Source: Terriglobales bacterium (lineage in GTDB: Bacteria > Acidobacteriota > Terriglobia > Terriglobales > Acidobacteriaceae). Taken from it: DNA of 64,000 nucleotides. A program made the position numbers and the translations under genes. Of this stretch, positions 1 to 64,000 are shown piece after piece. The stretch lies in contig JAICSO010000001.1 in assembly GCA_025936825.1 (NCBI GenBank), positions 62,001 to 126,000 of the forward strand, read 5' to 3'. The stretch's first letter is position 1; each line of letters opens with the position of its first letter. The notes beneath the pieces were generated by a model that was given only the letters and a program-made list of their open reading frames with translations, was not told the DNA's origin and ran no database searches.

Positions 1-755
1 ACCGCGAACGGCTTCCCGACACGGCGTTTGCGCTCGCGCAGCAATGCAACAGCTTCGGTATTCGTTGCATCTGCCGCGAGATGAAATCCACCTAGCCCTT
101 TGATGGCGACAATCTTTCCTTCCCGGAGAGCCTGGATTGAGGCCGCAATCGGATCAACGGAATGAATCACTCCTCCCTTGTTGTCCCAGAACTCCAGTTG
201 CGGGCCGCAATCCCAGCACGCGTTCGGTTGCGCGTGGAATCGCCGGTTTGCGGGATTGTCGTACTCGGCCTGACATGCGGGGCACATCTTGAACGGTGCC
301 ATCGACGTGAACGGGCGGTCGTATGGAATGCTGCGCGTGATGGTGAAGCGCGGGCCGCAGTTGGTGCAATTCGTAAACGGGTAACGATAGCGCCGGTCTA
401 AGGGATCGAACATTTCGCGCAAACAATCGTGGCAGGTGGCAACGTCGGGCGAGATCAGCGTGCGAACCGGTTCTTCGCCATGGCTGGCAACGATACGGAA
501 TTCGTAGTCTCCGTTAAGCGGCAACTCACGCGTCGTGATGTCCGTGATGCGAGAGAGCGGCGGAGCTTCTTGCGGCAGCCGGGAAATAAAATCGTCAACG
601 GTCTCAGCTGGGCCTTGGATTTCGATGATGACTCCGGCTGACGTATTGCTGATCGTGCCGACGAGTTGGCGGTCGGTGGCCAGACGATAGATGTACGGAC
701 GGAACCCAACGCCCTGGACGATGCCGGAAACCTCGACTTGGCGTCGGATGGGCAT
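1..755 (-). CDS. hypF: Carbamoyltransferase HypF, N-terminal part (cut by window edge)
   Basis: HypF turns carbamoyl phosphate into the thiocarbamate on HypE that becomes the CN ligands of [NiFe] hydrogenase. The ATG at 753-755 opens an uninterrupted frame to base 1, about 251 codons, so the C-terminal two thirds lie outside the window. Seen: an acylphosphatase domain (residues 1-90) with GIVQGVGFRP and its catalytic Arg19, and Asn37 in ISNTSAG; two zinc-finger Cys pairs (CHDC...CTNCG near residue 108 onward, then CPAC...CWDCG); and the start of the YrdC-like domain, ending RKRRVGKPFA. It is the last gene of hypCDEABF, separated from hypB by a hairpin repeat. Truncation is only the window limit. 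Confidence 0.95.
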   Translation of the reverse strand, partial: MPIRRQVEVSGIVQGVGFRPYIYRLATDRQLVGTISNTSAGVIIEIQGPAETVDDFISRLPQEAPPLSRITDITTRELPLNGDYEFRIVASHGEEPVRTLISPDVATCHDCLREMFDPLDRRYRYPFTNCTNCGPRFTITRSIPYDRPFTSMAPFKMCPACQAEYDNPANRRFHAQPNACWDCGPQLEFWDNKGGVIHSVDPIAASIQALREGKIVAIKGLGGFHLAADATNTEAVALLRERKRRVGKPFA

Positions 756-764
756 GATTTCGTG

Positions 765-880
765 TAGGGACAGCCACCCTCGGCTGTCCAGTCGAGCGAA
801 GCTCGACAACGCGGGATCCATTTAGCTTAAAGGACCCGGGCCTTTGGCCCGCCGACAGCCGAGGGCGGCTGTCGCTACAA
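765..880. repeat. Family A double-hairpin repeat between hypB and hypF
   Basis: GC-rich palindromes: GGACAGCC/GGCTGTCC, then TCGAGCGAAGCTCGA, then GACAGCC...GGCTGTC. The same modules recur at 3149-3254, and related ones lie inside ychF and murC. It fills the whole hypB-hypF gap and would form strong hairpins in the hyp transcript. Confidence 0.8.
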
Positions 881-881
881 A

Positions 882-1559
882 CTAAACGTAAGACTCAGCT
901 TCCTGCCGCACTGCTGTCTTTTTGACCTCCAGCCACTGCAACCATTCTTGTAGCCCATAACCAGCTGTGCACGAGACGCGAACAACCTCGACGCCAGGAT
1001 GAACCTTGCGAGCATTCTCCTCCGCCTTCGCGATGTCGAATGGTACGTAGGGCAGGAGATCCGTTTTTGTAATGATCACCAGTTCGGACTTAAAAAAGAT
1101 GGACGGATATTTCAGCGGCTTGTCTTCGCCTTCGGTCACGCTCAGCAGAACGATCTTTGCCGCTTCGCCAAGGTCGTAGCTGGATGGGCAGACCAGGTTG
1201 CCGACGTTTTCGATAAATAAAATGCCGAGTTCGCCGAGGTTCCAATCGGCAAGGTGCTTATCGATCATGCGCGCATCAAGGTGGCAGGTCCCACCGGTCG
1301 TAATCTGCTTCGTAGGGAACCCGGAGCGCTTGAGTCGGTTTGCGTCATTTTCGGTCTGAATGTCGCCGGTAAGGACGGCAACGCGTTCGGTGCGCGGAAG
1401 AGCTTCGAGCGTCTTCTCGAGCAACGTGGTTTTCCCCGAACCGGGCGAACTGATCAAGTTCACAACCAGGACATCGTTCTGCCGAAAGCGTTCGCGCAAT
1501 TCGGCAGCGACGCGATCATTCTCGCTCAAGACCTTCTTTTCAAGCGGTACTCGGTTCAT
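882..1559 (-). CDS. hypB: Hydrogenase nickel incorporation GTPase HypB
   Basis: HypB is the SIMIBI-class GTPase that, with HypA, delivers Ni to the hydrogenase large subunit in the cytoplasm. It has 225 residues. Walker A is SSPGSGKTT at about residues 37-45. The metal and switch region ENVGNLVCPSSYDLGE contains the conserved Cys, and KTDLL is the guanine-specificity motif. The N-terminus has neither the His-rich nickel store nor the CxxCGC motif found in some HypB proteins, so this is a minimal form. It overlaps hypA by 20 nt, indicating translational coupling. Confidence 0.97.
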   Translation of the reverse strand: MNRVPLEKKVLSENDRVAAELRERFRQNDVLVVNLISSPGSGKTTLLEKTLEALPRTERVAVLTGDIQTENDANRLKRSGFPTKQITTGGTCHLDARMIDKHLADWNLGELGILFIENVGNLVCPSSYDLGEAAKIVLLSVTEGEDKPLKYPSIFFKSELVIITKTDLLPYVPFDIAKAEENARKVHPGVEVVRVSCTAGYGLQEWLQWLEVKKTAVRQEAESYV

Positions 1560-1899
1560 ACTCCTCCAACTCTACGTAGGCGAGTTGCAGTTCTTCCCCG
1601 CTAATGCACTCGTTGCGGTTGGTTCCACATTGAGGACAGTCGAAAATGAAATCTTTGACTTCGAACTCGGTTGCGCAGTCCAGGCAGCGGTGACGGCGTC
1701 GGCAAAACTCGATATCCAGTGTCAGCCCCTGGAGATCCGTCTCGGCAGTCAACGCTTCAAAACTAAAGCGCAGCGCGTCAGGATCGATGGCGGAGAGTTC
1801 GCCGATACGCAGCCCAACCTTTACAGGCTTGGAGTTTCGCGTTGCAGCCTCCGCCTGTACGGCGTCAAGTACGGATTGTGCGATTCCGAGTTCGTGCAT
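1540..1899 (-). CDS. hypA: Hydrogenase nickel chaperone HypA
   Basis: Small (119 aa) Ni/Zn metallochaperone partner of HypB. It begins MHELGIAQSV, and His2 is the conserved Ni ligand. The structural zinc site is two CxxC pairs, Cys72/Cys75 and Cys88/Cys91. The C-terminus is acidic. It lies between hypE and hypB. The 114-nt gap to hypE holds a CAGAGGA-type repeat. Confidence 0.97.
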   Translation of the reverse strand: MHELGIAQSVLDAVQAEAATRNSKPVKVGLRIGELSAIDPDALRFSFEALTAETDLQGLTLDIEFCRRRHRCLDCATEFEVKDFIFDCPQCGTNRNECISGEELQLAYVELEEYEPSTA

Positions 1900-1957
1900 A
1901 AGAGCCTTCAGCCGTCAGCCATCACCATCAGTCAAAACCAAATGCAAACAAAAACCT

Positions 1958-2003
1958 TCATCACAGAGGACGCAGAGTCTCACAGAGGAACGCCACAGAG
2001 GAG
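1958..2003. repeat. Family D repeat (CACAGAGGACGCAGAG type)
   Basis: Imperfect tandem CACAGAGGA units in the hypE-hypA spacer. The wording is the same as at 20333-20505, 23373-23424, 27505-27584, 34455-34665 and near several other gene ends. Confidence 0.7.
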
Positions 2004-2013
2004 TTCCGTCTGT

Positions 2014-3138
2014 TTAACAAATTCTTGGCAACTGGTCGCCCGCGAGCATGTCCACGATGCGGGTTGTGCCTAACGTCGTCCGCATTGTGACCAAGCTTGC
2101 GCTCTTGTCTGTTATCGCGCCAATGATTCGTGCCTCTTTGCCGAGAGGGTGCTGGCGCATGATCTCAACCAACGCGTCGGCCGCATCTGGCGCAACGATC
2201 GCAACCAGCTTGCCTTCATTCGCGACGTACAGAGGATCAAGGCCGAGCATTTCGCAGGCGCCGCGCACGTCGTCGCGAACGGGAATCTTGTCCTCCTCTA
2301 TTTCAATACCTACTCGCGACTGCTCGGCTATTTCGTTCAGGGTGCTGGAGAGCCCGCCGCGCGTCGGGTCGCGCATGCAACGAATTGCACCTGAGGTACA
2401 CACTTCGGAGTTCCCAGTTCTGGCAACCCGAGCGAGAAGTGGGGCACCCCCCTCATACTGAGTGTTCAACATGTAAGCGACAAGCGTGTGCAGTGCGGCG
2501 CTGTCGCTTTCGATGGTCGTCTCAAATTCGAGGCCTTCGCGCTGCGCCAGGATTGCAATCCCGTGGTCGCCTACGTAGCCACTCAGGATGACCTTGTCCC
2601 CCGGTTGGGCGCGATCGGCGGAGAGTTCAAGTTCTTGCTGCACGACGCCGATTCCAGTCGTATTGATAAAGAGGCCGTCGCCTTTTCCTTTCTCAACAAC
2701 CTTAGTGTCACCGGTGACGATCTGTACGCCGGCATCATTCGCAGCTCGCTGCAGAGACGCAACCACCCTCTGCAGTGTCTCCATAGGCAAGCCCTCTTCC
2801 AGGATGAACGCGATGCTGAGGAAGAGCGGCTGGGCGCCTCCCATCGCGAGATCATTGATGGTGCCGTGTACTGCGAGGGAGCCGATGTCGCCACCTGGAA
2901 AGAAGAGCGGCTTCACAACGAAAGAGTCGGTCGTGATCGCCAGGCGCGAGCCGTTGACGCTGACAACAGCCTGATCGTTCAACTGCGCGAGAGTTGGGTT
3001 CCCAAACGCGGGCAAGAAAATGTCGCGCACGAGTTCGGCGCTGAGCTTGCCTCCGCTGCCGTGGCCAAGAAGGATGCGGTCGCGCGTAGTCAGCGGTGCA
3101 GGACAACTGAGGCTAGCGAGTTTGACGCCGTCGGCCAT
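2014..3138 (-). CDS. hypE: Hydrogenase expression/formation protein HypE
   Basis: HypE is the ATP-dependent dehydratase of the AIR-synthase-like superfamily. It carries the thiocarbamate on its C-terminal Cys and converts it to thiocyanate for HypC/HypD. Seen: HGSGGK near the N-terminus, MRDPTRGGL, and the exact C-terminal PRIC. I chose ATG 3138 (374 aa) over the GTG at 3207, because the extra 23 codons fall inside a palindromic repeat and are not HypE-like. About 25 residues between LVAYML and AIRCMRDPTRGG are absent from ordinary HypE proteins and match a repeat. It lies 122 nt downstream of hypD. Confidence 0.95.
   Translation of the reverse strand: MADGVKLASLSCPAPLTTRDRILLGHGSGGKLSAELVRDIFLPAFGNPTLAQLNDQAVVSVNGSRLAITTDSFVVKPLFFPGGDIGSLAVHGTINDLAMGGAQPLFLSIAFILEEGLPMETLQRVVASLQRAANDAGVQIVTGDTKVVEKGKGDGLFINTTGIGVVQQELELSADRAQPGDKVILSGYVGDHGIAILAQREGLEFETTIESDSAALHTLVAYMLNTQYEGGAPLLARVARTGNSEVCTSGAIRCMRDPTRGGLSSTLNEIAEQSRVGIEIEEDKIPVRDDVRGACEMLGLDPLYVANEGKLVAIVAPDAADALVEIMRQHPLGKEARIIGAITDKSASLVTMRTTLGTTRIVDMLAGDQLPRIC
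2389..2462. repeat. Repeat inserted in frame inside hypE
   Basis: GC-rich stretch containing GAGAAGTGGGGCACC. It encodes an extra loop of about 25 residues just before the conserved MRDPTRGGL of HypE. From memory, TGGGGCACC-type repeats are common between genes in Acidobacteria. The boundaries are approximate. Confidence 0.6.
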
Positions 3139-3148
3139 CACCGCCCGT

Positions 3149-3254
3149 GTGGGGACGGGCGCCCTCGCCCGTCCGGTCGAGCGAAGCTCGACAGATTTCG
3201 TACCCACTCTGGCCTTCGGCCAGCGGACAGCCGAGGGCGGCTGTCCCTACACAC
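3149..3254. repeat. Family A double-hairpin repeat between hypD and hypE
   Basis: Contains GGACGGGCG...CGCCCGTCC, then GTCGAGCGAAGCTCGAC, then GCTGGCC-type and GGACAGCC...GGCTGTCC hairpins. It has the same modules, in the same order, as the copy at 765-880. It supplies a spurious upstream GTG start for hypE. Confidence 0.8.
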
Positions 3255-3260
3255 CACTTG

Positions 3261-4373
3261 CTAAACCGCAATCTTCGTCAGCGAGCCAGCATGCCGGCGA
3301 TAGTGGTAATAGGCCGCGCAAGCACCTTCCGACGAAACCATTGGCGCACCCAGAGGATTTTCTGGCGTGCACCGAATGGCAAATGCCGGGCAATCCGTCG
3401 GCTTTCTCAGCCCCTGGAGAACCTTTGCGCTGATGCATTCCGCCGGCTCATCCGCTGAAATCAGGTCGAGATCGAAGATGCGATTCGCGTCGTAGTCAGC
3501 GTACGCATCCGACAACCGCAGTCCGCTGTTTGGGATCATCCCAATGCCGCGCCACTTCTGGTCCGCGATCTCGAACACCTCACGTACCACTTCTTGCGCG
3601 CGCACATTCCCCTGGTACGTTACCGAGCGAACATACTGATTCTCGACTCGCGCCTCACCGCGCTCGAGTTGCTTTACGAGCATGAGTACGGCCTCGAGCA
3701 GATCCACAGGTTCAAATCCGCCCACAACGATAGGGACATTGAAATCGCGGACAAGCCCCTCATATTCGCTGTAACCCATGACCGTGCAGACATGACCGGG
3801 AGCAATGAATCCCTGAACGCGGTTCTCGGGAGTAGCCAGCAGCGCCCGAATGGCGGGAGGAACGAGCACATGTGAGACCAGCAAAGAAAGATTTTTTAGA
3901 CCGTCGCGCTTAGCCAGCCAGGCTGCCATTGCATTAGCCGGGGCAGTGGTCTCAAAGCCGATTGCCAGAAACACAACTTTCTTGTCTGGGTTGGCGCGGG
4001 CAATCTTGACCGCCTCACTCGGCGAATAGGCAACGCGCACGTCGGCGCCCTCGGCTTTCGCACGGAACAGATCGGAGTTGGATCCCGGCACCCGCAGCAT
4101 GTCACCGTAGGACACCAGGATCACATCGGGGTGCAGGGCCAGCGCGATCGCTTTATCGATTGTTTCGAGCGGAGTAACGCAGACGGGGCAACCGGGGCCA
4201 TGCACCAGTTCGATCTGCTTGGGAAGAATTTCGTCAAGCCCATACCGCATGATGGTGTGCGTTTGACCGCCGCAGATTTCCATCAACACCCAATCACGCG
4301 TGGTGTTCGCAGCAACCTCCTTCGCCAGCGTGCGGGCTATGCGTGCGTCGCGATATTCGTCGAGGAACTTCAT
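3261..4373 (-). CDS. hypD: Hydrogenase Fe(CN)2CO assembly protein HypD
   Basis: HypD is the [4Fe-4S] scaffold on which, with HypC, the Fe(CN)2CO unit is built. It has 370 aa, the usual length. Seen: [14 protein letters not shown], then [30 protein letters not shown], and the C-terminal cluster region with Cys in [18 protein letters not shown] and SEGACAAYY. The start ATG is at 4373. It is separated from hypC by a heptamer-repeat spacer of about 94 nt, and from hypE by a family A repeat. Confidence 0.97.
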
Positions 4374-4380
4374 AAAACAA

Positions 4381-4478
4381 GTTGCTAGTGACTAGTGGCT
4401 AGTTGCTAGTTCTTGCCCAATCGCTAGTGCGCTTCACATATCTGTGCTATTCACTAGCCACTAGCCACTAATCACTGC
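4381..4478. repeat. Inverted pair of heptamer arrays (CTAGTGR type)
   Basis: A forward array of CTAGTGA/CTAGTGG/CTAGTTG units (4385-4412) is followed about 40 nt later by the reverse-complement array CACTAGC/CACTAAT (4451-4476). The second array supplies the last codon and stop of hypC. The same heptamers occur at 21428-21460, 42718-42796 and 52360-52390. Confidence 0.85.
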
Positions 4479-4722
4479 TTTCCGGCAATTCCTCCTCCAG
4501 CGCTCCCATCTCTTCCAGCAACTGATACGTGCGCTCGGCCTCGGCTGCGTCAACGCGGCTGATGGCATAGCCGACGTGCACCATGACGTAGTCGCCAACC
4601 TGAGCTTCGGGCACGAAGTCCAAGCTGGCTTGCCGCACGATCCCGCCAAACTGGATGCGCGCGGAACGAAGGCCATTGGCCTCTTCTACGCTGACAATCT
4701 TTCCAGGGATGGCGAGGCACAT
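4468..4722 (-). CDS. hypC: Hydrogenase assembly chaperone HypC
   Basis: 84-residue chaperone that binds HypD and the hydrogenase large-subunit precursor during iron-centre insertion. It begins MCLAIPGKI with the essential Cys2, and has His49 in DYVMVHVGYAISRVD. It is the first gene of the hyp operon. Its promoter region carries a 22-bp perfect palindrome at 4788-4809. The final Asp codon and the TAG stop are read from the adjacent heptamer repeat. Confidence 0.97.
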   Translation of the reverse strand: MCLAIPGKIVSVEEANGLRSARIQFGGIVRQASLDFVPEAQVGDYVMVHVGYAISRVDAAEAERTYQLLEEMGALEEELPESSD

Positions 4723-4787
4723 AAAGCAACTAAGAACCAGAGCACTTTCAATGCTCTATGCCATAAATATACGGCGGGTACAGAGAA

Positions 4788-4809
4788 CACTGTGATTTAA
4801 ATCACAGTG
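4788..4809 (-). promoter_or_regulatory. Perfect CRP/FNR-type operator upstream of hypC
   Basis: The core TGTGATTTAAATCACA (4791-4806) is extended by CAC and GTG to a perfect 22-bp palindrome. On the minus strand a TATTTA/TATATT box lies at 4771-4764. The distance from the operator centre to this -10 box is 30-32 bp, which places the operator at about -40 to -41.5, the class II activator position. The hypC ATG follows about 40 nt after that box. Confidence 0.8.
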
Positions 4810-4844
4810 CAGCGTGTGGGGTACAACGGCGAGGGCGGAAGTCC

Positions 4845-5555
4845 TTAGGAATGAACCAACTTCTCAAGGCCGGGTTTGTTGCGGATGAGCAGCATTGAGC
4901 CCTTAATCTGCACCAACTGCTTCTTCTTGAAATCAGAGAACAGGCGGCTGACGGTTTCGCGGGTGGTGCCGATCATCTCGGCGATTTCTTCGTGGGTCAG
5001 CGTCAGTCGGATCTGCTCGTTGCCGTTTGATTTTTCCGACTCCCAGGTGAGCAGCAGTTTGGCGAATTTCTCGGCCGGGGAAGTTGCTAATCCGAGAGTA
5101 CGGATTTCTTCGTACGCAACGTAGTAATTCCGGCTCAATTGCTCCGCAACGCGCAACGCAACTTCACCGTGATCTTTCAGGAACTGCAGCAAGGATTCGC
5201 GCGAAATGAAATTAGCCTGCCCGGGCTCAATCATTTCGGCAGTCACTTCATAAGGATGGTTGGAAACAGTTGCGTTCAATCCAAGCACGTCGCCAGGCTC
5301 TGAAATTTTGGTGATGATCGTCTTGCCTTCACTCGATGAAGTCGAGAGTTTTGCCTTGCCAGTGCACAACACAAAGACGCCGCGCGGCCGCTGTCCTTCA
5401 ATAAACAGCACGGCCGACTTGGGATAGATCGCGGTGGACTTGATGTCGTTGAGCTTCTGAACAACAGGTAAGGGCAAATTACAGAAGAGGTGCTCTTCTC
5501 GAACCGGGCACGCAACGCAGTCGTCGAGAATGTTTAATCCATAGGGCGAACGCAT
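4845..5555 (-). CDS. Crp/Fnr-family transcriptional regulator
   Basis: 236-residue regulator: N-terminal Cys motif C13-x2-C16-x8-C25, a cyclic-nucleotide-like beta-roll sensor (about 30-150), and a C-terminal winged helix with LTHEEIAEMIGTTRETVSR. The recognition helix reads R199-E200-x-x-S203-R204. E..SR is FNR-like, while the Arg before Glu is the CRP feature that favours TGTGA half-sites. The Cys set could hold an oxygen-labile Fe-S cluster; the spacing differs from E. coli FNR (C-x2-C-x5-C), so this is inference. It sits head to tail with hypC, and both have TGTGA palindromes upstream. It is the likely regulator of the hyp/hox genes. Confidence 0.9.
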   Translation of the reverse strand: MRSPYGLNILDDCVACPVREEHLFCNLPLPVVQKLNDIKSTAIYPKSAVLFIEGQRPRGVFVLCTGKAKLSTSSSEGKTIITKISEPGDVLGLNATVSNHPYEVTAEMIEPGQANFISRESLLQFLKDHGEVALRVAEQLSRNYYVAYEEIRTLGLATSPAEKFAKLLLTWESEKSNGNEQIRLTLTHEEIAEMIGTTRETVSRLFSDFKKKQLVQIKGSMLLIRNKPGLEKLVHS

Positions 5556-5594
5556 ATACAGAGTTCCGAAGCATGAATTGTATCACTCTCGTGA

Positions 5595-5610
5595 TGTGAT
5601 TGCGATCACC
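5595..5610 (-). promoter_or_regulatory. CRP/FNR-type operator upstream of the regulator
   Basis: TGTGATTGCGATCACC is 9 of 10 in the palindromic half-sites. It is centred 47 bp before the regulator's ATG, as expected for autoregulation. A second inverted motif, ATCAC-TCTC-GTGAT (5582-5595), abuts it. Confidence 0.65.
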
Positions 5611-5635
5611 AGAAAGAGTGACCTCGCACATCGCA

Positions 5636-5748
5636 GGTTACTACCCCCAGCCCACAGAATGGACTCACTCGTAAGGCACTGGCAGCCAAGGATTCAGGGG
5701 CTGCCAGGCAGGTAACCGGTGGGTTTGACATTAAGGCCAATTATGTCA
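5636..5748 (+). promoter_or_regulatory. Structured leader and inverted repeat upstream of osmC-nifJ
   Basis: A 9-bp perfect hairpin, CTGGCAGCC/GGCTGCCAG (5679-5707), is enclosed by GGTTAC (5636) with GTAACC (5712), and by CCCAC (5651) with GTGGG (5719). These two pairs interleave, as in a pseudoknot. A TGACAT-N11-ATGTCA inverted repeat (5726-5748) follows. It may be an operator and cis-acting leader for the osmC-nifJ operon. The function is unknown. Confidence 0.35.
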
Positions 5749-5840
5749 TTCGCCACGGGGGAGCCGGGAAGAATTTCGCCCCAACATTCCATTTTGTTAC
5801 TTGGAGCGGGTGAGGTTCTTGGAAGCAAGAAGGAGAATTT

Positions 5841-6293
5841 ATGGAGACCAGACACAGCTATCGGGTCGTTGCCTGGTGGACGTCCGGCAAAACCGGATTA
5901 GCCAAGACTGATACCGCGCCGAATGCGATCCACTTCACAGCACCCCCCGAGTTTGGCGGTATGGAAGGCCGATGGACCCCAGAGAGCCTGCTGCTGTGCT
6001 CCATCGCAGGCTGCTATACCACGACGTTCCGCGCAATCGCCGAGTACTCGAAATTCGAGTACTCCGATCTCGAGGTCGCGGTGGAAGGCACAATCCAAAA
6101 AGTCGAGTCGGGATATGCGTTCACCGAAATCGCCATCCGCCCCAGCCTTTCGATGCACGACGAGCAGGAGCAAGCGCGCGGGTTGCGCCTGCTGCACAAA
6201 GCAAAATCGTTGTGCCTGGTGACGCGCGCGATTTCCGTACCCCAGGCTTTTGAACCACACATTCAGGTCGCACATGCAGTAGGCGCGATCTAG
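5841..6293 (+). CDS. OsmC/Ohr-family peroxide-reactive protein
   Basis: 150-residue OsmC-fold protein. The reactive Cys pair of the family is present as C53 (LLLCSIAGCY) and C125 (KSLCLVTRA). Members reduce organic hydroperoxides with thiols or are OsmC-like proteins of unknown substrate. A strong Shine-Dalgarno (AAGGAG) precedes ATG 5841. It is 33 nt upstream of nifJ and evidently cotranscribed, which suggests protection of the oxygen-sensitive oxidoreductase. The substrate cannot be told from sequence. Confidence 0.85.
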   Translation: METRHSYRVVAWWTSGKTGLAKTDTAPNAIHFTAPPEFGGMEGRWTPESLLLCSIAGCYTTTFRAIAEYSKFEYSDLEVAVEGTIQKVESGYAFTEIAIRPSLSMHDEQEQARGLRLLHKAKSLCLVTRAISVPQAFEPHIQVAHAVGAI

Positions 6294-6326
6294 TGCTCGG
6301 TAACAGCTCGAACTGAAGGGAAAACG

Positions 6327-9941
<3,615 letters not shown>

Positions 9942-9954
9942 TCAGGCGATCGTC

Positions 9955-11223
9955 ATGGACCGGCGCAAACTCTTACACGGCTTCGACTGCGTACTCCGCC
10001 TGCAGGCGCTCTGCGGAGGAATCATTCTCGCATCGTGGTTGATCTTCTGGGCAGTCGAGAATCCAGTCGGAAGTATTCGCGACCTCTTCCTCTACGTCCT
10101 CACTCAAGTGAACCTGACCGTCGTTTTGCTCCATCCCTTGAAGTTTCTCTACGAGGACCGGAACTCACGGTATCACTGGCCGATTCATGTGCTCGCCATT
10201 CTGGCAGTCAACTGCGTCGTAGTCGTCACTTCCGCTGCAGTGATTTATAGCGTCCACGACTGGAACTCCCCATTCTTGGAATTCTTGCGGCACAGTTGGA
10301 AGTTCCCCTTCGTCGCCAACCTGGTGTTTGCTTTTTCCTACGAGCTCTACAAGGTAAGCACGCGCCGCTTGCGTAGGCACAACCAATTGTTACAGCGCAC
10401 GATCGAAGTTGAGATTGCGGGACGCGAAGCGGACGCCATAGAACTGCAACGCGCACGCGAAATCCAGGAAAACCTCTTACCCAAAAGCATTCCGCAGATT
10501 CCCGGGTTCCAAATCGCGGGAACATGGGAACCGGCTAAAGCCGTCGGAGGCGATTACTACGACGTGATCCAGTTGACGGACAGTAAGGCAGCGTTGTGTA
10601 TCGCCGATGTGTCTGGGAAGGGGATCTCCGCGGCACTTCTGATGGCCAATGTCCAAGCTGCGGTGCGTGCGTTTGCGACAGAATCCGTGTCCCCTGCGGA
10701 GGTTTGCGGCCGCTTGAACTCGGTGCTATGTACAAATACCGCGACGGAGAAGTTCGTAACACTGTTCTACAGCGTTCTTGATGCGAAGCACGGCATTCTG
10801 CAATTCACCAATGCCGGCCATTTACGACCCATCGTCATCAGCCACGATGGCAGCGTGGCGCGTCTCGAGAATGATGGGGCACTTCTCGGCATCTTTCCCG
10901 ACTGGAGATATGAGGTCTCGACGGTACGTCTTGCGACCGGCGACACGCTGGTCCTTTTCACCGACGGCATAACCGAAGCTGAAGCAGCAAACGGTGAAGA
11001 ATTCGGAGAGGAGCGGCTCATTGATTGGCTGGTCCGCTCTCGCCACCTCAGGTCGGACATTCTTCAGTTGCGCCTGCTCGATGAAGTCAAAAAGTTTTCT
11101 AATCGTGCGCTGGCCGATGACGCCACCGTGATTGTTGCCAGCGCGAATTCATTTGCGACCGAAGCGGTGCAGCAGACCCTCGGCCGGACTCAGCTTTCAT
11201 ATTCCGGAGTACACAATGATTGA
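9955..11223 (+). CDS. Membrane-bound SpoIIE-type (PP2C-like) serine phosphatase
   Basis: 422 aa. About four membrane segments occupy residues 15-125. A Leu/Arg-rich linker helix (about 130-170) leads to a SpoIIE-type phosphatase domain with the metal-binding acidic motifs GGDYYD, ADVSGKGISAALLMA, FTDGITEAE and ADDATV. No HAMP, PAS or kinase domain is seen, so the sensor would be the membrane part. Such phosphatases usually act on anti-sigma-factor antagonists. No antagonist or anti-sigma kinase lies nearby. It starts 13 nt after nifJ and overlaps the next gene by 8 nt. Confidence 0.9.
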   Translation: MDRRKLLHGFDCVLRLQALCGGIILASWLIFWAVENPVGSIRDLFLYVLTQVNLTVVLLHPLKFLYEDRNSRYHWPIHVLAILAVNCVVVVTSAAVIYSVHDWNSPFLEFLRHSWKFPFVANLVFAFSYELYKVSTRRLRRHNQLLQRTIEVEIAGREADAIELQRAREIQENLLPKSIPQIPGFQIAGTWEPAKAVGGDYYDVIQLTDSKAALCIADVSGKGISAALLMANVQAAVRAFATESVSPAEVCGRLNSVLCTNTATEKFVTLFYSVLDAKHGILQFTNAGHLRPIVISHDGSVARLENDGALLGIFPDWRYEVSTVRLATGDTLVLFTDGITEAEAANGEEFGEERLIDWLVRSRHLRSDILQLRLLDEVKKFSNRALADDATVIVASANSFATEAVQQTLGRTQLSYSGVHND

Positions 11224-12265
11224 TCTCAGCACTCAATACCTAGGTTTGACACTCGACACCCCTCTTGTGGCATCTGCATCTCCGCTCTCGCAGGATGTTG
11301 ATGGCATTCGGCGCCTGGAAGACGGTGGTGCATCGGCCATCGTCCTGTATTCGTTATTCGAGGAGCAATTGCGGCAGGAGGCCATGGAACTGGAGTATCA
11401 CTTGTCGGCCGGCACCGAGAGTTTTGCGGAGTCGTTGACTTATCTGCCGAGCCGCAGTGAGTTCCGCACCGGCCCTGAAGGATACTTGGAGCATATTCGG
11501 CACGCGAAAGAAGCGACGCGCATTCCAATCATCGCCAGCCTGAATGGCGCTACCTTAGGCGGATGGACGAAGTACGCGAAGCAAATCGAAGAGGCGGGTG
11601 CTGATGCTATTGAATGCAACATCTATTCCATCGCGGCGGATATGGACGTGCCCGGAATCGAAGTCGAGCAGGGATATGTAGACATCCTTCGCGCGGTGAA
11701 ATCCGCCGTGGATATTCCTGTCGCAGTGAAGCTGAGCCCGTTCTTCAGCAACATGGCGCACATGGCGCGGCGCCTGGAACAAGCCGGAGCGGACGGGTTG
11801 GTGCTGTTCAACCGCTTCTATCAGCCGGACATCGATCTGGATGAACTGGAAGTCAGGCCAAATGTGTTACTGAGCACGCCCCAGGCGTTGCGGCTTCCTT
11901 TGACGTGGATTGGCATTCTTTACGGTCGAGTCCGGGCGGGCCTGGCGGCAACCAGCGGTGTGCATAATGCTGATGACGTCATCAAGGTGTTGTTAGTCGG
12001 CGCCAATGTTGCGCAACTGTGCTCGGCCCTGCTCCGCAATGGTGTTACTCATCTGCGATACGTAGAACGCGAGATTCGCGAGTGGCTGGAAGAGCACGAG
12101 TACGAATCCGTCGCGCAGATGCAGGGCAGCATGAGCCAACTGCGCTGCCCCGATCCCAGCGCCTTCGAACGCGCGCAGTACATGCGAGCGGTGAAGGGAT
12201 ACGAATATTTGCAGCGTCCGGCGCACATGGTGGTGAGGACAGTGGAAGATTGGGGGCCGGAGTAG
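11216..12265 (+). CDS. Dihydroorotate dehydrogenase-like flavoprotein
   Basis: 349-residue TIM-barrel oxidoreductase of the DHOD family. It begins MIDLSTQYLGLTLDTPLVAS and has the phosphate/FMN motifs IIASLNGATLGGW, VAVKLSPFF, ADGLVLFNRFY and LAATSGVHNADDVIKVLLVGA. The ATG at 11216 overlaps the phosphatase stop (ATGATTGA), so I prefer it to the longer frame opening at 11132. Such divergent DHOD-like proteins are often seen beside nifJ. They may oxidise another substrate or work with ferredoxin rather than make pyrimidines. The TAG stop runs directly into a heptamer repeat. Confidence 0.85.
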   Translation: MIDLSTQYLGLTLDTPLVASASPLSQDVDGIRRLEDGGASAIVLYSLFEEQLRQEAMELEYHLSAGTESFAESLTYLPSRSEFRTGPEGYLEHIRHAKEATRIPIIASLNGATLGGWTKYAKQIEEAGADAIECNIYSIAADMDVPGIEVEQGYVDILRAVKSAVDIPVAVKLSPFFSNMAHMARRLEQAGADGLVLFNRFYQPDIDLDELEVRPNVLLSTPQALRLPLTWIGILYGRVRAGLAATSGVHNADDVIKVLLVGANVAQLCSALLRNGVTHLRYVEREIREWLEEHEYESVAQMQGSMSQLRCPDPSAFERAQYMRAVKGYEYLQRPAHMVVRTVEDWGPE

Positions 12266-12322
12266 GTTTCAGGTTTCAGGTCTCAGGTCTTCGGTTTTAG
12301 GTCTTCGGTTTCAGGGCTTAAT
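12264..12322 (+). repeat. Left arm: heptamer array CAGGTTT/CAGGTCT
   Basis: Period-7 array starting inside or just after the DHOD-like stop. The first 24 nt (12264-12287) are the exact reverse complement of 12854-12877. The two arms enclose the four-helix-bundle gene. Confidence 0.9.
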
Positions 12323-12355
12323 CTTTTAGGCTAGGGTAGCCACCAACGTCGGTTG

Positions 12356-12739
12356 CTATTGCTCTCTCGTGTCTGCCTCAATCGTGCAGTTCATCGACCG
12401 TATAAGGCCATTAAGCATCTTCCCCGTTTCGCTGATATTCGAACGAAGCCTCTCTGCGTCAGTAGCCGCTAGGTAATGGAGCTTCTCTGCGATGTCGATT
12501 TGAGTCTCGACCTCGAACAAAGAACCTCTCGCATTTCCGAAGAAACGAAGAGAGTCCTTGTTGGACAGTCGCCCTCTACCCTCTGCAATATTGCTTGCGA
12601 TGGAAACGGCGGCTCTCCGCAGTTGACTCGACAATCCGAAGACTTCGTCTCTAGGGAAGTCGCGGGTGGCTGAATAAACGGATATAGCTAAATCCACGCC
12701 CTTTTGCCAGCACTTAAGATCTCTAAACGTTCCGCTCAT
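12356..12739 (-). CDS. Four-helix-bundle protein (S23 / Avd-like family)
   Basis: 127 aa from ATG 12739 (MSGTFRDLKCWQKGVDLA); an ATG at 12754 is possible. It has the family signature: FRDLKCWQKGVDLA, then FGLSSQLRRAAVSIASNIAEGRGR, then LRFFGNARGSLFEVETQIDIA. The family was first seen in intervening sequences within 23S rRNA genes (Leptospira and others), and is related to Avd of diversity-generating retroelements. Its members are basic oligomeric helix bundles that bind nucleic acid. The gene lies in antisense to its neighbours, between 24-bp perfect inverted heptamer arms. This suggests a self-contained inserted element. Confidence 0.9.
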   Translation of the reverse strand: MSGTFRDLKCWQKGVDLAISVYSATRDFPRDEVFGLSSQLRRAAVSIASNIAEGRGRLSNKDSLRFFGNARGSLFEVETQIDIAEKLHYLAATDAERLRSNISETGKMLNGLIRSMNCTIEADTREQ

Positions 12740-12853
12740 AAGGATGCCTCGCATTCAACCTAGCGCTCATGGGCTTTGTCTCAAAAGAAAAAACAACGCA
12801 AAGCGGCTGCTTCCATCCGTTTCGGGAATTATCAGGTGTGAGGTCTTGACGAG

Positions 12854-12899
12854 CCTGAGACCTGAAACCTGAAACCTGAGACCCGAAACCTGAAACCCG
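12854..12899 (-). repeat. Right arm: heptamer array CCTGAAA/CCTGAGA
   Basis: Period-7 array in the opposite orientation to 12264-12322; 12854-12877 is a perfect 24-nt complement of the left arm. A CRP-type operator begins 7 nt further on. Confidence 0.9.
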
Positions 12900-12905
12900 C
12901 TTCCC

Positions 12906-12921
12906 TGTGATTCTCATCACC
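12906..12921 (+). promoter_or_regulatory. CRP/FNR-type operator upstream of the RsbRD_N-like gene
   Basis: TGTGATTCTCATCACC: 9 of 10 half-site bases are palindromic. It is centred about 92 bp before the ATG at 13006. It is the same consensus as the sites before hypC, the regulator and hoxE. Confidence 0.6.
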
Positions 12922-13005
12922 CGTTGTTGTGGCGCGGATCATGGTCTGTACTCGCCTCTAATTCCACAATGAGACGTTTGCGCAACATGGAGACGGGGGG
13001 ACACC

Positions 13006-13464
13006 ATGATGATGCTCTATAGGCTCGTCCATTTGATTGAGACGCATTCGCAAGCGCTTTCCACCTGTCTGATCGACCGCGTACTGGCGTCGGATGCGAC
13101 CCCCGACTACAAGCACGTCCCCCAAGATGAACTGCGTCAGGTCGTATTTGAGATTTACCGGCACTTGGGGGACTGGCTCTTGACCAAAGACGAACTCGAC
13201 CTTGAGCGCCGTTATTTGCGCATCGGGGCGGAACGCGCGAAACAGAATGTCCCATTCAGCCAGGTCGCGTGGGTGATCGTCATGGTGAAGGACAACCTGT
13301 GGGACTTCCTCAAGAAGGAAGTACCCGAGGAACGTCCCGTTGAGGCATTCGGTGAGCTGGAGATGCTGCAGTTGCTAAACCACTTCTTCGATCGCGCGAT
13401 CTATTACGCGGCCGTTGGTTACGAACTACGCAGCAAGCCAGAATCGGTAGCGGTCGGAGCCTGA
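13006..13464 (+). CDS. RsbRD_N-like single-domain protein
   Basis: 152 residues, all helical by appearance. The pattern LVHLIETHSQALSTCLIDRVLASDATPDY...ELRQVVFEIYRHLGDWL resembles the N-terminal domain of the RsbT co-antagonist RsbRD (PF14361), here without the STAS domain. A G-rich ribosome site (GGGGGGACACC) precedes ATG-ATG-ATG. It is convergent with the hydrogenase operon and has a CRP/FNR-type palindrome upstream, so it may belong to the same hypoxia/H2 regulon. The function is unknown; a ligand- or haem-binding helical sensor role is speculative. Confidence 0.65.
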   Translation: MMMLYRLVHLIETHSQALSTCLIDRVLASDATPDYKHVPQDELRQVVFEIYRHLGDWLLTKDELDLERRYLRIGAERAKQNVPFSQVAWVIVMVKDNLWDFLKKEVPEERPVEAFGELEMLQLLNHFFDRAIYYAAVGYELRSKPESVAVGA

Positions 13465-13509
13465 AAGCACCAACACACTGGTCCAGTGGGCGAAACACAG
13501 GTGCTTCAG

Positions 13510-13600
13510 TCCTACCTACGGCACTTCGGCTTTCTCCTCGGCTTTCCCAGCGCCAAGGCGCTGGGCTATTTTCAGACGCCCTCTTCGCGGGCTTCCCTCA
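13510..13600. repeat. Family C triple-hairpin repeat at the 3' end of hoxW
   Basis: CCCAGCGCC-AAGG-CGCTGGGCTA followed by GCCCTCTTCGCGGGC. It has the same layout as 24607-24697, 44458-44545, 50468-50552 and 57445-57505. It supplies the last residues (about AREEGV) and stop of hoxW and could terminate both converging transcripts. Confidence 0.75.
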
Positions 13601-14027
13601 TCAACTCCCGCACCCTTGCAACGGCGGCAGGCACAGCGCCCTCGATTTCAGGCGAGAGGCTCTCGCCGTGTTCGAACACCTTTCCCGCGGCGCAGATCAG
13701 AAACGCCTTTGGGTGCTTGCCGTAAAGCGTCTTTGCCATCTGGATTAGTGTGGCTGGAGTGAAATCGTGAGAGTAGCGAAGGTCCGATTCTGAGCTGGCT
13801 ACAGGATCGCAGGTCAGAGTGCCGGGTTCACCGTGCGCAGCCGCGTCCACAAAAATTATCAGTGCTGCCTCGCTGATTGCCTCAGCGAGTTCAGGCGTAA
13901 GCTGCAGGACCTTCAAGATGCGCAGATTGTCAGTTGCTTGAGGGCTCAACTCATCTGCGACATGCCAGGCAAAACCGTCGTCGCAGCGAAGCGTGTTGCC
14001 GATGCAAATGACCAGCACTCGAGGCAT
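13572..14027 (-). CDS. hoxW: Hydrogenase maturation endopeptidase (HoxW/HycI type)
   Basis: 151-residue protease that removes the C-terminal peptide of the large subunit after nickel insertion. It begins MPRVLVICIGNTLRCDDGFAWHVA. The nickel-probing ligands of the family correspond to Asp16, Asp60 (FVDAAAHG) and His86 (YSHDFTP). It is the last gene of the hox operon, 6 nt after hoxH. Its target would be the peptide bond after His451 of HoxH. The final few codons lie in a palindromic repeat. Confidence 0.93.
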   Translation of the reverse strand: MPRVLVICIGNTLRCDDGFAWHVADELSPQATDNLRILKVLQLTPELAEAISEAALIIFVDAAAHGEPGTLTCDPVASSESDLRYSHDFTPATLIQMAKTLYGKHPKAFLICAAGKVFEHGESLSPEIEGAVPAAVARVRELMREAREEGV

Positions 14028-14033
14028 GCGCCT

Positions 14034-15464
14034 CTAGTTTCGCACGACCTCGTCGAGCACGGCGCCATCCGGGCTGAGCAGCTGGATTTGCAGAGCCATC
14101 TGTCCAGCAGCGTGGGTGGAGCAGCTCAGGCAAGGATCGTAAGCGCGAATAACGGCTTCCACGCGGTTGAGCATGCCATGTGTGATCTTCTCGCCTTTCA
14201 CGTAGTGCTTTGCCACCTGCAGCACGCTCTTATTCATCGCGAGATTATTCTGGCCGGTCGCAATAACCAGGTTCGCCCAGCGAATCAGGCCCTGCTCGTC
14301 GATCTTGTAATGATGGAACAGGGTGCCGCGAGGAGCTTCTGCTGCGCCGACCCCTTCCAGAGCATTCGCTTTCGCAATCGCGCGCACGTGTTTGTCGAGG
14401 ATTTCCGGATCGTTCAGCAAGCTCTCCATGCGCTCGATGCAATATAGGATTTCAATCAGCCGCGCATGGTGATAGTGGAACGAACTGAGCACCGCCGTGC
14501 GCTGCAGCTCCTGAAACTCTGCTAATTCCTGATCGGCGCGCGGGGTGCCGCAACGGTCGGCAACGTTAAGCCGCGCGAGCGGACCCACGCGATAGACACC
14601 TTCTGAATATCCCTTCGGCTTGTAATAGGTGGATTTGAGATAGCTCCACGGCTCAACCTTCTCGCCCAGGAATTCCTGGTAGTCCGCAGGATCAAGATCT
14701 TTTGCGACTAGAGTCCCCGACGCGTCGACGAAGCGAATCTTGCCGTCGTAGAAGGTCAAGCCGCCGTCTGGCTTTACAATCCCCATGAAGAGAGTCGGGA
14801 AATTGCCGAAGCTGGCGATCTCCTGGCGAAAGCCCTCGATTGTTCCCTTGAGCCACACGATGCTGCGTTCGGCAATGGCGAGGGCATCCGGAATCGTTTT
14901 CAGGATCGCGTCGCGATCGTCTGCAGTGAGAGGATCACTTACGCCGCCGGGGACGACCCATGCGGGGTGAATGCGCTTACCGCCGAGCCGCTCAATGATC
15001 TGCTGTCCGAACTTGCGGAGTGCAATTCCGTCCTTCGCGAGCTGCGGATTTTTCTCCAGAACGCCGAAAATGTTGCTCTTGGCAGGGTCGGCATCCATGC
15101 CGAGAAGAATGTCGGGCGAGGAAAGATGGAACAGGCTCAGCGCATGCGATTGCACCACTTGGGCGAGACCGAAGATGCGGCGGAGTTTGTCCGCGGTGGG
15201 CGGAATGCGTACCGCCAGCAGTGCGTCGCAGGCCTTGGCAGAAGCAATCAGGTGGCTGACGGGGCAGATGCCGCAGATGCGCGCCATGAGCGCGGGCATC
15301 TCCGAGAATGGGCGGCCTTCGCAGAATTTCTCAAATCCGCGGAACTGCGTAACGTGGAATTGAGCGTCGTAAACCTGCCCCTCTTCGTTAAGGTGCAGGG
15401 TGATTTTGGAGTGACCCTCAATGCGGGTCACCGGATCGATAACGATGGTTCTGCGTTCTGCCAC
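14034..15464 (-). CDS. hoxH: NAD-reducing [NiFe] hydrogenase large subunit HoxH
   Basis: 476 aa from GTG 15464, which has AGGAG 7 nt upstream. The frame is open to 15719, but the extra residues are repeat-derived. It holds the NiFe active site: L1 motif [10 protein letters not shown] (Cys64, Cys67) and L2 motif DPCLSCSTH (Cys445, Cys448, His451). These are followed by a 25-residue C-terminal extension (AAGQ...EVVRN), the expected HoxW-cleaved peptide. It has the [11 protein letters not shown] signature. Together with hoxEFUY this is a group 3d bidirectional enzyme. The 229-nt gap from hoxY is filled by a repeat. Confidence 0.96.
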
Positions 15465-15550
15465 GATGTGCTCCTGACCTTCAACCACGCCGCAGTCGCG
15501 AAAGCGACGGAATCCAATTAGCCCAGCACATAAGTGCCGGGAGAGCAGTT

Positions 15551-15645
15551 TTTCAATGTCATTCCGACCAAGCAAGATGATCGGTTCCTCGACTCCGGAC
15601 ATCGTCCGCTTCGCGAACGATCTTCTTCGCTCGGAATGACGGGAG
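15551..15645. repeat. Family B repeat (GTCATTCCGA...TCGGAATGAC) between hoxY and hoxH
   Basis: The long inverted repeat begins GTCATTCCGACCAAGC and ends CTTCGCTCGGAATGAC. Internal CGGTTCCTCGACTCCG and CGCTTCGCGAACG modules are shared with 37872-38030 and 44583-44652. It separates the small and large subunit genes within one operon, so it may adjust their relative expression. Confidence 0.8.
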
Positions 15646-15693
15646 TTAAAAGATCCAGTTCGGCACGGCTCAAGCCGTGCCCTGATACAAACT

Positions 15694-16224
15694 CTAGGCT
15701 CCGAACCTCGTCTTCGCACTTAGTTCCGGTTGGCGCCCCTCCAGCAGTTCGGTTAGTGCGTAATAAATGGTATCCGCTGAAGGGGGGCAACCGGGTATAA
15801 AAACGTCCACGTTCACCACTTCGTGTATCGGGCGCGCGTACGGCAACAATCTTGGTATGACCTGCGCCGGGGTTCCCGGATTCAGCGTCACGTTCTCCGT
15901 GTAGGCGCGGTCGCAAACCGCTTTCACGCCGAATGCGTTGCGCATTCCAGGAACATTTGCGGTCACTGAGCAGTCACCCAATGAAACGAGGGTTTTCACT
16001 TTCCTTCGAATCATCTGGATCTTGTGCAGGTCTTCCTCGCTACTGACCGCGCCTTCCACCAGCGCGACATCGACATCTCCTGGGAACTCTTTGATGTCGA
16101 CCAGCGGGCTATAGACAAGGTCGGCTTTCTCCGCGACCTCGATCAGACGCTCGTCCAGATCGAGAAACGACATGTGGCAGCCAGAGCAGCCATCCAGCCA
16201 AACGGTAGCAAGTCTCTTTTTCAT
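15694..16224 (-). CDS. hoxY: [NiFe] hydrogenase small subunit HoxY
   Basis: 176 aa, the short cytoplasmic type carrying only the proximal [4Fe-4S] cluster. Ligands: Cys13 and Cys16 ([11 protein letters not shown]), Cys in [16 protein letters not shown], and Cys in [10 protein letters not shown]. There is no Tat signal, consistent with a soluble group 3 enzyme. The start ATG overlaps the hoxU stop by 4 nt. It pairs with HoxH to form the hydrogenase half. Confidence 0.96.
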
Positions 16225-16979
16225 TCCTGGCTCTCCCGCATCATGGTCAAGTACGGCAGGAAGTGGCGCCGCTTCTCCATCTCAGCGACGGCGTGTCCTT
16301 TTTCAGAGAGCGCGCCCGTCGGGCAGACATGCACGCATTTCCCGCAACTGGTGCACGTCTCCGAATTTCCCCATGCCTCATTCAGATCAGTAACGACCTT
16401 CGCGTCGATGCCGCGGCCCATGACATCCCAAACATGCGCACCTTCAATTTCGTCGCACACGCGCACGCAACGCGTGCATAGGATGCACCGGTTGTGGTCG
16501 ATGACGAACCGCTCATGGGACGCGTCCACGTTCGCCTTGGGATATCGATAGGGAAAGTGAACGTGCGTGAGGCCCAGCTTCTGCGCCATCCACTGCAAAT
16601 CACAGTGCCCGTTCGAGACGCACACGGAGCAAATGTGATTGCGCTCCGTGAACAGCAACTCGATAATCATCCGGCGATACGCGGCCAGACGCGGCGAGTT
16701 GGTCGTGACTTCCATGCCCTCGTAGACGCGGGTCACGCATGCCGGCAGCAGTTTGTTCGAACCTTTTACTTCGACCAGGCACAACCTGCATGCGCCGACA
16801 TCCGACAAGCCTTCCAGTTCGCAAAGACGCGGGATGAAAATCTTGTTCTGCCGCGCCACGTCGAGGATGGTCTCTTCTGGCCGCGCACTGAAATCTTTGC
16901 CGTCGATCTGCAGAGTCTTCACGTTGCTGGCGGGTTGCACAGGTTTGGTGCCCGGTTTTACCACGTTGGTCGGACTCAT
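16221..16979 (-). CDS. hoxU: Diaphorase subunit HoxU
   Basis: 252 aa from ATG 16979; upstream in-frame codons are Arg-rich and overlap hoxF. It resembles the N-terminus of NuoG: a plant-type [2Fe-2S] motif ([18 protein letters not shown]), the Cys/His region with [10 protein letters not shown], and two [4Fe-4S] sets ([13 protein letters not shown] and [12 protein letters not shown]). It wires electrons between HoxF and HoxY. It overlaps hoxF and hoxY by 4 nt each (ATGA), so translation is coupled. Confidence 0.95.
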
Positions 16980-18673
16980 GCTCCCACCTCGCTCAGTTCG
17001 CGCGCCTCGTTCTTCTCCTCGGGCTTCGACTTTTCGTCTCCGCCGTTCTCGTGTGCGCCGCAAACGCCTGCCGCGCACTTCTTATCGTGAATGTGCGCGC
17101 GATACTCTTCTGCGAACGACTTCAACGTGCTGACCACAGGATTTGGCGCAGATTGGCCGAGCCCACAGAGGCTGGTGTTCTTCAGCAGATCGCAGAGCTC
17201 TTCCAGCATTTTCAGGTCCGGCTCAGTCGCAGTGAGGTTAGTGATCGCGCTCAGGATCCGATGCATCTGGTAAGTACCAACGCGGCAGGGAACACACTTG
17301 CCGCAAGACTCCGTCATGCAGAAGTCCATGAAGTACTTGGCGACGTCGACCATGCAGGAGCTTTCATCCATGATGATCATTCCGCCGGAGCCCATGATGG
17401 ACCCAGCTTTCGCGAGCGACTCGTAATCCACGGGCATATCCAAACAATCCGCCGGCAGGCAGCCCCCAGATGGGCCACCGGTCTGCACGGCTTTGAATTT
17501 GCGCCCTTCGGGAATTCCTCCGCCGATGTCATACACGATGTCGCGCAGGGTAATTCCCATCGGCACTTCGACCAACCCGGTGTTCTCGATCCGCCCAGCG
17601 AGCGCGAACACCTTTGTGCCTTTGCTCTTTTCGGTTCCGATCTCCGCGTACCAAGCGCCGCCGTTGCGAATGATCGGCGGCACGTTCGCGTAAGTCTCGA
17701 CATTGTTGATCAATGTTGGCTGACCGAACAGGCCGGACATCGCCGGATAGGGAGGGCGCGGGCGCGGTGTGCCACGTTTGCCTTCTACCGAGGCAATCAA
17801 CGCCGTCTCTTCGCCGCAGACGAATGCGCCCGCGCCTAGGCGTAAATCAATGCGAAAACTGAAGCGGGTTCCGCAGATGTTCGTGCCGAGGAGCCCCAAA
17901 CGCTCTGCTTGGCGTATAGCGGTCTTTAGCCGTTTGATCGCCAGCGGATACTCGGCACGAACATAGATAAAGCCCTCGGAGGCGCCGACCGCGTACGCAG
18001 CAATGAGCATGCCTTCCAGTACGCGATGCGGGTCACTCTCGAGGACGCTGCGGTCCATAAAGGCGCCAGGATCGCCTTCGTCGGCGTTGCAGATGACGTA
18101 CTTCGGATTGCCATCTGCTCTCGAAACTGTGCTCCACTTCAAACCTGTCGGATATCCAGCGCCGCCGCGCCCACGGAGCCCGCTGGTGGTGATTTCGGAA
18201 ATCACCTCCTGCGGCATCATGTCGCTGAGCGCGTTTACGATGGCACGATAGCCGCCTTCGGCGATATAGTCTTCGATCCGCTCGGGGTCGATCACGCCAG
18301 AGTTTTCCAGCACGATTTTCTTTTGGCGCTGAAAGAACGGCACGTCAGTCGGGCAGTCCAGCCGCTTCACGGGTTCACCGTCGAGACTGTTGACCAGGGC
18401 AGCTGCATCCGCGGACGCGACGTGCTTGTACATCTGTTTCTCACTAGTCGCGACCAGGGGGCCTTCCGAGCACAGGCCCATGCAGCCGACGCCTTTCACC
18501 TTGTGTGTCTCTTCCAGGCCGCGATTCTTTACTTCAGCCGTGAGCGCGTCCTTCACCCCCTGGCTCTGGCAGGAGAGGCAGCCGGCGGCCATGCACACCC
18601 TGACTTCGTGCCTGACCTTCTCCCGGGCTTCGCGTTCGGTAACGGCTATCTGTTCCAGCTCTTCAAGATTCAT
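16976..18673 (-). CDS. hoxF: NAD(H)-binding diaphorase subunit HoxF
   Basis: 565 aa, NuoF-like. An N-terminal [2Fe-2S] thioredoxin-like domain (Cys in CMAAGCLSC and CMGLCSEG) is followed by the FMN/NADH core with [29 protein letters not shown] and [19 protein letters not shown]. The C-terminal [4Fe-4S] motif is [13 protein letters not shown]...[11 protein letters not shown] charged tail of about 40 residues with Glu/Lys repeats has no recognised role. This subunit exchanges electrons with NAD+. It starts 11 nt inside the 3' end of hoxE. Confidence 0.96.
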
Positions 18674-19169
18674 GGTGATTCCATTTGCTAAGGTGTTCGC
18701 GTAGAGATTGCGGACTCACTTTTCCGGCAACCTCATTGTCGTAAACCACCGCCGGAGCAAGACCACAGGAACCCAGGCAACGGGCGGTTAATAGCGAGAC
18801 ATTTCCGTCGGGAGTGGTCTCGCCGGGCTTGATGTCCAAATCTTTCTGCATGGCGTCGAGCAACTGTGGAGCGCCCTTAATGTAGCAGGCGGTTCCCAGG
18901 CAAACGACGCAGGTGTGCTTGCCAGCCGGTTTCAGCGTGAAGAAGTGATAGAAGGTCGCAACGCCATACGCGCGGCTCAGCGGCACTCGCAGCGACATCG
19001 CAACGTAGCGGAGGGCCGACTCGTCCAGATATCCAAACGCCTCTTGGACGGTGTGCAAGGTCTCGATCAGCCCGCGGGACTGGTGGCCGAGGCGTCGCAT
19101 GGTGGCGTCCACCAGCTTCCAGCGCTTGTCCTGAGTGGGAGGTTGCGGTTTGGAAACGTATGCGGACAC
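18663..19169 (-). CDS. hoxE: Diaphorase subunit HoxE
   Basis: 168 aa, NuoE-like [2Fe-2S] protein with the ligand pattern CVVCLGTAC...[11 protein letters not shown]. It begins [17 protein letters not shown]. It is the first gene of the hox operon. A TGTGATTGCGCTCACA operator lies 124-139 nt upstream. HoxE may link the diaphorase to ferredoxin in some hydrogenases, which would let NifJ-derived electrons enter. That link is inference. Confidence 0.95.
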
Positions 19170-19292
19170 TCTCTCCTCCTTACGCCAGCATCGCCGCTTC
19201 GCGGAGGCGAGTTGGCCATCTTCACCAGGCTTTTTGGGTCCTTGAATTTGGCCTTGTAAAATAAAACTCTAAAGAAAATCGTTGTACTCCGG

Positions 19293-19308
19293 TGTGATTG
19301 CGCTCACA
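19293..19308. promoter_or_regulatory. CRP/FNR-type operator between hoxE and the stress-protein gene
   Basis: TGTGATTGCGCTCACA has perfect TGTGA/TCACA half-sites. It is centred about 131 bp from hoxE (minus) and 81 bp from the usp gene (plus), so it could serve both. A second TCACGGTGA follows at 19312. Confidence 0.75.
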
Positions 19309-19381
19309 TTTCACGGTGACAACGCACACCGCTGCAAGTCTCTGAAAGTGGCACCTTTAAGGGAGTCGGAGGAGGTGTGCC

Positions 19382-20329
19382 ATGCCGGTCCTGGAGGCCG
19401 TTGAAAAATCTCAAAGCTTAGTTGCAGTTAAGAACGTCCTGTTCGCGACCGATTTTTCCGAAGCGTCCGAAGCGGCGCTGCCTTATGCAGCCGCATTCAG
19501 CGAGTATTTCGGTAGCGAACTGCACGTGACGCACGTCCTTCCGGATGTGAAGTTTCTAAGACCGGGTGCACCTGATCCAGCTTTCTTTGGGCCTATCTAT
19601 GAAGATGCGCACAGCAATGCTCACGACAAGATGCGCCGTCTGAGCAAGCGCATGAAGGCCGTTCCGCACCAGGTTTACTTACCGCATGGTGAAATTCCGA
19701 GCGTCGTTTACACCATGGTGCAAGAGCTCGAGATTAATTTGGTCATCGCGGGAACGCATGGGCGTACAGGCTTGGGCAGACTGATCATGGGATCGGTTGC
19801 AGAAGAGATCCTCCGGCAGGCACCGTGTCCTGTGCTGACGGTTGGGCCGAACGTGGTGGGTGCATCTGTGCGAAATCTCGGTCGATTTGAACGTGACGCC
19901 AAGATTGCCGCTGCTGAAATTAAGGATGTACTGTACGCAACGGATTTCCGCCAGCACTCGAATGGTGCGGCAGCTCTTGCTGCCTCATTGGCCAACGGCT
20001 TTGGCGCAACATTTGGCATGCTCCATGTAGTTGAAGACTATGGCGATCGCTTAAGTGAAGATCCAGGGCCGGTGGAGGCGTCGTTGAAGAAGCTGCGGGA
20101 AATGCTTCCTGCGGATCTTGATCTGGAACAGGAACCGGAGTTCCTGGCGCAATTCGGAGTCGCCGCGGAGTCAATCCTTCAAACTGCAGCCGAACGGGAG
20201 ACAGGCCTTATTGCGCTGGGCGCACGGTCGGCGAACGGTCACCTGAAAGCAGCGACGCACCTTGGAGCAGCGGTGGCGCATAGGATCATCGTCGGCGCGA
20301 ACTGCCCAGTGCTGACGGTGAGGAGTTAA
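19382..20329 (+). CDS. Tandem-domain universal stress protein
   Basis: 315 aa with two UspA folds. Domain 1 (about 15-155) starts VKNVLFATDFSEASEAALPYA and has the ATP-binding GTHGRTGLGRLIMGSVAEEILRQAPCPVLTV motif (G-2x-G-9x-G-S type). Domain 2 (about 178-315) starts IKDVLYATDF, but its loop (GARSANGHLKAATHLGAAVA) has lost the clear nucleotide motif. The ribosome site is GGAGGAGG. It diverges from the hox operon across a CRP/FNR-type palindrome, consistent with anaerobic or starvation induction. Confidence 0.92.
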   Translation: MPVLEAVEKSQSLVAVKNVLFATDFSEASEAALPYAAAFSEYFGSELHVTHVLPDVKFLRPGAPDPAFFGPIYEDAHSNAHDKMRRLSKRMKAVPHQVYLPHGEIPSVVYTMVQELEINLVIAGTHGRTGLGRLIMGSVAEEILRQAPCPVLTVGPNVVGASVRNLGRFERDAKIAAAEIKDVLYATDFRQHSNGAAALAASLANGFGATFGMLHVVEDYGDRLSEDPGPVEASLKKLREMLPADLDLEQEPEFLAQFGVAAESILQTAAERETGLIALGARSANGHLKAATHLGAAVAHRIIVGANCPVLTVRS

Positions 20330-20332
20330 GAC

Positions 20333-20505
20333 CCTCACCACGCAGGCACGGAAAACAAATTGAGAAATCGAGTAATTGAGTAATTGGGCAATTGTGCGCG
20401 CGGAACCCTGATTTCTATTCCCAAGTACAGTTTCCCAATTACTTCCAATCTCCCTTGTTTTGTCCGTGTCTCCGTGCCTCCGTGGTGGACACAGGTAATG
20501 CTTTC
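20333..20505. repeat. Nested inverted repeats (family D arms around AATTG heptamers)
   Basis: The outer arms are CACCACGCAGGCACGG and CCGTGTCTCCGTGCCTCCGTGGTG. The inner arms are period-7 GAGTAATTGGGCAATTG and its complement CCCAATTACTTCC. It is a mirror-symmetric element filling the usp-htpX gap. Confidence 0.75.
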
Positions 20506-20560
20506 GTAAGCGATGCATCTTCGCACCCGGCCATGCATCTATTCTCTTGGGGCTATCTCT

Positions 20561-21424
20561 ATGGGAAACACATTCAAGACCGCGTTTCTTCTTACCGCAC
20601 TCACTCTCTTGCTGATGTTCATCGGCCGCGTTTTCGGGGGCCAGAACGGAATGCTGATTGCCCTCATCTTTGCGGCAGTCATGAACTTCGTCTCATATTT
20701 CTACTCTGACAAGATCGCGCTGGCAATGTACCGGGCGCAGCCAGTCACGCGCGAGCAACTCCCGCGTGCTTACCAGATCGTCGAGCGGCTCACGCAAAAG
20801 ATCGGCATCCCGATGCCGAAGATGTATGTGATTCCGACGGATTCGCCGAATGCGTTCGCAACCGGGCGAAATCCCGAGCACGCCTCAGTTGCCGTGACGC
20901 AGGGAATTCTGAACCTCCTCAATGACGAGGAGATGGAAGGCGTGTTGGCCCACGAACTGGGACATGTCCGCAACCGGGATATTCTGATCAGTTCCATCGC
21001 AGCCACAATTGCAGGCGCGATCACCTACCTCGCGCACATGGCCCAGTGGGGAATGATTTTTGGCGGTTATGATCGCGACCGCGACGATCGCGGGGGTGGT
21101 GGCATTGCCGCCTTGGCGATGATCATTCTTGCACCGCTGGCTGCAATGCTGATCCAGTTGGCAGTCTCGCGCTCGCGCGAATACCAGGCCGACGCGAGCG
21201 GTGCCCACTACACAGGGAATCCTTATGCCCTGGCCAGCGCCTTGGCAAAGCTGGATGCCTATTCGAAGCGGCTGCCGATGCAGGCCACTCCAAGTACTGC
21301 GCATCTTTTCATTATTCAGCCGTTCTTAGGACAGAGCCTGATGAGCCTGTTCTCCACTCATCCGCCGATCGCCAAGCGGATTGAGCGGCTGACGGGCAGG
21401 CCGGCCGAGTACACGATGCAGTGA
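20561..21424 (+). CDS. htpX: Membrane zinc metalloprotease HtpX
   Basis: 287 aa from ATG 20561 ([20 protein letters not shown]); the frame opens at 20513 but the added residues look non-coding. It degrades damaged membrane proteins. Two N-terminal membrane segments are followed by the zinc site [10 protein letters not shown], a further hydrophobic pair (about 145-195), and the third ligand region [11 protein letters not shown]. It ends with the usual [14 protein letters not shown] heptamer array begins about 10 nt after the stop. Confidence 0.95.
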
Positions 21425-21427
21425 GAA

Positions 21428-21575
21428 CAGTGGCTAGTGGTCAGTGGCTAATGGCTAGTTGTACGGTGTGCAATCTGCAAGTGGGACTTGTGAGCAATCG
21501 GGTCGCTCATTGCTCAGCGCTCGCTGCTCACAGCTGGGATTCTGACCACTGCCCACCGGCCACTGCCCACTGACG
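21428..21575. repeat. Heptamer arrays GTGGCTA and CACTGCC
   Basis: CAGTGGCTAGTGGTCAGTGGCTAATGGCTAG-like units (split here as overlapping heptamers) are followed by CGCTCAT/TGCTCAG and GCCCACTGCC-type units on the opposite sense. They fill the htpX-moxR gap. Confidence 0.65.
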
Positions 21576-21621
21576 AAGGTAACCTCAGGCTCTCAACCTC
21601 CGCATAGTAGAATCGCCTAGC

Positions 21622-22581
21622 ATGCCGCTTGAAACCGTACTTGCCGCGTCACACCGGGCTGCGAGCCTGGAAAAAGAGCTGAAGAAGATCATCCGCGGCA
21701 AGGACGAAGTCGTCCGTCTTGCCCTGGTTTCCGTGCTGGCTCGCGGGCATCTGCTCATCGAAGGCGTCCCCGGGGTGGGTAAAACTACGCTGGCTCATAC
21801 ACTTGCACGGGCTCTGGGCTGCAGTTTTCAACGTGTCCAGTTCACCAGCGACATGCTGCCCTCCGACATCATTGGGATTTCGGTTTATTCCGTTGCCGAG
21901 CAGAAGTTCGAATTCAAACGCGGGCCGGTATTCACGAATGTGCTGCTCGCCGACGAAATCAATCGCACCACTCCAAAGACACAATCAGCGCTACTGGAAG
22001 CTATGAATGAAGGCCAGGTCACCGTAGATGCTCAGTGCCACCCGTTGCCGCTGCCGTTTCTGGTGATCGCGACACAGAATCCAGTCGAGCATCACGGCAC
22101 TTATCCGCTGCCGGAGTCGCAGCTGGACCGCTTCTTAATGCGCGTGCACATGGGATATCCAGACGTCACTGCTGAGACCCAAATCCTGCGGGCTGAAGCG
22201 GGAGCCGCACAGTTAGACACCGTCGAGCCCGTTCTGACCGGCGCTGACGTGCTTGAAATGCAGAACCTCGTAACGCAGGTTGAAGTGGACGACTCCCTCA
22301 TCAAGTACGCGCTGGAAATCGTCCGCCGGACACGCAACCACGAAAAATTGACCTTGGGAGTATCACCTCGGGGTTCGCAAATGCTTTACCGCGCAGCCCA
22401 GGCGATGGCGTTTCTTGATGGCCGCGGCTTCTGCGTGCCGGAAGACTTCAAGCCTCTGGTTGTTCCTGTCTTTGCCCACCGCGTGGCCATTCACGGCATG
22501 CATTCTTCCGGCATGAAGAAAGCCGTTCGCGTCGAAGAAGTGATCCAGGAGATCGTGGATACGGTACCGGTGCCGGTTTAA
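21622..22581 (+). CDS. MoxR-family AAA+ ATPase
   Basis: 319 aa. Walker A GVPGVGKTTLAHTLA, Walker B VLLADEINRTTPKTQSALLEAMNE, sensor VIATQNPVEHHGTYPLPESQLDRF, and a C-terminal lid with SPRGSQMLYRAAQAMAF. MoxR ATPases act as chaperones for metal centres or VWA-domain proteins. The usual DUF58 and VWA partners are not adjacent, so its client is unknown. Confidence 0.95.
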   Translation: MPLETVLAASHRAASLEKELKKIIRGKDEVVRLALVSVLARGHLLIEGVPGVGKTTLAHTLARALGCSFQRVQFTSDMLPSDIIGISVYSVAEQKFEFKRGPVFTNVLLADEINRTTPKTQSALLEAMNEGQVTVDAQCHPLPLPFLVIATQNPVEHHGTYPLPESQLDRFLMRVHMGYPDVTAETQILRAEAGAAQLDTVEPVLTGADVLEMQNLVTQVEVDDSLIKYALEIVRRTRNHEKLTLGVSPRGSQMLYRAAQAMAFLDGRGFCVPEDFKPLVVPVFAHRVAIHGMHSSGMKKAVRVEEVIQEIVDTVPVPV

Positions 22582-22636
22582 TTGCGGCCTATCCCAGAAA
22601 ATTTTCCGCCAGCCTCTCCTTTTCCCTCTGTCGCCG

Positions 22637-22785
22637 TCTCAAAACCGGGGGAAGGGCACGAGTTTACTCGTGCCACTTTAGGGCAAAGGATGAGCGGCTT
22701 TAGCCGCTGAAGGCGAACCTCATGGGCTGAAGCCCCGAGTTTTATAGCTCATGGATCGGCCCCAGTAAACTCGTGCCTTCCTATT
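22637..22785. repeat. Family C-like hairpin repeat, long version
   Basis: GGCACGAGTTTACTCGTGCC at the left and CAGTAAACTCGTGCC at the right enclose GCGGCTTTAGCCGC and GGGCTGAAGCCC hairpins. It fills most of the moxR-DUF4149 gap; no gene is seen in it. Confidence 0.75.
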
Positions 22786-22815
22786 GCTGCTGCCCTGGAC
22801 TGCTACCATTTCTGC

Positions 22816-23301
22816 ATGAACTTCCTTCGCTTCCTTATGCTTCTGTCGCTCGCCGTCTGGCTGGGAGCGTTGATCTTTTTCCCCTTCGTAGCGGCAACAG
22901 CATTCTCCGCGCTCCCCTCGACGCACATGGCGGGGCTCGTCGTTCGGGGCTCGCTGTTGAAGCTGCACACCATCGGATTTATCTGCGGGGCGATATTTCT
23001 GATTTGTTCGTTGATCTACAATCGCGCGCGGCTGCGGCGGTTTAAGGTATTCGCGATGAGCCATGTTCTGATCGTCCTTATGCTGGCGCTGACCGCGATT
23101 TCACAGTTCCGGATCATTCCGCAGATGGAAGCACTGCGACTCGCGGCGGGTGAAATCAATCAGCTTGCTACTTCTGATCCCATTCGCGCGCAGTTCGAGT
23201 CCTTGCACGTTTGGTCAACGCGGGTGGAAGGAGCGGTCCTGGTGCTCGGGATCATTCTTCTCTATTTCACCTCGAGACGGCTCGCCACGGTGCGACCGTA
23301 G
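22816..23301 (+). CDS. DUF4149-type integral membrane protein
   Basis: 161 aa with four predicted membrane helices (about 5-25, 50-70, 82-100 and 136-155). It begins MNFLRFLMLLSLAVWLGALIF and has the family-like H-containing LKLHTIGFICG and a conserved RIIPQM loop. No enzymatic motif is seen. The function of the family is unknown. Confidence 0.8.
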   Translation: MNFLRFLMLLSLAVWLGALIFFPFVAATAFSALPSTHMAGLVVRGSLLKLHTIGFICGAIFLICSLIYNRARLRRFKVFAMSHVLIVLMLALTAISQFRIIPQMEALRLAAGEINQLATSDPIRAQFESLHVWSTRVEGAVLVLGIILLYFTSRRLATVRP

Positions 23302-23372
23302 CAGCGCAATCATTTATTCTGTCAGTTGCACTTCCGCAGACAGTCTGTGTGGGTAGCTGAGGTTCTTCAACC

Positions 23373-23424
23373 CTTCACCACAGAGGACACAGAAATCCAT
23401 AGAGGACGCCACGGAGGAGGGCGG
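23373..23424. repeat. Family D repeat before ychF
   Basis: CACCACAGAGGACACAGAAATCC-like units (ACAGAGGACA, CCACGGAGGA) end 45 nt before the ychF ATG. They are followed by AGAAGCTAGGAGC-type period-7 words. Confidence 0.6.
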
Positions 23425-23469
23425 AAAGTGTGAAAGCCAAAAGCTAGGAGCCAAGAGCTAGAAGCTCGT

Positions 23470-24606
23470 ATGAAAACTGGAATCATTGGCCTGCCACAGG
23501 TGGGCAAATCATCGTTGTTTCGAATGCTCACGAAGGCGCACCTGTCGGCCTCGTCGAATCCGCGCGACGCGCATGTCGGCATCGCCAAGGTGCCCGACGA
23601 GCGTCTCGACAAGCTCGCGGCCATGTACAACCCGAAGAAACTCACGCATGCGTCCGTCGAGTACGTCGATTTGGGCGCGATTGGTCAGGAGGCGCTGAAG
23701 GAGTCTGCTTACCTCGGCCATCTTCGCCAAGTGGATGCAATTTGTCACGTGGTGCGTGCGTTTGAGGATGATGCCATCCCGCACGTTGGGCCGATTGATC
23801 CGGTGCGCGACATCAAGAATGTCGAGTTTGACTTGATGGTCAGCGATCTTGGCCAGATCGAAAAGCGAATGGAGCGGGTGGAGAAAGATCTGAAGAAGAT
23901 GAAGTCGCCCGATCTGGAAAAAGAATTTGAATTGCTCAAGAAGGCGAAGGCACACCTGGAAACTGAGCGTCCGCTGCGCGAACTGGAGATGACGCCTGAG
24001 GACAAGAAGCGTTTTCGCGGGTTCATGTTCCTGAGCGAGAAACCAATTCTTTACGTGCTGAACATCAGCGAGAGTTCAGAACTCGGCAAAGACCTCGAGA
24101 ATGCGGTTGCTAAGTATGGAGTCGACAAGATCATTGCAGAACCTGCCGAGCAAGGCTCGGCCGGACGGGCGGGGGCGCCCGTCCCCACACAAGCCGGGAA
24201 GAATGCCGGCGCAACTGCCATTTGCGGCAAAGTCGAAGCCGAACTTGCCGAGATGAGCGACGCCGATGCCGCCGAATTCCTCTCCAGCTATGGACTGAAG
24301 GAGAGCGGCCTGTCGCGGCTGGTCAATAAAACCTATGCGCTGCTCGGGATGATTTCCTTCTTAACCGCGGGCGAAGACGAATGCCGCGCCTGGACGATCC
24401 CTGTAAATACTCGCGCAGTGAACGCGGCCGGTGCAATTCACTCTGATTTAGAGAAGCATTTTATCCGCGCGGAGACGATCCGATGGGACCAGTTGCTCGA
24501 AGCCGGCTCCGAAGCCAATGCCCGAGCCAAGGGCATTCTGCGTCTCGAAGGTAAAGACTACATCGTGCAGGATGGGGACGTAATGCACATCAGGCACTCG
24601 GGGTGA
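23470..24606 (+). CDS. ychF: Ribosome-associated ATPase/GTPase YchF (OLA1)
   Basis: 378 aa Obg-family P-loop protein that binds ATP and the ribosome. It begins MKTGIIGLPQVGKSSLF (Walker A), and ends with the TGS domain (VNAAGAIHSDLEKHFIRAETIRWDQLLEAG...GKDYIVQDGDVMHIRHSG). Residues about 225-240 (EQGSAGRAGAPVPTQAG) replace the short loop usually found before ICGKVEAEL. They are encoded by a palindromic repeat in frame. This explains a length some 12-15 residues above the family norm. Confidence 0.95.
   Translation: MKTGIIGLPQVGKSSLFRMLTKAHLSASSNPRDAHVGIAKVPDERLDKLAAMYNPKKLTHASVEYVDLGAIGQEALKESAYLGHLRQVDAICHVVRAFEDDAIPHVGPIDPVRDIKNVEFDLMVSDLGQIEKRMERVEKDLKKMKSPDLEKEFELLKKAKAHLETERPLRELEMTPEDKKRFRGFMFLSEKPILYVLNISESSELGKDLENAVAKYGVDKIIAEPAEQGSAGRAGAPVPTQAGKNAGATAICGKVEAELAEMSDADAAEFLSSYGLKESGLSRLVNKTYALLGMISFLTAGEDECRAWTIPVNTRAVNAAGAIHSDLEKHFIRAETIRWDQLLEAGSEANARAKGILRLEGKDYIVQDGDVMHIRHSG
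24145..24184. repeat. Family A double hairpin inside the ychF coding sequence
   Basis: Perfect palindromes GCCGAGCAAGGCTCGGC (24145-24161) and GGACGGGCG-GGGG-CGCCCGTCC (24163-24184). It has the same two-hairpin design as the intergenic copy at 3149-3254, read in the other direction. The reading frame stays open. Confidence 0.85.
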
Positions 24607-24697
24607 GGTGCCCTCCCTGCGGGACTCAGGTCTGATTTCCGCTTTCCCACCACTGACGTGGTGGGCTAATTAAATTCCGTCGCTGCGCGACTAGGAT
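24607..24697. repeat. Family C repeat between converging ychF and murC
   Basis: CCTCCCTGCGGGA, then CCCACCACTGACGTGGTGGGCTAATTAAATTCCG, then TCGCTGCGCGA (listed as separate hairpins). It could act as a bidirectional terminator. Confidence 0.7.
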
Positions 24698-24719
24698 ATT
24701 GTGTTCGCCAAATATCGCG

Positions 24720-26264
24720 TCATCGTCGACAGACCGTGGTTGTCGTACTCTGCAACTGCTCCAGCAGCAATGGCCCGAGTTGTGAGACTGATCCCGCGCC
24801 TAGGGTCAAAATCATGTCGCCGGGATGGGACGCCGACGCGACGGCTGAAACCGCCTCTTCGAAGGAACTCACGTACGCCACCGATCTGCGACTCTTCTCC
24901 GCAATTCTCTGCGCCAGAACTTCCCCTGTGATCCCCTCGAGGGGCTGCTCGCTGGCGGGATAGATGTCCAAGACGAACAACGAGTCGGCGTCGGCGAACG
25001 CGGTGGTGAATTCGTCCATCAGGTCGCGGGTGCGGGTGTAGCGATGCGGCTGGAAGATGACGTGGATCTTGCGGTATCCGCACTGTTTCGCGGCGGCGAG
25101 GGTCGCCTTGATTTCGGTTGGGTGATGGCCGTAGTCGTCGATGACTGCTATGCCTCCCGCCTCTCCTCGAAGCTGGAAACGGCGATCGACCCCGCGGAAG
25201 TGTTCCAGAGCTTCACGGATGTGAGCGACGGGAATATCAAGCCCGATGCCGACGGCTATGGCAGCGGTCGCGTTCAACACATTGTGCAGACCAGGAACGT
25301 GAAGTCGAAATTCGCCAAGGTCGCTGCCGCGGTAGCTCACGCCAAACGACTGTGGAGGCACGGACGCCCCCGCCCGTGCGGGGCCGAGCCTCTCCGGGGC
25401 TAAAGCCCCCTTGTTAGAGGAAGCCTTTTCGGCACGACTGAAGACGTGCCCTTCCCGTTCGTGGTGATCGCTAAACTCTGACGTGGCGTCCGCCGGTCGA
25501 GGGCGCCCGGCGCTCCAGAATCCATCGCGTATGAAAAAATCCGAACCCTTGCGCGTGCCGTAGGTCACCATGCGGCGGCGAATTTTCGGAAGAAGGCGGC
25601 GCAGAACGGGGTCGTCGTTGCACAACACGAGCATGCCGTAAAAAGGTACGCGGTCCATGAAGTCGAGAAACGCGCGCTTCACGTCGCGCATGTTGCGATA
25701 GCAGTCCATGTGTTCGCGATCGATGTTGGTGACCACGGAAAGGATCGGCGAAAGCTTCAGGAATGAGCGGTCGCTCTCGTCCGCTTCGGCAACAAGATAC
25801 TGCGAGCGACCGAGGCGGGCATTCGAGCCCATGGCATCCACGCGCCCGCCGACGACAACGGTCGGATCGAGTCCGCCAGCCGCGAGAACCGCAGCGACCA
25901 TGGAAGTCGTCGTGGTCTTGCCATGCATGCCTGCGATGGCAATCCCGTACTTCAGACGCATGAGTTCGGCGAGCATTTCAGCGCGCTGGATCACGGGAAC
26001 ATGGAGCCTGCCGGCCTCAACGACTTCAGGATTCGCCGGATTGATGGCCGAACTCGTAACCACGACGTCCGCACCAACGACGTTCTCGGCCTGATGACCT
26101 TCGAAGATTGTCGCCCCGAGGGACTTCAGGCGATCGGTGACAGATGAGCGCTTCAGGTCGGACCCCGAAATCTTGTAGCCGAGGTTCAGCAGCACTTCGG
26201 CGACTCCGCTCATGCCGATTCCGCCGATTCCGACAAAGTGAACGCGTTGGATTTTTGCAAACAT
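24720..26264 (-). CDS. murC: UDP-N-acetylmuramate--L-alanine ligase
   Basis: 514 aa Mur ligase that adds L-Ala to UDP-MurNAc in the cytoplasm. Seen: VGIGGIGMSGVAEVLLNLGY, the ATP loop GMHGKTTTTSMVA, EADESDRSFLKL, DIDREHMD-type NIDREHMDCYRN, HNVLNATAAIAVG, and DDYGHHPTEIKATL. About 45-50 residues between RKGSDFFI and SYRGSDLGEF have no counterpart in ordinary MurC (about 460-475 aa). They are encoded by palindromic repeats without breaking the frame. It is the last gene of the dcw cluster here. Confidence 0.95.
   Translation of the reverse strand: MFAKIQRVHFVGIGGIGMSGVAEVLLNLGYKISGSDLKRSSVTDRLKSLGATIFEGHQAENVVGADVVVTSSAINPANPEVVEAGRLHVPVIQRAEMLAELMRLKYGIAIAGMHGKTTTTSMVAAVLAAGGLDPTVVVGGRVDAMGSNARLGRSQYLVAEADESDRSFLKLSPILSVVTNIDREHMDCYRNMRDVKRAFLDFMDRVPFYGMLVLCNDDPVLRRLLPKIRRRMVTYGTRKGSDFFIRDGFWSAGRPRPADATSEFSDHHEREGHVFSRAEKASSNKGALAPERLGPARAGASVPPQSFGVSYRGSDLGEFRLHVPGLHNVLNATAAIAVGIGLDIPVAHIREALEHFRGVDRRFQLRGEAGGIAVIDDYGHHPTEIKATLAAAKQCGYRKIHVIFQPHRYTRTRDLMDEFTTAFADADSLFVLDIYPASEQPLEGITGEVLAQRIAEKSRRSVAYVSSFEEAVSAVASASHPGDMILTLGAGSVSQLGPLLLEQLQSTTTTVCRR
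25351..25455. repeat. Palindromic repeat inside the murC coding sequence
   Basis: GCACGGACGCCCCCGCCCGTGC, GGGGCTAAAGCCCC, and GGCACGACTGAAGACGTGCC (each a hairpin). They resemble intergenic family A and C modules. They encode the extra Ala/Gly/Pro-rich loop of MurC. Confidence 0.8.
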
Positions 26265-26275
26265 GGATGAACTTC

Positions 26276-26376
26276 ATTTCCGCGGATAGACGCGGATCAA
26301 CACGGACTCAAACCTGCACAAAGCCCTCACATACCAGCGCAGGTCGGTGTTCATCCGTGTTAATCAGTGGGCTGAA
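26276..26376. repeat. Family E inverted repeat at the murG-murC junction
   Basis: The left arm, TTCCGCGGATAGACGCGGAT, and the right arm, GTTCATCCGTGTTAATCAG, are inverted relative to each other with about 50 nt of unique loop. The right arm provides the stop codon of murG. Confidence 0.8.
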
Positions 26377-27445
26377 TTTCAATACCCCCCACCTTTGCCG
26401 CGAGGTCGGCTATATCGCTCGCGGCATTCGGATGCGCCATGGCCCGGGCTGCGTCGCTCATGCTGCGCAAACGGGCCGGATCTTCGAGTAAAGCAGAAAT
26501 CGTGTCTACAAGCCAGACCTCGTCAAGCTTGGTCTCTTCCACCACAACCGCTGCACCCTCGCGCTCCAGCGCTTCGGCGTTGCGGCGCTGATGATCGTCA
26601 GCGGCCAGCGGAAACGGGACGAAGACTGCAGGCTTGGCCGCCGCTGCGATCTCCGCAACCGTGCTTGCGCCCGAGCGACACAGCACAAGGTCGGCCCGCG
26701 CAAAGAACGCGGGCATGTCATCGATAAATTTGTGGATCTCGGCTACAACTCCAGCCTGCAGATAACCAGATTGAACGCTGTCGTAGTCGCGCTCGCCGGT
26801 CTGATGGATGATGTGCAGGCCGGGCACTCGCTGCTTCAGCTTCGGCAGTGACCGAATCATTGCCTGATTGATGGCGCGCGCACCCTGGCTGCCGCCGAAG
26901 ACGAGGAGCGTAGGGGACGCTGGGTCGTATGGCTTGCGCGGAATCTGGAAGAACGCGGTTCGCACCGGAACGCCGGTGACCGAAGGATTGCGGAAATAAT
27001 CTGCCGTTTCCTTGAAGTGGACGGCGGCTGCAGAAACGAAATGGGCGACCACGCGGTTGGCGAATCCAGGAATAACGTTGGGCTCAAAAGCCACCCGGGG
27101 TATGTGTTTCAGAATCGCCGCCAGCATCGCCGGGCCGGAGGCGTATCCGCCAACACCGATCACGACCTCCGGCTGAAATTCGTTGATGATCCCAGCGGCC
27201 GTGAAAATGGAGCGAGGCAGATCAAACAGCGTCTTTAGCCGGGTGGCCAGGCTAACGCGATTCAGGGCGCCAACTTGCACCAGCTTCAACGGATAACCGG
27301 CATTGGGCACGAGGCGATTTTCCAAGCCTCGCGCCGTGCCGATGAATAAGCATTCGGCGTCATATCGGCGTTGAAGCTCCTGCGCAATGGCGAGGGCAGG
27401 GATCACGTGTCCGCCAGTGCCTCCGCCTGCCAGGATTGCGCGCAT
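26360..27445 (-). CDS. murG: Lipid II synthase, UDP-GlcNAc transferase
   Basis: 361 aa GT28 enzyme from ATG 27445 ([21 protein letters not shown]); the 16 upstream codons are repeat-derived. It transfers GlcNAc to lipid I on the inner membrane face. Seen: GGTGGH loop, [22 protein letters not shown], and the UDP-binding [27 protein letters not shown]. Its TAA stop lies in a family E repeat. Confidence 0.96.
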
Positions 27446-27462
27446 GGAAAGAATATAAACTG

Positions 27463-27584
27463 TCGCACGTCGTAGGTCGTACGTCGTACGCAAGACAAGC
27501 GTTATACCGCAGAGATCGCAGAGTACGCAGAGAACGGATCGTTGGTTTTCTCTGCGATCTCGTCGTACTCTGCGGTGAAAGATT
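27463..27584. repeat. Heptamer array (CGTCGTA) plus family D inverted repeat
   Basis: GTCGCACGTCGTAGGTCGTA-type heptamers (27463-27492) are followed by an inverted pair: CCGCAGAGATCGCAGAG and its complement CTCTGCGATCTCG...CTCTGCGG (27508-27579). They fill the ftsW-murG gap. Confidence 0.8.
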
Positions 27585-27601
27585 TTGTTCGCGACCCGGA
27601 G

Positions 27602-28693
27602 CTACTCCGCCTGTTTGGTGATATTCAGCAGCACTCCGATGCAGGCGAGAGTAATGAAAAGCGACGATCCGCCGTAGGAGATCAGCGGCAGGGGGATGCC
27701 TTTGGTTGGCATCAGACCGAGCACGACGCTGATGTTGATGAAAGCCTGCACTACGACCATGCAGGTGATGCCGACGACGAGGAAGCGGCCAAAGAGGTCG
27801 TCGGTGCGGAGCGCGGTCCGCACGCCGCGCCAGAGAAAAATCGCGAACAGAGCGACGACCGTCAGGCAGCCCAGCAGCCCCAGTTCCTCCCCTAGCACAG
27901 AAAAGATGAAGTCGGTGTGCGGCTCGGGGAGGTAGAAGAGTTTTTCTTTGCCCTCCATCAAACCAACGCCGGTAATCCCGCCTGTGGAAACGGCGATCAA
28001 TGACTGAATGATGTGAAAGCCTTTGCCTTGCGGGTCCGAGTAGGGATTCAGGAATGCCAGGATGCGATCACGGCGGTAGGCCACGTGGAAGATCAAGAAA
28101 TAGAGTGGCAGCAAAGACCCCGCAAATGCATAACCCAAATACCTCAGATCGAGTCCCGCAACAAAGAGCACGCAAACCGTAATTGCCGCGCAAGCGATCG
28201 CGGTGCCAAGGTCCGGCTGAAAGACGATCAACCCAATGAAGACCAGCGTCGGAAGTACGGCCGGAATCAGCGTGTTACGCCAGTCGTCCATCGACTTGGT
28301 GCGGGTCTCAAGGAAGTATGCGAGGAACAGAATTAGCGCGGGCTTGGCCAGCTCCGAAGGTTGGAACGAGAACCCGCCAAAGTGGATCCAGCGATGCGTG
28401 TTGTGGGCGCGGTCGAGAAAAAAGACCGAAATCAGCATCAGCGTGGTCAGGCCGAGAATCGAGAATATGACCGCCGGGTGCTTCAGCTTCTTGTAGTCAA
28501 TCCGCATGCCGATAAGCATGACGATGAAGCCGCCTACGGCCCACCCGAGTTGGCGCAACAGGAAGTAATAGCCAGAGTGGTAACGCTCCTTGGCCATCAC
28601 CGCCGACGCGCTGAACACCATGACCAGCCCGATGAAAACGAGAACGAGCGTGATGACGAAAAGCCACCGATCCACACTGATGCGCTTGGCCAT
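27602..28693 (-). CDS. ftsW: Peptidoglycan glycosyltransferase / division protein FtsW
   Basis: 363 aa SEDS polytransferase with about ten membrane helices. It has RWIHFGGFSFQPSELAKPALILFLAYFLE, GLIVFQPDLGTAIA and GLMPTKGIPLPLISYGGSS. It polymerises lipid II with FtsI. It lies between murD and murG as in most dcw clusters. Confidence 0.95.
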   Translation of the reverse strand: MAKRISVDRWLFVITLVLVFIGLVMVFSASAVMAKERYHSGYYFLLRQLGWAVGGFIVMLIGMRIDYKKLKHPAVIFSILGLTTLMLISVFFLDRAHNTHRWIHFGGFSFQPSELAKPALILFLAYFLETRTKSMDDWRNTLIPAVLPTLVFIGLIVFQPDLGTAIACAAITVCVLFVAGLDLRYLGYAFAGSLLPLYFLIFHVAYRRDRILAFLNPYSDPQGKGFHIIQSLIAVSTGGITGVGLMEGKEKLFYLPEPHTDFIFSVLGEELGLLGCLTVVALFAIFLWRGVRTALRTDDLFGRFLVVGITCMVVVQAFINISVVLGLMPTKGIPLPLISYGGSSLFITLACIGVLLNITKQAE

Positions 28694-28705
28694 GGAAAAT
28701 CCATT

Positions 28706-28738
28706 TCATCACGGAGAGACGGAGACGCGGAGAACTCT
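28706..28738. repeat. Family D repeat before ftsW
   Basis: CATCACGGAGAGACGGAGACGCGGAGAAC-type units in the murD-ftsW gap, a single arm. Confidence 0.6.
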
Positions 28739-28792
28739 GGGGCGAGATCTTGGAAGAAAAGTTGACTCTTGTGGTTCCAACCGCAATGGCAG

Positions 28793-30145
28793 CTACTTGG
28801 GAAGAGCCAGCACCAATTCCTTGAACACTCTGCCGCGGTGTTCGTAATTCTGGAACTGGTCGAAGCTGGCACAGGCGGGTGCGAGCAGGACGATGTCGCC
28901 AGGTTGGGCATTGGCCGTCGCCTGGGCAACGGCATTGTCCATGGCCCCGGACGATACGATTTTCGTGGCGCCGGCGATGTGCTTCTGAATCTTCTCGGCC
29001 GCCGCTCCAATGGTGTACACAAACTTGACCCGCTCGCGCAGCAGGCCGTTCAGGACGGTGTAGTCGCTGCCCTTGTCCTTGCCGCCCAAAATGAGATGGA
29101 TTTTCCCGGGGAAGGACTCGAGCGCCTTGATGGTCGCGTCGACATTGGTGGCTTTTGAGTCGTTGTAGTACTCCACGCCGCGCACCGTCGCGACGTATTG
29201 CAGGCGATGCTCGACGGCCTTGAATTCGCGCACCGCGGCGCGGATCGATTCTGGCCGGCAGCCCATCAGCTCCGCAGTGCAGATCGCGGCAAGCACGTTC
29301 TCGACGTTGTGAGCGCCTTTCAGCGGGATCTCGGAAACCGGCATGACCTCGTGTTCCATACCATCTCGGCGTAGATGAACTGTCCCCTGGCGCACAAACG
29401 CGCCCTGGTCCACCTCGCGCTTGCGGTTAAACCAGAAGACCTGCGCCTTGATACTGGCGGCCATAGACACGCAAGTAGGATCATCTGCGTTCAGCAAGGC
29501 GAAGTCCTGCTCCTGCTGATTTTCGAAAACCCGGGCCTTGGCGGCGGCGTAGGCTTCGAACGTCCTATGACGGTCGAGGTGGTCGGGCGTGACGTTCAGG
29601 ACCGCAGCCACCTTCGGTCGGAATGTGCGAATGGTTTCAAGCTGGAAGCTTGACACCTCCAGAACGATGGTCGTCTCTGGCGTAGCTTTCTCAACTAGCG
29701 AGATGGCCGGCGTTCCAATATTCCCGCCGACAAGAGTCTTCATCCCCGATTTAGCGAGAATCTCGCCCACAAGCGTCGTGGTAGTTGTCTTTCCGTTCGA
29801 TCCTGTGATGGCGACGACCGGGCCGGCAAGGAATTCAGCTGCTAGTTCGACCTCGCCAATGACCGTTTCGCCCAGGGCTCGGGCCTGAACGAGGGGCTGC
29901 GCATCGATGGGAACTCCTGGGCTGACGACGATCAGGTCCTGATTCTGGAACGTGCGCTCGCCATGGCGGCCGGTTTCAACCGCAATTCCGTGATCCAGAA
30001 GGACGGGGATTTCTTCGCGCAGCTGAGCCTCAGGCTTCGAGTCGGAGACCGTGACTTTGGCGCCGTGGGCCTGCAAGAACAACGCCGAGGCCACACCGGA
30101 GCGCCCCAGGCCAACAACAAGAACGCGTTTGTTCGCTAAGTCCAA
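28793..30145 (-). CDS. murD: UDP-N-acetylmuramoylalanine--D-glutamate ligase
   Basis: 450 aa Mur ligase adding D-Glu. Seen: VLVVGLGRSGVASALFL, SPGVPIDAQPL, the ATP loop ITGSNGKTTTTTLVGEI, NVTPDHLDRH, GAHNVENVLAAI, HRLQYV, and NDSKATNVDAT. Normal length. It lies between mraY and ftsW. Confidence 0.97.
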   Translation of the reverse strand: MDLANKRVLVVGLGRSGVASALFLQAHGAKVTVSDSKPEAQLREEIPVLLDHGIAVETGRHGERTFQNQDLIVVSPGVPIDAQPLVQARALGETVIGEVELAAEFLAGPVVAITGSNGKTTTTTLVGEILAKSGMKTLVGGNIGTPAISLVEKATPETTIVLEVSSFQLETIRTFRPKVAAVLNVTPDHLDRHRTFEAYAAAKARVFENQQEQDFALLNADDPTCVSMAASIKAQVFWFNRKREVDQGAFVRQGTVHLRRDGMEHEVMPVSEIPLKGAHNVENVLAAICTAELMGCRPESIRAAVREFKAVEHRLQYVATVRGVEYYNDSKATNVDATIKALESFPGKIHLILGGKDKGSDYTVLNGLLRERVKFVYTIGAAAEKIQKHIAGATKIVSSGAMDNAVAQATANAQPGDIVLLAPACASFDQFQNYEHRGRVFKELVLALPK

Positions 30146-30151
30146 AAGCTA

Positions 30152-30280
30152 TTCACCACGGAGACACGGGTCACGGAGAAAACAAATTCACTTCCACGGA
30201 TGCACACGGATAAACACGGATCTTGATCAACTCTTCAGGAATCCGTGTTGATCCGTGTTAATCCGTGGAAAAGAAGTTTT
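30152..30280. repeat. Family D plus nested family E inverted repeat
   Basis: A D arm, TTCACCACGGAGACACGG, precedes an E inverted pair (CCACGGATGCACACGGATAA and its mirror ATCCGTGTTAATCCGTGG) around a loop of about 30 nt. It fills the mraY-murD gap. Confidence 0.85.
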
Positions 30281-30294
30281 GTTGCGCAATGGAA

Positions 30295-31428
30295 TTATCG
30301 CAGCTTCAGAGTAGTTAGTGCGAACAGGGCAAAGATCAGGGATGCGATCCAGAAGCGCACGATGATCTTCGATTCCGACCAGCCCATGAGTTCGAAGTGG
30401 TGATGGATGGGCGCCATTTTGAAAATGCGTTTTTTTCGCAGCTTATAGGAAGCTACCTGCAAGACCACTGATAAGCCTTCGATCACGAACACGCCGCCGA
30501 TGAAGGGGAGCAGCAGTTCCTGCTTGATCATGACAGCGACGGTGCCGATTGCGCCGCCCAGCGCCAATGACCCGACGTCGCCCATAAAGACTTCCGCCGG
30601 ATGGGCGTTGTACCAGAGGAAACCGATGGACGCCCCGACCATCGCTCCGCAAAAGATGGTCAGTTCTCCAACCTGAGGCATGCGCTGCAACTCAAGATAG
30701 TTGGCAAAGGTCGCGTGACCGCTCACATAAGTAAGCACGGTGAGGGCTCCCGCCGCGATGACCGTACAGCCGATAGCCAGACCGTCCAGGCCATCGGTCA
30801 GGTTTACAGCGTTGCTTGAGCCAACTATAACGATGGCCACGAACGCGATGAAAATCAGGAAGGCGATCGGCCAGAGCCCCGGATTATGCATGAAGCGGTC
30901 GATCACCAGGTCCGGTCGGAATTGCTTCACGAAGGGAACCATCAGCTTGGTGGAATACATCCCTTTGGTCTGCATGGCGATGAGCGCCACCGCAATCAGG
31001 ATGCCGACGAGGAATTGCAGGCCCAGCTTCGCACGGGCGGTCAGGCCGAGGTTCCGCTTGTGGATCACCTTCATGTAATCGTCAGTGAAGCCAATGGCGC
31101 CGAAGGCGATAGTCGAGAGCACGGCAAGCCAAACAAAGGCGTTGGTAAGGTCGGCCCAGAGCAGTGTTGGAACGACGATCGAAATCACGATCAGGACGCC
31201 GCCCATCGTCGGCGTACCGGCTTTCTTCTGGTGCGCTTTCGGTCCTTCTTCGCGGATGTATTGGCCGATCTGGAAATCGCGCAGCCGATTGATCACGAGT
31301 GGACCGATGATCAGCCCGGTAAAAAGGGCGGTGAGACTGGCGAACGCGGTGCGGAACGTCAAATAGCGGAAAATTCGGAACGGCGGAAAATAGTGGAATA
31401 ACTTCAGGTACAGCAGCCAGTAGAGCAA
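30295..31428 (-). CDS. mraY: Phospho-N-acetylmuramoyl-pentapeptide transferase
   Basis: 377 aa integral membrane enzyme making lipid I from UDP-MurNAc-pentapeptide and undecaprenyl phosphate. Seen: [52 protein letters not shown] and the cytosolic HHHFE motif ([14 protein letters not shown]). It has about ten membrane helices. Normal length. Confidence 0.97.
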
Positions 31429-31437
31429 TCCGCCTCC

Positions 31438-31556
31438 GGAACCTCGTCCTTGGTCCTTGGTTGTTGGTCGTCGGCCGTCAGGTCTTTCGTAAGATTTCGC
31501 GACAGTGTGACTTTGATTAGCCGACGACCGACGACCGACGACTGACGACTTCTTTC
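31438..31556. repeat. Inverted heptamer arrays (TCGTCGG / CCGACGA)
   Basis: The left array GTCCTTG/GTTGGTCGTCGG (31445-31480) faces the right array CCGACGACCGACGACCGACG (31521-31540), with about 40 nt between. The right array is read as the last 10 codons ([11 protein letters not shown]) and stop of murF. Confidence 0.85.
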
Positions 31557-32908
31557 CAGACTTCCAGCGCCTTTTCCAACTTCACGCCTCGCGATGCCTT
31601 CAGCAGGACGACGTCACTATCTCGCGTGTTCTTCGCCAGCCACTCGCCAGCGGCCTCGGGTGTGGGCACAAACTCTGCTTTTGTTTTCCCGACACTTGCG
31701 CCGGCGACGATCTGCTCGGCCAGGCCTCGAACACCGATTAGCAGGTCGATACCCTTTTCAGCAATATGGCGACCCGACTCGCGATGCATTTCCGCACCCG
31801 CGGGACCGAGTTCCAGCATTTCTCCGGCAACAACGATTCGCCGTTTGCCTGGCATGGCGGCCAGGGCATCGACCATCGCCGCAAGCGCCTTCGGATTGGA
31901 ATTGTAGCAATCATTAATTACGGTGATGTTGCCCAATCGGACAACCTGCCCGCGCTTATCAGCGGCTGAGATGGAACTCAAAGCGGAAACCGCATCGTGC
32001 AGCGTGAAACCGTGATCGAGTGCCACCGCTACCGCCGCGAGCGCATTGAGCACATTGTGCGAGCCGACCAAGGGGAGCGAAGCCCGCTCTCGCTGATCGC
32101 CAACGACGACGTCAAATGCTGAGCCGTTTTCTCCCCCAGGTTCGATGTTCTCAGCGCGAATTGCGGCAGTCGGGCTCAGACCGTACTGCATAACTTTGCC
32201 GCGGAAATCGCGCCCAAACTGCGAAACATATTCGTCGTCGGCATTCAGAACCGCGGTGCCGGTTGCGGGAAGAGACTCAATGAGCTCATACTTCGCACGC
32301 GCGATTCCAGCCAGTGAGTCGAAGAATTCCAAGTGAACCGGCGCAACATTGGTCACGACACCGACTTCAGGCTGCGCGATCTTGGCCAGAGCTGTGATTT
32401 CGCCTGCGTGCGACATTCCCATCTCGATCACTGCGACGTCGTGCTCGGGCTGAACCTTCAGAAGCATGAGCGGCAGGCCAAAATGGTTGTTGAAGTTCCC
32501 TTCGGACTTGTGCACCTTCAGCCGCGTCGCAAGCACGTGGGCAATGGCTTCCTTGGTGGTCGTCTTTCCAGCCGACCCGGTTATTCCGACCAGTGGCTTG
32601 CCCCAGAGTCGTCGGACGCACGTGGCGAGAGTTTGCAGAGCAACCAGCGTGTCGTCAACTGCGATAACCGGAAGTTCCGCGGGGAACGGCTTTTCTCGCG
32701 AGACCACTGCCGCAATCGCTCCCTTTTCGATCGCCTGCGCGACGAAGTCATGCCCGTCCATCTTTTCGCCTTTGACGGCGAAGAAGAGCTCACCGGATTG
32801 GATCGTGCGCGAGTCAATGGAATAGCCGGTTGCGATGCGATCGCCCGCAGCGTGAATTGGCTGGGCGGCTCCCAAGAACTGGGCAATGCGTGACAGTGGA
32901 AGCTTCAT
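31517..32908 (-). CDS. murF: UDP-MurNAc-tripeptide--D-Ala-D-Ala ligase
   Basis: 463 aa Mur ligase completing the pentapeptide. Seen: [69 protein letters not shown] and [11 protein letters not shown]. The start overlaps the murE stop by 4 nt. The natural C-terminus around LEKALEVWK is followed by residues [10 protein letters not shown] encoded by a heptamer array. Confidence 0.96.
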
Positions 32909-34416
32909 GCCGTAACTTTTGCGGCGCTGTTGGTGTAACCGAGCTCACGCAGGACTCCGGCGGCCACTTCGCGGTCGTCGAACGGCGTAGTTCCGGTCCG
33001 TGAAATTTGGATCTTCTCGTGTCCCTTACCTGCAATGAGCACGATATCGTCGGATCGGGCCTCGCCGATGGCCAGCGCAATGGCAGCGCGGCGATCTGGC
33101 TCGGTCTTATAGCGGGCACCGGAGCGCTGCAGGCCGACGACCGCGTCGTTGATGATCGCTAGTGGATCTTCGCTGCGGGGATTGTCCGAGGTCAGCACCA
33201 CGAAATCGCTTCCCTTCCCCGCTGCCTCGCCCATCAGCGGGCGCTTCGTGCGGTCACGATCGCCACCACAGCCGAAAACCGTGATGACGCGTCCAGAATT
33301 CTGCTTCACAAATTCGCGGGCGAGAGAAGTGAGATTGCGCAGCGCGTCGTCGGTGTGCGCGTAATCAACGATCACGGTAAAGGGTTGTCCGCAATCGACG
33401 CCTTCGAATCGTCCAGGAACGGCTTTCAGCGCGGCAACGCCCGCGGCAATGGATTCCAGCGAACACCCCCGCGCTACGCCAGCAGCGCTGGCAGCGAGGA
33501 TGTTGTAGACGTTCACGCGGCCGATTAAAGAAGAACTGATCGCGACATCACCTCTAGGTGAATTCAGGTGAAACCGGGTTCCTCGCGGCGTGATCTCAAC
33601 CTTCGTCGCGTGGAAATCCGCCTTGGACCCGCCGTAAGTAAGAATCTCAGAGCTATGGCTCTTGCTGAATTCCGCCAGTTTCATCGCGTATTCATCGTCG
33701 GAATTCAAAACGGCAACTCGCGGCGGAGGGGCGCCGGAGCCAGCGAACAGAATCTTTTTCGCCGCGAAGTACTCCTCCATAGACTTGTGATAGTCGAGAT
33801 GGTCGCGAGTCAGGTTGGTGAATACGGCGACATCAAAGGGAATACCGTAAGTTCGTCCTTGAGCCAGCGCGTGGGAAGAAACCTCCATCACTGCTTCGGT
33901 GCCGCTGGCCGCGACAGTTTCGCAGAACAGGCGCTGCAGGTCCAGGGACTCCGGCGTGGTATGGGGAGCGGGAAGGACTTTTCCCCCAACGTGATACTCA
34001 ATCGTGCCAACCAGCGCGCCATTGCGTCCGGCTGCACGTAGAATCGCCTCAATCAGAAACGCAGTCGTGCTTTTGCCGTTCGTCCCGGTAATGCCGGTGA
34101 TGCCGAGCTTGCTAGCGGGATGCTTGTAGAAGTTGGCGCTCAGAGTTGCCAACGCGCGGCGTCCATGCTGAACTCGGGCGCACGCGATTTCTCCAGGCTC
34201 ATGATCGGAGTCCGTCACAACCGCAACGGCGCCGGCCGCGATTGCGTGGTCGATGAACCGATTGCCGTCGCTGGTCTCTCCGCGCATGGCGACGAAAAGG
34301 GTCCCTGGTTTCACCCTGCGCGAGTCGTATTCGATCGCGGAGACCTCCGGATTGTGGGCGGCCTGCGTACGAGAGGCAACCAGTTCCACCCCGTCTAATA
34401 ATTCCAGGAACTTCAT
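32905..34416 (-). CDS. murE: UDP-MurNAc-L-Ala-D-Glu: meso-diaminopimelate ligase
   Basis: 503 aa Mur ligase adding the third residue. Seen: YDSRRVKPGTLFVAMRGE, ITGTNGKSTTAFLIEAI, NLTRDHLDYHKSMEEY, VDYAHTDDALRNL and TSDNPRSEDP. DNPR is the signature for meso-diaminopimelate rather than lysine, so the wall is DAP-type, as in Gram-negatives. It is translationally coupled to murF. Confidence 0.97.
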   Translation of the reverse strand: MKFLELLDGVELVASRTQAAHNPEVSAIEYDSRRVKPGTLFVAMRGETSDGNRFIDHAIAAGAVAVVTDSDHEPGEIACARVQHGRRALATLSANFYKHPASKLGITGITGTNGKSTTAFLIEAILRAAGRNGALVGTIEYHVGGKVLPAPHTTPESLDLQRLFCETVAASGTEAVMEVSSHALAQGRTYGIPFDVAVFTNLTRDHLDYHKSMEEYFAAKKILFAGSGAPPPRVAVLNSDDEYAMKLAEFSKSHSSEILTYGGSKADFHATKVEITPRGTRFHLNSPRGDVAISSSLIGRVNVYNILAASAAGVARGCSLESIAAGVAALKAVPGRFEGVDCGQPFTVIVDYAHTDDALRNLTSLAREFVKQNSGRVITVFGCGGDRDRTKRPLMGEAAGKGSDFVVLTSDNPRSEDPLAIINDAVVGLQRSGARYKTEPDRRAAIALAIGEARSDDIVLIAGKGHEKIQISRTGTTPFDDREVAAGVLRELGYTNSAAKVTA

Positions 34417-34454
34417 TGGTCTTGATTGTATTGCAAGTTAGTAAACATCAGAAA

Positions 34455-34665
34455 ACTTACTCAGCGCGGAGCCACAGAGACACGGAAAATCACAATGCCG
34501 AACGGGCTGGATACTCGGCGAACGCGGTGTCAGTGGTAGGGATCTTTGTTTCCCCCAAGTTCACATCGGGCAACACAAAAGCGAGGTATTTTGAATATGA
34601 TTGCAGCGGATTTATCTCGGAGCTTGTAATTTCTCTGTTCTCCGTGTCTCGTGGTGAATAGCTCT
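34455..34665. repeat. Family D inverted repeat between murE and gntR
   Basis: The left arm is GCGGAGCCACAGAGACACGG (34463-34482) and the right arm is TCTCCGTGTCTCGTGGTG (34639-34656), with about 150 nt of unique sequence between. It fills the gap of about 270 nt between the two diverging genes. No further gene is seen. Confidence 0.75.
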
Positions 34666-34688
34666 TGCAAGGCTTAAGATAGCTTGCC

Positions 34689-35597
34689 ATGCAGCTCTGG
34701 TTCTCGCGGCAAAGTGACATCAGCATTCGGGAGCAACTGGCGACCCAGATCGTCCTGGCAATTGTTAGCGGGGAACTGGCGCCTGGCCAGCGCCTGCCGA
34801 GCACCAGGGAACTCGCGCGTCGATTTCGCTTGCACCCGAACACCGTCAGCGCTGGCTACAAACAGCTCGAAGAGGGTAATTGGCTCGAATTCCGCAAGGG
34901 CAGCGGAGTGTATGTGAGGGCAACCCCACCGGAAAACCGGAACGGGCAAGTCGGACTCGATCGGCTGATTGGAGACTTCTTCCGCTCGGCCAGAAAACTG
35001 AACACGCCCTTGGCCGTGGTGCGCGAGCGGCTTAGGCAGTGGCTGGACATTCAACCTCCGGACCACTTTCTGCTAATCGAACCCGACATGCAGCTAGCAC
35101 AAATTATCGCGAGTGAGATGAAAGCTGCGGTATTACTGCCGGTCAAGACGGCTGCGGATGTTGCCTCCGCGACTTTCCCCGGCGCGATTCCTGTTGTTCT
35201 TTCCGCCTCGAGCAAGAAGTTGAAGAATCTAGGATCCCTCAATGGAGACGTACTTACGGTGCACCTTCGCTCCGCGCGCGAGTCGCTGGCGGCGTACCTC
35301 CCCGTCATTCCTTCAATATTGGTGGGCATCGCCTCCGGCTGGCAGCCGTTTCTTAAGAATGCGAGCACCATGCTCGTTTCGGCTGGATTCCATCCCGATT
35401 GTCTTCTACTGCGGGACACTTCCAAGTCCGCTTGGAAGCGCGGCTTGCACGAGACAGCAGCGGTGGTGTGCGATTCACTGACCGCCAGCACTCTTGATGG
35501 ACATCCGCGCGTGATTACGTTTGCGTTGCTGTCCCAAGAAAGCATTGACGAATTGCGCCGGTACGAGCAGCTCATCCGCGATCCGCTTATGGCATGA
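34689..35597 (+). CDS. GntR-family transcriptional regulator inside the dcw cluster
   Basis: 302 aa. The N-terminal winged helix (about 1-75), IREQLATQIVLAIVSGELAPGQRLPSTRELARRF...NTVSAGYKQLEEGNWLEFRKGSGVYV (shown in part), is of the YtrA/MocR-like type. The C-terminal part of about 200 residues has no aminotransferase or UTRA signature; it looks like a mixed alpha/beta ligand domain (VVLSASSKKLKNL, PVIPSILVGIASGWQPFL). It is on the opposite strand to ftsI and murE, which flank it. The target is unknown; control of wall genes is only suggested by position. Confidence 0.85.
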   Translation: MQLWFSRQSDISIREQLATQIVLAIVSGELAPGQRLPSTRELARRFRLHPNTVSAGYKQLEEGNWLEFRKGSGVYVRATPPENRNGQVGLDRLIGDFFRSARKLNTPLAVVRERLRQWLDIQPPDHFLLIEPDMQLAQIIASEMKAAVLLPVKTAADVASATFPGAIPVVLSASSKKLKNLGSLNGDVLTVHLRSARESLAAYLPVIPSILVGIASGWQPFLKNASTMLVSAGFHPDCLLLRDTSKSAWKRGLHETAAVVCDSLTASTLDGHPRVITFALLSQESIDELRRYEQLIRDPLMA

Positions 35598-35622
35598 ATC
35601 GGTTTGAGACAGATTCGGCCCC

Positions 35623-37812
35623 CTACCGCCCAAACTTCACCGTGATGCGGGTGCCGCTGGCTACATGTGAACCGGGGGCCGGGGATTGATCCAGCGCTTT
35701 TCCGCTACCGACGACGTCGAGCTCCAGCCCGCTGTCCTGCGCCATCTCAATCGAGGATCGCACAGACTTACCGAGGAAGGATGGGACGACGATCCCGCCC
35801 TGCTCGACATCCACGACCACCGTTCCGTTGGTGGGACTGGGCAGGGCAGAATTTTCGGCTGACGCTACGGGAGTGCTGACTCTCTCTGACGTGACCGCCT
35901 CGGTTTGTCGGAGCGCTGCTGTGACTACGCTGCCCGAGGTGGAGGGCCGTGCCGAAGAGCTTGCTGAGGCGTTCGCAGGCGCCTTGGCATCCGCCAGAGT
36001 ATCGGCAGGCTGAGTTTCGTCGATGCTGTCGCCCGGATGGTCGGGAGAGCCCTCCTCGAGATCCTTGTCGTTCGCCTTGGCTCGCGCCAGCAGGACTTTG
36101 TTGGTCGGAATTTCCGTGTCGTGCGGCGTGTGCATGTATTCCAGCACCTGTTGCGCAATGCGGTTGAACACCGGCGCACCTTGCCAGCCACCTTCGCGCT
36201 GGGTGATGGTAGGAGCGATCGGGGAATCAAAGATGACCACCACAGTAATCGCCGGGTTGTTGATGGGGGCGAATCCAGCGAAGGATGCGTAGAAATTAGT
36301 GTGGGAATATTTGTGCGTGGCCGGATCGAACTTCTGCGCCGTCCCTGTCTTGCCGGCGGCACTATAACCCACCAGCCCGGCTTTGCGCCCGGTGCCGTGC
36401 AGCACGACACTTTGCATCATTTGCCGCATCTCCGCTGCGGTTTGCGCCGAGAGTACCCGGCGCTCGTTCACCGGATGAAATGCGATGGTTTGCGGCGCCG
36501 TTTGGGGTTGAGCTTCGCCAGCCATGATTCGCGGGGCCAACATGACGCCGTCGTTGGCAATACTTGAGACCATCGCAGAGAGTTGCACCGCGGAAATGCC
36601 GATCTCCTGCCCCATGGAGATCGCGCCGATGGAGACCTTCGACCATCGGCTCAGGGGTTTTGTCATGCCCCGTGTCTCGCCGGGGAGTTCTATTCCGGTC
36701 TGCTGCCCGAACCCGAAGGCGCGAATGTATTTGTACATGCGCTCCTCGCCCATACGCAGCGCAATTTTGATTGCGCCTACATCGCTGGACTGCGCCAGAA
36801 CTTCAGAAACCGGCATCACTCCCCAGGGATGCCAGTCGTGAATACGATGGCCAAACAACACGATCGATCCGCGCTGGCAATCGATCAGTTCATCCGGCCG
36901 TGCCAGACCTTGATCGACCGCAGCGGAAATCGTAACCAACTTAAAGGTTGAGCCCGGCTCATAGACATCGCTGATCGCGTGATTCTTGAGTCTGGCAGGT
37001 GTGATCTCACTGGAGATGTTGGGATTGAAGGTCGGACGATTGGCCAGTGCCAGGATTTCACCGGTGTGCGGATTTTCGACGATCACGGTCCCAGAAAGCG
37101 CATGATTCTGGTCCATGGCGGTCTCCAGCTCACGTTCTGCGATGTGCTGGATCTTCTCGTCGATTGTCAGGACGATGTTTTCGCCGGGTTCAGGTTGTTT
37201 CTCGACGCTGCCAAACCACTTCTTACGTGCATCGACAGAGATCAGCATTTGGCCGGGGCGCCCGTGAAGCTGATCTTCATACTCTCGCTCGATGCCGCTC
37301 AGACCTTTGTCATCCATGCCGACATAGCCGAGCACCTGGGCCGCAAGGTCTCCCTTCGGGTAATAACGCTTGGATTCTTTCTGGAAGTAAATGCCGCGCA
37401 GGTTCAGCGAGCGGATGCGTTCGGAGATGTCAGGATCCGGTTTGCGCGCCACCCAGCAGAAACTCTTGGATGCCTCGCAGCGCGCATTTAACTCGCGGGG
37501 GTCCTGCTTAGTGATGCGGGCCAGCAGTGACATAGTGCTGGCAGGCTTTGGCATTTCGGTAGGAATGGCGAAGATGGAGTCCACATTGATGGACATGGCC
37601 AGCTGGTTGCCGTAGCGGTCGTAAATTATCCCCCGACGAGCAGAGACTTCCTCGGTACGCTGTTGCTGGTGCTGAGCACGCTGCTCGAAAGTCCCGTAGC
37701 GGAAGATCTGGAGATAAACCAGCCGGGCGCAAATGCCACAGCACCATAGAACAAAAAGGCCGGCGAGAAGGTAAAGGCGGAAGCTCGTGCTGTTGCGCGC
37801 TGTGCTGGCCAC
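35623..37812 (-). CDS. ftsI: Division transpeptidase FtsI (PBP3-type) with PASTA domain
   Basis: 729 aa class B penicillin-binding protein. One N-terminal membrane helix (about 12-30), a dimerisation domain with RRGIIYDRYGNQLA, then the transpeptidase motifs: SxxK in YEPGSTFKLV, SxN-equivalent SSD in LAQSSDVGAIK, and KTG in AAGKTGTAQKF. A Ser/Ala/Pro-rich linker of about 80 residues leads to one C-terminal PASTA domain (VPSFLGKSVRSSIEMAQDSGL...SGTRITVKFG). PASTA-bearing FtsI is unusual for E. coli-like cells but known in several phyla. Confidence 0.95.
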   Translation of the reverse strand: MASTARNSTSFRLYLLAGLFVLWCCGICARLVYLQIFRYGTFEQRAQHQQQRTEEVSARRGIIYDRYGNQLAMSINVDSIFAIPTEMPKPASTMSLLARITKQDPRELNARCEASKSFCWVARKPDPDISERIRSLNLRGIYFQKESKRYYPKGDLAAQVLGYVGMDDKGLSGIEREYEDQLHGRPGQMLISVDARKKWFGSVEKQPEPGENIVLTIDEKIQHIAERELETAMDQNHALSGTVIVENPHTGEILALANRPTFNPNISSEITPARLKNHAISDVYEPGSTFKLVTISAAVDQGLARPDELIDCQRGSIVLFGHRIHDWHPWGVMPVSEVLAQSSDVGAIKIALRMGEERMYKYIRAFGFGQQTGIELPGETRGMTKPLSRWSKVSIGAISMGQEIGISAVQLSAMVSSIANDGVMLAPRIMAGEAQPQTAPQTIAFHPVNERRVLSAQTAAEMRQMMQSVVLHGTGRKAGLVGYSAAGKTGTAQKFDPATHKYSHTNFYASFAGFAPINNPAITVVVIFDSPIAPTITQREGGWQGAPVFNRIAQQVLEYMHTPHDTEIPTNKVLLARAKANDKDLEEGSPDHPGDSIDETQPADTLADAKAPANASASSSARPSTSGSVVTAALRQTEAVTSERVSTPVASAENSALPSPTNGTVVVDVEQGGIVVPSFLGKSVRSSIEMAQDSGLELDVVGSGKALDQSPAPGSHVASGTRITVKFGR

Positions 37813-37871
37813 AGATTCTCTCAGACAAATATGGCGGCCGGTTAGCCGCCTAGCTCAAAACACAATTAAAG

Positions 37872-38030
37872 TTGTCATTTCGAGCGAAGCACGGCGGTTC
37901 GCTTGCGAATCGTCGTGCGAAGTCGAGAAACCTGCTTTTCGTTCGTAGCGAGAAAAAAGCAGGTTCCTCGACTCCGCTAAATCATTCGCGAGCGAATGAT
38001 CCAACTTCGCTCGGAATGACAGTGCTACAA
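37872..38030. repeat. Family B repeat between ftsL and ftsI
   Basis: The arms GTCATTTCGAGCGAAGC and CTTCGCTCGGAATGAC enclose AGCAGGTTCCTCGACT and TCATTCGCGAGCGAATGA modules. It is a long symmetric structure and the sequence family matches 15551-15645 and 44583-44652. Confidence 0.85.
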
Positions 38031-38034
38031 AATA

Positions 38035-38490
38035 TCACCGCGCTGAAACCACTGCTACTGGCGTCAAGCTTGCTACCACCGAACCTGCGGCCTCCGGCAT
38101 CGAGCTGTCCATGCGAACGACTTGCCCGGCCTGAGGCGACTGCAATCCCATTTCTCGCGCAATGCGATCAATTCTTTCCGGATCGCGCAGCGTCGCTTCT
38201 TCCAGGCTCAGCGCGCGGTTCATCTCGACCAGGTTCGTCCGCTGCGATTTCAGTGCTTCAATCTTGTAGCCATACTCAATGGCCTTGAAGTGCTGGAACG
38301 CGTATCCCATCACCAGCACGAACAGGCATGCGAGGGCAATTCCGAACTGGCGCATCTCGCGTGTGCGCCGCGGATCTTCCACTTTCACCAGCCGCGAATT
38401 ATCGATCGCCTTGGTGAAGTAGATTTCAGGCGTACCGGACCATGTCCGGCGACGAGGAGCGATAGGAACCTGAACCGCGGCGGCCGCCAT
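38035..38490 (-). CDS. ftsL: FtsL-like cell division protein
   Basis: 151 aa from ATG 38490 (MAAAAVQVPIAPRRR). One membrane segment (FGIALACLFVLVMGYAFQHF, about 65-85) is followed by a coiled-coil/leucine region (YKIEALKSQRTNLVEMNRALSLEEATLRDPERIDRIAREMG, shown as the FtsL-type heptads). This gives the topology and position expected of FtsL. It starts one base after the stop of the upstream 54-codon gene. The sequence is too diverged for more than a topology-based call. Confidence 0.8.
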   Translation of the reverse strand: MAAAAVQVPIAPRRRTWSGTPEIYFTKAIDNSRLVKVEDPRRTREMRQFGIALACLFVLVMGYAFQHFKAIEYGYKIEALKSQRTNLVEMNRALSLEEATLRDPERIDRIAREMGLQSPQAGQVVRMDSSMPEAAGSVVASLTPVAVVSAR

Positions 38491-38491
38491 A

Positions 38492-38656
38492 TTAAGCCAC
38501 CCCTGCGAGTTCGTAGGTGCCCTGGCTCGCGAGCTCGTTCTGCGCGACTGCGTACCAGTATTCGAGTTTGGATTCCTGCTCCGGGTCGAGGCGGAAGCTG
38601 GTTTCCGCGCGTTCAACCGTCGAGATCAGTTCGTCAATCAGTGTTCCTGTAAACAT
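38492..38656 (-). CDS. Small 54-residue protein between rsmH and ftsL
   Basis: ATG 38656 has AAGGGG about 8 nt upstream. The acidic helical sequence includes LIDELISTVERAETSFRLD and YWYAVAQNELASQG. The TAA stop is one base from the ftsL ATG (TAATATG), so the two are coupled. It has no motif I can name. It looks like a real gene from the ribosome site, spacing and composition, and may be an ftsL-associated division factor; that is inference. Confidence 0.6.
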   Translation of the reverse strand: MFTGTLIDELISTVERAETSFRLDPEQESKLEYWYAVAQNELASQGTYELAGVA

Positions 38657-38734
38657 CCAAGTTCCCCTTGCGTGAATTCCTACCTGCAGAACATTTCCGG
38701 AGCGTTGCGGCACTCTCTTTGTACTGCTGTACGT

Positions 38735-39685
38735 CTAAACTCTTTCCGCTGTCCGCAATTTCGCGCTGCGGGCCCGCGGGTTCAAAGCGATCTCGTCTTC
38801 ACTCGGCGTTACCGGCTTCTTGGTCAGCAACTTGTACTGACCTTGCCTCGCGCCCTCTCGCATCGCGTCCTTCACGATGCGGTCTTCCAGCGAGTGGAAG
38901 CTGATGATCACCAGCCTGCCACCCGGTTTCAGCAACTGCGGCGCTGCTTCCAGCAACTGCCGCAGATCGTCCAGTTCGCGGTTTACGAAGATTCGGAGAG
39001 CTTGAAACGTCAGCGTCGCGGGATGAATTCTGCGTTCAGCCTGATTCATTGGCCGGGCCGCGGCTGAAACGACCGCTGCTAAATGCGCAGTGGATCGTAT
39101 CGGCCGCGACCGGACAATGGCTCTGGCGATTCTCCGCGACCTCCTTTCCTCACCGAATTCGTAAATCAGATCGGCAAGCTCATGCTCGTCGAACTGGTTT
39201 ACCACTTGATCGGCGGTCAACTCTGACTGCGGATTCATCCGCATATCCAGAGGCCCTTCCGCCTGAAAACTAAAGCCGCGCGTGGGATCGGAGAATTGAG
39301 GGCTGCTGACGCCGAGGTCGGCGAGAATTCCGTCAACCCTGTCGTCGGTCGTCGGTCGTCGGTCGTCGGCAACAGCTGCGAACGATCCGTGGATCAGTTC
39401 GATGGTCGGCCAGTCTTCCAGCCTGACGCCTGAAGCCTGAAGCCTGATGCCCGCTCTCTGCAGCGCTGCCAGATCCTTATCGAAGCCAATCAAACGACCC
39501 GGTGCGCCGAGGCGTCTTGCGATTTCGTAACTGTGCCCGCCTAGGCCCACCGTGCAATCGATATAGGTCCCGCCACGCTTGACGGCTAAAAAGTCGATCG
39601 CTTCTTTTAAAAGAACCGGAACATGGCCAAACTCGTTGCTGCCATGCCCACCCCGCTCGGGGGTGTCTGCCAAACCCTTGCCCAC
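38735..39685 (-). CDS. rsmH: 16S rRNA m4C1402 methyltransferase RsmH (MraW)
   Basis: 316 aa. It starts at GTG 39685, overlapping the mraZ stop by one base (TAGTG). Seen: HVPVLLKEAIDFL, SAM site DCTVGLGGHSYEIA, LADLGVSSPQFSDPTRGFSF, GPLDMRMNP, HPATLTFQALRIFVNREL and GGRLVIISFHSLEDRIVK. Two loops flanking IELIHGSF are encoded by heptamer arrays (RLQASGVRLEDW and [11 protein letters not shown]). The frame is intact and all catalytic motifs remain. Confidence 0.95.
   Translation of the reverse strand: MGKGLADTPERGGHGSNEFGHVPVLLKEAIDFLAVKRGGTYIDCTVGLGGHSYEIARRLGAPGRLIGFDKDLAALQRAGIRLQASGVRLEDWPTIELIHGSFAAVADDRRPTTDDRVDGILADLGVSSPQFSDPTRGFSFQAEGPLDMRMNPQSELTADQVVNQFDEHELADLIYEFGEERRSRRIARAIVRSRPIRSTAHLAAVVSAAARPMNQAERRIHPATLTFQALRIFVNRELDDLRQLLEAAPQLLKPGGRLVIISFHSLEDRIVKDAMREGARQGQYKLLTKKPVTPSEDEIALNPRARSAKLRTAERV
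39342..39369. repeat. Four exact TCGTCGG heptamers inside rsmH
   Basis: 28 nt, four tandem perfect copies. They encode [11 protein letters not shown] before VDGILADLG. The same heptamer is found between mraY and murF. Confidence 0.9.
39422..39449. repeat. Four CCTGANG heptamers inside rsmH
   Basis: 28 nt: CCTGACG, CCTGAAG, CCTGAAG, CCTGATG. The unit is related to the arms at 12264-12322 and 12854-12899 and to 57243-57275. Confidence 0.9.
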
Positions 39686-40125
39686 TAGATGCCCAATTCG
39701 TCGAGCGTCTTCTCATCCTCAGGCGTAAACGACTGCTCTTCGATCTCCTTGCGATACAGTTCAAGGTTGCGAATAACTAGGTACGTCAGCTGCCCAGTGA
39801 CCGCCACTTCGCCCTTGATCTGCGCCGATTCCCGCAACAGTTGCGGCATCAGCAGGCGACCCTGACCGTCCATCTCGACTTGCTGTCCCCAGTAATTCAC
39901 GCGATCGAGAAACTTCTTCTTCGTGGGATTGAAAGTGGAGAGCCCTGCCAGCTTCTGCTCGATCCGCTCCCATTCCTCGAAGGGATAAACTTGTGCAACC
40001 TTGCCGTCCAGGCTGGTGATGTAGAATTGCTGGCCATATTTCTCGTCGATCACGCGCTTGAATTCCGCGGGGACCTTGAGGCGTCCTTTTTCGTCCACGC
40101 GAGTTGGGTGATTGCCGCGAAACAT
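39685..40125 (-). CDS. mraZ: Transcriptional regulator MraZ
   Basis: 146 aa, two SpoVT/AbrB-like halves: MFRGNHPTRVDEKGRLKVPAEFK at the start and the second DGQGRLLMPQLLRESA motif near residue 80. MraZ binds tandem GTGG-type boxes and controls the dcw operon. Three such boxes lie at the promoter (40271-40294). It is the first gene of the cluster. Confidence 0.96.
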   Translation of the reverse strand: MFRGNHPTRVDEKGRLKVPAEFKRVIDEKYGQQFYITSLDGKVAQVYPFEEWERIEQKLAGLSTFNPTKKKFLDRVNYWGQQVEMDGQGRLLMPQLLRESAQIKGEVAVTGQLTYLVIRNLELYRKEIEEQSFTPEDEKTLDELGI

Positions 40126-40270
40126 GGCTTAGAACCGCCACCAAGGAGGCAAAAACGGCGCAAAACTCGGTCGTATTGGGCTGGATAGGGTCATTTAGGG
40201 GGATTTCAGCCTTGAGATCCACCGGCCCTCCGAATTTGATTAACTTTGCCCACGGCCTATATCGTCTCGA

Positions 40271-40322
40271 CCACTTTCTACCACTTTTGTCCACATCTTA
40301 CGCCTAAAGTCTTTACTGTCAA
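40271..40322 (-). promoter_or_regulatory. mraZ/dcw promoter with three MraZ boxes
   Basis: On the minus strand, TTGACA (40322-40317), a 16-nt spacer and TAAGAT (40300-40295) form a good sigma-70-type promoter. Three direct GTGG boxes follow at exact 10-bp spacing (40294, 40284 and 40274 as 5' ends: GTGGACAAAA, GTGGTAGAAA, GTGGTCGAGA). They overlap the -10 edge and start site. This is the known MraZ operator pattern and implies autoregulation. The leader to the mraZ ATG is about 160 nt. Confidence 0.75.
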
Positions 40323-40540
40323 CGCCAAAGTTGCAGGTATGGCACTTTAGTTTTGTCTCAATCTGAAAAACTCAATAAATTGCGGATTACTGCTTAGGCG
40401 ACCACAAGCAGTGGTGTTTTTCAGTGTGGTTCCGGTTGGCCTAAGTCCAAGCAGGTGAGTAGATGGGCTGTGGAAAAGGTGGATGGCAACTTTATCGGAG
40501 AACCGATCCAGAAGTCAGCTTCGGACCGTCCTGCCGGCCG

Positions 40541-40835
40541 TCAGAAGAGGAGGTTGTTGGACTCGCAGGCGTCAGGCCACTCGATCAGACCTGCCGTTGC
40601 GGCACGAAGCTGCTCGAATTCCAAAACACCGTCAAGGTGGTCGCCAAGCTCTTTTTCTAAAAGATTGCCACTGCGCTTAATTGACTCTTCTCTGGACTTG
40701 CCTATACCAATCGAGAGAGTGCCCATCGGTATCGGACGTAGACGTACCGCCCGTCGCAACTCTTACCTTCCACTGAGATGGACAGCTGTTGCAGGTGCGA
40801 ATCAGCGTTGTTATGGTGATCACGCTCTCAGTCAT
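40541..40835 (-). pseudogene. Small conserved-type gene broken by two frame changes
   Basis: Three frames read in succession give one plausible small protein. They are MTESVITITTLIRTCNSCPS (from ATG 40835), then DGRYVYVRYRW in a second frame (about 40760-40730), then GTLSIGIGKSREESIKR...LGDHLDGVLEFEQLRAATAGLIEWPD in a third frame to the stop at 40541. A CxxCPSQW...VYxRYRWG layout resembles small uncharacterised proteins I recall. Either the gene has decayed or the read has two indels. The opposite-strand frame at 40455-40856 lacks protein-like character. Confidence 0.5.
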
Positions 40836-40880
40836 GATTCCAAGTCTATGAAATGAGGGTTGGCGACTCACCTGACTTGA

Positions 40881-41507
40881 TTACTGCACCGTGACTTCCG
40901 CTGGATGGAGTTCCCACGGTGTTCCGACTTCCTGGCTGCCGCGGTTGTGCTCGAAGTCGCGGAATGCGAGTCCCACGACAGACACCGGCAGGGCGTGCGG
41001 CAGTTCCGCCTGGCTGACTTGGGGCTGATCAATAAATCGGAGCTGAAAATGGTGTTGCGCTAGCGCATGCTGCAGGGCCTTGCGATTGTCGCAATATTCG
41101 GAGTCAATCGGCGTCTCCACGATCACCCTCGGCGCGCTCTTGCTCGGCGTATCCGAAATCTCCAGATGGATGTCGCAATCAAAGCTGATCAGCCGGGCGC
41201 TCTGCAGAAATCCATTAGGTATCTGGTACAGCGTGAGTTCCCGACCGGTCCGCGGGGTGGTGTTGGTGGGATCGGCACCGAGCGGCCATGCCAAGATCTG
41301 GGCAACTGTGGTCGGCGTCGGAGTGCCGTTGGGTAGAGGCACATGCTTTTCGGCGTGGCGGAAGTCCTGACTCGTTGAAGCCGTAGGCTTGCAGTGGCAA
41401 ATGTCACCGCCGCCACACGACGCCGTCGAGGCCATAACTGCGATTGCAATTAGAAGGAGGAAGAATAGAACGAGAGTGTCTAACGTGCATCCGTTGCTGT
41501 TACGCAC
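40881..41507 (-). CDS. Putative lipoprotein of unknown function
   Basis: 208 aa. The hydrophobic N-terminus (TLVLFFLLLIAIAVMASTASC) ends in a lipobox-like TASC with Cys at about position 31. The mature part is soluble, with no recognised domain; HPAEVTVQ is the C-terminus. It probably sits in the envelope. Neighbours on the same strand are a methyltransferase-like membrane protein and YbjQ, but the gap is 54 nt and the relation is unclear. Confidence 0.65.
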   Translation of the reverse strand: MRNSNGCTLDTLVLFFLLLIAIAVMASTASCGGGDICHCKPTASTSQDFRHAEKHVPLPNGTPTPTTVAQILAWPLGADPTNTTPRTGRELTLYQIPNGFLQSARLISFDCDIHLEISDTPSKSAPRVIVETPIDSEYCDNRKALQHALAQHHFQLRFIDQPQVSQAELPHALPVSVVGLAFRDFEHNRGSQEVGTPWELHPAEVTVQ

Positions 41508-41561
41508 GCAATGAAGATGCTGGTTCGCTGTCGGACAGATGTCTGGCAGCGGTCGCGCGAA

Positions 41562-42308
41562 CTACAGGCGCCGTAACCTGGGAAGTAGGAATCCGGTGCG
41601 CGCGACGTGGCTATTGAACTCGGGCCCAAACCTTTCCGCAAGGATGCGCTCTTCCCGCTTGGCTTTGATCATGTAATTGACGAGCAGAACTGCGAATGAA
41701 ACCAGCGCTCGTACTTCGCCTAAAACCAACGCCGTTCCAAGTACCGCGAGTAGAACGCCTGAGTAAAGAGGATGCCGCATGCAGGCATAAGGGCCAGTGC
41801 GGATCAACTGGTGCTCGGTCTGCACAATGACTTTGTCGCTCCAATATTTACCTAAAGCAATGCGCGACCACGAGGAAACGAAGAGGCCGCACAGTGTCGC
41901 GAGGAAGCCAACAATCCCGAGTGCCGGGAGGTCTGGAACAAACCGTTTTCCCAGAACTCCTATCGCTGTCGCCTCCCAGAACAACAGCGAAAAAACCGCA
42001 GCCAAAATCACGAGGCGGATCGGTCGGTACCACTTGAATTCTGCGGATTGAGGTCCTTTAGCCGGAGCCGCCCAGAGTAGTCCCAGGCCGGCCCACGCGA
42101 CCGCCAAAACCAGGAGCAGCGCTGGAGGGATTCTGTGGCGTCCGGCGAAGAGTGCGACAAACGCAATCGCTAGGAACGCGAAACGCCACTGCCGCGAAGC
42201 TCCGGAAGGCTCCGCCGGATTTTTCTTCAGCAGATTGAAGCTCATCCAATACGCGCCGAAGAATGTCCACACATATCCGAGGATGTGCAGCAACGCCTGA
42301 TTGGTCAT
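41562..42308 (-). CDS. Isoprenylcysteine-methyltransferase-like membrane protein
   Basis: 248 aa with about six membrane helices. The C-terminal third has the ICMT/PEMT-type signature [23 protein letters not shown], followed by [25 protein letters not shown]. In bacteria, members methylate small hydrophobic acceptors or are of unknown substrate. It overlaps the ybjQ-like gene by 4 nt, suggesting joint translation. Confidence 0.85.
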
Positions 42309-42676
42309 GAGCGGGGAACCGGCTCCACGTAAACTGCGGTGCCATATGCCAGAACTTCAGTGACGCCCTGCATCACTTCGGTCGCGTCATAACGCGCGCC
42401 TACCACCGCGTTGCCACCGAGTTGTCCGGCGTGCAGCAGCATGAGATCGAATGCGTCGGCACGGGTCTTCTCGCAAAGCTGCGTGAATAAGCTGATGTTC
42501 CCGCCAACGATTGTCTGCAGGCTTGCCCCGATCGTGCCCAAGATTGATCGGGACCGCACCACGATCCCCCGTACCACGCCCAGCGTGCGCACGACCTTGA
42601 ATCCGTCCAGTTCGAATTGCGTTGTGACCATATTGTGCGCAACCATAGCGCCGCGACTTGCTTGCCCGATTGCCAT
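42305..42676 (-). CDS. YbjQ/UPF0145 heavy-metal-binding-like protein
   Basis: 123 aa from ATG 42676, chosen for the GGGAGG 6 nt upstream; the family would also fit ATG 42631 ([11 protein letters not shown]). Conserved features: [54 protein letters not shown] and [10 protein letters not shown]. The family forms pentameric beta-barrels and has no certain function. Confidence 0.88.
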
Positions 42677-42717
42677 ACGCGCCTCCCGGAAGAATCGCAT
42701 TCAATGTACAAGTTGAA

Positions 42718-42796
42718 AGCGGTTAGTGGCTAGTGACTAGTGGCTAGCTAAAACACATTGTTTCGAGCACACTAGCAACTAGTCACTAGCCACTTA
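42718..42796. repeat. Inverted heptamer arrays CTAGTGR
   Basis: TTAGTGGCTAGTGACTAG-type units face CTAGCAACTAGTCACTAGCC with a 24-nt loop. Same class as 4381-4478. Confidence 0.85.
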
Positions 42797-42804
42797 CTCT
42801 CTGC

Positions 42805-43896
42805 TTGCTGGAGGCAGCGATCACCACCAGTTTCCATCCCTTGCGTTGGGCAGTCGCGCTAGGCATCGCTGTGCCCTGTGTTCTCGCCGCCTGCTTCTTC
42901 TTTGCTCGCTTGGGCGAGAATCAGGAGCTCGCACGGAATTGCGCGCGTGCTTTTCGCATGGTGCTTGCGATTGAAGTCGCAGCGCTCGTGATCGTCGCAT
43001 TGATCGGGTTGCGCTATGAACGTCGTGCACGCCAGGAAGATGCTGCGCAGTTCCATCCCCCTGGCAAGTTGGTCGACGTCGGTGGTTATCGCCTGCACCT
43101 CTACTGTACCGGGAGCGGCGGCCCCACAGTTGTTATCGAGCACGGCCATCGCGCAACCTATCTGGACTGGTACCGCGTCCAGCCTGAACTCGCGCAGTTC
43201 ACGCGCGTTTGCTCATACGACCGTGCCGGATTCGGCTGGAGCGGTCCCAGTCCTCGTGATCGAACTCCCAGTGTGATGGCCGACGAACTGCATTCCGCGC
43301 TGCAAGCTGCAGGCGAGAGGCCGCCGTTTTTGATAGTCGGACATTCTTTCGGCGCCATGAACGCAGTCATGTTCGCGCACAAATTTCCTCGGGAAACGGC
43401 TGGACTAATACTTGTTGATGGGTCAACTCCGGACTCACTACCTCAAGCCTCATTGCGAACGCGCCTGTGGCTTCGGGTATTGCAACTCATGACGCCGTTC
43501 GGCCTTCCCCGCTGGCGCGGTTGGTGTCGTGGGGGGCTGCCGGAGATCGCTGGAGTGAAACAGGCCCTCACCTGCCGATCACAAAACTTCGAGACCATGC
43601 TTCAAGAAGATTCCGGTATCCCCGCCGCGAGGAGCGAAATTCGAGCAATCTCTAGCCTGGGAAATATTCCACTCGTGGTGATCACGCGTGATCCGGCAAC
43701 GGGAAACAATGCAGAGTTCGAAGCGCGCCATGCTCAACAACAGCGTGAGATGACGAAGTTATCGACGAATTCGAGATTGATGGTTGCCGAAGGCAGTGGC
43801 CACGACATTCCGCTGGCCAGACCCGACGTGGTTATCGAAGCAGTGAAAGGCTTGCTTAAGCCTCCGGGACAGGCGGACAGCCGGGGAACTCCTTGA
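42805..43896 (+). CDS. Alpha/beta hydrolase with membrane anchor
   Basis: 363 aa from TTG 42805; an internal start is possible. Two N-terminal hydrophobic helices (about 14-32 and 50-68) precede an alpha/beta hydrolase fold: IEHGHRATYLDW, SYDRAGFGWSGPSP, the nucleophile elbow VGHSFGAMNA, and the catalytic His in AEGSGHDIPL. The substrate is unknown. Its last 41 nt overlap the end of the converging gene. Confidence 0.85.
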   Translation: MLEAAITTSFHPLRWAVALGIAVPCVLAACFFFARLGENQELARNCARAFRMVLAIEVAALVIVALIGLRYERRARQEDAAQFHPPGKLVDVGGYRLHLYCTGSGGPTVVIEHGHRATYLDWYRVQPELAQFTRVCSYDRAGFGWSGPSPRDRTPSVMADELHSALQAAGERPPFLIVGHSFGAMNAVMFAHKFPRETAGLILVDGSTPDSLPQASLRTRLWLRVLQLMTPFGLPRWRGWCRGGLPEIAGVKQALTCRSQNFETMLQEDSGIPAARSEIRAISSLGNIPLVVITRDPATGNNAEFEARHAQQQREMTKLSTNSRLMVAEGSGHDIPLARPDVVIEAVKGLLKPPGQADSRGTP

Positions 43897-44482
43897 GAAA
43901 GGTGTTCCCGACGTAGCCGAGATACTTAATTCCGATCTCGCTGGTGAAGAACCCATCCGCCGTCATGTTGCGCAGGAACGAGAAGAATGCAACTCCCTGG
44001 TTTAACGACGGATCGGCAACTGCATTCTTTCGATAGGCAATTTTGTCGAGGATTTCCTTCTGCTGTTGCGCGGCACAGTCAAGATACGTTTTCCCGTATC
44101 GATCGATACACGCGCCGTCCAGCCACATGATGCCGCCGCCGAGGACGGTCTGATAATCCTTATTTTCGCTGGTCAGGAGATCGATGAATTCGGGTGCGCC
44201 AGCCTCGACTGCCCCGCCGGAGTCGGAGTCCGCGGGAAAGATTGTGCCGCAGAGGGCCTGCAGCGTTTTGTATCCGTGAGCGTCGAAATATTTCGGAGTG
44301 TACGCGCCAGTCGCCGCGGCCTTCTTTTCCGCCATGATCATGCGGTGCGCATGTTCCGCAGCCTGCAGCGGGATTACGCGCAGCACGGACGTTGCCGCGG
44401 CGCCCATGGTGAGTGTCTTCAAAATCGAACGACGGGAAATGCTTGTTTTCGGTAGTGTGCCGTCCCTGCGGGACCCGGTCAT
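43856..44482 (-). CDS. Gluconate 2-dehydrogenase subunit 3-like Tat protein
   Basis: 208 aa. Twin-arginine signal SRRSILKTLTMGAAATSVLRV, then a helical domain (FDAHGYKTLQALCGTIFPADSDSGG...GAPEFIDLL...GIMWLDGACIDRYGKTYLDC, in parts) typical of the small subunit of periplasmic sugar-acid dehydrogenases. Such subunits chaperone or anchor a GMC flavoprotein, which is encoded just upstream (44752-46455). The partner may travel with it through Tat. Its 3' end overlaps the hydrolase gene. Confidence 0.88.
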   Translation of the reverse strand: MTGSRRDGTLPKTSISRRSILKTLTMGAAATSVLRVIPLQAAEHAHRMIMAEKKAAATGAYTPKYFDAHGYKTLQALCGTIFPADSDSGGAVEAGAPEFIDLLTSENKDYQTVLGGGIMWLDGACIDRYGKTYLDCAAQQQKEILDKIAYRKNAVADPSLNQGVAFFSFLRNMTADGFFTSEIGIKYLGYVGNTFLKEFPGCPPVPEA

Positions 44483-44752
44483 AATTCCTCGCTTACCCAG
44501 GGCTGACGCCCTGGGCTATTTAAATTCCGCCCTTCGGGCTTGGCCGAATCGCGGCGGCAGGTATTTTCTCCTCAATCAACAGCCATGTCATTCCGAGCGA
44601 AGAAGATCATTCGCTCGCGAATGATCTTTCACAGTCGAGGAACCTGCTTCCCCCATGACTAGGACTGTTTTTCAAAGTCGGGTCGCAAATTACTCCCAAT
44701 TACCCGATTACCAAATTACCCAATTCTCCAATTACCCAAAGCGCCCAATTCT
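44458..44752. repeat. Composite of family C, family B and AATTACC heptamers
   Basis: Family C: CCGTCCCTGCGGGACC, CCCAGGGCTGACGCCCTGGG and GCCCTTCGGGC (44458-44545). Family B: GTCATTCCGAGCGAAG...TCATTCGCGAGCGAATGA (44583-44652). Heptamers: AATTACC/CAATTAC (44688-44745). Three unrelated repeats occupy the whole gap between the two dehydrogenase genes. Confidence 0.8.
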
Positions 44753-46455
44753 TACAGGTTCCCCTTCTTCGCCTGGTCCAGCAGATATTCAGAGGCGCGC
44801 CACGACAGCGCCATGATCGTCAGCGTGGGATTCTTGTCAGGGTTACTTACGAAGGACGCGGCATCAGTTACGAACACATTCTTCACATCGTGCGCCTGGC
44901 AGTAGCCGTTCAGGGCCGACGTCTTCGGATTGTTGCCCATGCGCACCACCCCGAGCTCGTGAATGATGACGCCGCCATCCTGGATGCCATAAGGATTCGG
45001 CCCATCCGGAGAAGTGCGATCGTAGTAAGTTCCCCCTGCGGCTTCGACGATCTCGCGGAAGGTCTGCTGCATGTCCTTCGCCATTTTGATTTCGTTGTCG
45101 CTCCACTGAAAGTGGAAACGAAGCACGGGAATTCCCCATTCATCGACCGTGTTGGGATCGATCTCGCAGTAAGTGTGCTCGTTTGGAATCATCTCCCCGC
45201 GACCGGCGAAACCGATGAACGTGCCATACATTTCGCGGCATTTCTTCTTCAACTCCGAACCGTAGCCCTCGTAGGCTTCGCACAACGGGCCGAACTCGCC
45301 GACTCCGGGCATGTTGCGCCCGCCACCAAGTTCGATGTGATAGCCCCGGAGGAATTCGTTCTTGCGGTCGTACTTCCACCACGGCACATACATGTGCATG
45401 CCACCAACGCCATCGTGGTTGTGCGCAGGCATTTTTAGCAGCCGCGGGATAAATCCTCCGCCGGAACTGCCAACACTGTCGGTCAGATATCGGCCGACCA
45501 CGCCGGAAGAATTGGCCAGACCGTCCGGAAATTGCGAGGACTTCGAATTCAGCAGCAACCGCGCCGATTCGCACGCGCTTGCACCAACCACAAAGGCTTT
45601 GGCGTAAATCTTCTTTTCCGTACGCGACGGCTTGTCGATGTAGGAAACCGCTTCGGCTTTACCATCCTTGCCTACAACGATCTCGCGGACCATCGCATTG
45701 GTAACCAGCGTGAACTTGCCGGTGCTTTCGGCGGCCGGAAGCATTACCTGGCTGGAGCTGAAGTTCGAGGCGCTCACACAACCGCGTCCGCACTGTCCGC
45801 AGTAATGGCAAGCCGCACGCCCATTCAGAGGCTTGGTGATCACCGCCAGGCGCGAGGGAATGCAGGTGACGCCAATCTTGTCGCACGCCGCTTTAATAAT
45901 GGTTTCAGTACAGCGCGGCTTGGGCGGCGGCAGAAAAACTCCATTCGGCGCGCTGGAAACATTCTCGGCCGTGCCGAACACGCCGATGTAGGATTCGACC
46001 TTGTCGTAGTAAGGAGCCACATCCTCGTACGTAATCGGCCAGTCGTCGCCCATGCCGTCCGTGGACCGTGACTTGAAATCTACCGGAGCAAAGCGAAGAG
46101 CAATCCTTCCCCAGTGATTGGTACGGCCACCCACGATGCGCGAACGGAACCAGCGGAAGCGCGACCCGGGAGCGTTGGTGTAAGGCTCGCCTTCAATGTC
46201 CCAGGAACCGTTGGGCGCGAGGAATTCGGAGAAGTCGGCCATGGCTTTTCCGCCAACACCGGCTCCGCGGTGCGGCAGTTGGTAGGGCCACACGTGCTCT
46301 TTGTAATCGGTTTCGGGATGCAGCGCCGGCCCGGCCTCGAGCATGACTACATTCAAGCCACCTTCGGTCAGAACCTTCGCCGCCGTGCCGCCTGCCGCGC
46401 CGGATCCGATGATGCAAACGTCGTAAACCTTGGGAGAGCGGGTTACCTGAGCCAT
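44752..46455 (-). CDS. GMC-family oxidoreductase (sugar/gluconate dehydrogenase large subunit)
   Basis: 567 aa from ATG 46455 (MAQVTRSPKVYDVCIIGSGAAGG). FAD Rossmann motif GSGAAGGTAAKVLTEGGLNVVMLEAG, GGRTNHWG, a Cys-rich insertion (CHYCGQCGRGC) and the C-terminal active-site block GGVIIHELGVVRMG...NVFVTDAASFVSNPDKNPTLTI (in parts). It probably oxidises a sugar or polyol and passes electrons to a cytochrome or quinone. No own signal; export may rely on the subunit-3 partner. The ribosome site is near ACTATGGC. Confidence 0.9.
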   Translation of the reverse strand: MAQVTRSPKVYDVCIIGSGAAGGTAAKVLTEGGLNVVMLEAGPALHPETDYKEHVWPYQLPHRGAGVGGKAMADFSEFLAPNGSWDIEGEPYTNAPGSRFRWFRSRIVGGRTNHWGRIALRFAPVDFKSRSTDGMGDDWPITYEDVAPYYDKVESYIGVFGTAENVSSAPNGVFLPPPKPRCTETIIKAACDKIGVTCIPSRLAVITKPLNGRAACHYCGQCGRGCVSASNFSSSQVMLPAAESTGKFTLVTNAMVREIVVGKDGKAEAVSYIDKPSRTEKKIYAKAFVVGASACESARLLLNSKSSQFPDGLANSSGVVGRYLTDSVGSSGGGFIPRLLKMPAHNHDGVGGMHMYVPWWKYDRKNEFLRGYHIELGGGRNMPGVGEFGPLCEAYEGYGSELKKKCREMYGTFIGFAGRGEMIPNEHTYCEIDPNTVDEWGIPVLRFHFQWSDNEIKMAKDMQQTFREIVEAAGGTYYDRTSPDGPNPYGIQDGGVIIHELGVVRMGNNPKTSALNGYCQAHDVKNVFVTDAASFVSNPDKNPTLTIMALSWRASEYLLDQAKKGNL

Positions 46456-46491
46456 AGATTTTCGCGGTGATGATTCGTCGTTGGTCCTTAG

Positions 46492-46623
46492 TTCGTTGCA
46501 GATTTGTCGCACGTCCCACGTCGTGCGACGCACGCCAAACTAGGAAGGCCCGGGACTTAGCGCAATGCTCGGCTAATCCTTTGTGCCTTCGCGTGCGACG
46601 TGCGACGGACGACCTGCGACATT
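46492..46623. repeat. Inverted heptamer arrays (GTCGCAC / GTGCGAC)
   Basis: GTCGCACGTCCCACGTCGTG faces GCGTGCGACGTGCGACGGAC with about 60 nt between. It fills the gap between the GMC gene and the upstream isomerase-like gene. Confidence 0.8.
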
Positions 46624-46648
46624 TTTTTAGCAAGGCGAAGTCAGCCGT

Positions 46649-47491
46649 TCAAAAACGCAGCTTCTCCAAATACTCGTAACTCGCCTGCACGCTCTCGAAC
46701 GGCGACTTCGGATCGTCGAACTCCATGAAGTAGTGCTTCACCCCGCCAAGGTCCGCTTTGGCGAAAAGTGCTTTCCAGTCGATCACGCCTTTCCCGACGT
46801 CGGTCATCGTCCCATTCGCCTCGAAGTCTTTCACGTGCACCAGCGGGAAGCGGCCGGGATACTCCGCCCACCACTTCAGCGGATCGGTTCCGGCTTCATG
46901 CGCCCAGCCCAAGTCCATTTCCATCTTCACCAGCTTGGGATCGCATTCCTTCAGCAGGATGTCATACGGCAGTTGCCCATCCACCGGCTTAAATTCGATC
47001 ACGTGGTTGTGATAGGCGAATTGAATCCCCGAACGCGCGGTCTCTTTGCCCGCACGGTTGAAGGCTTCAGCGGCTTTCTTCCAACCGTCGGCGGTGTTGC
47101 GCAGCGCCTCGTCGATCCCAGGGTTCACGATGTACTTGTGGCCGATAATCTCTGAGGCCTCGATCACGCGCGGCAGGTTCTCGGGCATCACCGCTGAGTA
47201 CGGAATGTGCGTGGCAGGCGCGTCGAGGCCGAGCGAGGTCAGCAACTCGCGCGTCTTCTTCGGCGCGGGATTGAAGTTTTTGAGATCGGCGAAATATCCC
47301 GCAAACTCGACTTCCTTGTAGCCGATCTTCGCCACGCGCGAGAGCGTGCCCTCGAAATCTTTCTTCAGCGCGTCGCGAACCGTGTACAGTTCGAGGCCGA
47401 TCTTCTCAATCCGATGAGCGTCTGCAGCCCATCCCAAACGGCCCATAACGGCGGCCGCCGACAGCGTTCCCACGAAAGTTCTGCGATTCAA
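46649..47491 (-). CDS. Tat-exported xylose-isomerase-like TIM-barrel protein (1)
   Basis: 280 aa from TTG 47491, which has GGAGGG 5 nt upstream and puts the twin-arginine motif (NRRTFVGTLSAAAVMG) at the N-terminus. The frame also opens at ATG 47545, inside a repeat. The fold is the sugar phosphate isomerase/epimerase type: IGLELYTVRDALKKDF, GYKEVEFAG, YHNHVIEF, and metal ligands in EMDLGWAHEAG and HVKDFEANG. It likely acts on sugars in the periplasm with the neighbouring GMC enzyme. The exact reaction is unknown. Confidence 0.85.
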   Translation of the reverse strand: MNRRTFVGTLSAAAVMGRLGWAADAHRIEKIGLELYTVRDALKKDFEGTLSRVAKIGYKEVEFAGYFADLKNFNPAPKKTRELLTSLGLDAPATHIPYSAVMPENLPRVIEASEIIGHKYIVNPGIDEALRNTADGWKKAAEAFNRAGKETARSGIQFAYHNHVIEFKPVDGQLPYDILLKECDPKLVKMEMDLGWAHEAGTDPLKWWAEYPGRFPLVHVKDFEANGTMTDVGKGVIDWKALFAKADLGGVKHYFMEFDDPKSPFESVQASYEYLEKLRF

Positions 47492-47540
47492 GTTTCCCTC
47501 CGCCCCACGATCCGGGGTGTTCCCTTTTGCAAATCTGTCG

Positions 47541-47583
47541 TGCATCCCGCGTGTGACGTGCGACGGACGACGTGCGACGAAGG
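47541..47583. repeat. Heptamer array GTGCGAC between the two isomerase-like genes
   Basis: GTGACGTGCGACGGACGACG-type units fill the gap and extend almost to the stop of the upstream gene. Confidence 0.75.
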
Positions 47584-47584
47584 C

Positions 47585-48715
47585 TTACGCCAGTTGTGGC
47601 TCCGTCAGCAATTCCTCGCGCACATTTTTGAGGACGTAGAGCGCGCGCTCGACGCCAACTTCGCCGGAAAGAATCGGGTCTTCGTTTTCAACGCTGAAGA
47701 TGCCGTCATAGCCCACATCCATGTAGGCGCGCATAATGTCCTTCCAGGTGCTCGCGCCGTGGCCGTAGCCGACCGCGCGGAAAGCATCCGAAGCAGTCTT
47801 GAGGTCTTCCTTTTCGAAGACAAAATTCAGCACGCCATACCTGGCAACCTTGTCCGGGTAGAGAACCGTGTCTTTCATGTGCGCGTGATAGATGGCACCC
47901 TGTTTGCCGAGCATGTGGATGACTTCAACAGGATTGCATCCCTGCCAGAAAAGATGACTGAGGTCGTTGTTGGCGCCGATTTCCTCGCCGACGGCGTCGC
48001 GCAGCTTGAGCAGCGTGAGCGGGTTGAAAACACAGAAATTCGGATGCATCTCCAGCGCAAGCCGGCGAATGCCGTGACTGCGCGCAAATTTAACTGCTTC
48101 TTTCCAGTACGGAACCAGCCGTTCCTTCCACTGCCAGTCCTGCGCGGCCGCGTACTCAGGTGGCCAACGATAAGTAATCCAGTTGGGATTCTTGTCCGTC
48201 GGGTTGGCGCCGGGGCAGCCGGAGAAACCAACAATCACTTTTACATCAAGCTTCTCCGCCAAGAGCACCGTGCGGCGAAAAGTTTCCGCGTCCCGATCGG
48301 CAATGCTCTTGTCGGGATGAACAGGATTGCCGTGGCAGCTTAAGGTCGCGATCTGAATGTTCTTATCGTCGAACTTCTTACGCCATGCCTTCAGCTTCGC
48401 GGGATCGTCGAGCAGTTCCTGCACCGGGCAGTGCTTGTTATTTGGATATCCACCGGTTCCAACCTCGATCGCTTCCGCGCCCAAGCTGGAATATTTCTCG
48501 ACCAGTTGGTCGGTAGTGAGGTCTGGAAACGCGGGATCGAAAATGCCGATGGGAATTTTGCGGCGAGGTGCTGCTTTCTGTGTTTCGCCGGAACCCTGGG
48601 GACTAGCGGCCGCGGTCAGAGGAGTGGTTCCGGCAACAGCTCCCGCGAGCACTCCGCCGGTGGTAGCAAGAAAACCTCTGCGCGTAGGAGAAAGAAAATC
48701 AGAACCTTGAGCCAT
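47585..48715 (-). CDS. Tat-exported xylose-isomerase-like TIM-barrel protein (2)
   Basis: 376 aa. Tat signal SPTRRGFLATTGGVLAGAVAG at residues 9-30, then the AP-endonuclease-2/isomerase fold: LGAEAIEVGTGGYP, ATLSCHGNPVHP, LALEMHPNFCVF, ANNDLSHLFWQG, HAHMKDTVLYPD, and FSVENEDPIL. The His/Glu/Asp metal ligands are present. It is first in the likely operon isomerase 2, isomerase 1, GMC, subunit 3. The substrate is unknown. ATG 48715 follows GAGGTCTTC. Confidence 0.88.
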   Translation of the reverse strand: MAQGSDFLSPTRRGFLATTGGVLAGAVAGTTPLTAAASPQGSGETQKAAPRRKIPIGIFDPAFPDLTTDQLVEKYSSLGAEAIEVGTGGYPNNKHCPVQELLDDPAKLKAWRKKFDDKNIQIATLSCHGNPVHPDKSIADRDAETFRRTVLLAEKLDVKVIVGFSGCPGANPTDKNPNWITYRWPPEYAAAQDWQWKERLVPYWKEAVKFARSHGIRRLALEMHPNFCVFNPLTLLKLRDAVGEEIGANNDLSHLFWQGCNPVEVIHMLGKQGAIYHAHMKDTVLYPDKVARYGVLNFVFEKEDLKTASDAFRAVGYGHGASTWKDIMRAYMDVGYDGIFSVENEDPILSGEVGVERALYVLKNVREELLTEPQLA

Positions 48716-49172
48716 GAAGACCTCGATGAATTGTCAACCTCAACCCGGAACGGTTGACCATTATACTCATCGGGCGAAGAAGGGGAATCCGGCGATCCAA
48801 CGCACGCTGTGGCAGAAGGCGATCAACGTTTGACTACATTGATGTGTGAGCATTTTAACCACGAAGGGCACGAAGTTACATGAAGGAAGCCTACTGCGAT
48901 GAATTCCTTGGTGTACCTTCGTGGTCTTTGTGGTGGTGGCCTTTGCTTAAGGGCCTACAAACCAAAACCGCCCTTCCGGGCGGTCTTGGCTTCGTGGGTT
49001 GAACTCCTCAATTCTCAGGCCGGAGGTGGCCATAACTATGAGGACGTTGGATGTATTCTCACGCGAACGATATGGTGGGACAATACTGCAAAATAATTAG
49101 AATTTCGGTGAAGTCTTAGGCCTTTATCCACAAGGCCTTGAACCGATTTAGTGACGTCTATCACACAAAAGT
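48716..49172. other. Intergenic region with family D-like repeat
   Basis: 457 nt without a convincing gene. It holds an inverted pair CCACGAAGGGCACGAAG (48856-48872) / CTTCGTGGTCTTTGTGG (48919-48935), the hairpin terminator at 48962-48989, and AGGCCTTTATCCACAAGGCCT near 49117. The frame at 48899-49096 is built from the repeat and is not a gene. Confidence 0.6.
48962..48989 (-). terminator. Hairpin terminator candidate downstream of the aminotransferase
   Basis: CCAAAACCGCCC-TTCC-GGGCGGTCTTGG. On the minus strand the stem is followed by TTTGGTTTG. It lies about 180 nt after the aminotransferase stop and 250 nt before the isomerase start. Confidence 0.55.
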
Positions 49173-50429
49173 TCAGGCGTTTTCCGCAACCGCCAGCTGC
49201 ACCGCAATCGCTACTCCCTCTGCCGCCATTGCAACTTCCGGCAACTCGGGGAAGGTCGGAGCGATGCGAATCGTTCGGTCCTCCGGATCTTTGCCATAAG
49301 GATGCGTCGCACCTGCCGGCGTCAACTCCACGCCAGCCTCCTTCGCCAAGGCCACCACGCGCCTCGCGCATCCTTTCGGAACTTCCAGGCTGATGAAGTA
49401 ACCACCTTTCGGACGCGTCCAGGAAACGCCTGGGATCCCGGCGAGTTTGGCATCGAAGATCTCAAGCACTTTTTCAAACTTCGGTGCGACTAACGCGCGA
49501 TGCTGGTCCATTAACGCGAGAATCCCCTCTTCATTTTTTAGAAAACGCACATGCCGCAGCTGGTTGGCCTTGTCGGGCCCAATGGTGCGCGGAGTCAGCC
49601 GGTCGAGCAGCCATTTGACATTCGCCTTCGACGACGCGAAAAATGCCATCCCCGCTCCGGCCAGCGTCACCTTTGAAGTTGAGGCAAAAACGAATGCGCG
49701 ATTCGGATTGCCGTGCTTGGCAGAAAGCTCCAGCACATTTGCGATCTCAATTCGCTCGCTGGTCAAGTGGTGCACGGTGTAGGCGTTGTCCCAGAACAGG
49801 CGGAAGTCCGGCGCGGCAGTCTTCATGGAAGCGAGTCGCTCAATGACAGAATCCGAGTACACGGCGCCAGTCGGGTTGCTGTACTTGGGAACGCACCACA
49901 TGCCCTTGATGGACGCATCGCTCGCGACCAGACGCTCCACCTCTGCAACATCGGGACCGTTATCATCCATGGGCACCGTGATCATGCGGATCCCGTAGTC
50001 TTCGCAGATCTTGAAATGGCGATCGTAGCCGGGAACCGGGCAGAGGAACGCGATCTCCCCTTGCTTGGACCAGGGAGCTGTGCTGTCACACGTTCCTTTT
50101 AGCAACGCATAGACGATGCAGTCGTGCATCAGCGCAAGGCTGGAGTTGTTGGCGACAACAATCTGGTCTGCGGGTGCGCCCAGGATGCCGGAGAAGAGAC
50201 GGCGTACTTCGATCAGGCCTTGCAGCCCGCCGTAATTTCGAACGTCGGTAGCGCCTTCGGCATTGAAATCCGAAGCTCCGGGAAGGCCGAGCAGGCCATC
50301 GCTCAAGTTGAGCTGGTCGGAAGCAGGCTTCCCGCGCGTAAGGTTCAGCTTCAGGCCCTTGGCCTTGAATGCTTCGTAGCTCTTCTGGATTTCAGCTTTG
50401 GTGGATGCAGCCTGGGCGGCTTCAATCAT
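49173..50429 (-). CDS. Aspartate aminotransferase-like PLP enzyme (PF12897 type)
   Basis: 418 aa fold-type I aminotransferase. It begins MIEAAQAASTKAEIQKSYEAFKAKGLKLNLTRGKP, with the RGKP motif characteristic of this divergent aspartate aminotransferase group. Further motifs: NNSSLALMHD, PVPGYDRHF, PKYSNPTGAVYS, DNAYTVHHL and the PLP lysine in STSKVTLAGAGMAF. Aspartate/2-oxoglutarate exchange is the best guess. It is monocistronic. Confidence 0.9.
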   Translation of the reverse strand: MIEAAQAASTKAEIQKSYEAFKAKGLKLNLTRGKPASDQLNLSDGLLGLPGASDFNAEGATDVRNYGGLQGLIEVRRLFSGILGAPADQIVVANNSSLALMHDCIVYALLKGTCDSTAPWSKQGEIAFLCPVPGYDRHFKICEDYGIRMITVPMDDNGPDVAEVERLVASDASIKGMWCVPKYSNPTGAVYSDSVIERLASMKTAAPDFRLFWDNAYTVHHLTSERIEIANVLELSAKHGNPNRAFVFASTSKVTLAGAGMAFFASSKANVKWLLDRLTPRTIGPDKANQLRHVRFLKNEEGILALMDQHRALVAPKFEKVLEIFDAKLAGIPGVSWTRPKGGYFISLEVPKGCARRVVALAKEAGVELTPAGATHPYGKDPEDRTIRIAPTFPELPEVAMAAEGVAIAVQLAVAENA

Positions 50430-50467
50430 CGGAATCCTCTCTGTTTGTATTGTAACGGCAGAAAAAG

Positions 50468-50552
50468 TGCCGTCCCTTCGGGACTTTGTCGATTTTGCAT
50501 CCTTCCCAGCACTGACGTGCTGGGCTAGCTAAATTCCGCCCTACCGGGCTGA
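50468..50552. repeat. Family C triple-hairpin repeat
   Basis: GTCCCTTCGGGAC, CCCAGCACTGACGTGCTGGGCTA, GCCCTACCGGGC. It has the same three-stem order as 24607-24697 and 44458-44545. Confidence 0.85.
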
Positions 50553-50624
50553 AACTGAGACCGGCTAGCAGGACGCAATCTAGGCCGCGAAACTCGGCCG
50601 CCACATCTTCGGTGTTCGTCGAGT

Positions 50625-51371
50625 TCAGTGCTCGTCGCGGTTGCTTTTGCCGAAGGGAAACTCGGGACTGCCCGCCTTGTCGATGTTTTCTTCCGCGAAG
50701 ATACGAACGCGGTCAAGCGCGGCCTGCAGTTCCGCGTGATATTGCTCCTGATCTCCGTCAGGCGGGACCGGGATGGCACGGCTGATTCGCATGAAAGCGC
50801 GGCAGAAAGGCTTCGGGATCATGGCGCCGTCCCAAGTCTTCAGCACCCAAGCGCGGTCAAATGCTATGTGGAAGCAGACCATCGGCGCGCCAGTAGCTCG
50901 CGCGAGCATGACTGGGCCGGGTTTGGCGACATATCGTGGACCGCGCGGGCCATCGATCGTGAATGCCACAGTGTAGCGGTCTTCCAGCGCTCGACGCATC
51001 CCGATCAGAGCTCGAATGGCCCCTTTAGAACTCGATCCACGCACCTTGACGAACCCGAACTTCTGCATGATGCGGCCGGTGTACTCGCCGTCGAAGCTGT
51101 CGCTGCTCATGACGCGAACCTGCAGATCGCGACACCAGTACATGGCGGCAATCATGCAGTTGTGCCAGAAGGAATAGACGTAAGGACGTTCGGCAAGACT
51201 CTTCGGCGTAGCGTCTTCCCAGGAGACCGCGAAGCGAATGGTCGGTCCCAGCAGGCGAATGATGATGTAGGCCGTCCAGGTGATCAGCCACAGCAAAATC
51301 CGCTCGCGAACGCTGAACTTGCGCCAGGGCTTGTCGACTGGAGCCTGAGCGGGAGTGGCCGTGGTGCTCAC
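50625..51371 (-). CDS. DUF374 lysophospholipid acyltransferase-like protein
   Basis: 248 aa. One membrane helix (about 25-45). YSFWHNCMIAAMYW, SSDSFDGEYTGRIMQKFGF, RGSSSKGAIRAL and FTIDGPRGPRYVAKPG match the DUF374 branch of acyltransferases, which is thought to act on lipid A or phospholipid. The HN replaces the classical HX4D motif. It is monocistronic. Confidence 0.9.
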   Translation of the reverse strand: MSTTATPAQAPVDKPWRKFSVRERILLWLITWTAYIIIRLLGPTIRFAVSWEDATPKSLAERPYVYSFWHNCMIAAMYWCRDLQVRVMSSDSFDGEYTGRIMQKFGFVKVRGSSSKGAIRALIGMRRALEDRYTVAFTIDGPRGPRYVAKPGPVMLARATGAPMVCFHIAFDRAWVLKTWDGAMIPKPFCRAFMRISRAIPVPPDGDQEQYHAELQAALDRVRIFAEENIDKAGSPEFPFGKSNRDEH

Positions 51372-51402
51372 GATTTCATTCTAAAGGTAGGGGATTGAAG
51401 GA

Positions 51403-51440
51403 ACAGGTTTCAGGTTTCACGCGTCAAGGTTCAGGCTTCG
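51403..51440. repeat. Heptamer array CAGGTTT
   Basis: ACAGGTTTCAGGTTTCACG then AAGGTTCAGGCTTCGG: the same class as the arms of the four-helix-bundle element. Confidence 0.75.
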
Positions 51441-51522
51441 GGCTGTTGGACCTTGCCTGTCCGGTGTCGACTGCAGGCTGAGGGGCTGATGGCTGACGAC
51501 CATAAAACCTGAGATTTGTTGA

Positions 51523-52323
51523 ATGAATCGAAGATCAATGCCTCAGAAAGTAGAGACGGCAGTAGAAACCCAGCGACTCACCGCGCATGAGATTTTCGAC
51601 GCAGCCACGGATAATGCGCGATCAGAGCTGAAGCGATCCTCAAGAAGCCTCGCAGTGTCTGGCTTCGCGGGTGGAATCACCCTAGGCCTCACCGGAATCG
51701 GCGTAGCTTCGGTGCTGGCGACGCTCGGCGAAGGCGGGTGGCAGCAGCTTCTCGCCTATTGCATCTACCCGGTCGGATTCATCGCTGTCATCATAGGACG
51801 GCAGCAGCTCTTCACGGAGAACACCCTCTATCCCGTGGTGCTGGTGCTGGATGAGCGGAAACACGTTCTCTCAACTTTGCGCTTGTGGGGAGTTGTGTTT
51901 GTTTCCAACGTTGCCGGCGCGCTAGTGTTCGCGGCATTAGTGATCCACACGCTGGCGTTGAAGCCGGAAATTTCGGCAAAGCTGGTGGGGTTGGGGTTTG
52001 CCGCCGCCCAAGGCACTTTCTCTCATTTCTTCTGGAGCGGAGTAGTTGGCGGATGGCTGATTGCGCTGGTGGCGTGGATGGTGACAGCAAGTCACTGGAC
52101 GATCGGCCAAGTGGCAATGATCTGGCTGCTCACGTTTCTCGTAGGCATCGGCCACTTCGCGCACTGCATTGTGACCAGTTGCGAAATTCTATCCGCCGCC
52201 ATGGCACACGCAGTTTCGGCGGGCCAGTATCTGCACTGGCTGGCACCGGCAACTCTCGGCAATATTGTTGGAGGAGTGATCATCGTCAGCGTGCTGAACT
52301 ATGGACAAGTCCGCCAGGAATAG
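51523..52323 (+). CDS. Formate/nitrite transporter family channel (FNT)
   Basis: 266 aa with six membrane helices from about residue 45. It has the FNT features GFAGGITLGLTGIG near helix 1, GRQQLFTENTLYPVV, and the second half-repeat FSHFFWSGVVGGWLIALVAWM with IGHFAHCIVTSCEI. Members pass formate, nitrite, hydrosulfide or lactate; the substrate is not decided. The N-terminal 40 residues are soluble. Formate export would suit an anaerobic metabolism with NifJ. Confidence 0.9.
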   Translation: MNRRSMPQKVETAVETQRLTAHEIFDAATDNARSELKRSSRSLAVSGFAGGITLGLTGIGVASVLATLGEGGWQQLLAYCIYPVGFIAVIIGRQQLFTENTLYPVVLVLDERKHVLSTLRLWGVVFVSNVAGALVFAALVIHTLALKPEISAKLVGLGFAAAQGTFSHFFWSGVVGGWLIALVAWMVTASHWTIGQVAMIWLLTFLVGIGHFAHCIVTSCEILSAAMAHAVSAGQYLHWLAPATLGNIVGGVIIVSVLNYGQVRQE

Positions 52324-52359
52324 TTCCCCATCAAGCATCCGCAACGTAAGTAGAATCAA

Positions 52360-52390
52360 GCTGACTAGCCACTAGTCACTAGCCACTCAT
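52360..52390. repeat. Heptamer array GACTAGCCACTAG
   Basis: CTGACTAGCCACTAGTCACT and AGCCACTC, immediately before the TTG of the DUF2071 gene. Confidence 0.8.
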
Positions 52391-53122
52391 TTGCATCCGG
52401 CACTCAAGCACGTTGCGCACCGCCCCTGGCCACTGCCTTCCGGACCGTGGATTATGCAGCAGACCTGGAACGATCTGCTTTTCGCGCATTGGACGGTTCC
52501 GCGGGAGCGACTACGCGCACTGGTTCCATCAGAACTTCCGCTCGATAGCTACGACGGCCAGTGCTGGGTCGCGGTCGCGCCATTTCACATGTCCGGAATT
52601 CGCGGCCGCTTCATGCCTCCGATCCCTGGCACTTCAGCCCTGCCGGAGCTGAATGTCCGCACTTACGTGACCTACGGCGGCAAGCCCGGAGTTTACTTTT
52701 TCAGCTTGGACGCAGCGAACCGGTTGGCCGTCTGGGGAGCACGCACTTTCTATAAGCTCCCGTACTTCTTCGCGAAAATGCACGTCAGAGATCATGAAGG
52801 TTGGATCGAATACACGTCATCGAGGGCCAGTTCTCCCGCAGAATTTCGCGGACATTATCGTCCATGCGGCCCGGTTCAATTGCGAGCACCAGGTTCTCTG
52901 GAACACTGGCTCAGCGAGCGGTACTGTCTTTACACCGTCTCCGGCGGGAGTGTCTACCGCTCCGAAATTCATCATCCACAGTGGCCCCTGCAGGATGCCG
53001 AAGCGGAGATCCAGAGCAACACCATGGCTGCTGCTGCTGGAGTGACGCTTCCTTCTGCTATACCGTTATTGCATTTCTCCAAGACGCTCGACGTGCTGAT
53101 CTGGCCTCTAAAAAAGGCTTGA
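52391..53122 (+). CDS. DUF2071/YqjF-family protein
   Basis: 243 aa from TTG 52391; ATG 52454 (MQQTWNDLLFAHW) is the alternative. Family features: WNDLLFAHWTVPRERLRALVP, WVAVAPFHMSGIRGRFMPPIPG, FPELNVRTYV-like LPELNVRTYVTYGGKPGVYFFSLDA (in parts), and HPQWPLQDAEAEI. The acetoacetate-decarboxylase-like fold is known for the family, but the function is not. The start abuts a heptamer repeat. Confidence 0.85.
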   Translation: MHPALKHVAHRPWPLPSGPWIMQQTWNDLLFAHWTVPRERLRALVPSELPLDSYDGQCWVAVAPFHMSGIRGRFMPPIPGTSALPELNVRTYVTYGGKPGVYFFSLDAANRLAVWGARTFYKLPYFFAKMHVRDHEGWIEYTSSRASSPAEFRGHYRPCGPVQLRAPGSLEHWLSERYCLYTVSGGSVYRSEIHHPQWPLQDAEAEIQSNTMAAAAGVTLPSAIPLLHFSKTLDVLIWPLKKA

Positions 53123-53211
53123 CAAGCAGCTTTGATTCTTCGCTGCCGCACAAAATCCAGCTCACGAGTTTTATTGCGCGCAGCCCTGCCTTCTCATATG
53201 CTCCAAAAAGA

Positions 53212-54417
53212 ATGGCCACGGCGATAGTCACCGGCCCCGAACAGCTGCTCCTCGAATTATTCGCAATCTTCGTTTCGGCGAAGGCGGTGGGAGAGGTGTT
53301 TGAGCGCGTCAGTCTGCCTTCGGTGCTGGGTGAGATCTTGGCCGGAGCAGTGCTCGGTCCCTACGCGCTGAACTGGATCCCCACCACGGACATCATCCAC
53401 TCTGTCGCGGACCTGGGAGCCATTTTCGTGCTGTTCAGCGCTGGCCTTGAAACAAGCCCTGGAGAGCTCATCCGCATTGGCGGTAAGTCGATCAGCGTTG
53501 CTGTCGCGGGCGTCATAGTCCCTTTCCTGCTGGGGTTCGCCTACATGAAGCTTACCGGCACAGCCAGCAGCGAGTCGGTATTTGTCGGCGCCGCCATGGT
53601 AGCAACCAGCGTAGGAATCACCGCGCGCATTTTTGCTGACATGCATTTGCTCGCGACTGAAACCGCAAAAATCATTCTGGGCGCGGCAGTATTCGACGAC
53701 ATCCTTGGAATGATCATGCTGGCCCTCGTCGGCGGGCTCGCATCCGGGGGAATCAACTGGCTCCATATGGGCGTGCTGATCGGTGAAGCGGCCGGCTTCG
53801 CGTTATTCATGATGTTTGTTGCGCCGCGCATCGTTCATCGCATGGAAGGCGGCGTCGAGCACCTGTCGATGCAGAATGCGTCTCTTGTCGTTGCTCTTGC
53901 CATCTGCCTGTTGCTCTCGTGGCTGGCGGTCAAGATCGGCATGGCGGCGATTATCGGCGCATTCTTTGCGGGATTGGTATTCGCCGATTACGCCCCGCGA
54001 TGGAACCTTTTCCCGCGTGTTGCTGGCATCACCGAATTCCTGGCGCCATTTTTCTTTTTCGCGATTGGCGCGCGACTGAACTTCATGGTGATCAATCGGC
54101 AAATCCTGGTTGCAGCCGCCATTATTTCTGTCCTCGCTGTGCTTTCGAAAGTGATCGGCTGTGGATTGCCCATGGTTGGGCAGGGCTGGCGCGCGGTCCT
54201 GCAGGTGGGCACCGGCATGATGCCGCGCGGAGAAGTCGCACTGATCGTGGCATTGGTGGGGTTGCAGTCTGGGATTGTTACTCAGCCGACTTATGCCATC
54301 GTCGTGATCATGACCGCGGTCACTACCGTGATCGCGCCCCCGCTGCTGCGCTACCTGTTCCGTGAAGAAATCAAACAGACGCGCGAGGACAACCTCGCCG
54401 CTCCCGTCCAGTTATAA
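53212..54417 (+). CDS. Cation:proton antiporter (CPA2/Kef type)
   Basis: 401 aa from ATG 53212 (MATAIVTGPEQLLLELFAIF), preceded by AAAAAGA. The frame extends to 52801 inside the upstream gene. About 12 membrane helices; VLGEILAGAVLGPYAL, LFSAGLETSPGEL, the ion-binding region AAVFDDILGMIML (Asp-Asp), and GMMPRGEVALIVALVG. There is no C-terminal TrkA domain. It exchanges Na+ or K+ for H+. Confidence 0.92.
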   Translation: MATAIVTGPEQLLLELFAIFVSAKAVGEVFERVSLPSVLGEILAGAVLGPYALNWIPTTDIIHSVADLGAIFVLFSAGLETSPGELIRIGGKSISVAVAGVIVPFLLGFAYMKLTGTASSESVFVGAAMVATSVGITARIFADMHLLATETAKIILGAAVFDDILGMIMLALVGGLASGGINWLHMGVLIGEAAGFALFMMFVAPRIVHRMEGGVEHLSMQNASLVVALAICLLLSWLAVKIGMAAIIGAFFAGLVFADYAPRWNLFPRVAGITEFLAPFFFFAIGARLNFMVINRQILVAAAIISVLAVLSKVIGCGLPMVGQGWRAVLQVGTGMMPRGEVALIVALVGLQSGIVTQPTYAIVVIMTAVTTVIAPPLLRYLFREEIKQTREDNLAAPVQL

Positions 54418-54429
54418 TTTCAGCCTACA

Positions 54430-54525
54430 GGGGATAACCTTTGCGATCTTCGCGAACTTTGCGGTTCAGGAGTTTTGAAACTATTCACCGCAAAAGGGCG
54501 CAAAGTACGCGAAGAAACACATAGA
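54430..54525. repeat. Family D inverted repeat before fabG
   Basis: TTTGCGATCTTCGCGAACTTTGCGG faces CCGCAAAAGGGCGCAAAGTACGCGAAG (both shown in part), in the 112-nt gap. Confidence 0.7.
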
Positions 54526-54529
54526 CAAC

Positions 54530-55282
54530 ATGAACCTTAATGGACGAGTCGCCGTAGTTACAGGCGCATCGCAGGGGATTGGACGCGCGTGCGCGCTCGA
54601 ACTAGCAAAACGGGGCGCGAGCGTAGCGCTGGTCGCGCGCAATCAGCAAAAACTGGAAGAAGTCGCTGCGGAGATTGGTGGAGGCCCAGCCGCCCCCGTC
54701 CGGGCGCGCGTGACTCCCGCCGACATCGAGAACGAGGACCAGATCAAGGCAGTGTTCAAAGCGCTGATCGCCGATTTCGGCAAGATCGATATCCTCGTCA
54801 ACAACGCCGGCATCGCCCGCGATCAGCTCGTCATGCGCATGAAGCGCGCCGACTGGGATGCAGTGCTCAATACAAATCTGACCTCTGCTTATTTATGCAC
54901 GCAGCAGGTGATCAGCCCCATGCTCAAGCAGCGCTGGGGCCGCATCATCAATGTGACCTCCGTCTTCGGCCAGATGGGACAGGCCGGACAAGCAAATTAC
55001 GCTGCATCCAAAGCGGGCTTGATCGGATTGACCATGGCAATCGCACGGGAACTTGGTTCGCGCAATATCACTTGCAATGCGGTGGCGCCCGGGTTCATTG
55101 AAACGGCGATGACGTCGGTGCTGTCCGACGATTTAAAGCAGAGCGCGCTGAAGATGATTCCTCTCGGTCGGGTGGGAACCCCGGAAGAAGTCGCGCATTG
55201 CGTGGCGTTCCTGGCGTCCGACGAAGCAAGTTACATCACCGGTCATGTGCTGAACGTGAACGGCGGGATGCTGATGGGCTAG
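54530..55282 (+). CDS. fabG: 3-oxoacyl-ACP reductase FabG-type SDR
   Basis: 250 aa. NADPH motif VTGASQGIGRACALELAKRG, NNAGIARDQLVMRM, the catalytic Ser in INVTSVFGQMG, YxxxK in YAASKAGLIG, and the C-terminal GHVLNVNGGMLMG. It is typical of the FabG step of fatty acid elongation; a paralogue with another substrate cannot be excluded because no fab genes are adjacent. Confidence 0.9.
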   Translation: MNLNGRVAVVTGASQGIGRACALELAKRGASVALVARNQQKLEEVAAEIGGGPAAPVRARVTPADIENEDQIKAVFKALIADFGKIDILVNNAGIARDQLVMRMKRADWDAVLNTNLTSAYLCTQQVISPMLKQRWGRIINVTSVFGQMGQAGQANYAASKAGLIGLTMAIARELGSRNITCNAVAPGFIETAMTSVLSDDLKQSALKMIPLGRVGTPEEVAHCVAFLASDEASYITGHVLNVNGGMLMG

Positions 55283-55297
55283 AGCAAACACATTTAC

Positions 55298-55395
55298 CAC
55301 AGAGATCGCACAGCACGCAGAGAAAAACAATGAGTATGCAAAACCAGGGTGACGCCGTATTCTTTTTCTCGGCGAACTCTGCGAGCTCGGCAGTT
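55298..55395. repeat. Family D inverted repeat spanning the GNAT gene start
   Basis: The left arm is ACCACAGAGATCGCACAGCA (55298-55317) and the right arm is CTCGGCGAACTCTGCGAGCTCGGCAGT (55368-55394, shown in full over two motifs). The right arm is translated as SANSASSAVE at the N-terminus of the GNAT protein. Confidence 0.8.
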
Positions 55396-55866
55396 GAAGG
55401 CTTTGATCTTCAGCAAGCGGCATCACCCCAGCAAATCACCGCGCTCCGCGAGTTGTTTCTCGAATACGCAAGTTCGCTCAACTTTAGTCTTTGCTTCCAG
55501 AGCTTCGAGAAAGAATTGGCGGAACTGCCCGGCGAGTATGCACCGCCTGACGGACGTTTACTCCTTGCCGCTCACGGTTCTCAGCTCGCTGGCTGTGTCG
55601 CCCTCCATAAGCTTGAAACCGAAATCTGCGAGATGAAGCGGCTCTATGTTCGTCCGCAGTTTCGCGGCAAAGGCCTGGGCAGAGTTCTTGCTGAACGAGT
55701 AGTTGCAGACGCCCGTGAAATAGGCTACAAACGATTGCGCTTGGACACGGTCGAGCCGGTAATGCGCGACGCGGTTGCGCTCTACCGGAAGCTGGGCTTT
55801 CGGGAAATCGCGCCCTACCGGGAGAATCCGATTGCAGGCGCGTTGTACATGGAATTAATCCTGTAA
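55330..55866 (+). CDS. GNAT-family N-acetyltransferase
   Basis: 178 aa from ATG 55330 (MSMQNQGDAVFFF). The acetyl-CoA motif is MKRLYVRPQFRGKGLGRVLAE, with the later motif RLDTVEPVMRDAVALYRKLGFREI. The domain proper begins near residue 30 (SPQQITALRELFLEYA). The first 28 residues, including FFFSANSASSAVE, are encoded by a palindromic repeat, so the start codon may have been supplied or moved by the insertion. The substrate is unknown. Confidence 0.85.
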   Translation: MSMQNQGDAVFFFSANSASSAVEGFDLQQAASPQQITALRELFLEYASSLNFSLCFQSFEKELAELPGEYAPPDGRLLLAAHGSQLAGCVALHKLETEICEMKRLYVRPQFRGKGLGRVLAERVVADAREIGYKRLRLDTVEPVMRDAVALYRKLGFREIAPYRENPIAGALYMELIL

Positions 55867-55869
55867 ACC

Positions 55870-55985
55870 ATTAAACCGCCGGGAATGCAGAGTACGCAGA
55901 GCAAACAAAGCCAGAGAGAAATGCGCCCATTTATTTCGACTTCGTTCTTCTCTTCGAACTCGGCGGGCTCGGCGGTAAATCGCTT
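55870..55985. repeat. Family D inverted repeat between GNAT and hydrolase genes
   Basis: CCGCCGGGAATGCAGAGTAC on the left mirrors TTCGAACTCGGCGGGCTCGGCGG on the right (shown in part), with a loop of about 45 nt. Confidence 0.75.
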
Positions 55986-55999
55986 TTGGTGAGGTCACA

Positions 56000-56740
56000 A
56001 TGAAATCCATTCTGGTCGTGTTGCTCTTAACGCTTTGCGCGTCCGCATTTGCCGCAATTTCGAAAGATGTCACCTACAAGAGTGGCGATGAAACCGTCAA
56101 AGGCGTGGTATACACGCCCGAGGGCAAAGGGCCATTCCCAGCGCTCATCGTGATCCACGAGTGGTGGGGATTGAACGACTGGGTCAAAGAACAGGCATCG
56201 AAACTCGCCGACCAAGGATATGTGACGCTCGCCGTGGATCTCTATCGCGGGAAAGTCGCGACAACGCAGGAAGAAGCGCACGAGATCATGCGCGGCGTTC
56301 CCGAGGATCGCGCCAAGCGCGACCTCGCGGCCGCTTTCAGTTATTTGCAATCCATGTCGAATGTGAAGAAGAACAAAATCGGCGCGATTGGCTGGTGCAT
56401 GGGCGGAGGCTATGCGCTTGATGTGGCGCTACAAGAGCCAACGCTCGCCGCAGACGTGATCAATTACGGCCATCTCGCGACCGATCCGGCTGCGTTGAAG
56501 CAGATCAATGCTCCCATTCTCGGGCTATTTGGCGGGCAAGACCGCGGCATCACTCCCGACGATGTTCATAAATTCGAGCAGCAGATGAAAGCTCTGGGTA
56601 AGAAGATCGATGTCACCATCTACCCTGACGCAGGCCATGCGTTCGAGAATCCCAACAACAAAGGTGGATATCGCGAAGCCGACGCGCAGGACGCGTGGAA
56701 CAAGACGATCGCGTTTCTGGAAAGTACCTTGAAGAAATAA
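56000..56740 (+). CDS. Exported dienelactone-hydrolase-family protein
   Basis: 246 aa. Signal peptide MKSILVVLLLTLCASAFA, then a DLH fold: VIHEWWGLNDWVKEQASKLA, Cys nucleophile in IGWCMGGGYAL, Asp in GLFGGQDRGI, and His in YPDAGHAFENP. This Cys-Asp-His triad is the DLH type. The natural substrate is unknown. The ribosome site is GAGGTCACA. Confidence 0.92.
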   Translation: MKSILVVLLLTLCASAFAAISKDVTYKSGDETVKGVVYTPEGKGPFPALIVIHEWWGLNDWVKEQASKLADQGYVTLAVDLYRGKVATTQEEAHEIMRGVPEDRAKRDLAAAFSYLQSMSNVKKNKIGAIGWCMGGGYALDVALQEPTLAADVINYGHLATDPAALKQINAPILGLFGGQDRGITPDDVHKFEQQMKALGKKIDVTIYPDAGHAFENPNNKGGYREADAQDAWNKTIAFLESTLKK

Positions 56741-56891
56741 TTTCGATCAAAAGAAACTTTTTTCACGCAGCTCTAAGGGAAATTCCCGAGTGAGCGCGTC
56801 GCTGTTGCGAGTATCATAATTTTTCGCTTGCCAACAGGTACTACTCTGGTTACTATGCAGCCTGACTCCTTCGCAAAAAACAACTCCTCGC

Positions 56892-57242
56892 ATGGACTGC
56901 ATGAACATCGGTGACACAATCCGAAATTTCAGATTGCAAAAAGGGATGTCGCAAGGCGACATCGAGAAGCGCACGGGGCTGCTGCGCTGCTACCTTTCAC
57001 GGGTAGAAAACGGACACACGGTTCCATCGCTCGACACGCTGTCGAAAATCGCCGGTGCCATGGAGTTGCCGCTCTCGCACTTCTTTTCCGAGCCGGGCAA
57101 CAGCAATGGCTCGAAAGCGCTGCCGCAACTGTCGGACGACGAACTCCGCTTCCTGAGCCAGATTCGCCGCTACTCTTCCAATTTGAATGACAGCGACCGC
57201 AAGCTGGTCATTGCCATGATCAAAAAGATGGCGATGAAGTAG
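56892..57242 (+). CDS. XRE-family helix-turn-helix regulator
   Basis: 116 aa from ATG 56892; ATG 56901 (MNIGDTIRNF) is also possible. The HTH (about 4-60) is NIGDTIRNFRLQKGMSQGDI, with LSRVENGHTVPSLDTLSKIA. The C-terminal helix pair (LSDDELRFLSQIRRYSSNLNDSDRKLVIAMIKKM, in part) suits dimerisation. A T-rich, A+T-rich leader (56741-56890) holds its promoter. The targets are unknown. A heptamer array starts 2 nt after the stop. Confidence 0.88.
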   Translation: MDCMNIGDTIRNFRLQKGMSQGDIEKRTGLLRCYLSRVENGHTVPSLDTLSKIAGAMELPLSHFFSEPGNSNGSKALPQLSDDELRFLSQIRRYSSNLNDSDRKLVIAMIKKMAMK

Positions 57243-57505
57243 GCGTCAGGCTTCAGGCGTCAGGCTTCAGGACATCCAACAACAAACAATGTCATCCTGA
57301 GGCGGCTTTAGCCGTCGAAGGCCCTACGTATCGCCTCGTCCCCAGTGTGAAGCTCCCCGGGCTGACGCAAATTCCTGGTAACTGTGGACTTGCGAAACTC
57401 TGGGAGAACTGTTCTTCGGCTTCTGCGGAGCTTGCTCTTTTCTCATTTCCACCCGGGGCTCACGCCCCGGGCTTTATTCTTCCGCCGCTTCGCGGCTCAC
57501 GGGAG
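57243..57505. repeat. Heptamer array and family B/C hairpins; no gene
   Basis: GCGTCAGGCTTCAGGCGTCA (57244-57263) begins right after a stop codon. It is followed by GCGGCTTTAGCCG, then CCCGGGGCTCACGCCCCGGG and GCCGCTTCGCGGC. The stretch 57243-57672 has no convincing coding sequence. Confidence 0.75.
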
Positions 57506-57672
57506 CAGGTCCCAACCTGCGAAGGGTCCGCCAGCTGCAACTGACGACTGATGGCTGATGGCTTACTTTAGTTCACTCCCCCTCGTGTCCCGCGGTCACC
57601 TCGCTCGCGGGCCAACCGTCGCCTAGACTCTTAGCAGGGAATGCTGCGTCGTGCGCGGCTTGGGGGAGAAGC

Positions 57673-58272
57673 ATGACCGTTGACGAAGAACTGAATTTAA
57701 TGGAGTCGCACCTGCGGCGGCTCAAGATTGAGTACGAGGTCTTTTTCAACAATCCACAAAAGAAGCCGCCTTCCGACCTGGAGTGGAAAGTGGTCACACT
57801 GATGCGCAAGTTTTCCGACGGGAGCCGCCTCAGCTTTTCGCAACGTTTCCGTTACAACGAAATGGCCCAGCGCTACGCGATCTACAGCGACTTGTGGCGC
57901 AAGAAGTCTCGCATTCGCGAGGAAGGTTACCGACGCCCGCAGGATGCGCTGCTCTCAGTGCAAGGTGTCCGTGAGGAGGAGCACGAGCAGAAACACAAGG
58001 TGTTTGGCGTAGGCCATCACGAGGACCAGCCGTTCGTGGTGCAGTGCAGCGACGCCAAAACCGAAGCTGAAAAAGTCGAAAAGCTCTATCAGGCGCTGTC
58101 CGACGCAAAGAAGAAGAATGGCGAGAGCGTCAGCGGGTCGCTGGACAGTTTCAAATCGTTCGTCCAAAAGAAGACGCAGGAAATCCGCAAGCAGCACAAG
58201 TGCGAGAAGGTCGAGTACGCCGTCGAAGTGCAGGACGGCAAGGTGAAGCTGCGGGCGAAAGCCACGGTGTAA
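57673..58272 (+). CDS. MXAN_5187 C-terminal-domain-like protein
   Basis: 199 aa, highly charged and helical. The N-terminal half, LNLMESHLRRLKIEYEVFFN with WKVVTLMRKFSDGSRLSFSQRFRYNEMAQRYAIYSDLWRKK (in part), resembles a domain first named from Myxococcus MXAN_5187. The C-terminal half, SLDSFKSFVQKKTQEIRKQH, is Lys-rich. No catalytic motif. The role is unknown; the family occurs in Acidobacteria and Deltaproteobacteria. Confidence 0.75.
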   Translation: MTVDEELNLMESHLRRLKIEYEVFFNNPQKKPPSDLEWKVVTLMRKFSDGSRLSFSQRFRYNEMAQRYAIYSDLWRKKSRIREEGYRRPQDALLSVQGVREEEHEQKHKVFGVGHHEDQPFVVQCSDAKTEAEKVEKLYQALSDAKKKNGESVSGSLDSFKSFVQKKTQEIRKQHKCEKVEYAVEVQDGKVKLRAKATV

Positions 58273-58455
58273 AACCTAGAACCTCACCACCGAGGTACAG
58301 AGAAATTCGACTTCCTTCCGCGGATGAACGCGGATCTACCCGGATTCTGAAAAATACCCGCAATTCTTCTGTGCGTGTTTCGTTTTCATCCGCGTGTATG
58401 CGTGTTCATCCGCGGAAAAGGATTTCGTATGCCTGTGTCTCTGCGCCGCTGTGGT
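58273..58455. repeat. Nested repeat: family D arms enclosing family E arms
   Basis: Outer arms: CACCACCGAGGTACAGAG / CTGTGTCTCTGCGCCGCTG. Inner arms: TTCCGCGGATGAACGCGGAT / TGTTCATCCGCGGAA. The loop is about 45 nt. It shares its plan with 60100-60285. Confidence 0.85.
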
Positions 58456-58536
58456 GAACAAGCTTCTCTCATCTGCTGTAAAATTTCCTGCTGAACCTTC
58501 CAGCGCAATCATCTCAGGCGATCCTGCGAGGCAATC

Positions 58537-60096
58537 ATGTCCCATAAGATTCAACGCGCAATTCTCAGTGTTACCGACAAGACTGGCCTGGCCGATTTCG
58601 CTAAGAAGCTCGCGGGCATGGGCGTGGAGCTTATTTCCACGGGCGGTACTGCCAAGCTGCTGCGCGATTCTGGAGTCGCGGTGAAGGACATCTCCGAGAT
58701 CACTGGCTTTCCCGAAATGCTCGATGGCCGGGTGAAGACGCTGCACCCCAAAGTGCACGGCGGAATTTTGCATCGCCGCGAAGACGCATCCCACCGCGCT
58801 GCCGTCGCGGAGCATGGCATTCAGCCCATCGACATGGTCGTGGTGAACCTCTATGCGTTCGAGAAGACCGCGGCCAAGCAGGGCGTCCATTTCGAAGAGT
58901 TGATCGAGAACATTGACATTGGCGGCCCGTCGATGATTCGCTCGGCGGCAAAGAACTTCAACGACGTGGCTGTTGTCACCTCGCCTTCCGACTACAACAC
59001 GATCGCAGACGAGATGGCCCGGTCCGGAGGAACGCTTTCTTCGGAAACCAAGTGGCGCCTGGCGCAGAAGGCGTTTGCAACCACTGCGGCCTACGATTCA
59101 GCCATTGCTTCGACGTTGGAGCGAGTCACGTCCAACGGAAACTTCCACCTGCAGCAAGGCGGCGGATTCCCGGATACCCTGCGGCTGTCGTTTACGAAGC
59201 TCGGCGATCTTCGCTATGGCGAAAACCCGCACCAGAAAGCCGCGATGTACTCGGATGGCTCCGGCACAGGCGTGGCGAACGGGCGGCAGGTTCAGGGAAA
59301 AGAGCTTTCTTACAACAACATTGTTGACCTGCAAGCCGCTTGGGACCTGGCCCAGGAATTCGAAGAGCCGGTATGCGCAATCATCAAGCACACCAATCCT
59401 TGCGGCACCGCAACCGGCAAATCTTTGGCAGAAGCCTACAAGAAAGCACTGGAATGCGATCCGGTGTCGGCGTTCGGAGGCGTGATTGCGGTGAACCGTC
59501 CACTCGACGCCGCTGCTGCGGAAGAGATGGCGAAGTTGTTCCTCGAAGTGATTGGCGCGCCGGCCTTCGAAAATGGCGCTATTGAAAAGCTTGCTTCGAA
59601 GAAGAATTTGCGTTTAGTCGAGATCAAAGATCACCCACAGAAGTGGGTGATGAAGAACGTATCAGGCGGAATGCTGGTGCAGGATTCGGACGTCCACAAG
59701 CTGAACGAATCAGATCTGAAGGTGGTCACCAAGCGCGCTCCGAGTGCGGAAGAAGTTCGTGCCCTGCTCTTCGCTTGGAAGGTCGTCAAGCACGTCAAGT
59801 CCAATGCGATCGTGTATGCGCGCGAAGGACAGACTGTCGGTGTGGGCGCCGGGCAGATGAGCCGTGTGGAATCTTGCAGGATCGGCGCGAACAAAGCAGT
59901 GCTGCCGCTGAAGGGCACAGTTGCGGCTTCTGACGCCTTTTTCCCGTTTTCTGACAACGTGGAGGAAATTGCGAAAGCAGGAGCGACTGCGATCATCCAG
60001 CCCGGCGGCTCCGTGCGTGATCAGGATTCGGTTGAAGCAGCGGACAGGTTGGGCTTGGCCATGGTGTTTACGGGCGTGCGGCACTTTAGACATTGA
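58537..60096 (+). CDS. purH: Bifunctional AICAR transformylase / IMP cyclohydrolase
   Basis: 519 aa, last two steps of purine synthesis. The N-terminal IMP cyclohydrolase (MGS-like) domain has RAILSVTDKTGLADFAKKL, STGGTAKLLRDSG and GFPEMLDGRVKTLHPKVHGG. The C-terminal AICAR transformylase has RYGENPHQKAA, IKHTNPCG (catalytic Lys-His) and DAFFPFSDNVEEIAKAG. Normal length, single gene. Confidence 0.97.
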   Translation: MSHKIQRAILSVTDKTGLADFAKKLAGMGVELISTGGTAKLLRDSGVAVKDISEITGFPEMLDGRVKTLHPKVHGGILHRREDASHRAAVAEHGIQPIDMVVVNLYAFEKTAAKQGVHFEELIENIDIGGPSMIRSAAKNFNDVAVVTSPSDYNTIADEMARSGGTLSSETKWRLAQKAFATTAAYDSAIASTLERVTSNGNFHLQQGGGFPDTLRLSFTKLGDLRYGENPHQKAAMYSDGSGTGVANGRQVQGKELSYNNIVDLQAAWDLAQEFEEPVCAIIKHTNPCGTATGKSLAEAYKKALECDPVSAFGGVIAVNRPLDAAAAEEMAKLFLEVIGAPAFENGAIEKLASKKNLRLVEIKDHPQKWVMKNVSGGMLVQDSDVHKLNESDLKVVTKRAPSAEEVRALLFAWKVVKHVKSNAIVYAREGQTVGVGAGQMSRVESCRIGANKAVLPLKGTVAASDAFFPFSDNVEEIAKAGATAIIQPGGSVRDQDSVEAADRLGLAMVFTGVRHFRH

Positions 60097-60099
60097 AAC

Positions 60100-60285
60100 C
60101 CGGTTCACCGCGGCACAGGGGAAACACAAAGCACTTCTTTTCCACCGATTAACGCCGATATACGCGGATAAAAGCGCGCGCGAGAACGAACCAAGGAAAT
60201 CGCAAGTTTCAGAATCCGTGTTGATCCGCGTTCATCCACGGCTATGCAGTCGCCTTCTTTAGTTTCTGTGCCCCTGTGGTGAAAT
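60100..60285. repeat. Nested repeat: family D arms enclosing family E arms
   Basis: Outer: GGTTCACCGCGGCACAGGGG / CCCCTGTGGTGAAA. Inner: CCACCGATTAACGCCGATAT / GTGTTGATCCGCGTTCATCC. The stretch 60097-60463 contains this element and the promoter region of the TPR gene; no gene is seen. Confidence 0.85.
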
Positions 60286-60463
60286 GCGGACGCCCGTGCC
60301 ACTACCCGCGACCTTCAGATCACCCGTTGGTAACCTCCTTCCTCCTTTCCTTCTCCCCCCACTGCAGGCGTAAAATACCCCAAGCACCCGCTCGCTGCGG
60401 TTGAGCATCCAATCGCTCAGGCCTTGGGAGTTCGTGGCCGGTTTTGGGAGTTCATAGAAATTC

Positions 60464-62524
60464 ATGAAAAAGCTTTTAGCGTCGCTTCTGCTGTCCTCTA
60501 CCTTTGTCTTTGCCCAATCGCCTTCGACAAAGCCCAATACTTCGACCCCGTCCACGCCGGCGTCGAATACTCCCACCAAGGTGGATAAAGCTGCTGCCTA
60601 CTATCACTTCACCATGGCGCACACCTACGAGGAGCAGATGGCTGCTTACGGCCGCAGCGACCTGGTCAGCAAAGCCATTGAGGAGTATCGGTTAGCATTG
60701 GAAGCCGACCCGACTTCCGAATACCTGAGTTCCGGGTTGGCCGAGCTTTACGCCCGCACTGGCCGGATTCGCGACGCGGTTTCCGAGGCCCAAGACATAC
60801 TGAAGCGCGATCCTCAGAACCTGGAAGCACACCGCCTGCTCGGTCATATTTATTTGCGCTCGCTTGGCGACATGCAGGGCGGCAACGGCTCCGATAGCGT
60901 TCTGAAGCTGGCGATTCAGCAGTACGAAGAGATCATCAAGCTCGATCCCAAGAGCGTCGACGACCACATCATGTTGGGCCGGTTGTACCACGCCGACAAC
61001 CAGATGAAGAAGGCCCAGGACGAGGAGCAACTGGCCATCAAGCTGTCGCCTGACTCTGAAGAGGCTGTTGCCACGTTGGCGATGTTCTACAGTGAAGAAG
61101 GTGACGCAGCCAAAGCGGCTGACACCCTTTCAACCATTCCCGAGGCCAACCGCTCCGCGAAGCTTTACCTGATGCTGGGCGGCACTTACGACCAGCAGAA
61201 GGATTACAAGAAGTCGATCGATGCCTACCAGCATGCGATCGCGCTGGACCGTGACAACCTCGACGCGATCCGCGGCCTGGCAGAAGCGCTGATGAACGAC
61301 GGCCAGACGGCGAAGGCACTGCAGCAGTTTCAAGTCATCGCCGACGCGAATCCTGAAGACGCGCGTACTTACGTTCGCATTGCTGAGATCTATCGCCGCC
61401 AAGGCAAGCTCGACCAGGCGCTGCAAAGCTTGAAGAAGGCGCAGTCCATGGTGAAAGACTCGGACCAGATTTCGTACGGCATCGCCGAGATCTACCAGGC
61501 GCAAGGCCGCTATGACGATGCCATTCAGCAACTGCAGGCGCTATTGAAGTCCGGCGAAAACAAGACTGGCAACGACGAGCAGGACAATCGAAGCATCTTC
61601 CTCGAGCGCTTGGGCACGGTTTATCGCGACAACAACCAGGAACAGCAGGCGATCGACACTTTCCGGCAGATGCTTTCGCTGGGGGACGACAATGCTAAGC
61701 GCGGATATCAGGAGCTGATCGACACCTACCGCGAAGCGAAGGACTGGCAGAAAGCTACCGACGTCGCCAAGGAAGCTACCGAGAAGCTGCCCAATGATCG
61801 CGACTTGAAGATCGTTTACGCGAGCCAGATTGCCGACATGGGTCAGTCGGACCAAGCCATTCAGCAGGTGAAATCCATGCTGAAAGGCAATGCGGACGAC
61901 CGCGACATTTACGTTCGTTTGGCGATGATGTACAGCCGCCTGAAACGCTGGTCCGATGCTGATGCCATGCTCGACAAGGCGGAGCAGCTTTCCACTAAGC
62001 CGGAAGATCGCCAGGAAATTATGTTCCTCCGAGCGTCGGGCGATGAGCGGCAAAAGAAGTATGCCGAGGCCGAAGAACTCTTCCGCAAGCTGATTAAGGA
62101 AGCTCCGGAAAACGCTGCGGCCCTCAACTATCTTGGCTACATGATGGCCGATCGAGGCGAGAACCTTGACGAAGCGCTGGGCATGATAAAGAAAGCTGTC
62201 GATCAGGAACCGGCGAATGGCGCCTACCTCGACTCGCTTGGTTGGGCCTACTTCAAGCTCGGCAAGTACGACCTCGCGGAAGACAGTTTATTGAAGGCTT
62301 CGCAACATGTGATGGGTGCTGACCCGACTGTGCAAGAGCACCTCGGCGACCTGTATCAGAAAACCGGCCGTCTGAAACTCGCGGCAGCGCACTGGGAGCG
62401 CTCGGTAGCCGAGTGGAACAAAACGGTGGCCCCGGAAGTCGATCAAGAAGAGCTGGCGAAGGTGCAAAAGAAGTTGGAGTCCGCGAAGGTACGGCTGGCC
62501 AAAGAGCAGGCGGAGACGAAGTAG
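60464..62524 (+). CDS. Exported TPR-repeat protein
   Basis: 686 aa. Signal peptide MKKLLASLLLSSTFVFAQ, then a Pro/Ser/Thr-rich linker and roughly a dozen or more tetratricopeptide repeats from residue 45 to 655. Clear copies include AIEEYRLALEADPTSEYLSS, SIDAYQHAIALDRDNLDAIR and NAAALNYLGYMMADRGENLD. It ends in a charged coiled coil. It is probably a periplasmic scaffold for protein complexes. A hairpin terminator follows at 62553. Confidence 0.9.
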   Translation: MKKLLASLLLSSTFVFAQSPSTKPNTSTPSTPASNTPTKVDKAAAYYHFTMAHTYEEQMAAYGRSDLVSKAIEEYRLALEADPTSEYLSSGLAELYARTGRIRDAVSEAQDILKRDPQNLEAHRLLGHIYLRSLGDMQGGNGSDSVLKLAIQQYEEIIKLDPKSVDDHIMLGRLYHADNQMKKAQDEEQLAIKLSPDSEEAVATLAMFYSEEGDAAKAADTLSTIPEANRSAKLYLMLGGTYDQQKDYKKSIDAYQHAIALDRDNLDAIRGLAEALMNDGQTAKALQQFQVIADANPEDARTYVRIAEIYRRQGKLDQALQSLKKAQSMVKDSDQISYGIAEIYQAQGRYDDAIQQLQALLKSGENKTGNDEQDNRSIFLERLGTVYRDNNQEQQAIDTFRQMLSLGDDNAKRGYQELIDTYREAKDWQKATDVAKEATEKLPNDRDLKIVYASQIADMGQSDQAIQQVKSMLKGNADDRDIYVRLAMMYSRLKRWSDADAMLDKAEQLSTKPEDRQEIMFLRASGDERQKKYAEAEELFRKLIKEAPENAAALNYLGYMMADRGENLDEALGMIKKAVDQEPANGAYLDSLGWAYFKLGKYDLAEDSLLKASQHVMGADPTVQEHLGDLYQKTGRLKLAAAHWERSVAEWNKTVAPEVDQEELAKVQKKLESAKVRLAKEQAETK

Positions 62525-62552
62525 CGGCCGCCATCACGGGAAACAAACTACG

Positions 62553-62586
62553 AAACGACAGTCGACTCGGCTGTCGTTTTTGTTTT
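62553..62586 (+). terminator. Rho-independent terminator after the TPR gene
   Basis: AAACGACAG / CTGTCGTTT stem with a 9-nt loop, then TTTTTGTTTT. It lies 29 nt after the stop. Confidence 0.8.
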
Positions 62587-62673
62587 CACGAGTTCTTGCT
62601 CCCGAGCCGGGGAGAATCGCCTTCACACTCCGTTGACCGTTAATGTTTTTCCAATCCATCTACAATCTGGAAT

Positions 62674-63672
62674 ATGCCATCCAGCTTCATCCAAGCGTTG
62701 CCCAAGGCTGAGTTGCACCTTCATATGGAAGGCTCCGTCACACCCGCGACGCTGGTGGAGCTCCGCCAGCGGCACGGGAAGGCTGGCACACTGGCGGAAG
62801 CGCAGGCCTTATATCAGTACAAAGACTTTCTCGGATTCCTCATGGCGTTCAAAACGCTCACCGAGGACCTGCAAACACCGGAAGATTACGAAATCGTCAC
62901 GTATCGTCTGATGGAGCAGTTGAAGGCCCAGAACATTCTGCACGCGGAAGTCTATGTCTCGGCGGGGGTGTGCCTGTGGCGAAAGCAGGATTTCGATGCG
63001 ATCTTCGAAGGGCTGGAGAGCGGACGAGTACGCGGCGAGCGCGACTTTGGCGTCTCGCTGCTTTGGATATTCGATGCAGTGCGGCAGTTCGGTGCGGAGC
63101 CCGCGCGCAAAGTATTCGAGCTTGCGGTCAAATACCGCGATCGAAACGTCGTCGGCATCGGCATTGGCGGTGACGAGAAGAAAGGGCCTGCTGAGCTGTT
63201 TCGCGAGCAGTACGCCTACGCGGCGGAACACGGCTTGCGCTTGACCGCACATGCGGGGGAGTCAGACGGGCCGGAGTCCATCTGGGGGGCACTGAACCTG
63301 GCCGCGGAGCGAATTGGACATGGGCTGACGGCGATTGAAGACCGGGAGCTGATGGAAGAACTGTCCACTCGGCAAATTCCGATAGAGATTTGCCTGACCA
63401 GCAACTTGCGGACGGGTTGCTGTGCGAAGCTGCAGGATCATCCCGTGCGGCGCTACTTCGATCAAGGATTGATGATTACGCTGAATAGCGATGATCCGGC
63501 GATGTTCGGCTCGACGCTCAATCAGGAATATGAGCTGGCGCAGAAGGAATTCGGCTTCACCGACGAGCATTTGCGCGAGCTGGCGCGGAATTCGTTTGAG
63601 GCATCTTTCCTGCCGGCGGAGAAGAAGATCGCCTTCCTCGATCTGCTGGACGCGGCTGCTGCTCGAAAGTAA
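62674..63672 (+). CDS. Adenosine deaminase-family enzyme
   Basis: 332 aa amidohydrolase-fold deaminase. Metal ligands HLHMEGS near the N-terminus and HAGES (about 193), His in RIGHGL, and SDDPAMF. Substrate: adenosine, or aminodeoxyfutalosine of the futalosine menaquinone route; the PKAELHLHMEGSVTP opening is seen in both groups. No menaquinone genes are adjacent. The ATG is preceded by A/T-rich sequence with a weak ribosome site. Confidence 0.88.
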   Translation: MPSSFIQALPKAELHLHMEGSVTPATLVELRQRHGKAGTLAEAQALYQYKDFLGFLMAFKTLTEDLQTPEDYEIVTYRLMEQLKAQNILHAEVYVSAGVCLWRKQDFDAIFEGLESGRVRGERDFGVSLLWIFDAVRQFGAEPARKVFELAVKYRDRNVVGIGIGGDEKKGPAELFREQYAYAAEHGLRLTAHAGESDGPESIWGALNLAAERIGHGLTAIEDRELMEELSTRQIPIEICLTSNLRTGCCAKLQDHPVRRYFDQGLMITLNSDDPAMFGSTLNQEYELAQKEFGFTDEHLRELARNSFEASFLPAEKKIAFLDLLDAAAARK

Positions 63673-63675
63673 AAA

Positions 63676-63910
63676 CCTTTTCACCACAGGGACACAGAGA
63701 AGAACTTCTTCTCCACGGATTCACGCGGATAAACGCGGATCAAAATAAGCGCTCCGACCCTGTGTCTTGATTTGCTTCGGATTGGCTGCGGAGAAGCTAT
63801 TTGAGCAGAATGTGTTTTTGAAAGGGTGCGGCTTACAGCCGCACCGTACCTTGTCAAATATCGAAACGGTCTTGAAATCCGCGTCTATCCGTGTAAATGC
63901 GGGGAATGAA
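63676..63910. repeat. Family D and E inverted repeats at the window end; no gene
   Basis: D arm CACCACAGGGACACAGAG; E arm CACGGATTCACGCGGATAAA with its partner ATCCGCGTCTATCCGTGT at 63880-63897, and GCGGCTTACAGCCGC between. The stretch 63673-64000 holds no convincing coding sequence. Confidence 0.75.
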
Positions 63911-64000
63911 GTTGCGGTTTCACCGTTCGCTGCCCAGATTCCCCATACGCTGTTGAGCAATATGCACTTAGGCTCGATCTATGTTTAAATAACAAAATCC

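Follow-up and report, generated by a model that had tools for sequence, protein, structure and literature searches.

The gene of interest occupies positions 4845–5555 on the minus strand of the window, by which we mean the whole 64,000-nucleotide stretch of DNA that was analysed; the source genome is 6.54 Mb in size. The gene encodes a transcriptional regulator, and it lies among the following genes and palindromic sites:

882–4373, minus strand: hypD, hypE, hypA and hypB (profile search)
4468–4722, minus strand: hypC, first gene of the hyp operon (Pfam and NCBIfam profile search)
4791–4806, no strand: operator TGTGATTTAAATCACA, upstream of hypC-hypD-hypE-hypA-hypB; exact palindrome
4845–5555, minus strand: Crp/Fnr-family regulator of the four-cysteine subfamily, 236 aa (open reading frame, Pfam, structure model)
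5595–5610, no strand: operator upstream of the regulator gene and, divergently, of OsmC/PFOR; one mismatch
5841–6293, plus strand: OsmC-family gene adjoining the operator (Pfam; near the regulator gene in 43 of 80 loci)
6327–9941, plus strand: pyruvate:ferredoxin oxidoreductase, PFOR (TIGR02176)
12906–12921, no strand: operator-like palindrome; one mismatch
14034–19169, minus strand: bidirectional NiFe hydrogenase operon, hoxE-F-U-Y-H-like (HoxE and HoxU above the profile cut-off, other subunits below it)
19293–19308, no strand: operator between hoxE (minus strand) and a universal-stress-protein gene (plus strand); one mismatch

The regulator exceeds the Pfam cut-offs for cNMP_binding (PF00027), HTH_Crp_2 (PF13545) and Crp (PF00325), and the combination of a cNMP-binding-like domain with a Crp-type helix-turn-helix (HTH) makes it a member of the Crp/Fnr superfamily. 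Its AlphaFold model (pLDDT 83, with residues 1–21 at low confidence) has GlxR and other CRPs as top Foldseek matches. Among the matches listed by VIA-align, the top ones are Clr (Z 24.5) and the holo-FNR of A. fischeri (Z 23.8, spanning model residues 10–236), which are tied within 1 Z. NCBIfam scores fall below the cut-offs for FtrB (NF006901; 77.9 against 211 bits) and FixK (NF050806; 45 against 300). The regulator has no match in PHROGs, and its HTH part alone, used as a query against a phage collection, returned one weak match to an unannotated record.

Elucidation of how the protein might read DNA begins with its recognition helix:

4944–4961, minus strand: recognition helix R199-E-T-V-S-R204, with R199, E200 and R204 in 102 of 102 sequences

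In CRP, the DNA contacts are R180, E181 and R185 and the cAMP contacts E72 and R82; the helix residues that count in FNR are V208, E209, S212 and R213. Consensus half-sites are of the TGTGA type for CRP and the TTGAT type for FNR. Within the context T-T-R199-E-T-V-S-R204, the regulator's R199, E200 and R204 align with all three CRP contacts, so that a CRP-type site is expected; the term "hybrid FNR/CRP", which an earlier note on this DNA had applied to the helix, adds little and is overstated. Among 102 distinct family sequences, each of at least 225 aa, R199, E200, T201 and R204 are invariant, while position 203 is serine in 66 and threonine in 36. Because this position varies across the family, the FNR-like serine carries little weight.

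Sites of the expected type are plentiful. Four TGTGAT-N4-ATCACA palindromes lie within 20 kb, and at up to two mismatches the window contains 7, where 1.77 would be expected and no more than 5 turned up in any of 100 shuffles. Genome-wide, there are 49 sites with at most one mismatch, as compared with 2 for the reversed pattern; 12 are exact, and the exact reversed control gives 0. Six of the 45 genomic sites outside the window were judged to be inside open reading frames longer than 150 aa. The operator also accompanies the gene: of 79 relatives' loci with more than 300 bp of sequence upstream of the regulator gene, 53 contain a site (up to two mismatches) within those 300 bp, whereas the reversed pattern gives 0. 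When 46 relatives' sites are aligned, hardly any variation is seen in the GTGA and TCAC cores. Finally, an exact site is present in 21 of the 48 genomes that carry a family gene, against 37 of the 249 that do not (Fisher p = 3e-5). The TGTGAT-N4-ATCACA operator is real, and far from chance. An FNR-type operator, TTGAT-N4-ATCAA, was rejected: WTTGAT-N4-ATCAAW has only 2 genomic matches (0 reversed), whereas TGTGAT is enriched. The earlier note's reading of this locus (the open reading frame at 4845–5555 with C-x2-C-x8-C, RETVSR and four nearby palindromes) is thus borne out by the open reading frame, Pfam and pattern counts, and its prediction of TGTGA(T) rather than TTGAT half-sites holds. The palindrome at 12906 has no clear target: neither flank shows a −10-like hexamer at a suitable distance, and Pfam and NCBIfam give no match for the open reading frame at 13006.

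Elsewhere in the genome (30 hand-picked proteins were scanned), operator sites precede genes for (i) cytochrome bd subunit I (cydA), ADP-forming acetyl-CoA synthetase and two radical SAM proteins, (ii) decaheme/MtrB and paired-CXXCH cytochromes, cytochrome c and 4Fe-4S proteins, and (iii) a PntA/alanine-dehydrogenase-like protein and acetyl-CoA hydrolase beside a POR_N protein. Many sites also stand upstream of genes with no obvious anaerobic role, such as those for enolase (eno), adenylate kinase (adk), EF-P (efp) and CysK; others precede LigB and unknowns. In relatives' loci, a site lies upstream of PFOR in 4 of 4 cases, of HoxE in 1 of 1, of OsmC in 18 of 43 (mostly the site shared with the regulator) and of Usp genes in 4 of 23 (control 2). 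Reading of 20 stretches around exact sites in six other genomes repeatedly turned up genes for PFOR, cytochrome c, radical SAM and Usp-like proteins, and showed that many other sites in those genomes have no counterpart in the regulator's source genome. Judged by annotation, the gene content at the sites fits an anaerobic regulon and points to O2 or redox as the probable signal, which is therefore not as fully open (oxygen, NO or redox) as had been claimed.

Three sites in the window are accompanied by predicted promoter elements:

4766–4771, minus strand: TATATT, predicted −10-like hexamer of the hyp operon, 27 nt from the operator centre
5577–5582, minus strand: TACAAT, predicted −10-like hexamer of the regulator gene, 20 nt from the operator centre
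19266–19271, minus strand: TAGAGT, predicted −10-like hexamer of hoxE, 29 nt from the operator centre

Class II activators bind a site centred at −41.5. Among 40 oriented promoters from 33 hand-chosen sites of the 49, TANNNT hexamers peak 26–31 nt from the palindrome centre, with 12 in this bin and 0–4 in each of nine others (mean of eight bins 2.4; Poisson 8e-6). The peak places the operator centre about where class II activators bind, near −41.5, and this geometry suggests class II activation by the regulator. The hoxE spacing of 29 nt was also read from the sequence of one relative's locus (L086). In 46 relatives, the TACAAT of the regulator gene's promoter is mostly 18–24 nt from the operator centre, such that the operator falls over the −35 region; this arrangement suggests that the regulator represses its own gene. 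The short spacing is not universal, because the regulator copy of one genome (G257) shows 29 nt.

The sensor domain carries the regulator's only cysteines, C13, C16 and C25 (as C13-x2-C16-x8-C25) and C64:

5517–5519, minus strand: Cys13 codon; aligns with E. coli FNR C20; kept in 100 of 102
5508–5510, minus strand: Cys16 codon; aligns with FNR C23; kept in 100 of 102
5481–5483, minus strand: Cys25 codon; displaced from FNR C29; kept in 99 of 102
5364–5366, minus strand: Cys64 codon, proposed fourth ligand; aligns with FNR R72, not C122; kept in 100 of 102

In the topology of the beta-roll, the strand carrying C64 presumably lies beside the strand that carries C122 in FNR. The ligands of FNR are C20, C23, C29 and C122, as given in PMC6659574; alignment to E. 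coli FNR puts N115 of the regulator at the C122 position, and confirms that the cysteine spacing is unlike that of FNR. The triad is as previously described, but the motif had been taken as three cysteines and the conserved C64 missed. The C-terminal cysteine ligands of Bacillus-type FNR are absent, there being no cysteine after residue 64. In a wider set of 180 relatives, which takes in divergent paralogs and short HTH-less open reading frames, 147 have all four cysteines, and 48 of these 147 have an extra one at position 112. Among 166 sequences of at least 215 aa, all 143 with an intact N-terminal triad have C64, as do 6 of the 23 without (Fisher 1.5e-18, kinship ignored and with some of the 23 truncated or poorly aligned). 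A tree yields 7 independent pairs, in which C64 loss tracks triad loss in ~4.3 on average and the opposite in 0 (median p 0.125); linked loss of C64 and the triad is, on this basis, suggestive. Taken as a pattern of sequence conservation, C13, C16, C25 and C64 probably hold an Fe-S cluster. Two family members, L123 and L120, have lost every one of the four cysteines yet keep RETVSR/RETVTR. A role as a cAMP receptor was ruled out because the pocket residues differ: CRP E72 and R82 align with L93 and approximately E103 of the regulator, and are not kept.

Of 297 sampled genomes of Acidobacteriota, 48 contain relatives of the regulator. A contig scan with 8-residue patterns of the regulator kept 80 of 91 relatives, giving 80 loci that are titled as acidobacterial except for one titled Ignavibacteria (L067); the four-cysteine family has so far been found almost only in Acidobacteriota. 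Loci L013–L021 of the source genome hold many similar Crp/Fnr paralogs with the helix TTRSRV. In this genome, a second four-cysteine paralog, with RETVTR, is also encoded at L173:2634–3341 (plus strand) and has no operator in the 400 bp upstream at up to three mismatches.

In 28 fetched loci (24 without four duplicates; L025, L027, L028, L029, L035, L125, L126 and L133 are among them), an open reading frame of 132–191 aa encoding a sensor domain without an HTH begins 29–244 bp downstream of the regulator gene. All six that were scanned contain PF00027. They mostly end near reference residue 152–159, just past the dimer helix, and most lack the four cysteines of the regulator. The gap between the two genes contains a site (up to two mismatches) in 11 of 24 loci, against 0 for the reversed pattern. 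The HTH-less protein is a possible dominant-negative partner of the four-cysteine regulator. In the source genome, no such open reading frame adjoins the regulator gene; there are two distant candidates (labelled C22 and C139).

From these observations we infer a mechanism, including its cofactor, signal and sign of regulation, in which the regulator is an O2-responsive Fe-S activator of the Crp/Fnr family, typical of Acidobacteriota, that acts in the manner of FNR on CRP-type DNA. We give this reading a probability of roughly 0.6. Its steps would be as follows: (i) C13, C16, C25 and C64 are the ligands of an O2-labile Fe-S cluster, (ii) when O2 is absent, the holo-dimer occupies the operator, whose centre is near −41.5, (iii) the bound holo-dimer activates hydrogenase, PFOR, cytochrome bd and related genes, as at class II CRP/FNR promoters, (iv) at its own promoter, the regulator covers the −35 region and represses, and (v) O2 destroys the cluster and operator binding stops. 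Weighing against this reading are the low model confidence at residues 1–21, the median p of 0.125 for linked loss of C64 on the tree, the paralogs with the same contact residues, the many sites in front of genes that have no evident link to anaerobic life, and the relatives' Usp genes, most of which are without a site.

Other readings change either the chemistry of the cysteines, the identity of the DNA reader or the signal. There is perhaps one chance in a handful that, instead of holding an Fe-S cluster, the four cysteines serve as a thiol/disulfide redox switch or bind zinc structurally, with the regulon unchanged. Four cysteines would suit zinc too, C64 is placed unlike an FNR ligand, and a disulfide in this family is described in vitro for CprK in PMC12937710; however, FNR C20 and C23 have counterparts in C13 and C16, and the target genes, for O2-sensitive Fe-S proteins, hydrogenase and bd oxidase, are of the kind typical of FNR. 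It is rather improbable that the sites are read mainly by other Crp/Fnr paralogs, leaving few genes to the regulator. The genome has 19 HTH_Crp_2 matches, and four paralogs (the four-cysteine protein with RETVTR and three with RELVSR) could bind the regulator's sites because they keep the R, E and R contacts. Against this, the site stands upstream of the regulator gene itself and of its relatives (the 53 of 79 loci above), the four-cysteine paralog is without an upstream site, and none of the 49 genomic sites is on a contig that carries a RELVSR gene. Least probable is a cluster that senses nitric oxide or the general redox state: NO also reacts with Fe-S FNR proteins (PMC4771820), but no NO-reductase or hcp-type gene was recognised among the site neighbours, and cydA, PFOR and hydrogenase fit O2.

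The O2-responsive Fe-S activator can be extended, tentatively and with the odds against it, to the proposal that Acidobacteriota have a class of O2 sensor of their own. This would be an Fe-S Crp/Fnr activator with its fourth ligand moved to C64 and a CRP-type operator, in many members tuned by the adjacent HTH-less paralog, which ends just past the dimer helix, is partly under the same operator and may serve as a dominant-negative partner. Acidobacteriota abound in soil, and none of the papers listed from the open-licence PMC literature (CC0, CC BY and CC BY-SA) describes an anaerobic master regulator or Crp/Fnr oxygen regulator of the phylum; nor was there a description of CX2CX8C with Crp/Fnr among the matches listed from that literature. 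If true, the proposal would allow the operator, the regulon and the sensing residues to be predicted across much of the phylum, and would mean that FNR-type sensing can pair with CRP-type DNA reading and a relocated ligand.

Comparison with known systems places the regulator between two groups. Firstly, it shares with FNR (E. coli, A. fischeri) the fold and an N-terminal cysteine loop with C20/C23 equivalents, and is FNR-like in the absence of a cAMP pocket, in its predicted anaerobic-type target genes and in the E and S-R of its helix. It differs from FNR in that the C29 equivalent is shifted (x8, not x5), C122 has no equivalent and C64 stands at FNR R72 instead, R199 replaces V208, and the sites are TGTGAT rather than TTGAT. 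The FnrL profile of Rhodobacter (NF045989) matches from residue 10 (E 5e-15), yet at 55.5 bits against a cut-off of 300. A Crp/Fnr protein of Bacteroidota (Bernardetia, WP_338790804) has the same C-x2-C-x8-C triad, but with a cysteine aligned to FNR C122 in place of C64, and a helix other than RETVSR. Secondly, CRP (E. coli), GlxR, Mtb CRP and Clr share with the regulator the fold and the TGTGA-N6-TCACA operator, and the R-E-xxx-R recognition contacts are common to it and CRP (compared for E. coli CRP); unlike these proteins, the regulator is without the cAMP-contact residues and has the four-cysteine N-terminal motif. As far as sequence comparison defines it, the regulator is FNR-like by its predicted target genes and cysteine motif, is CRP-like in how it reads DNA, and does not belong fully to either group.
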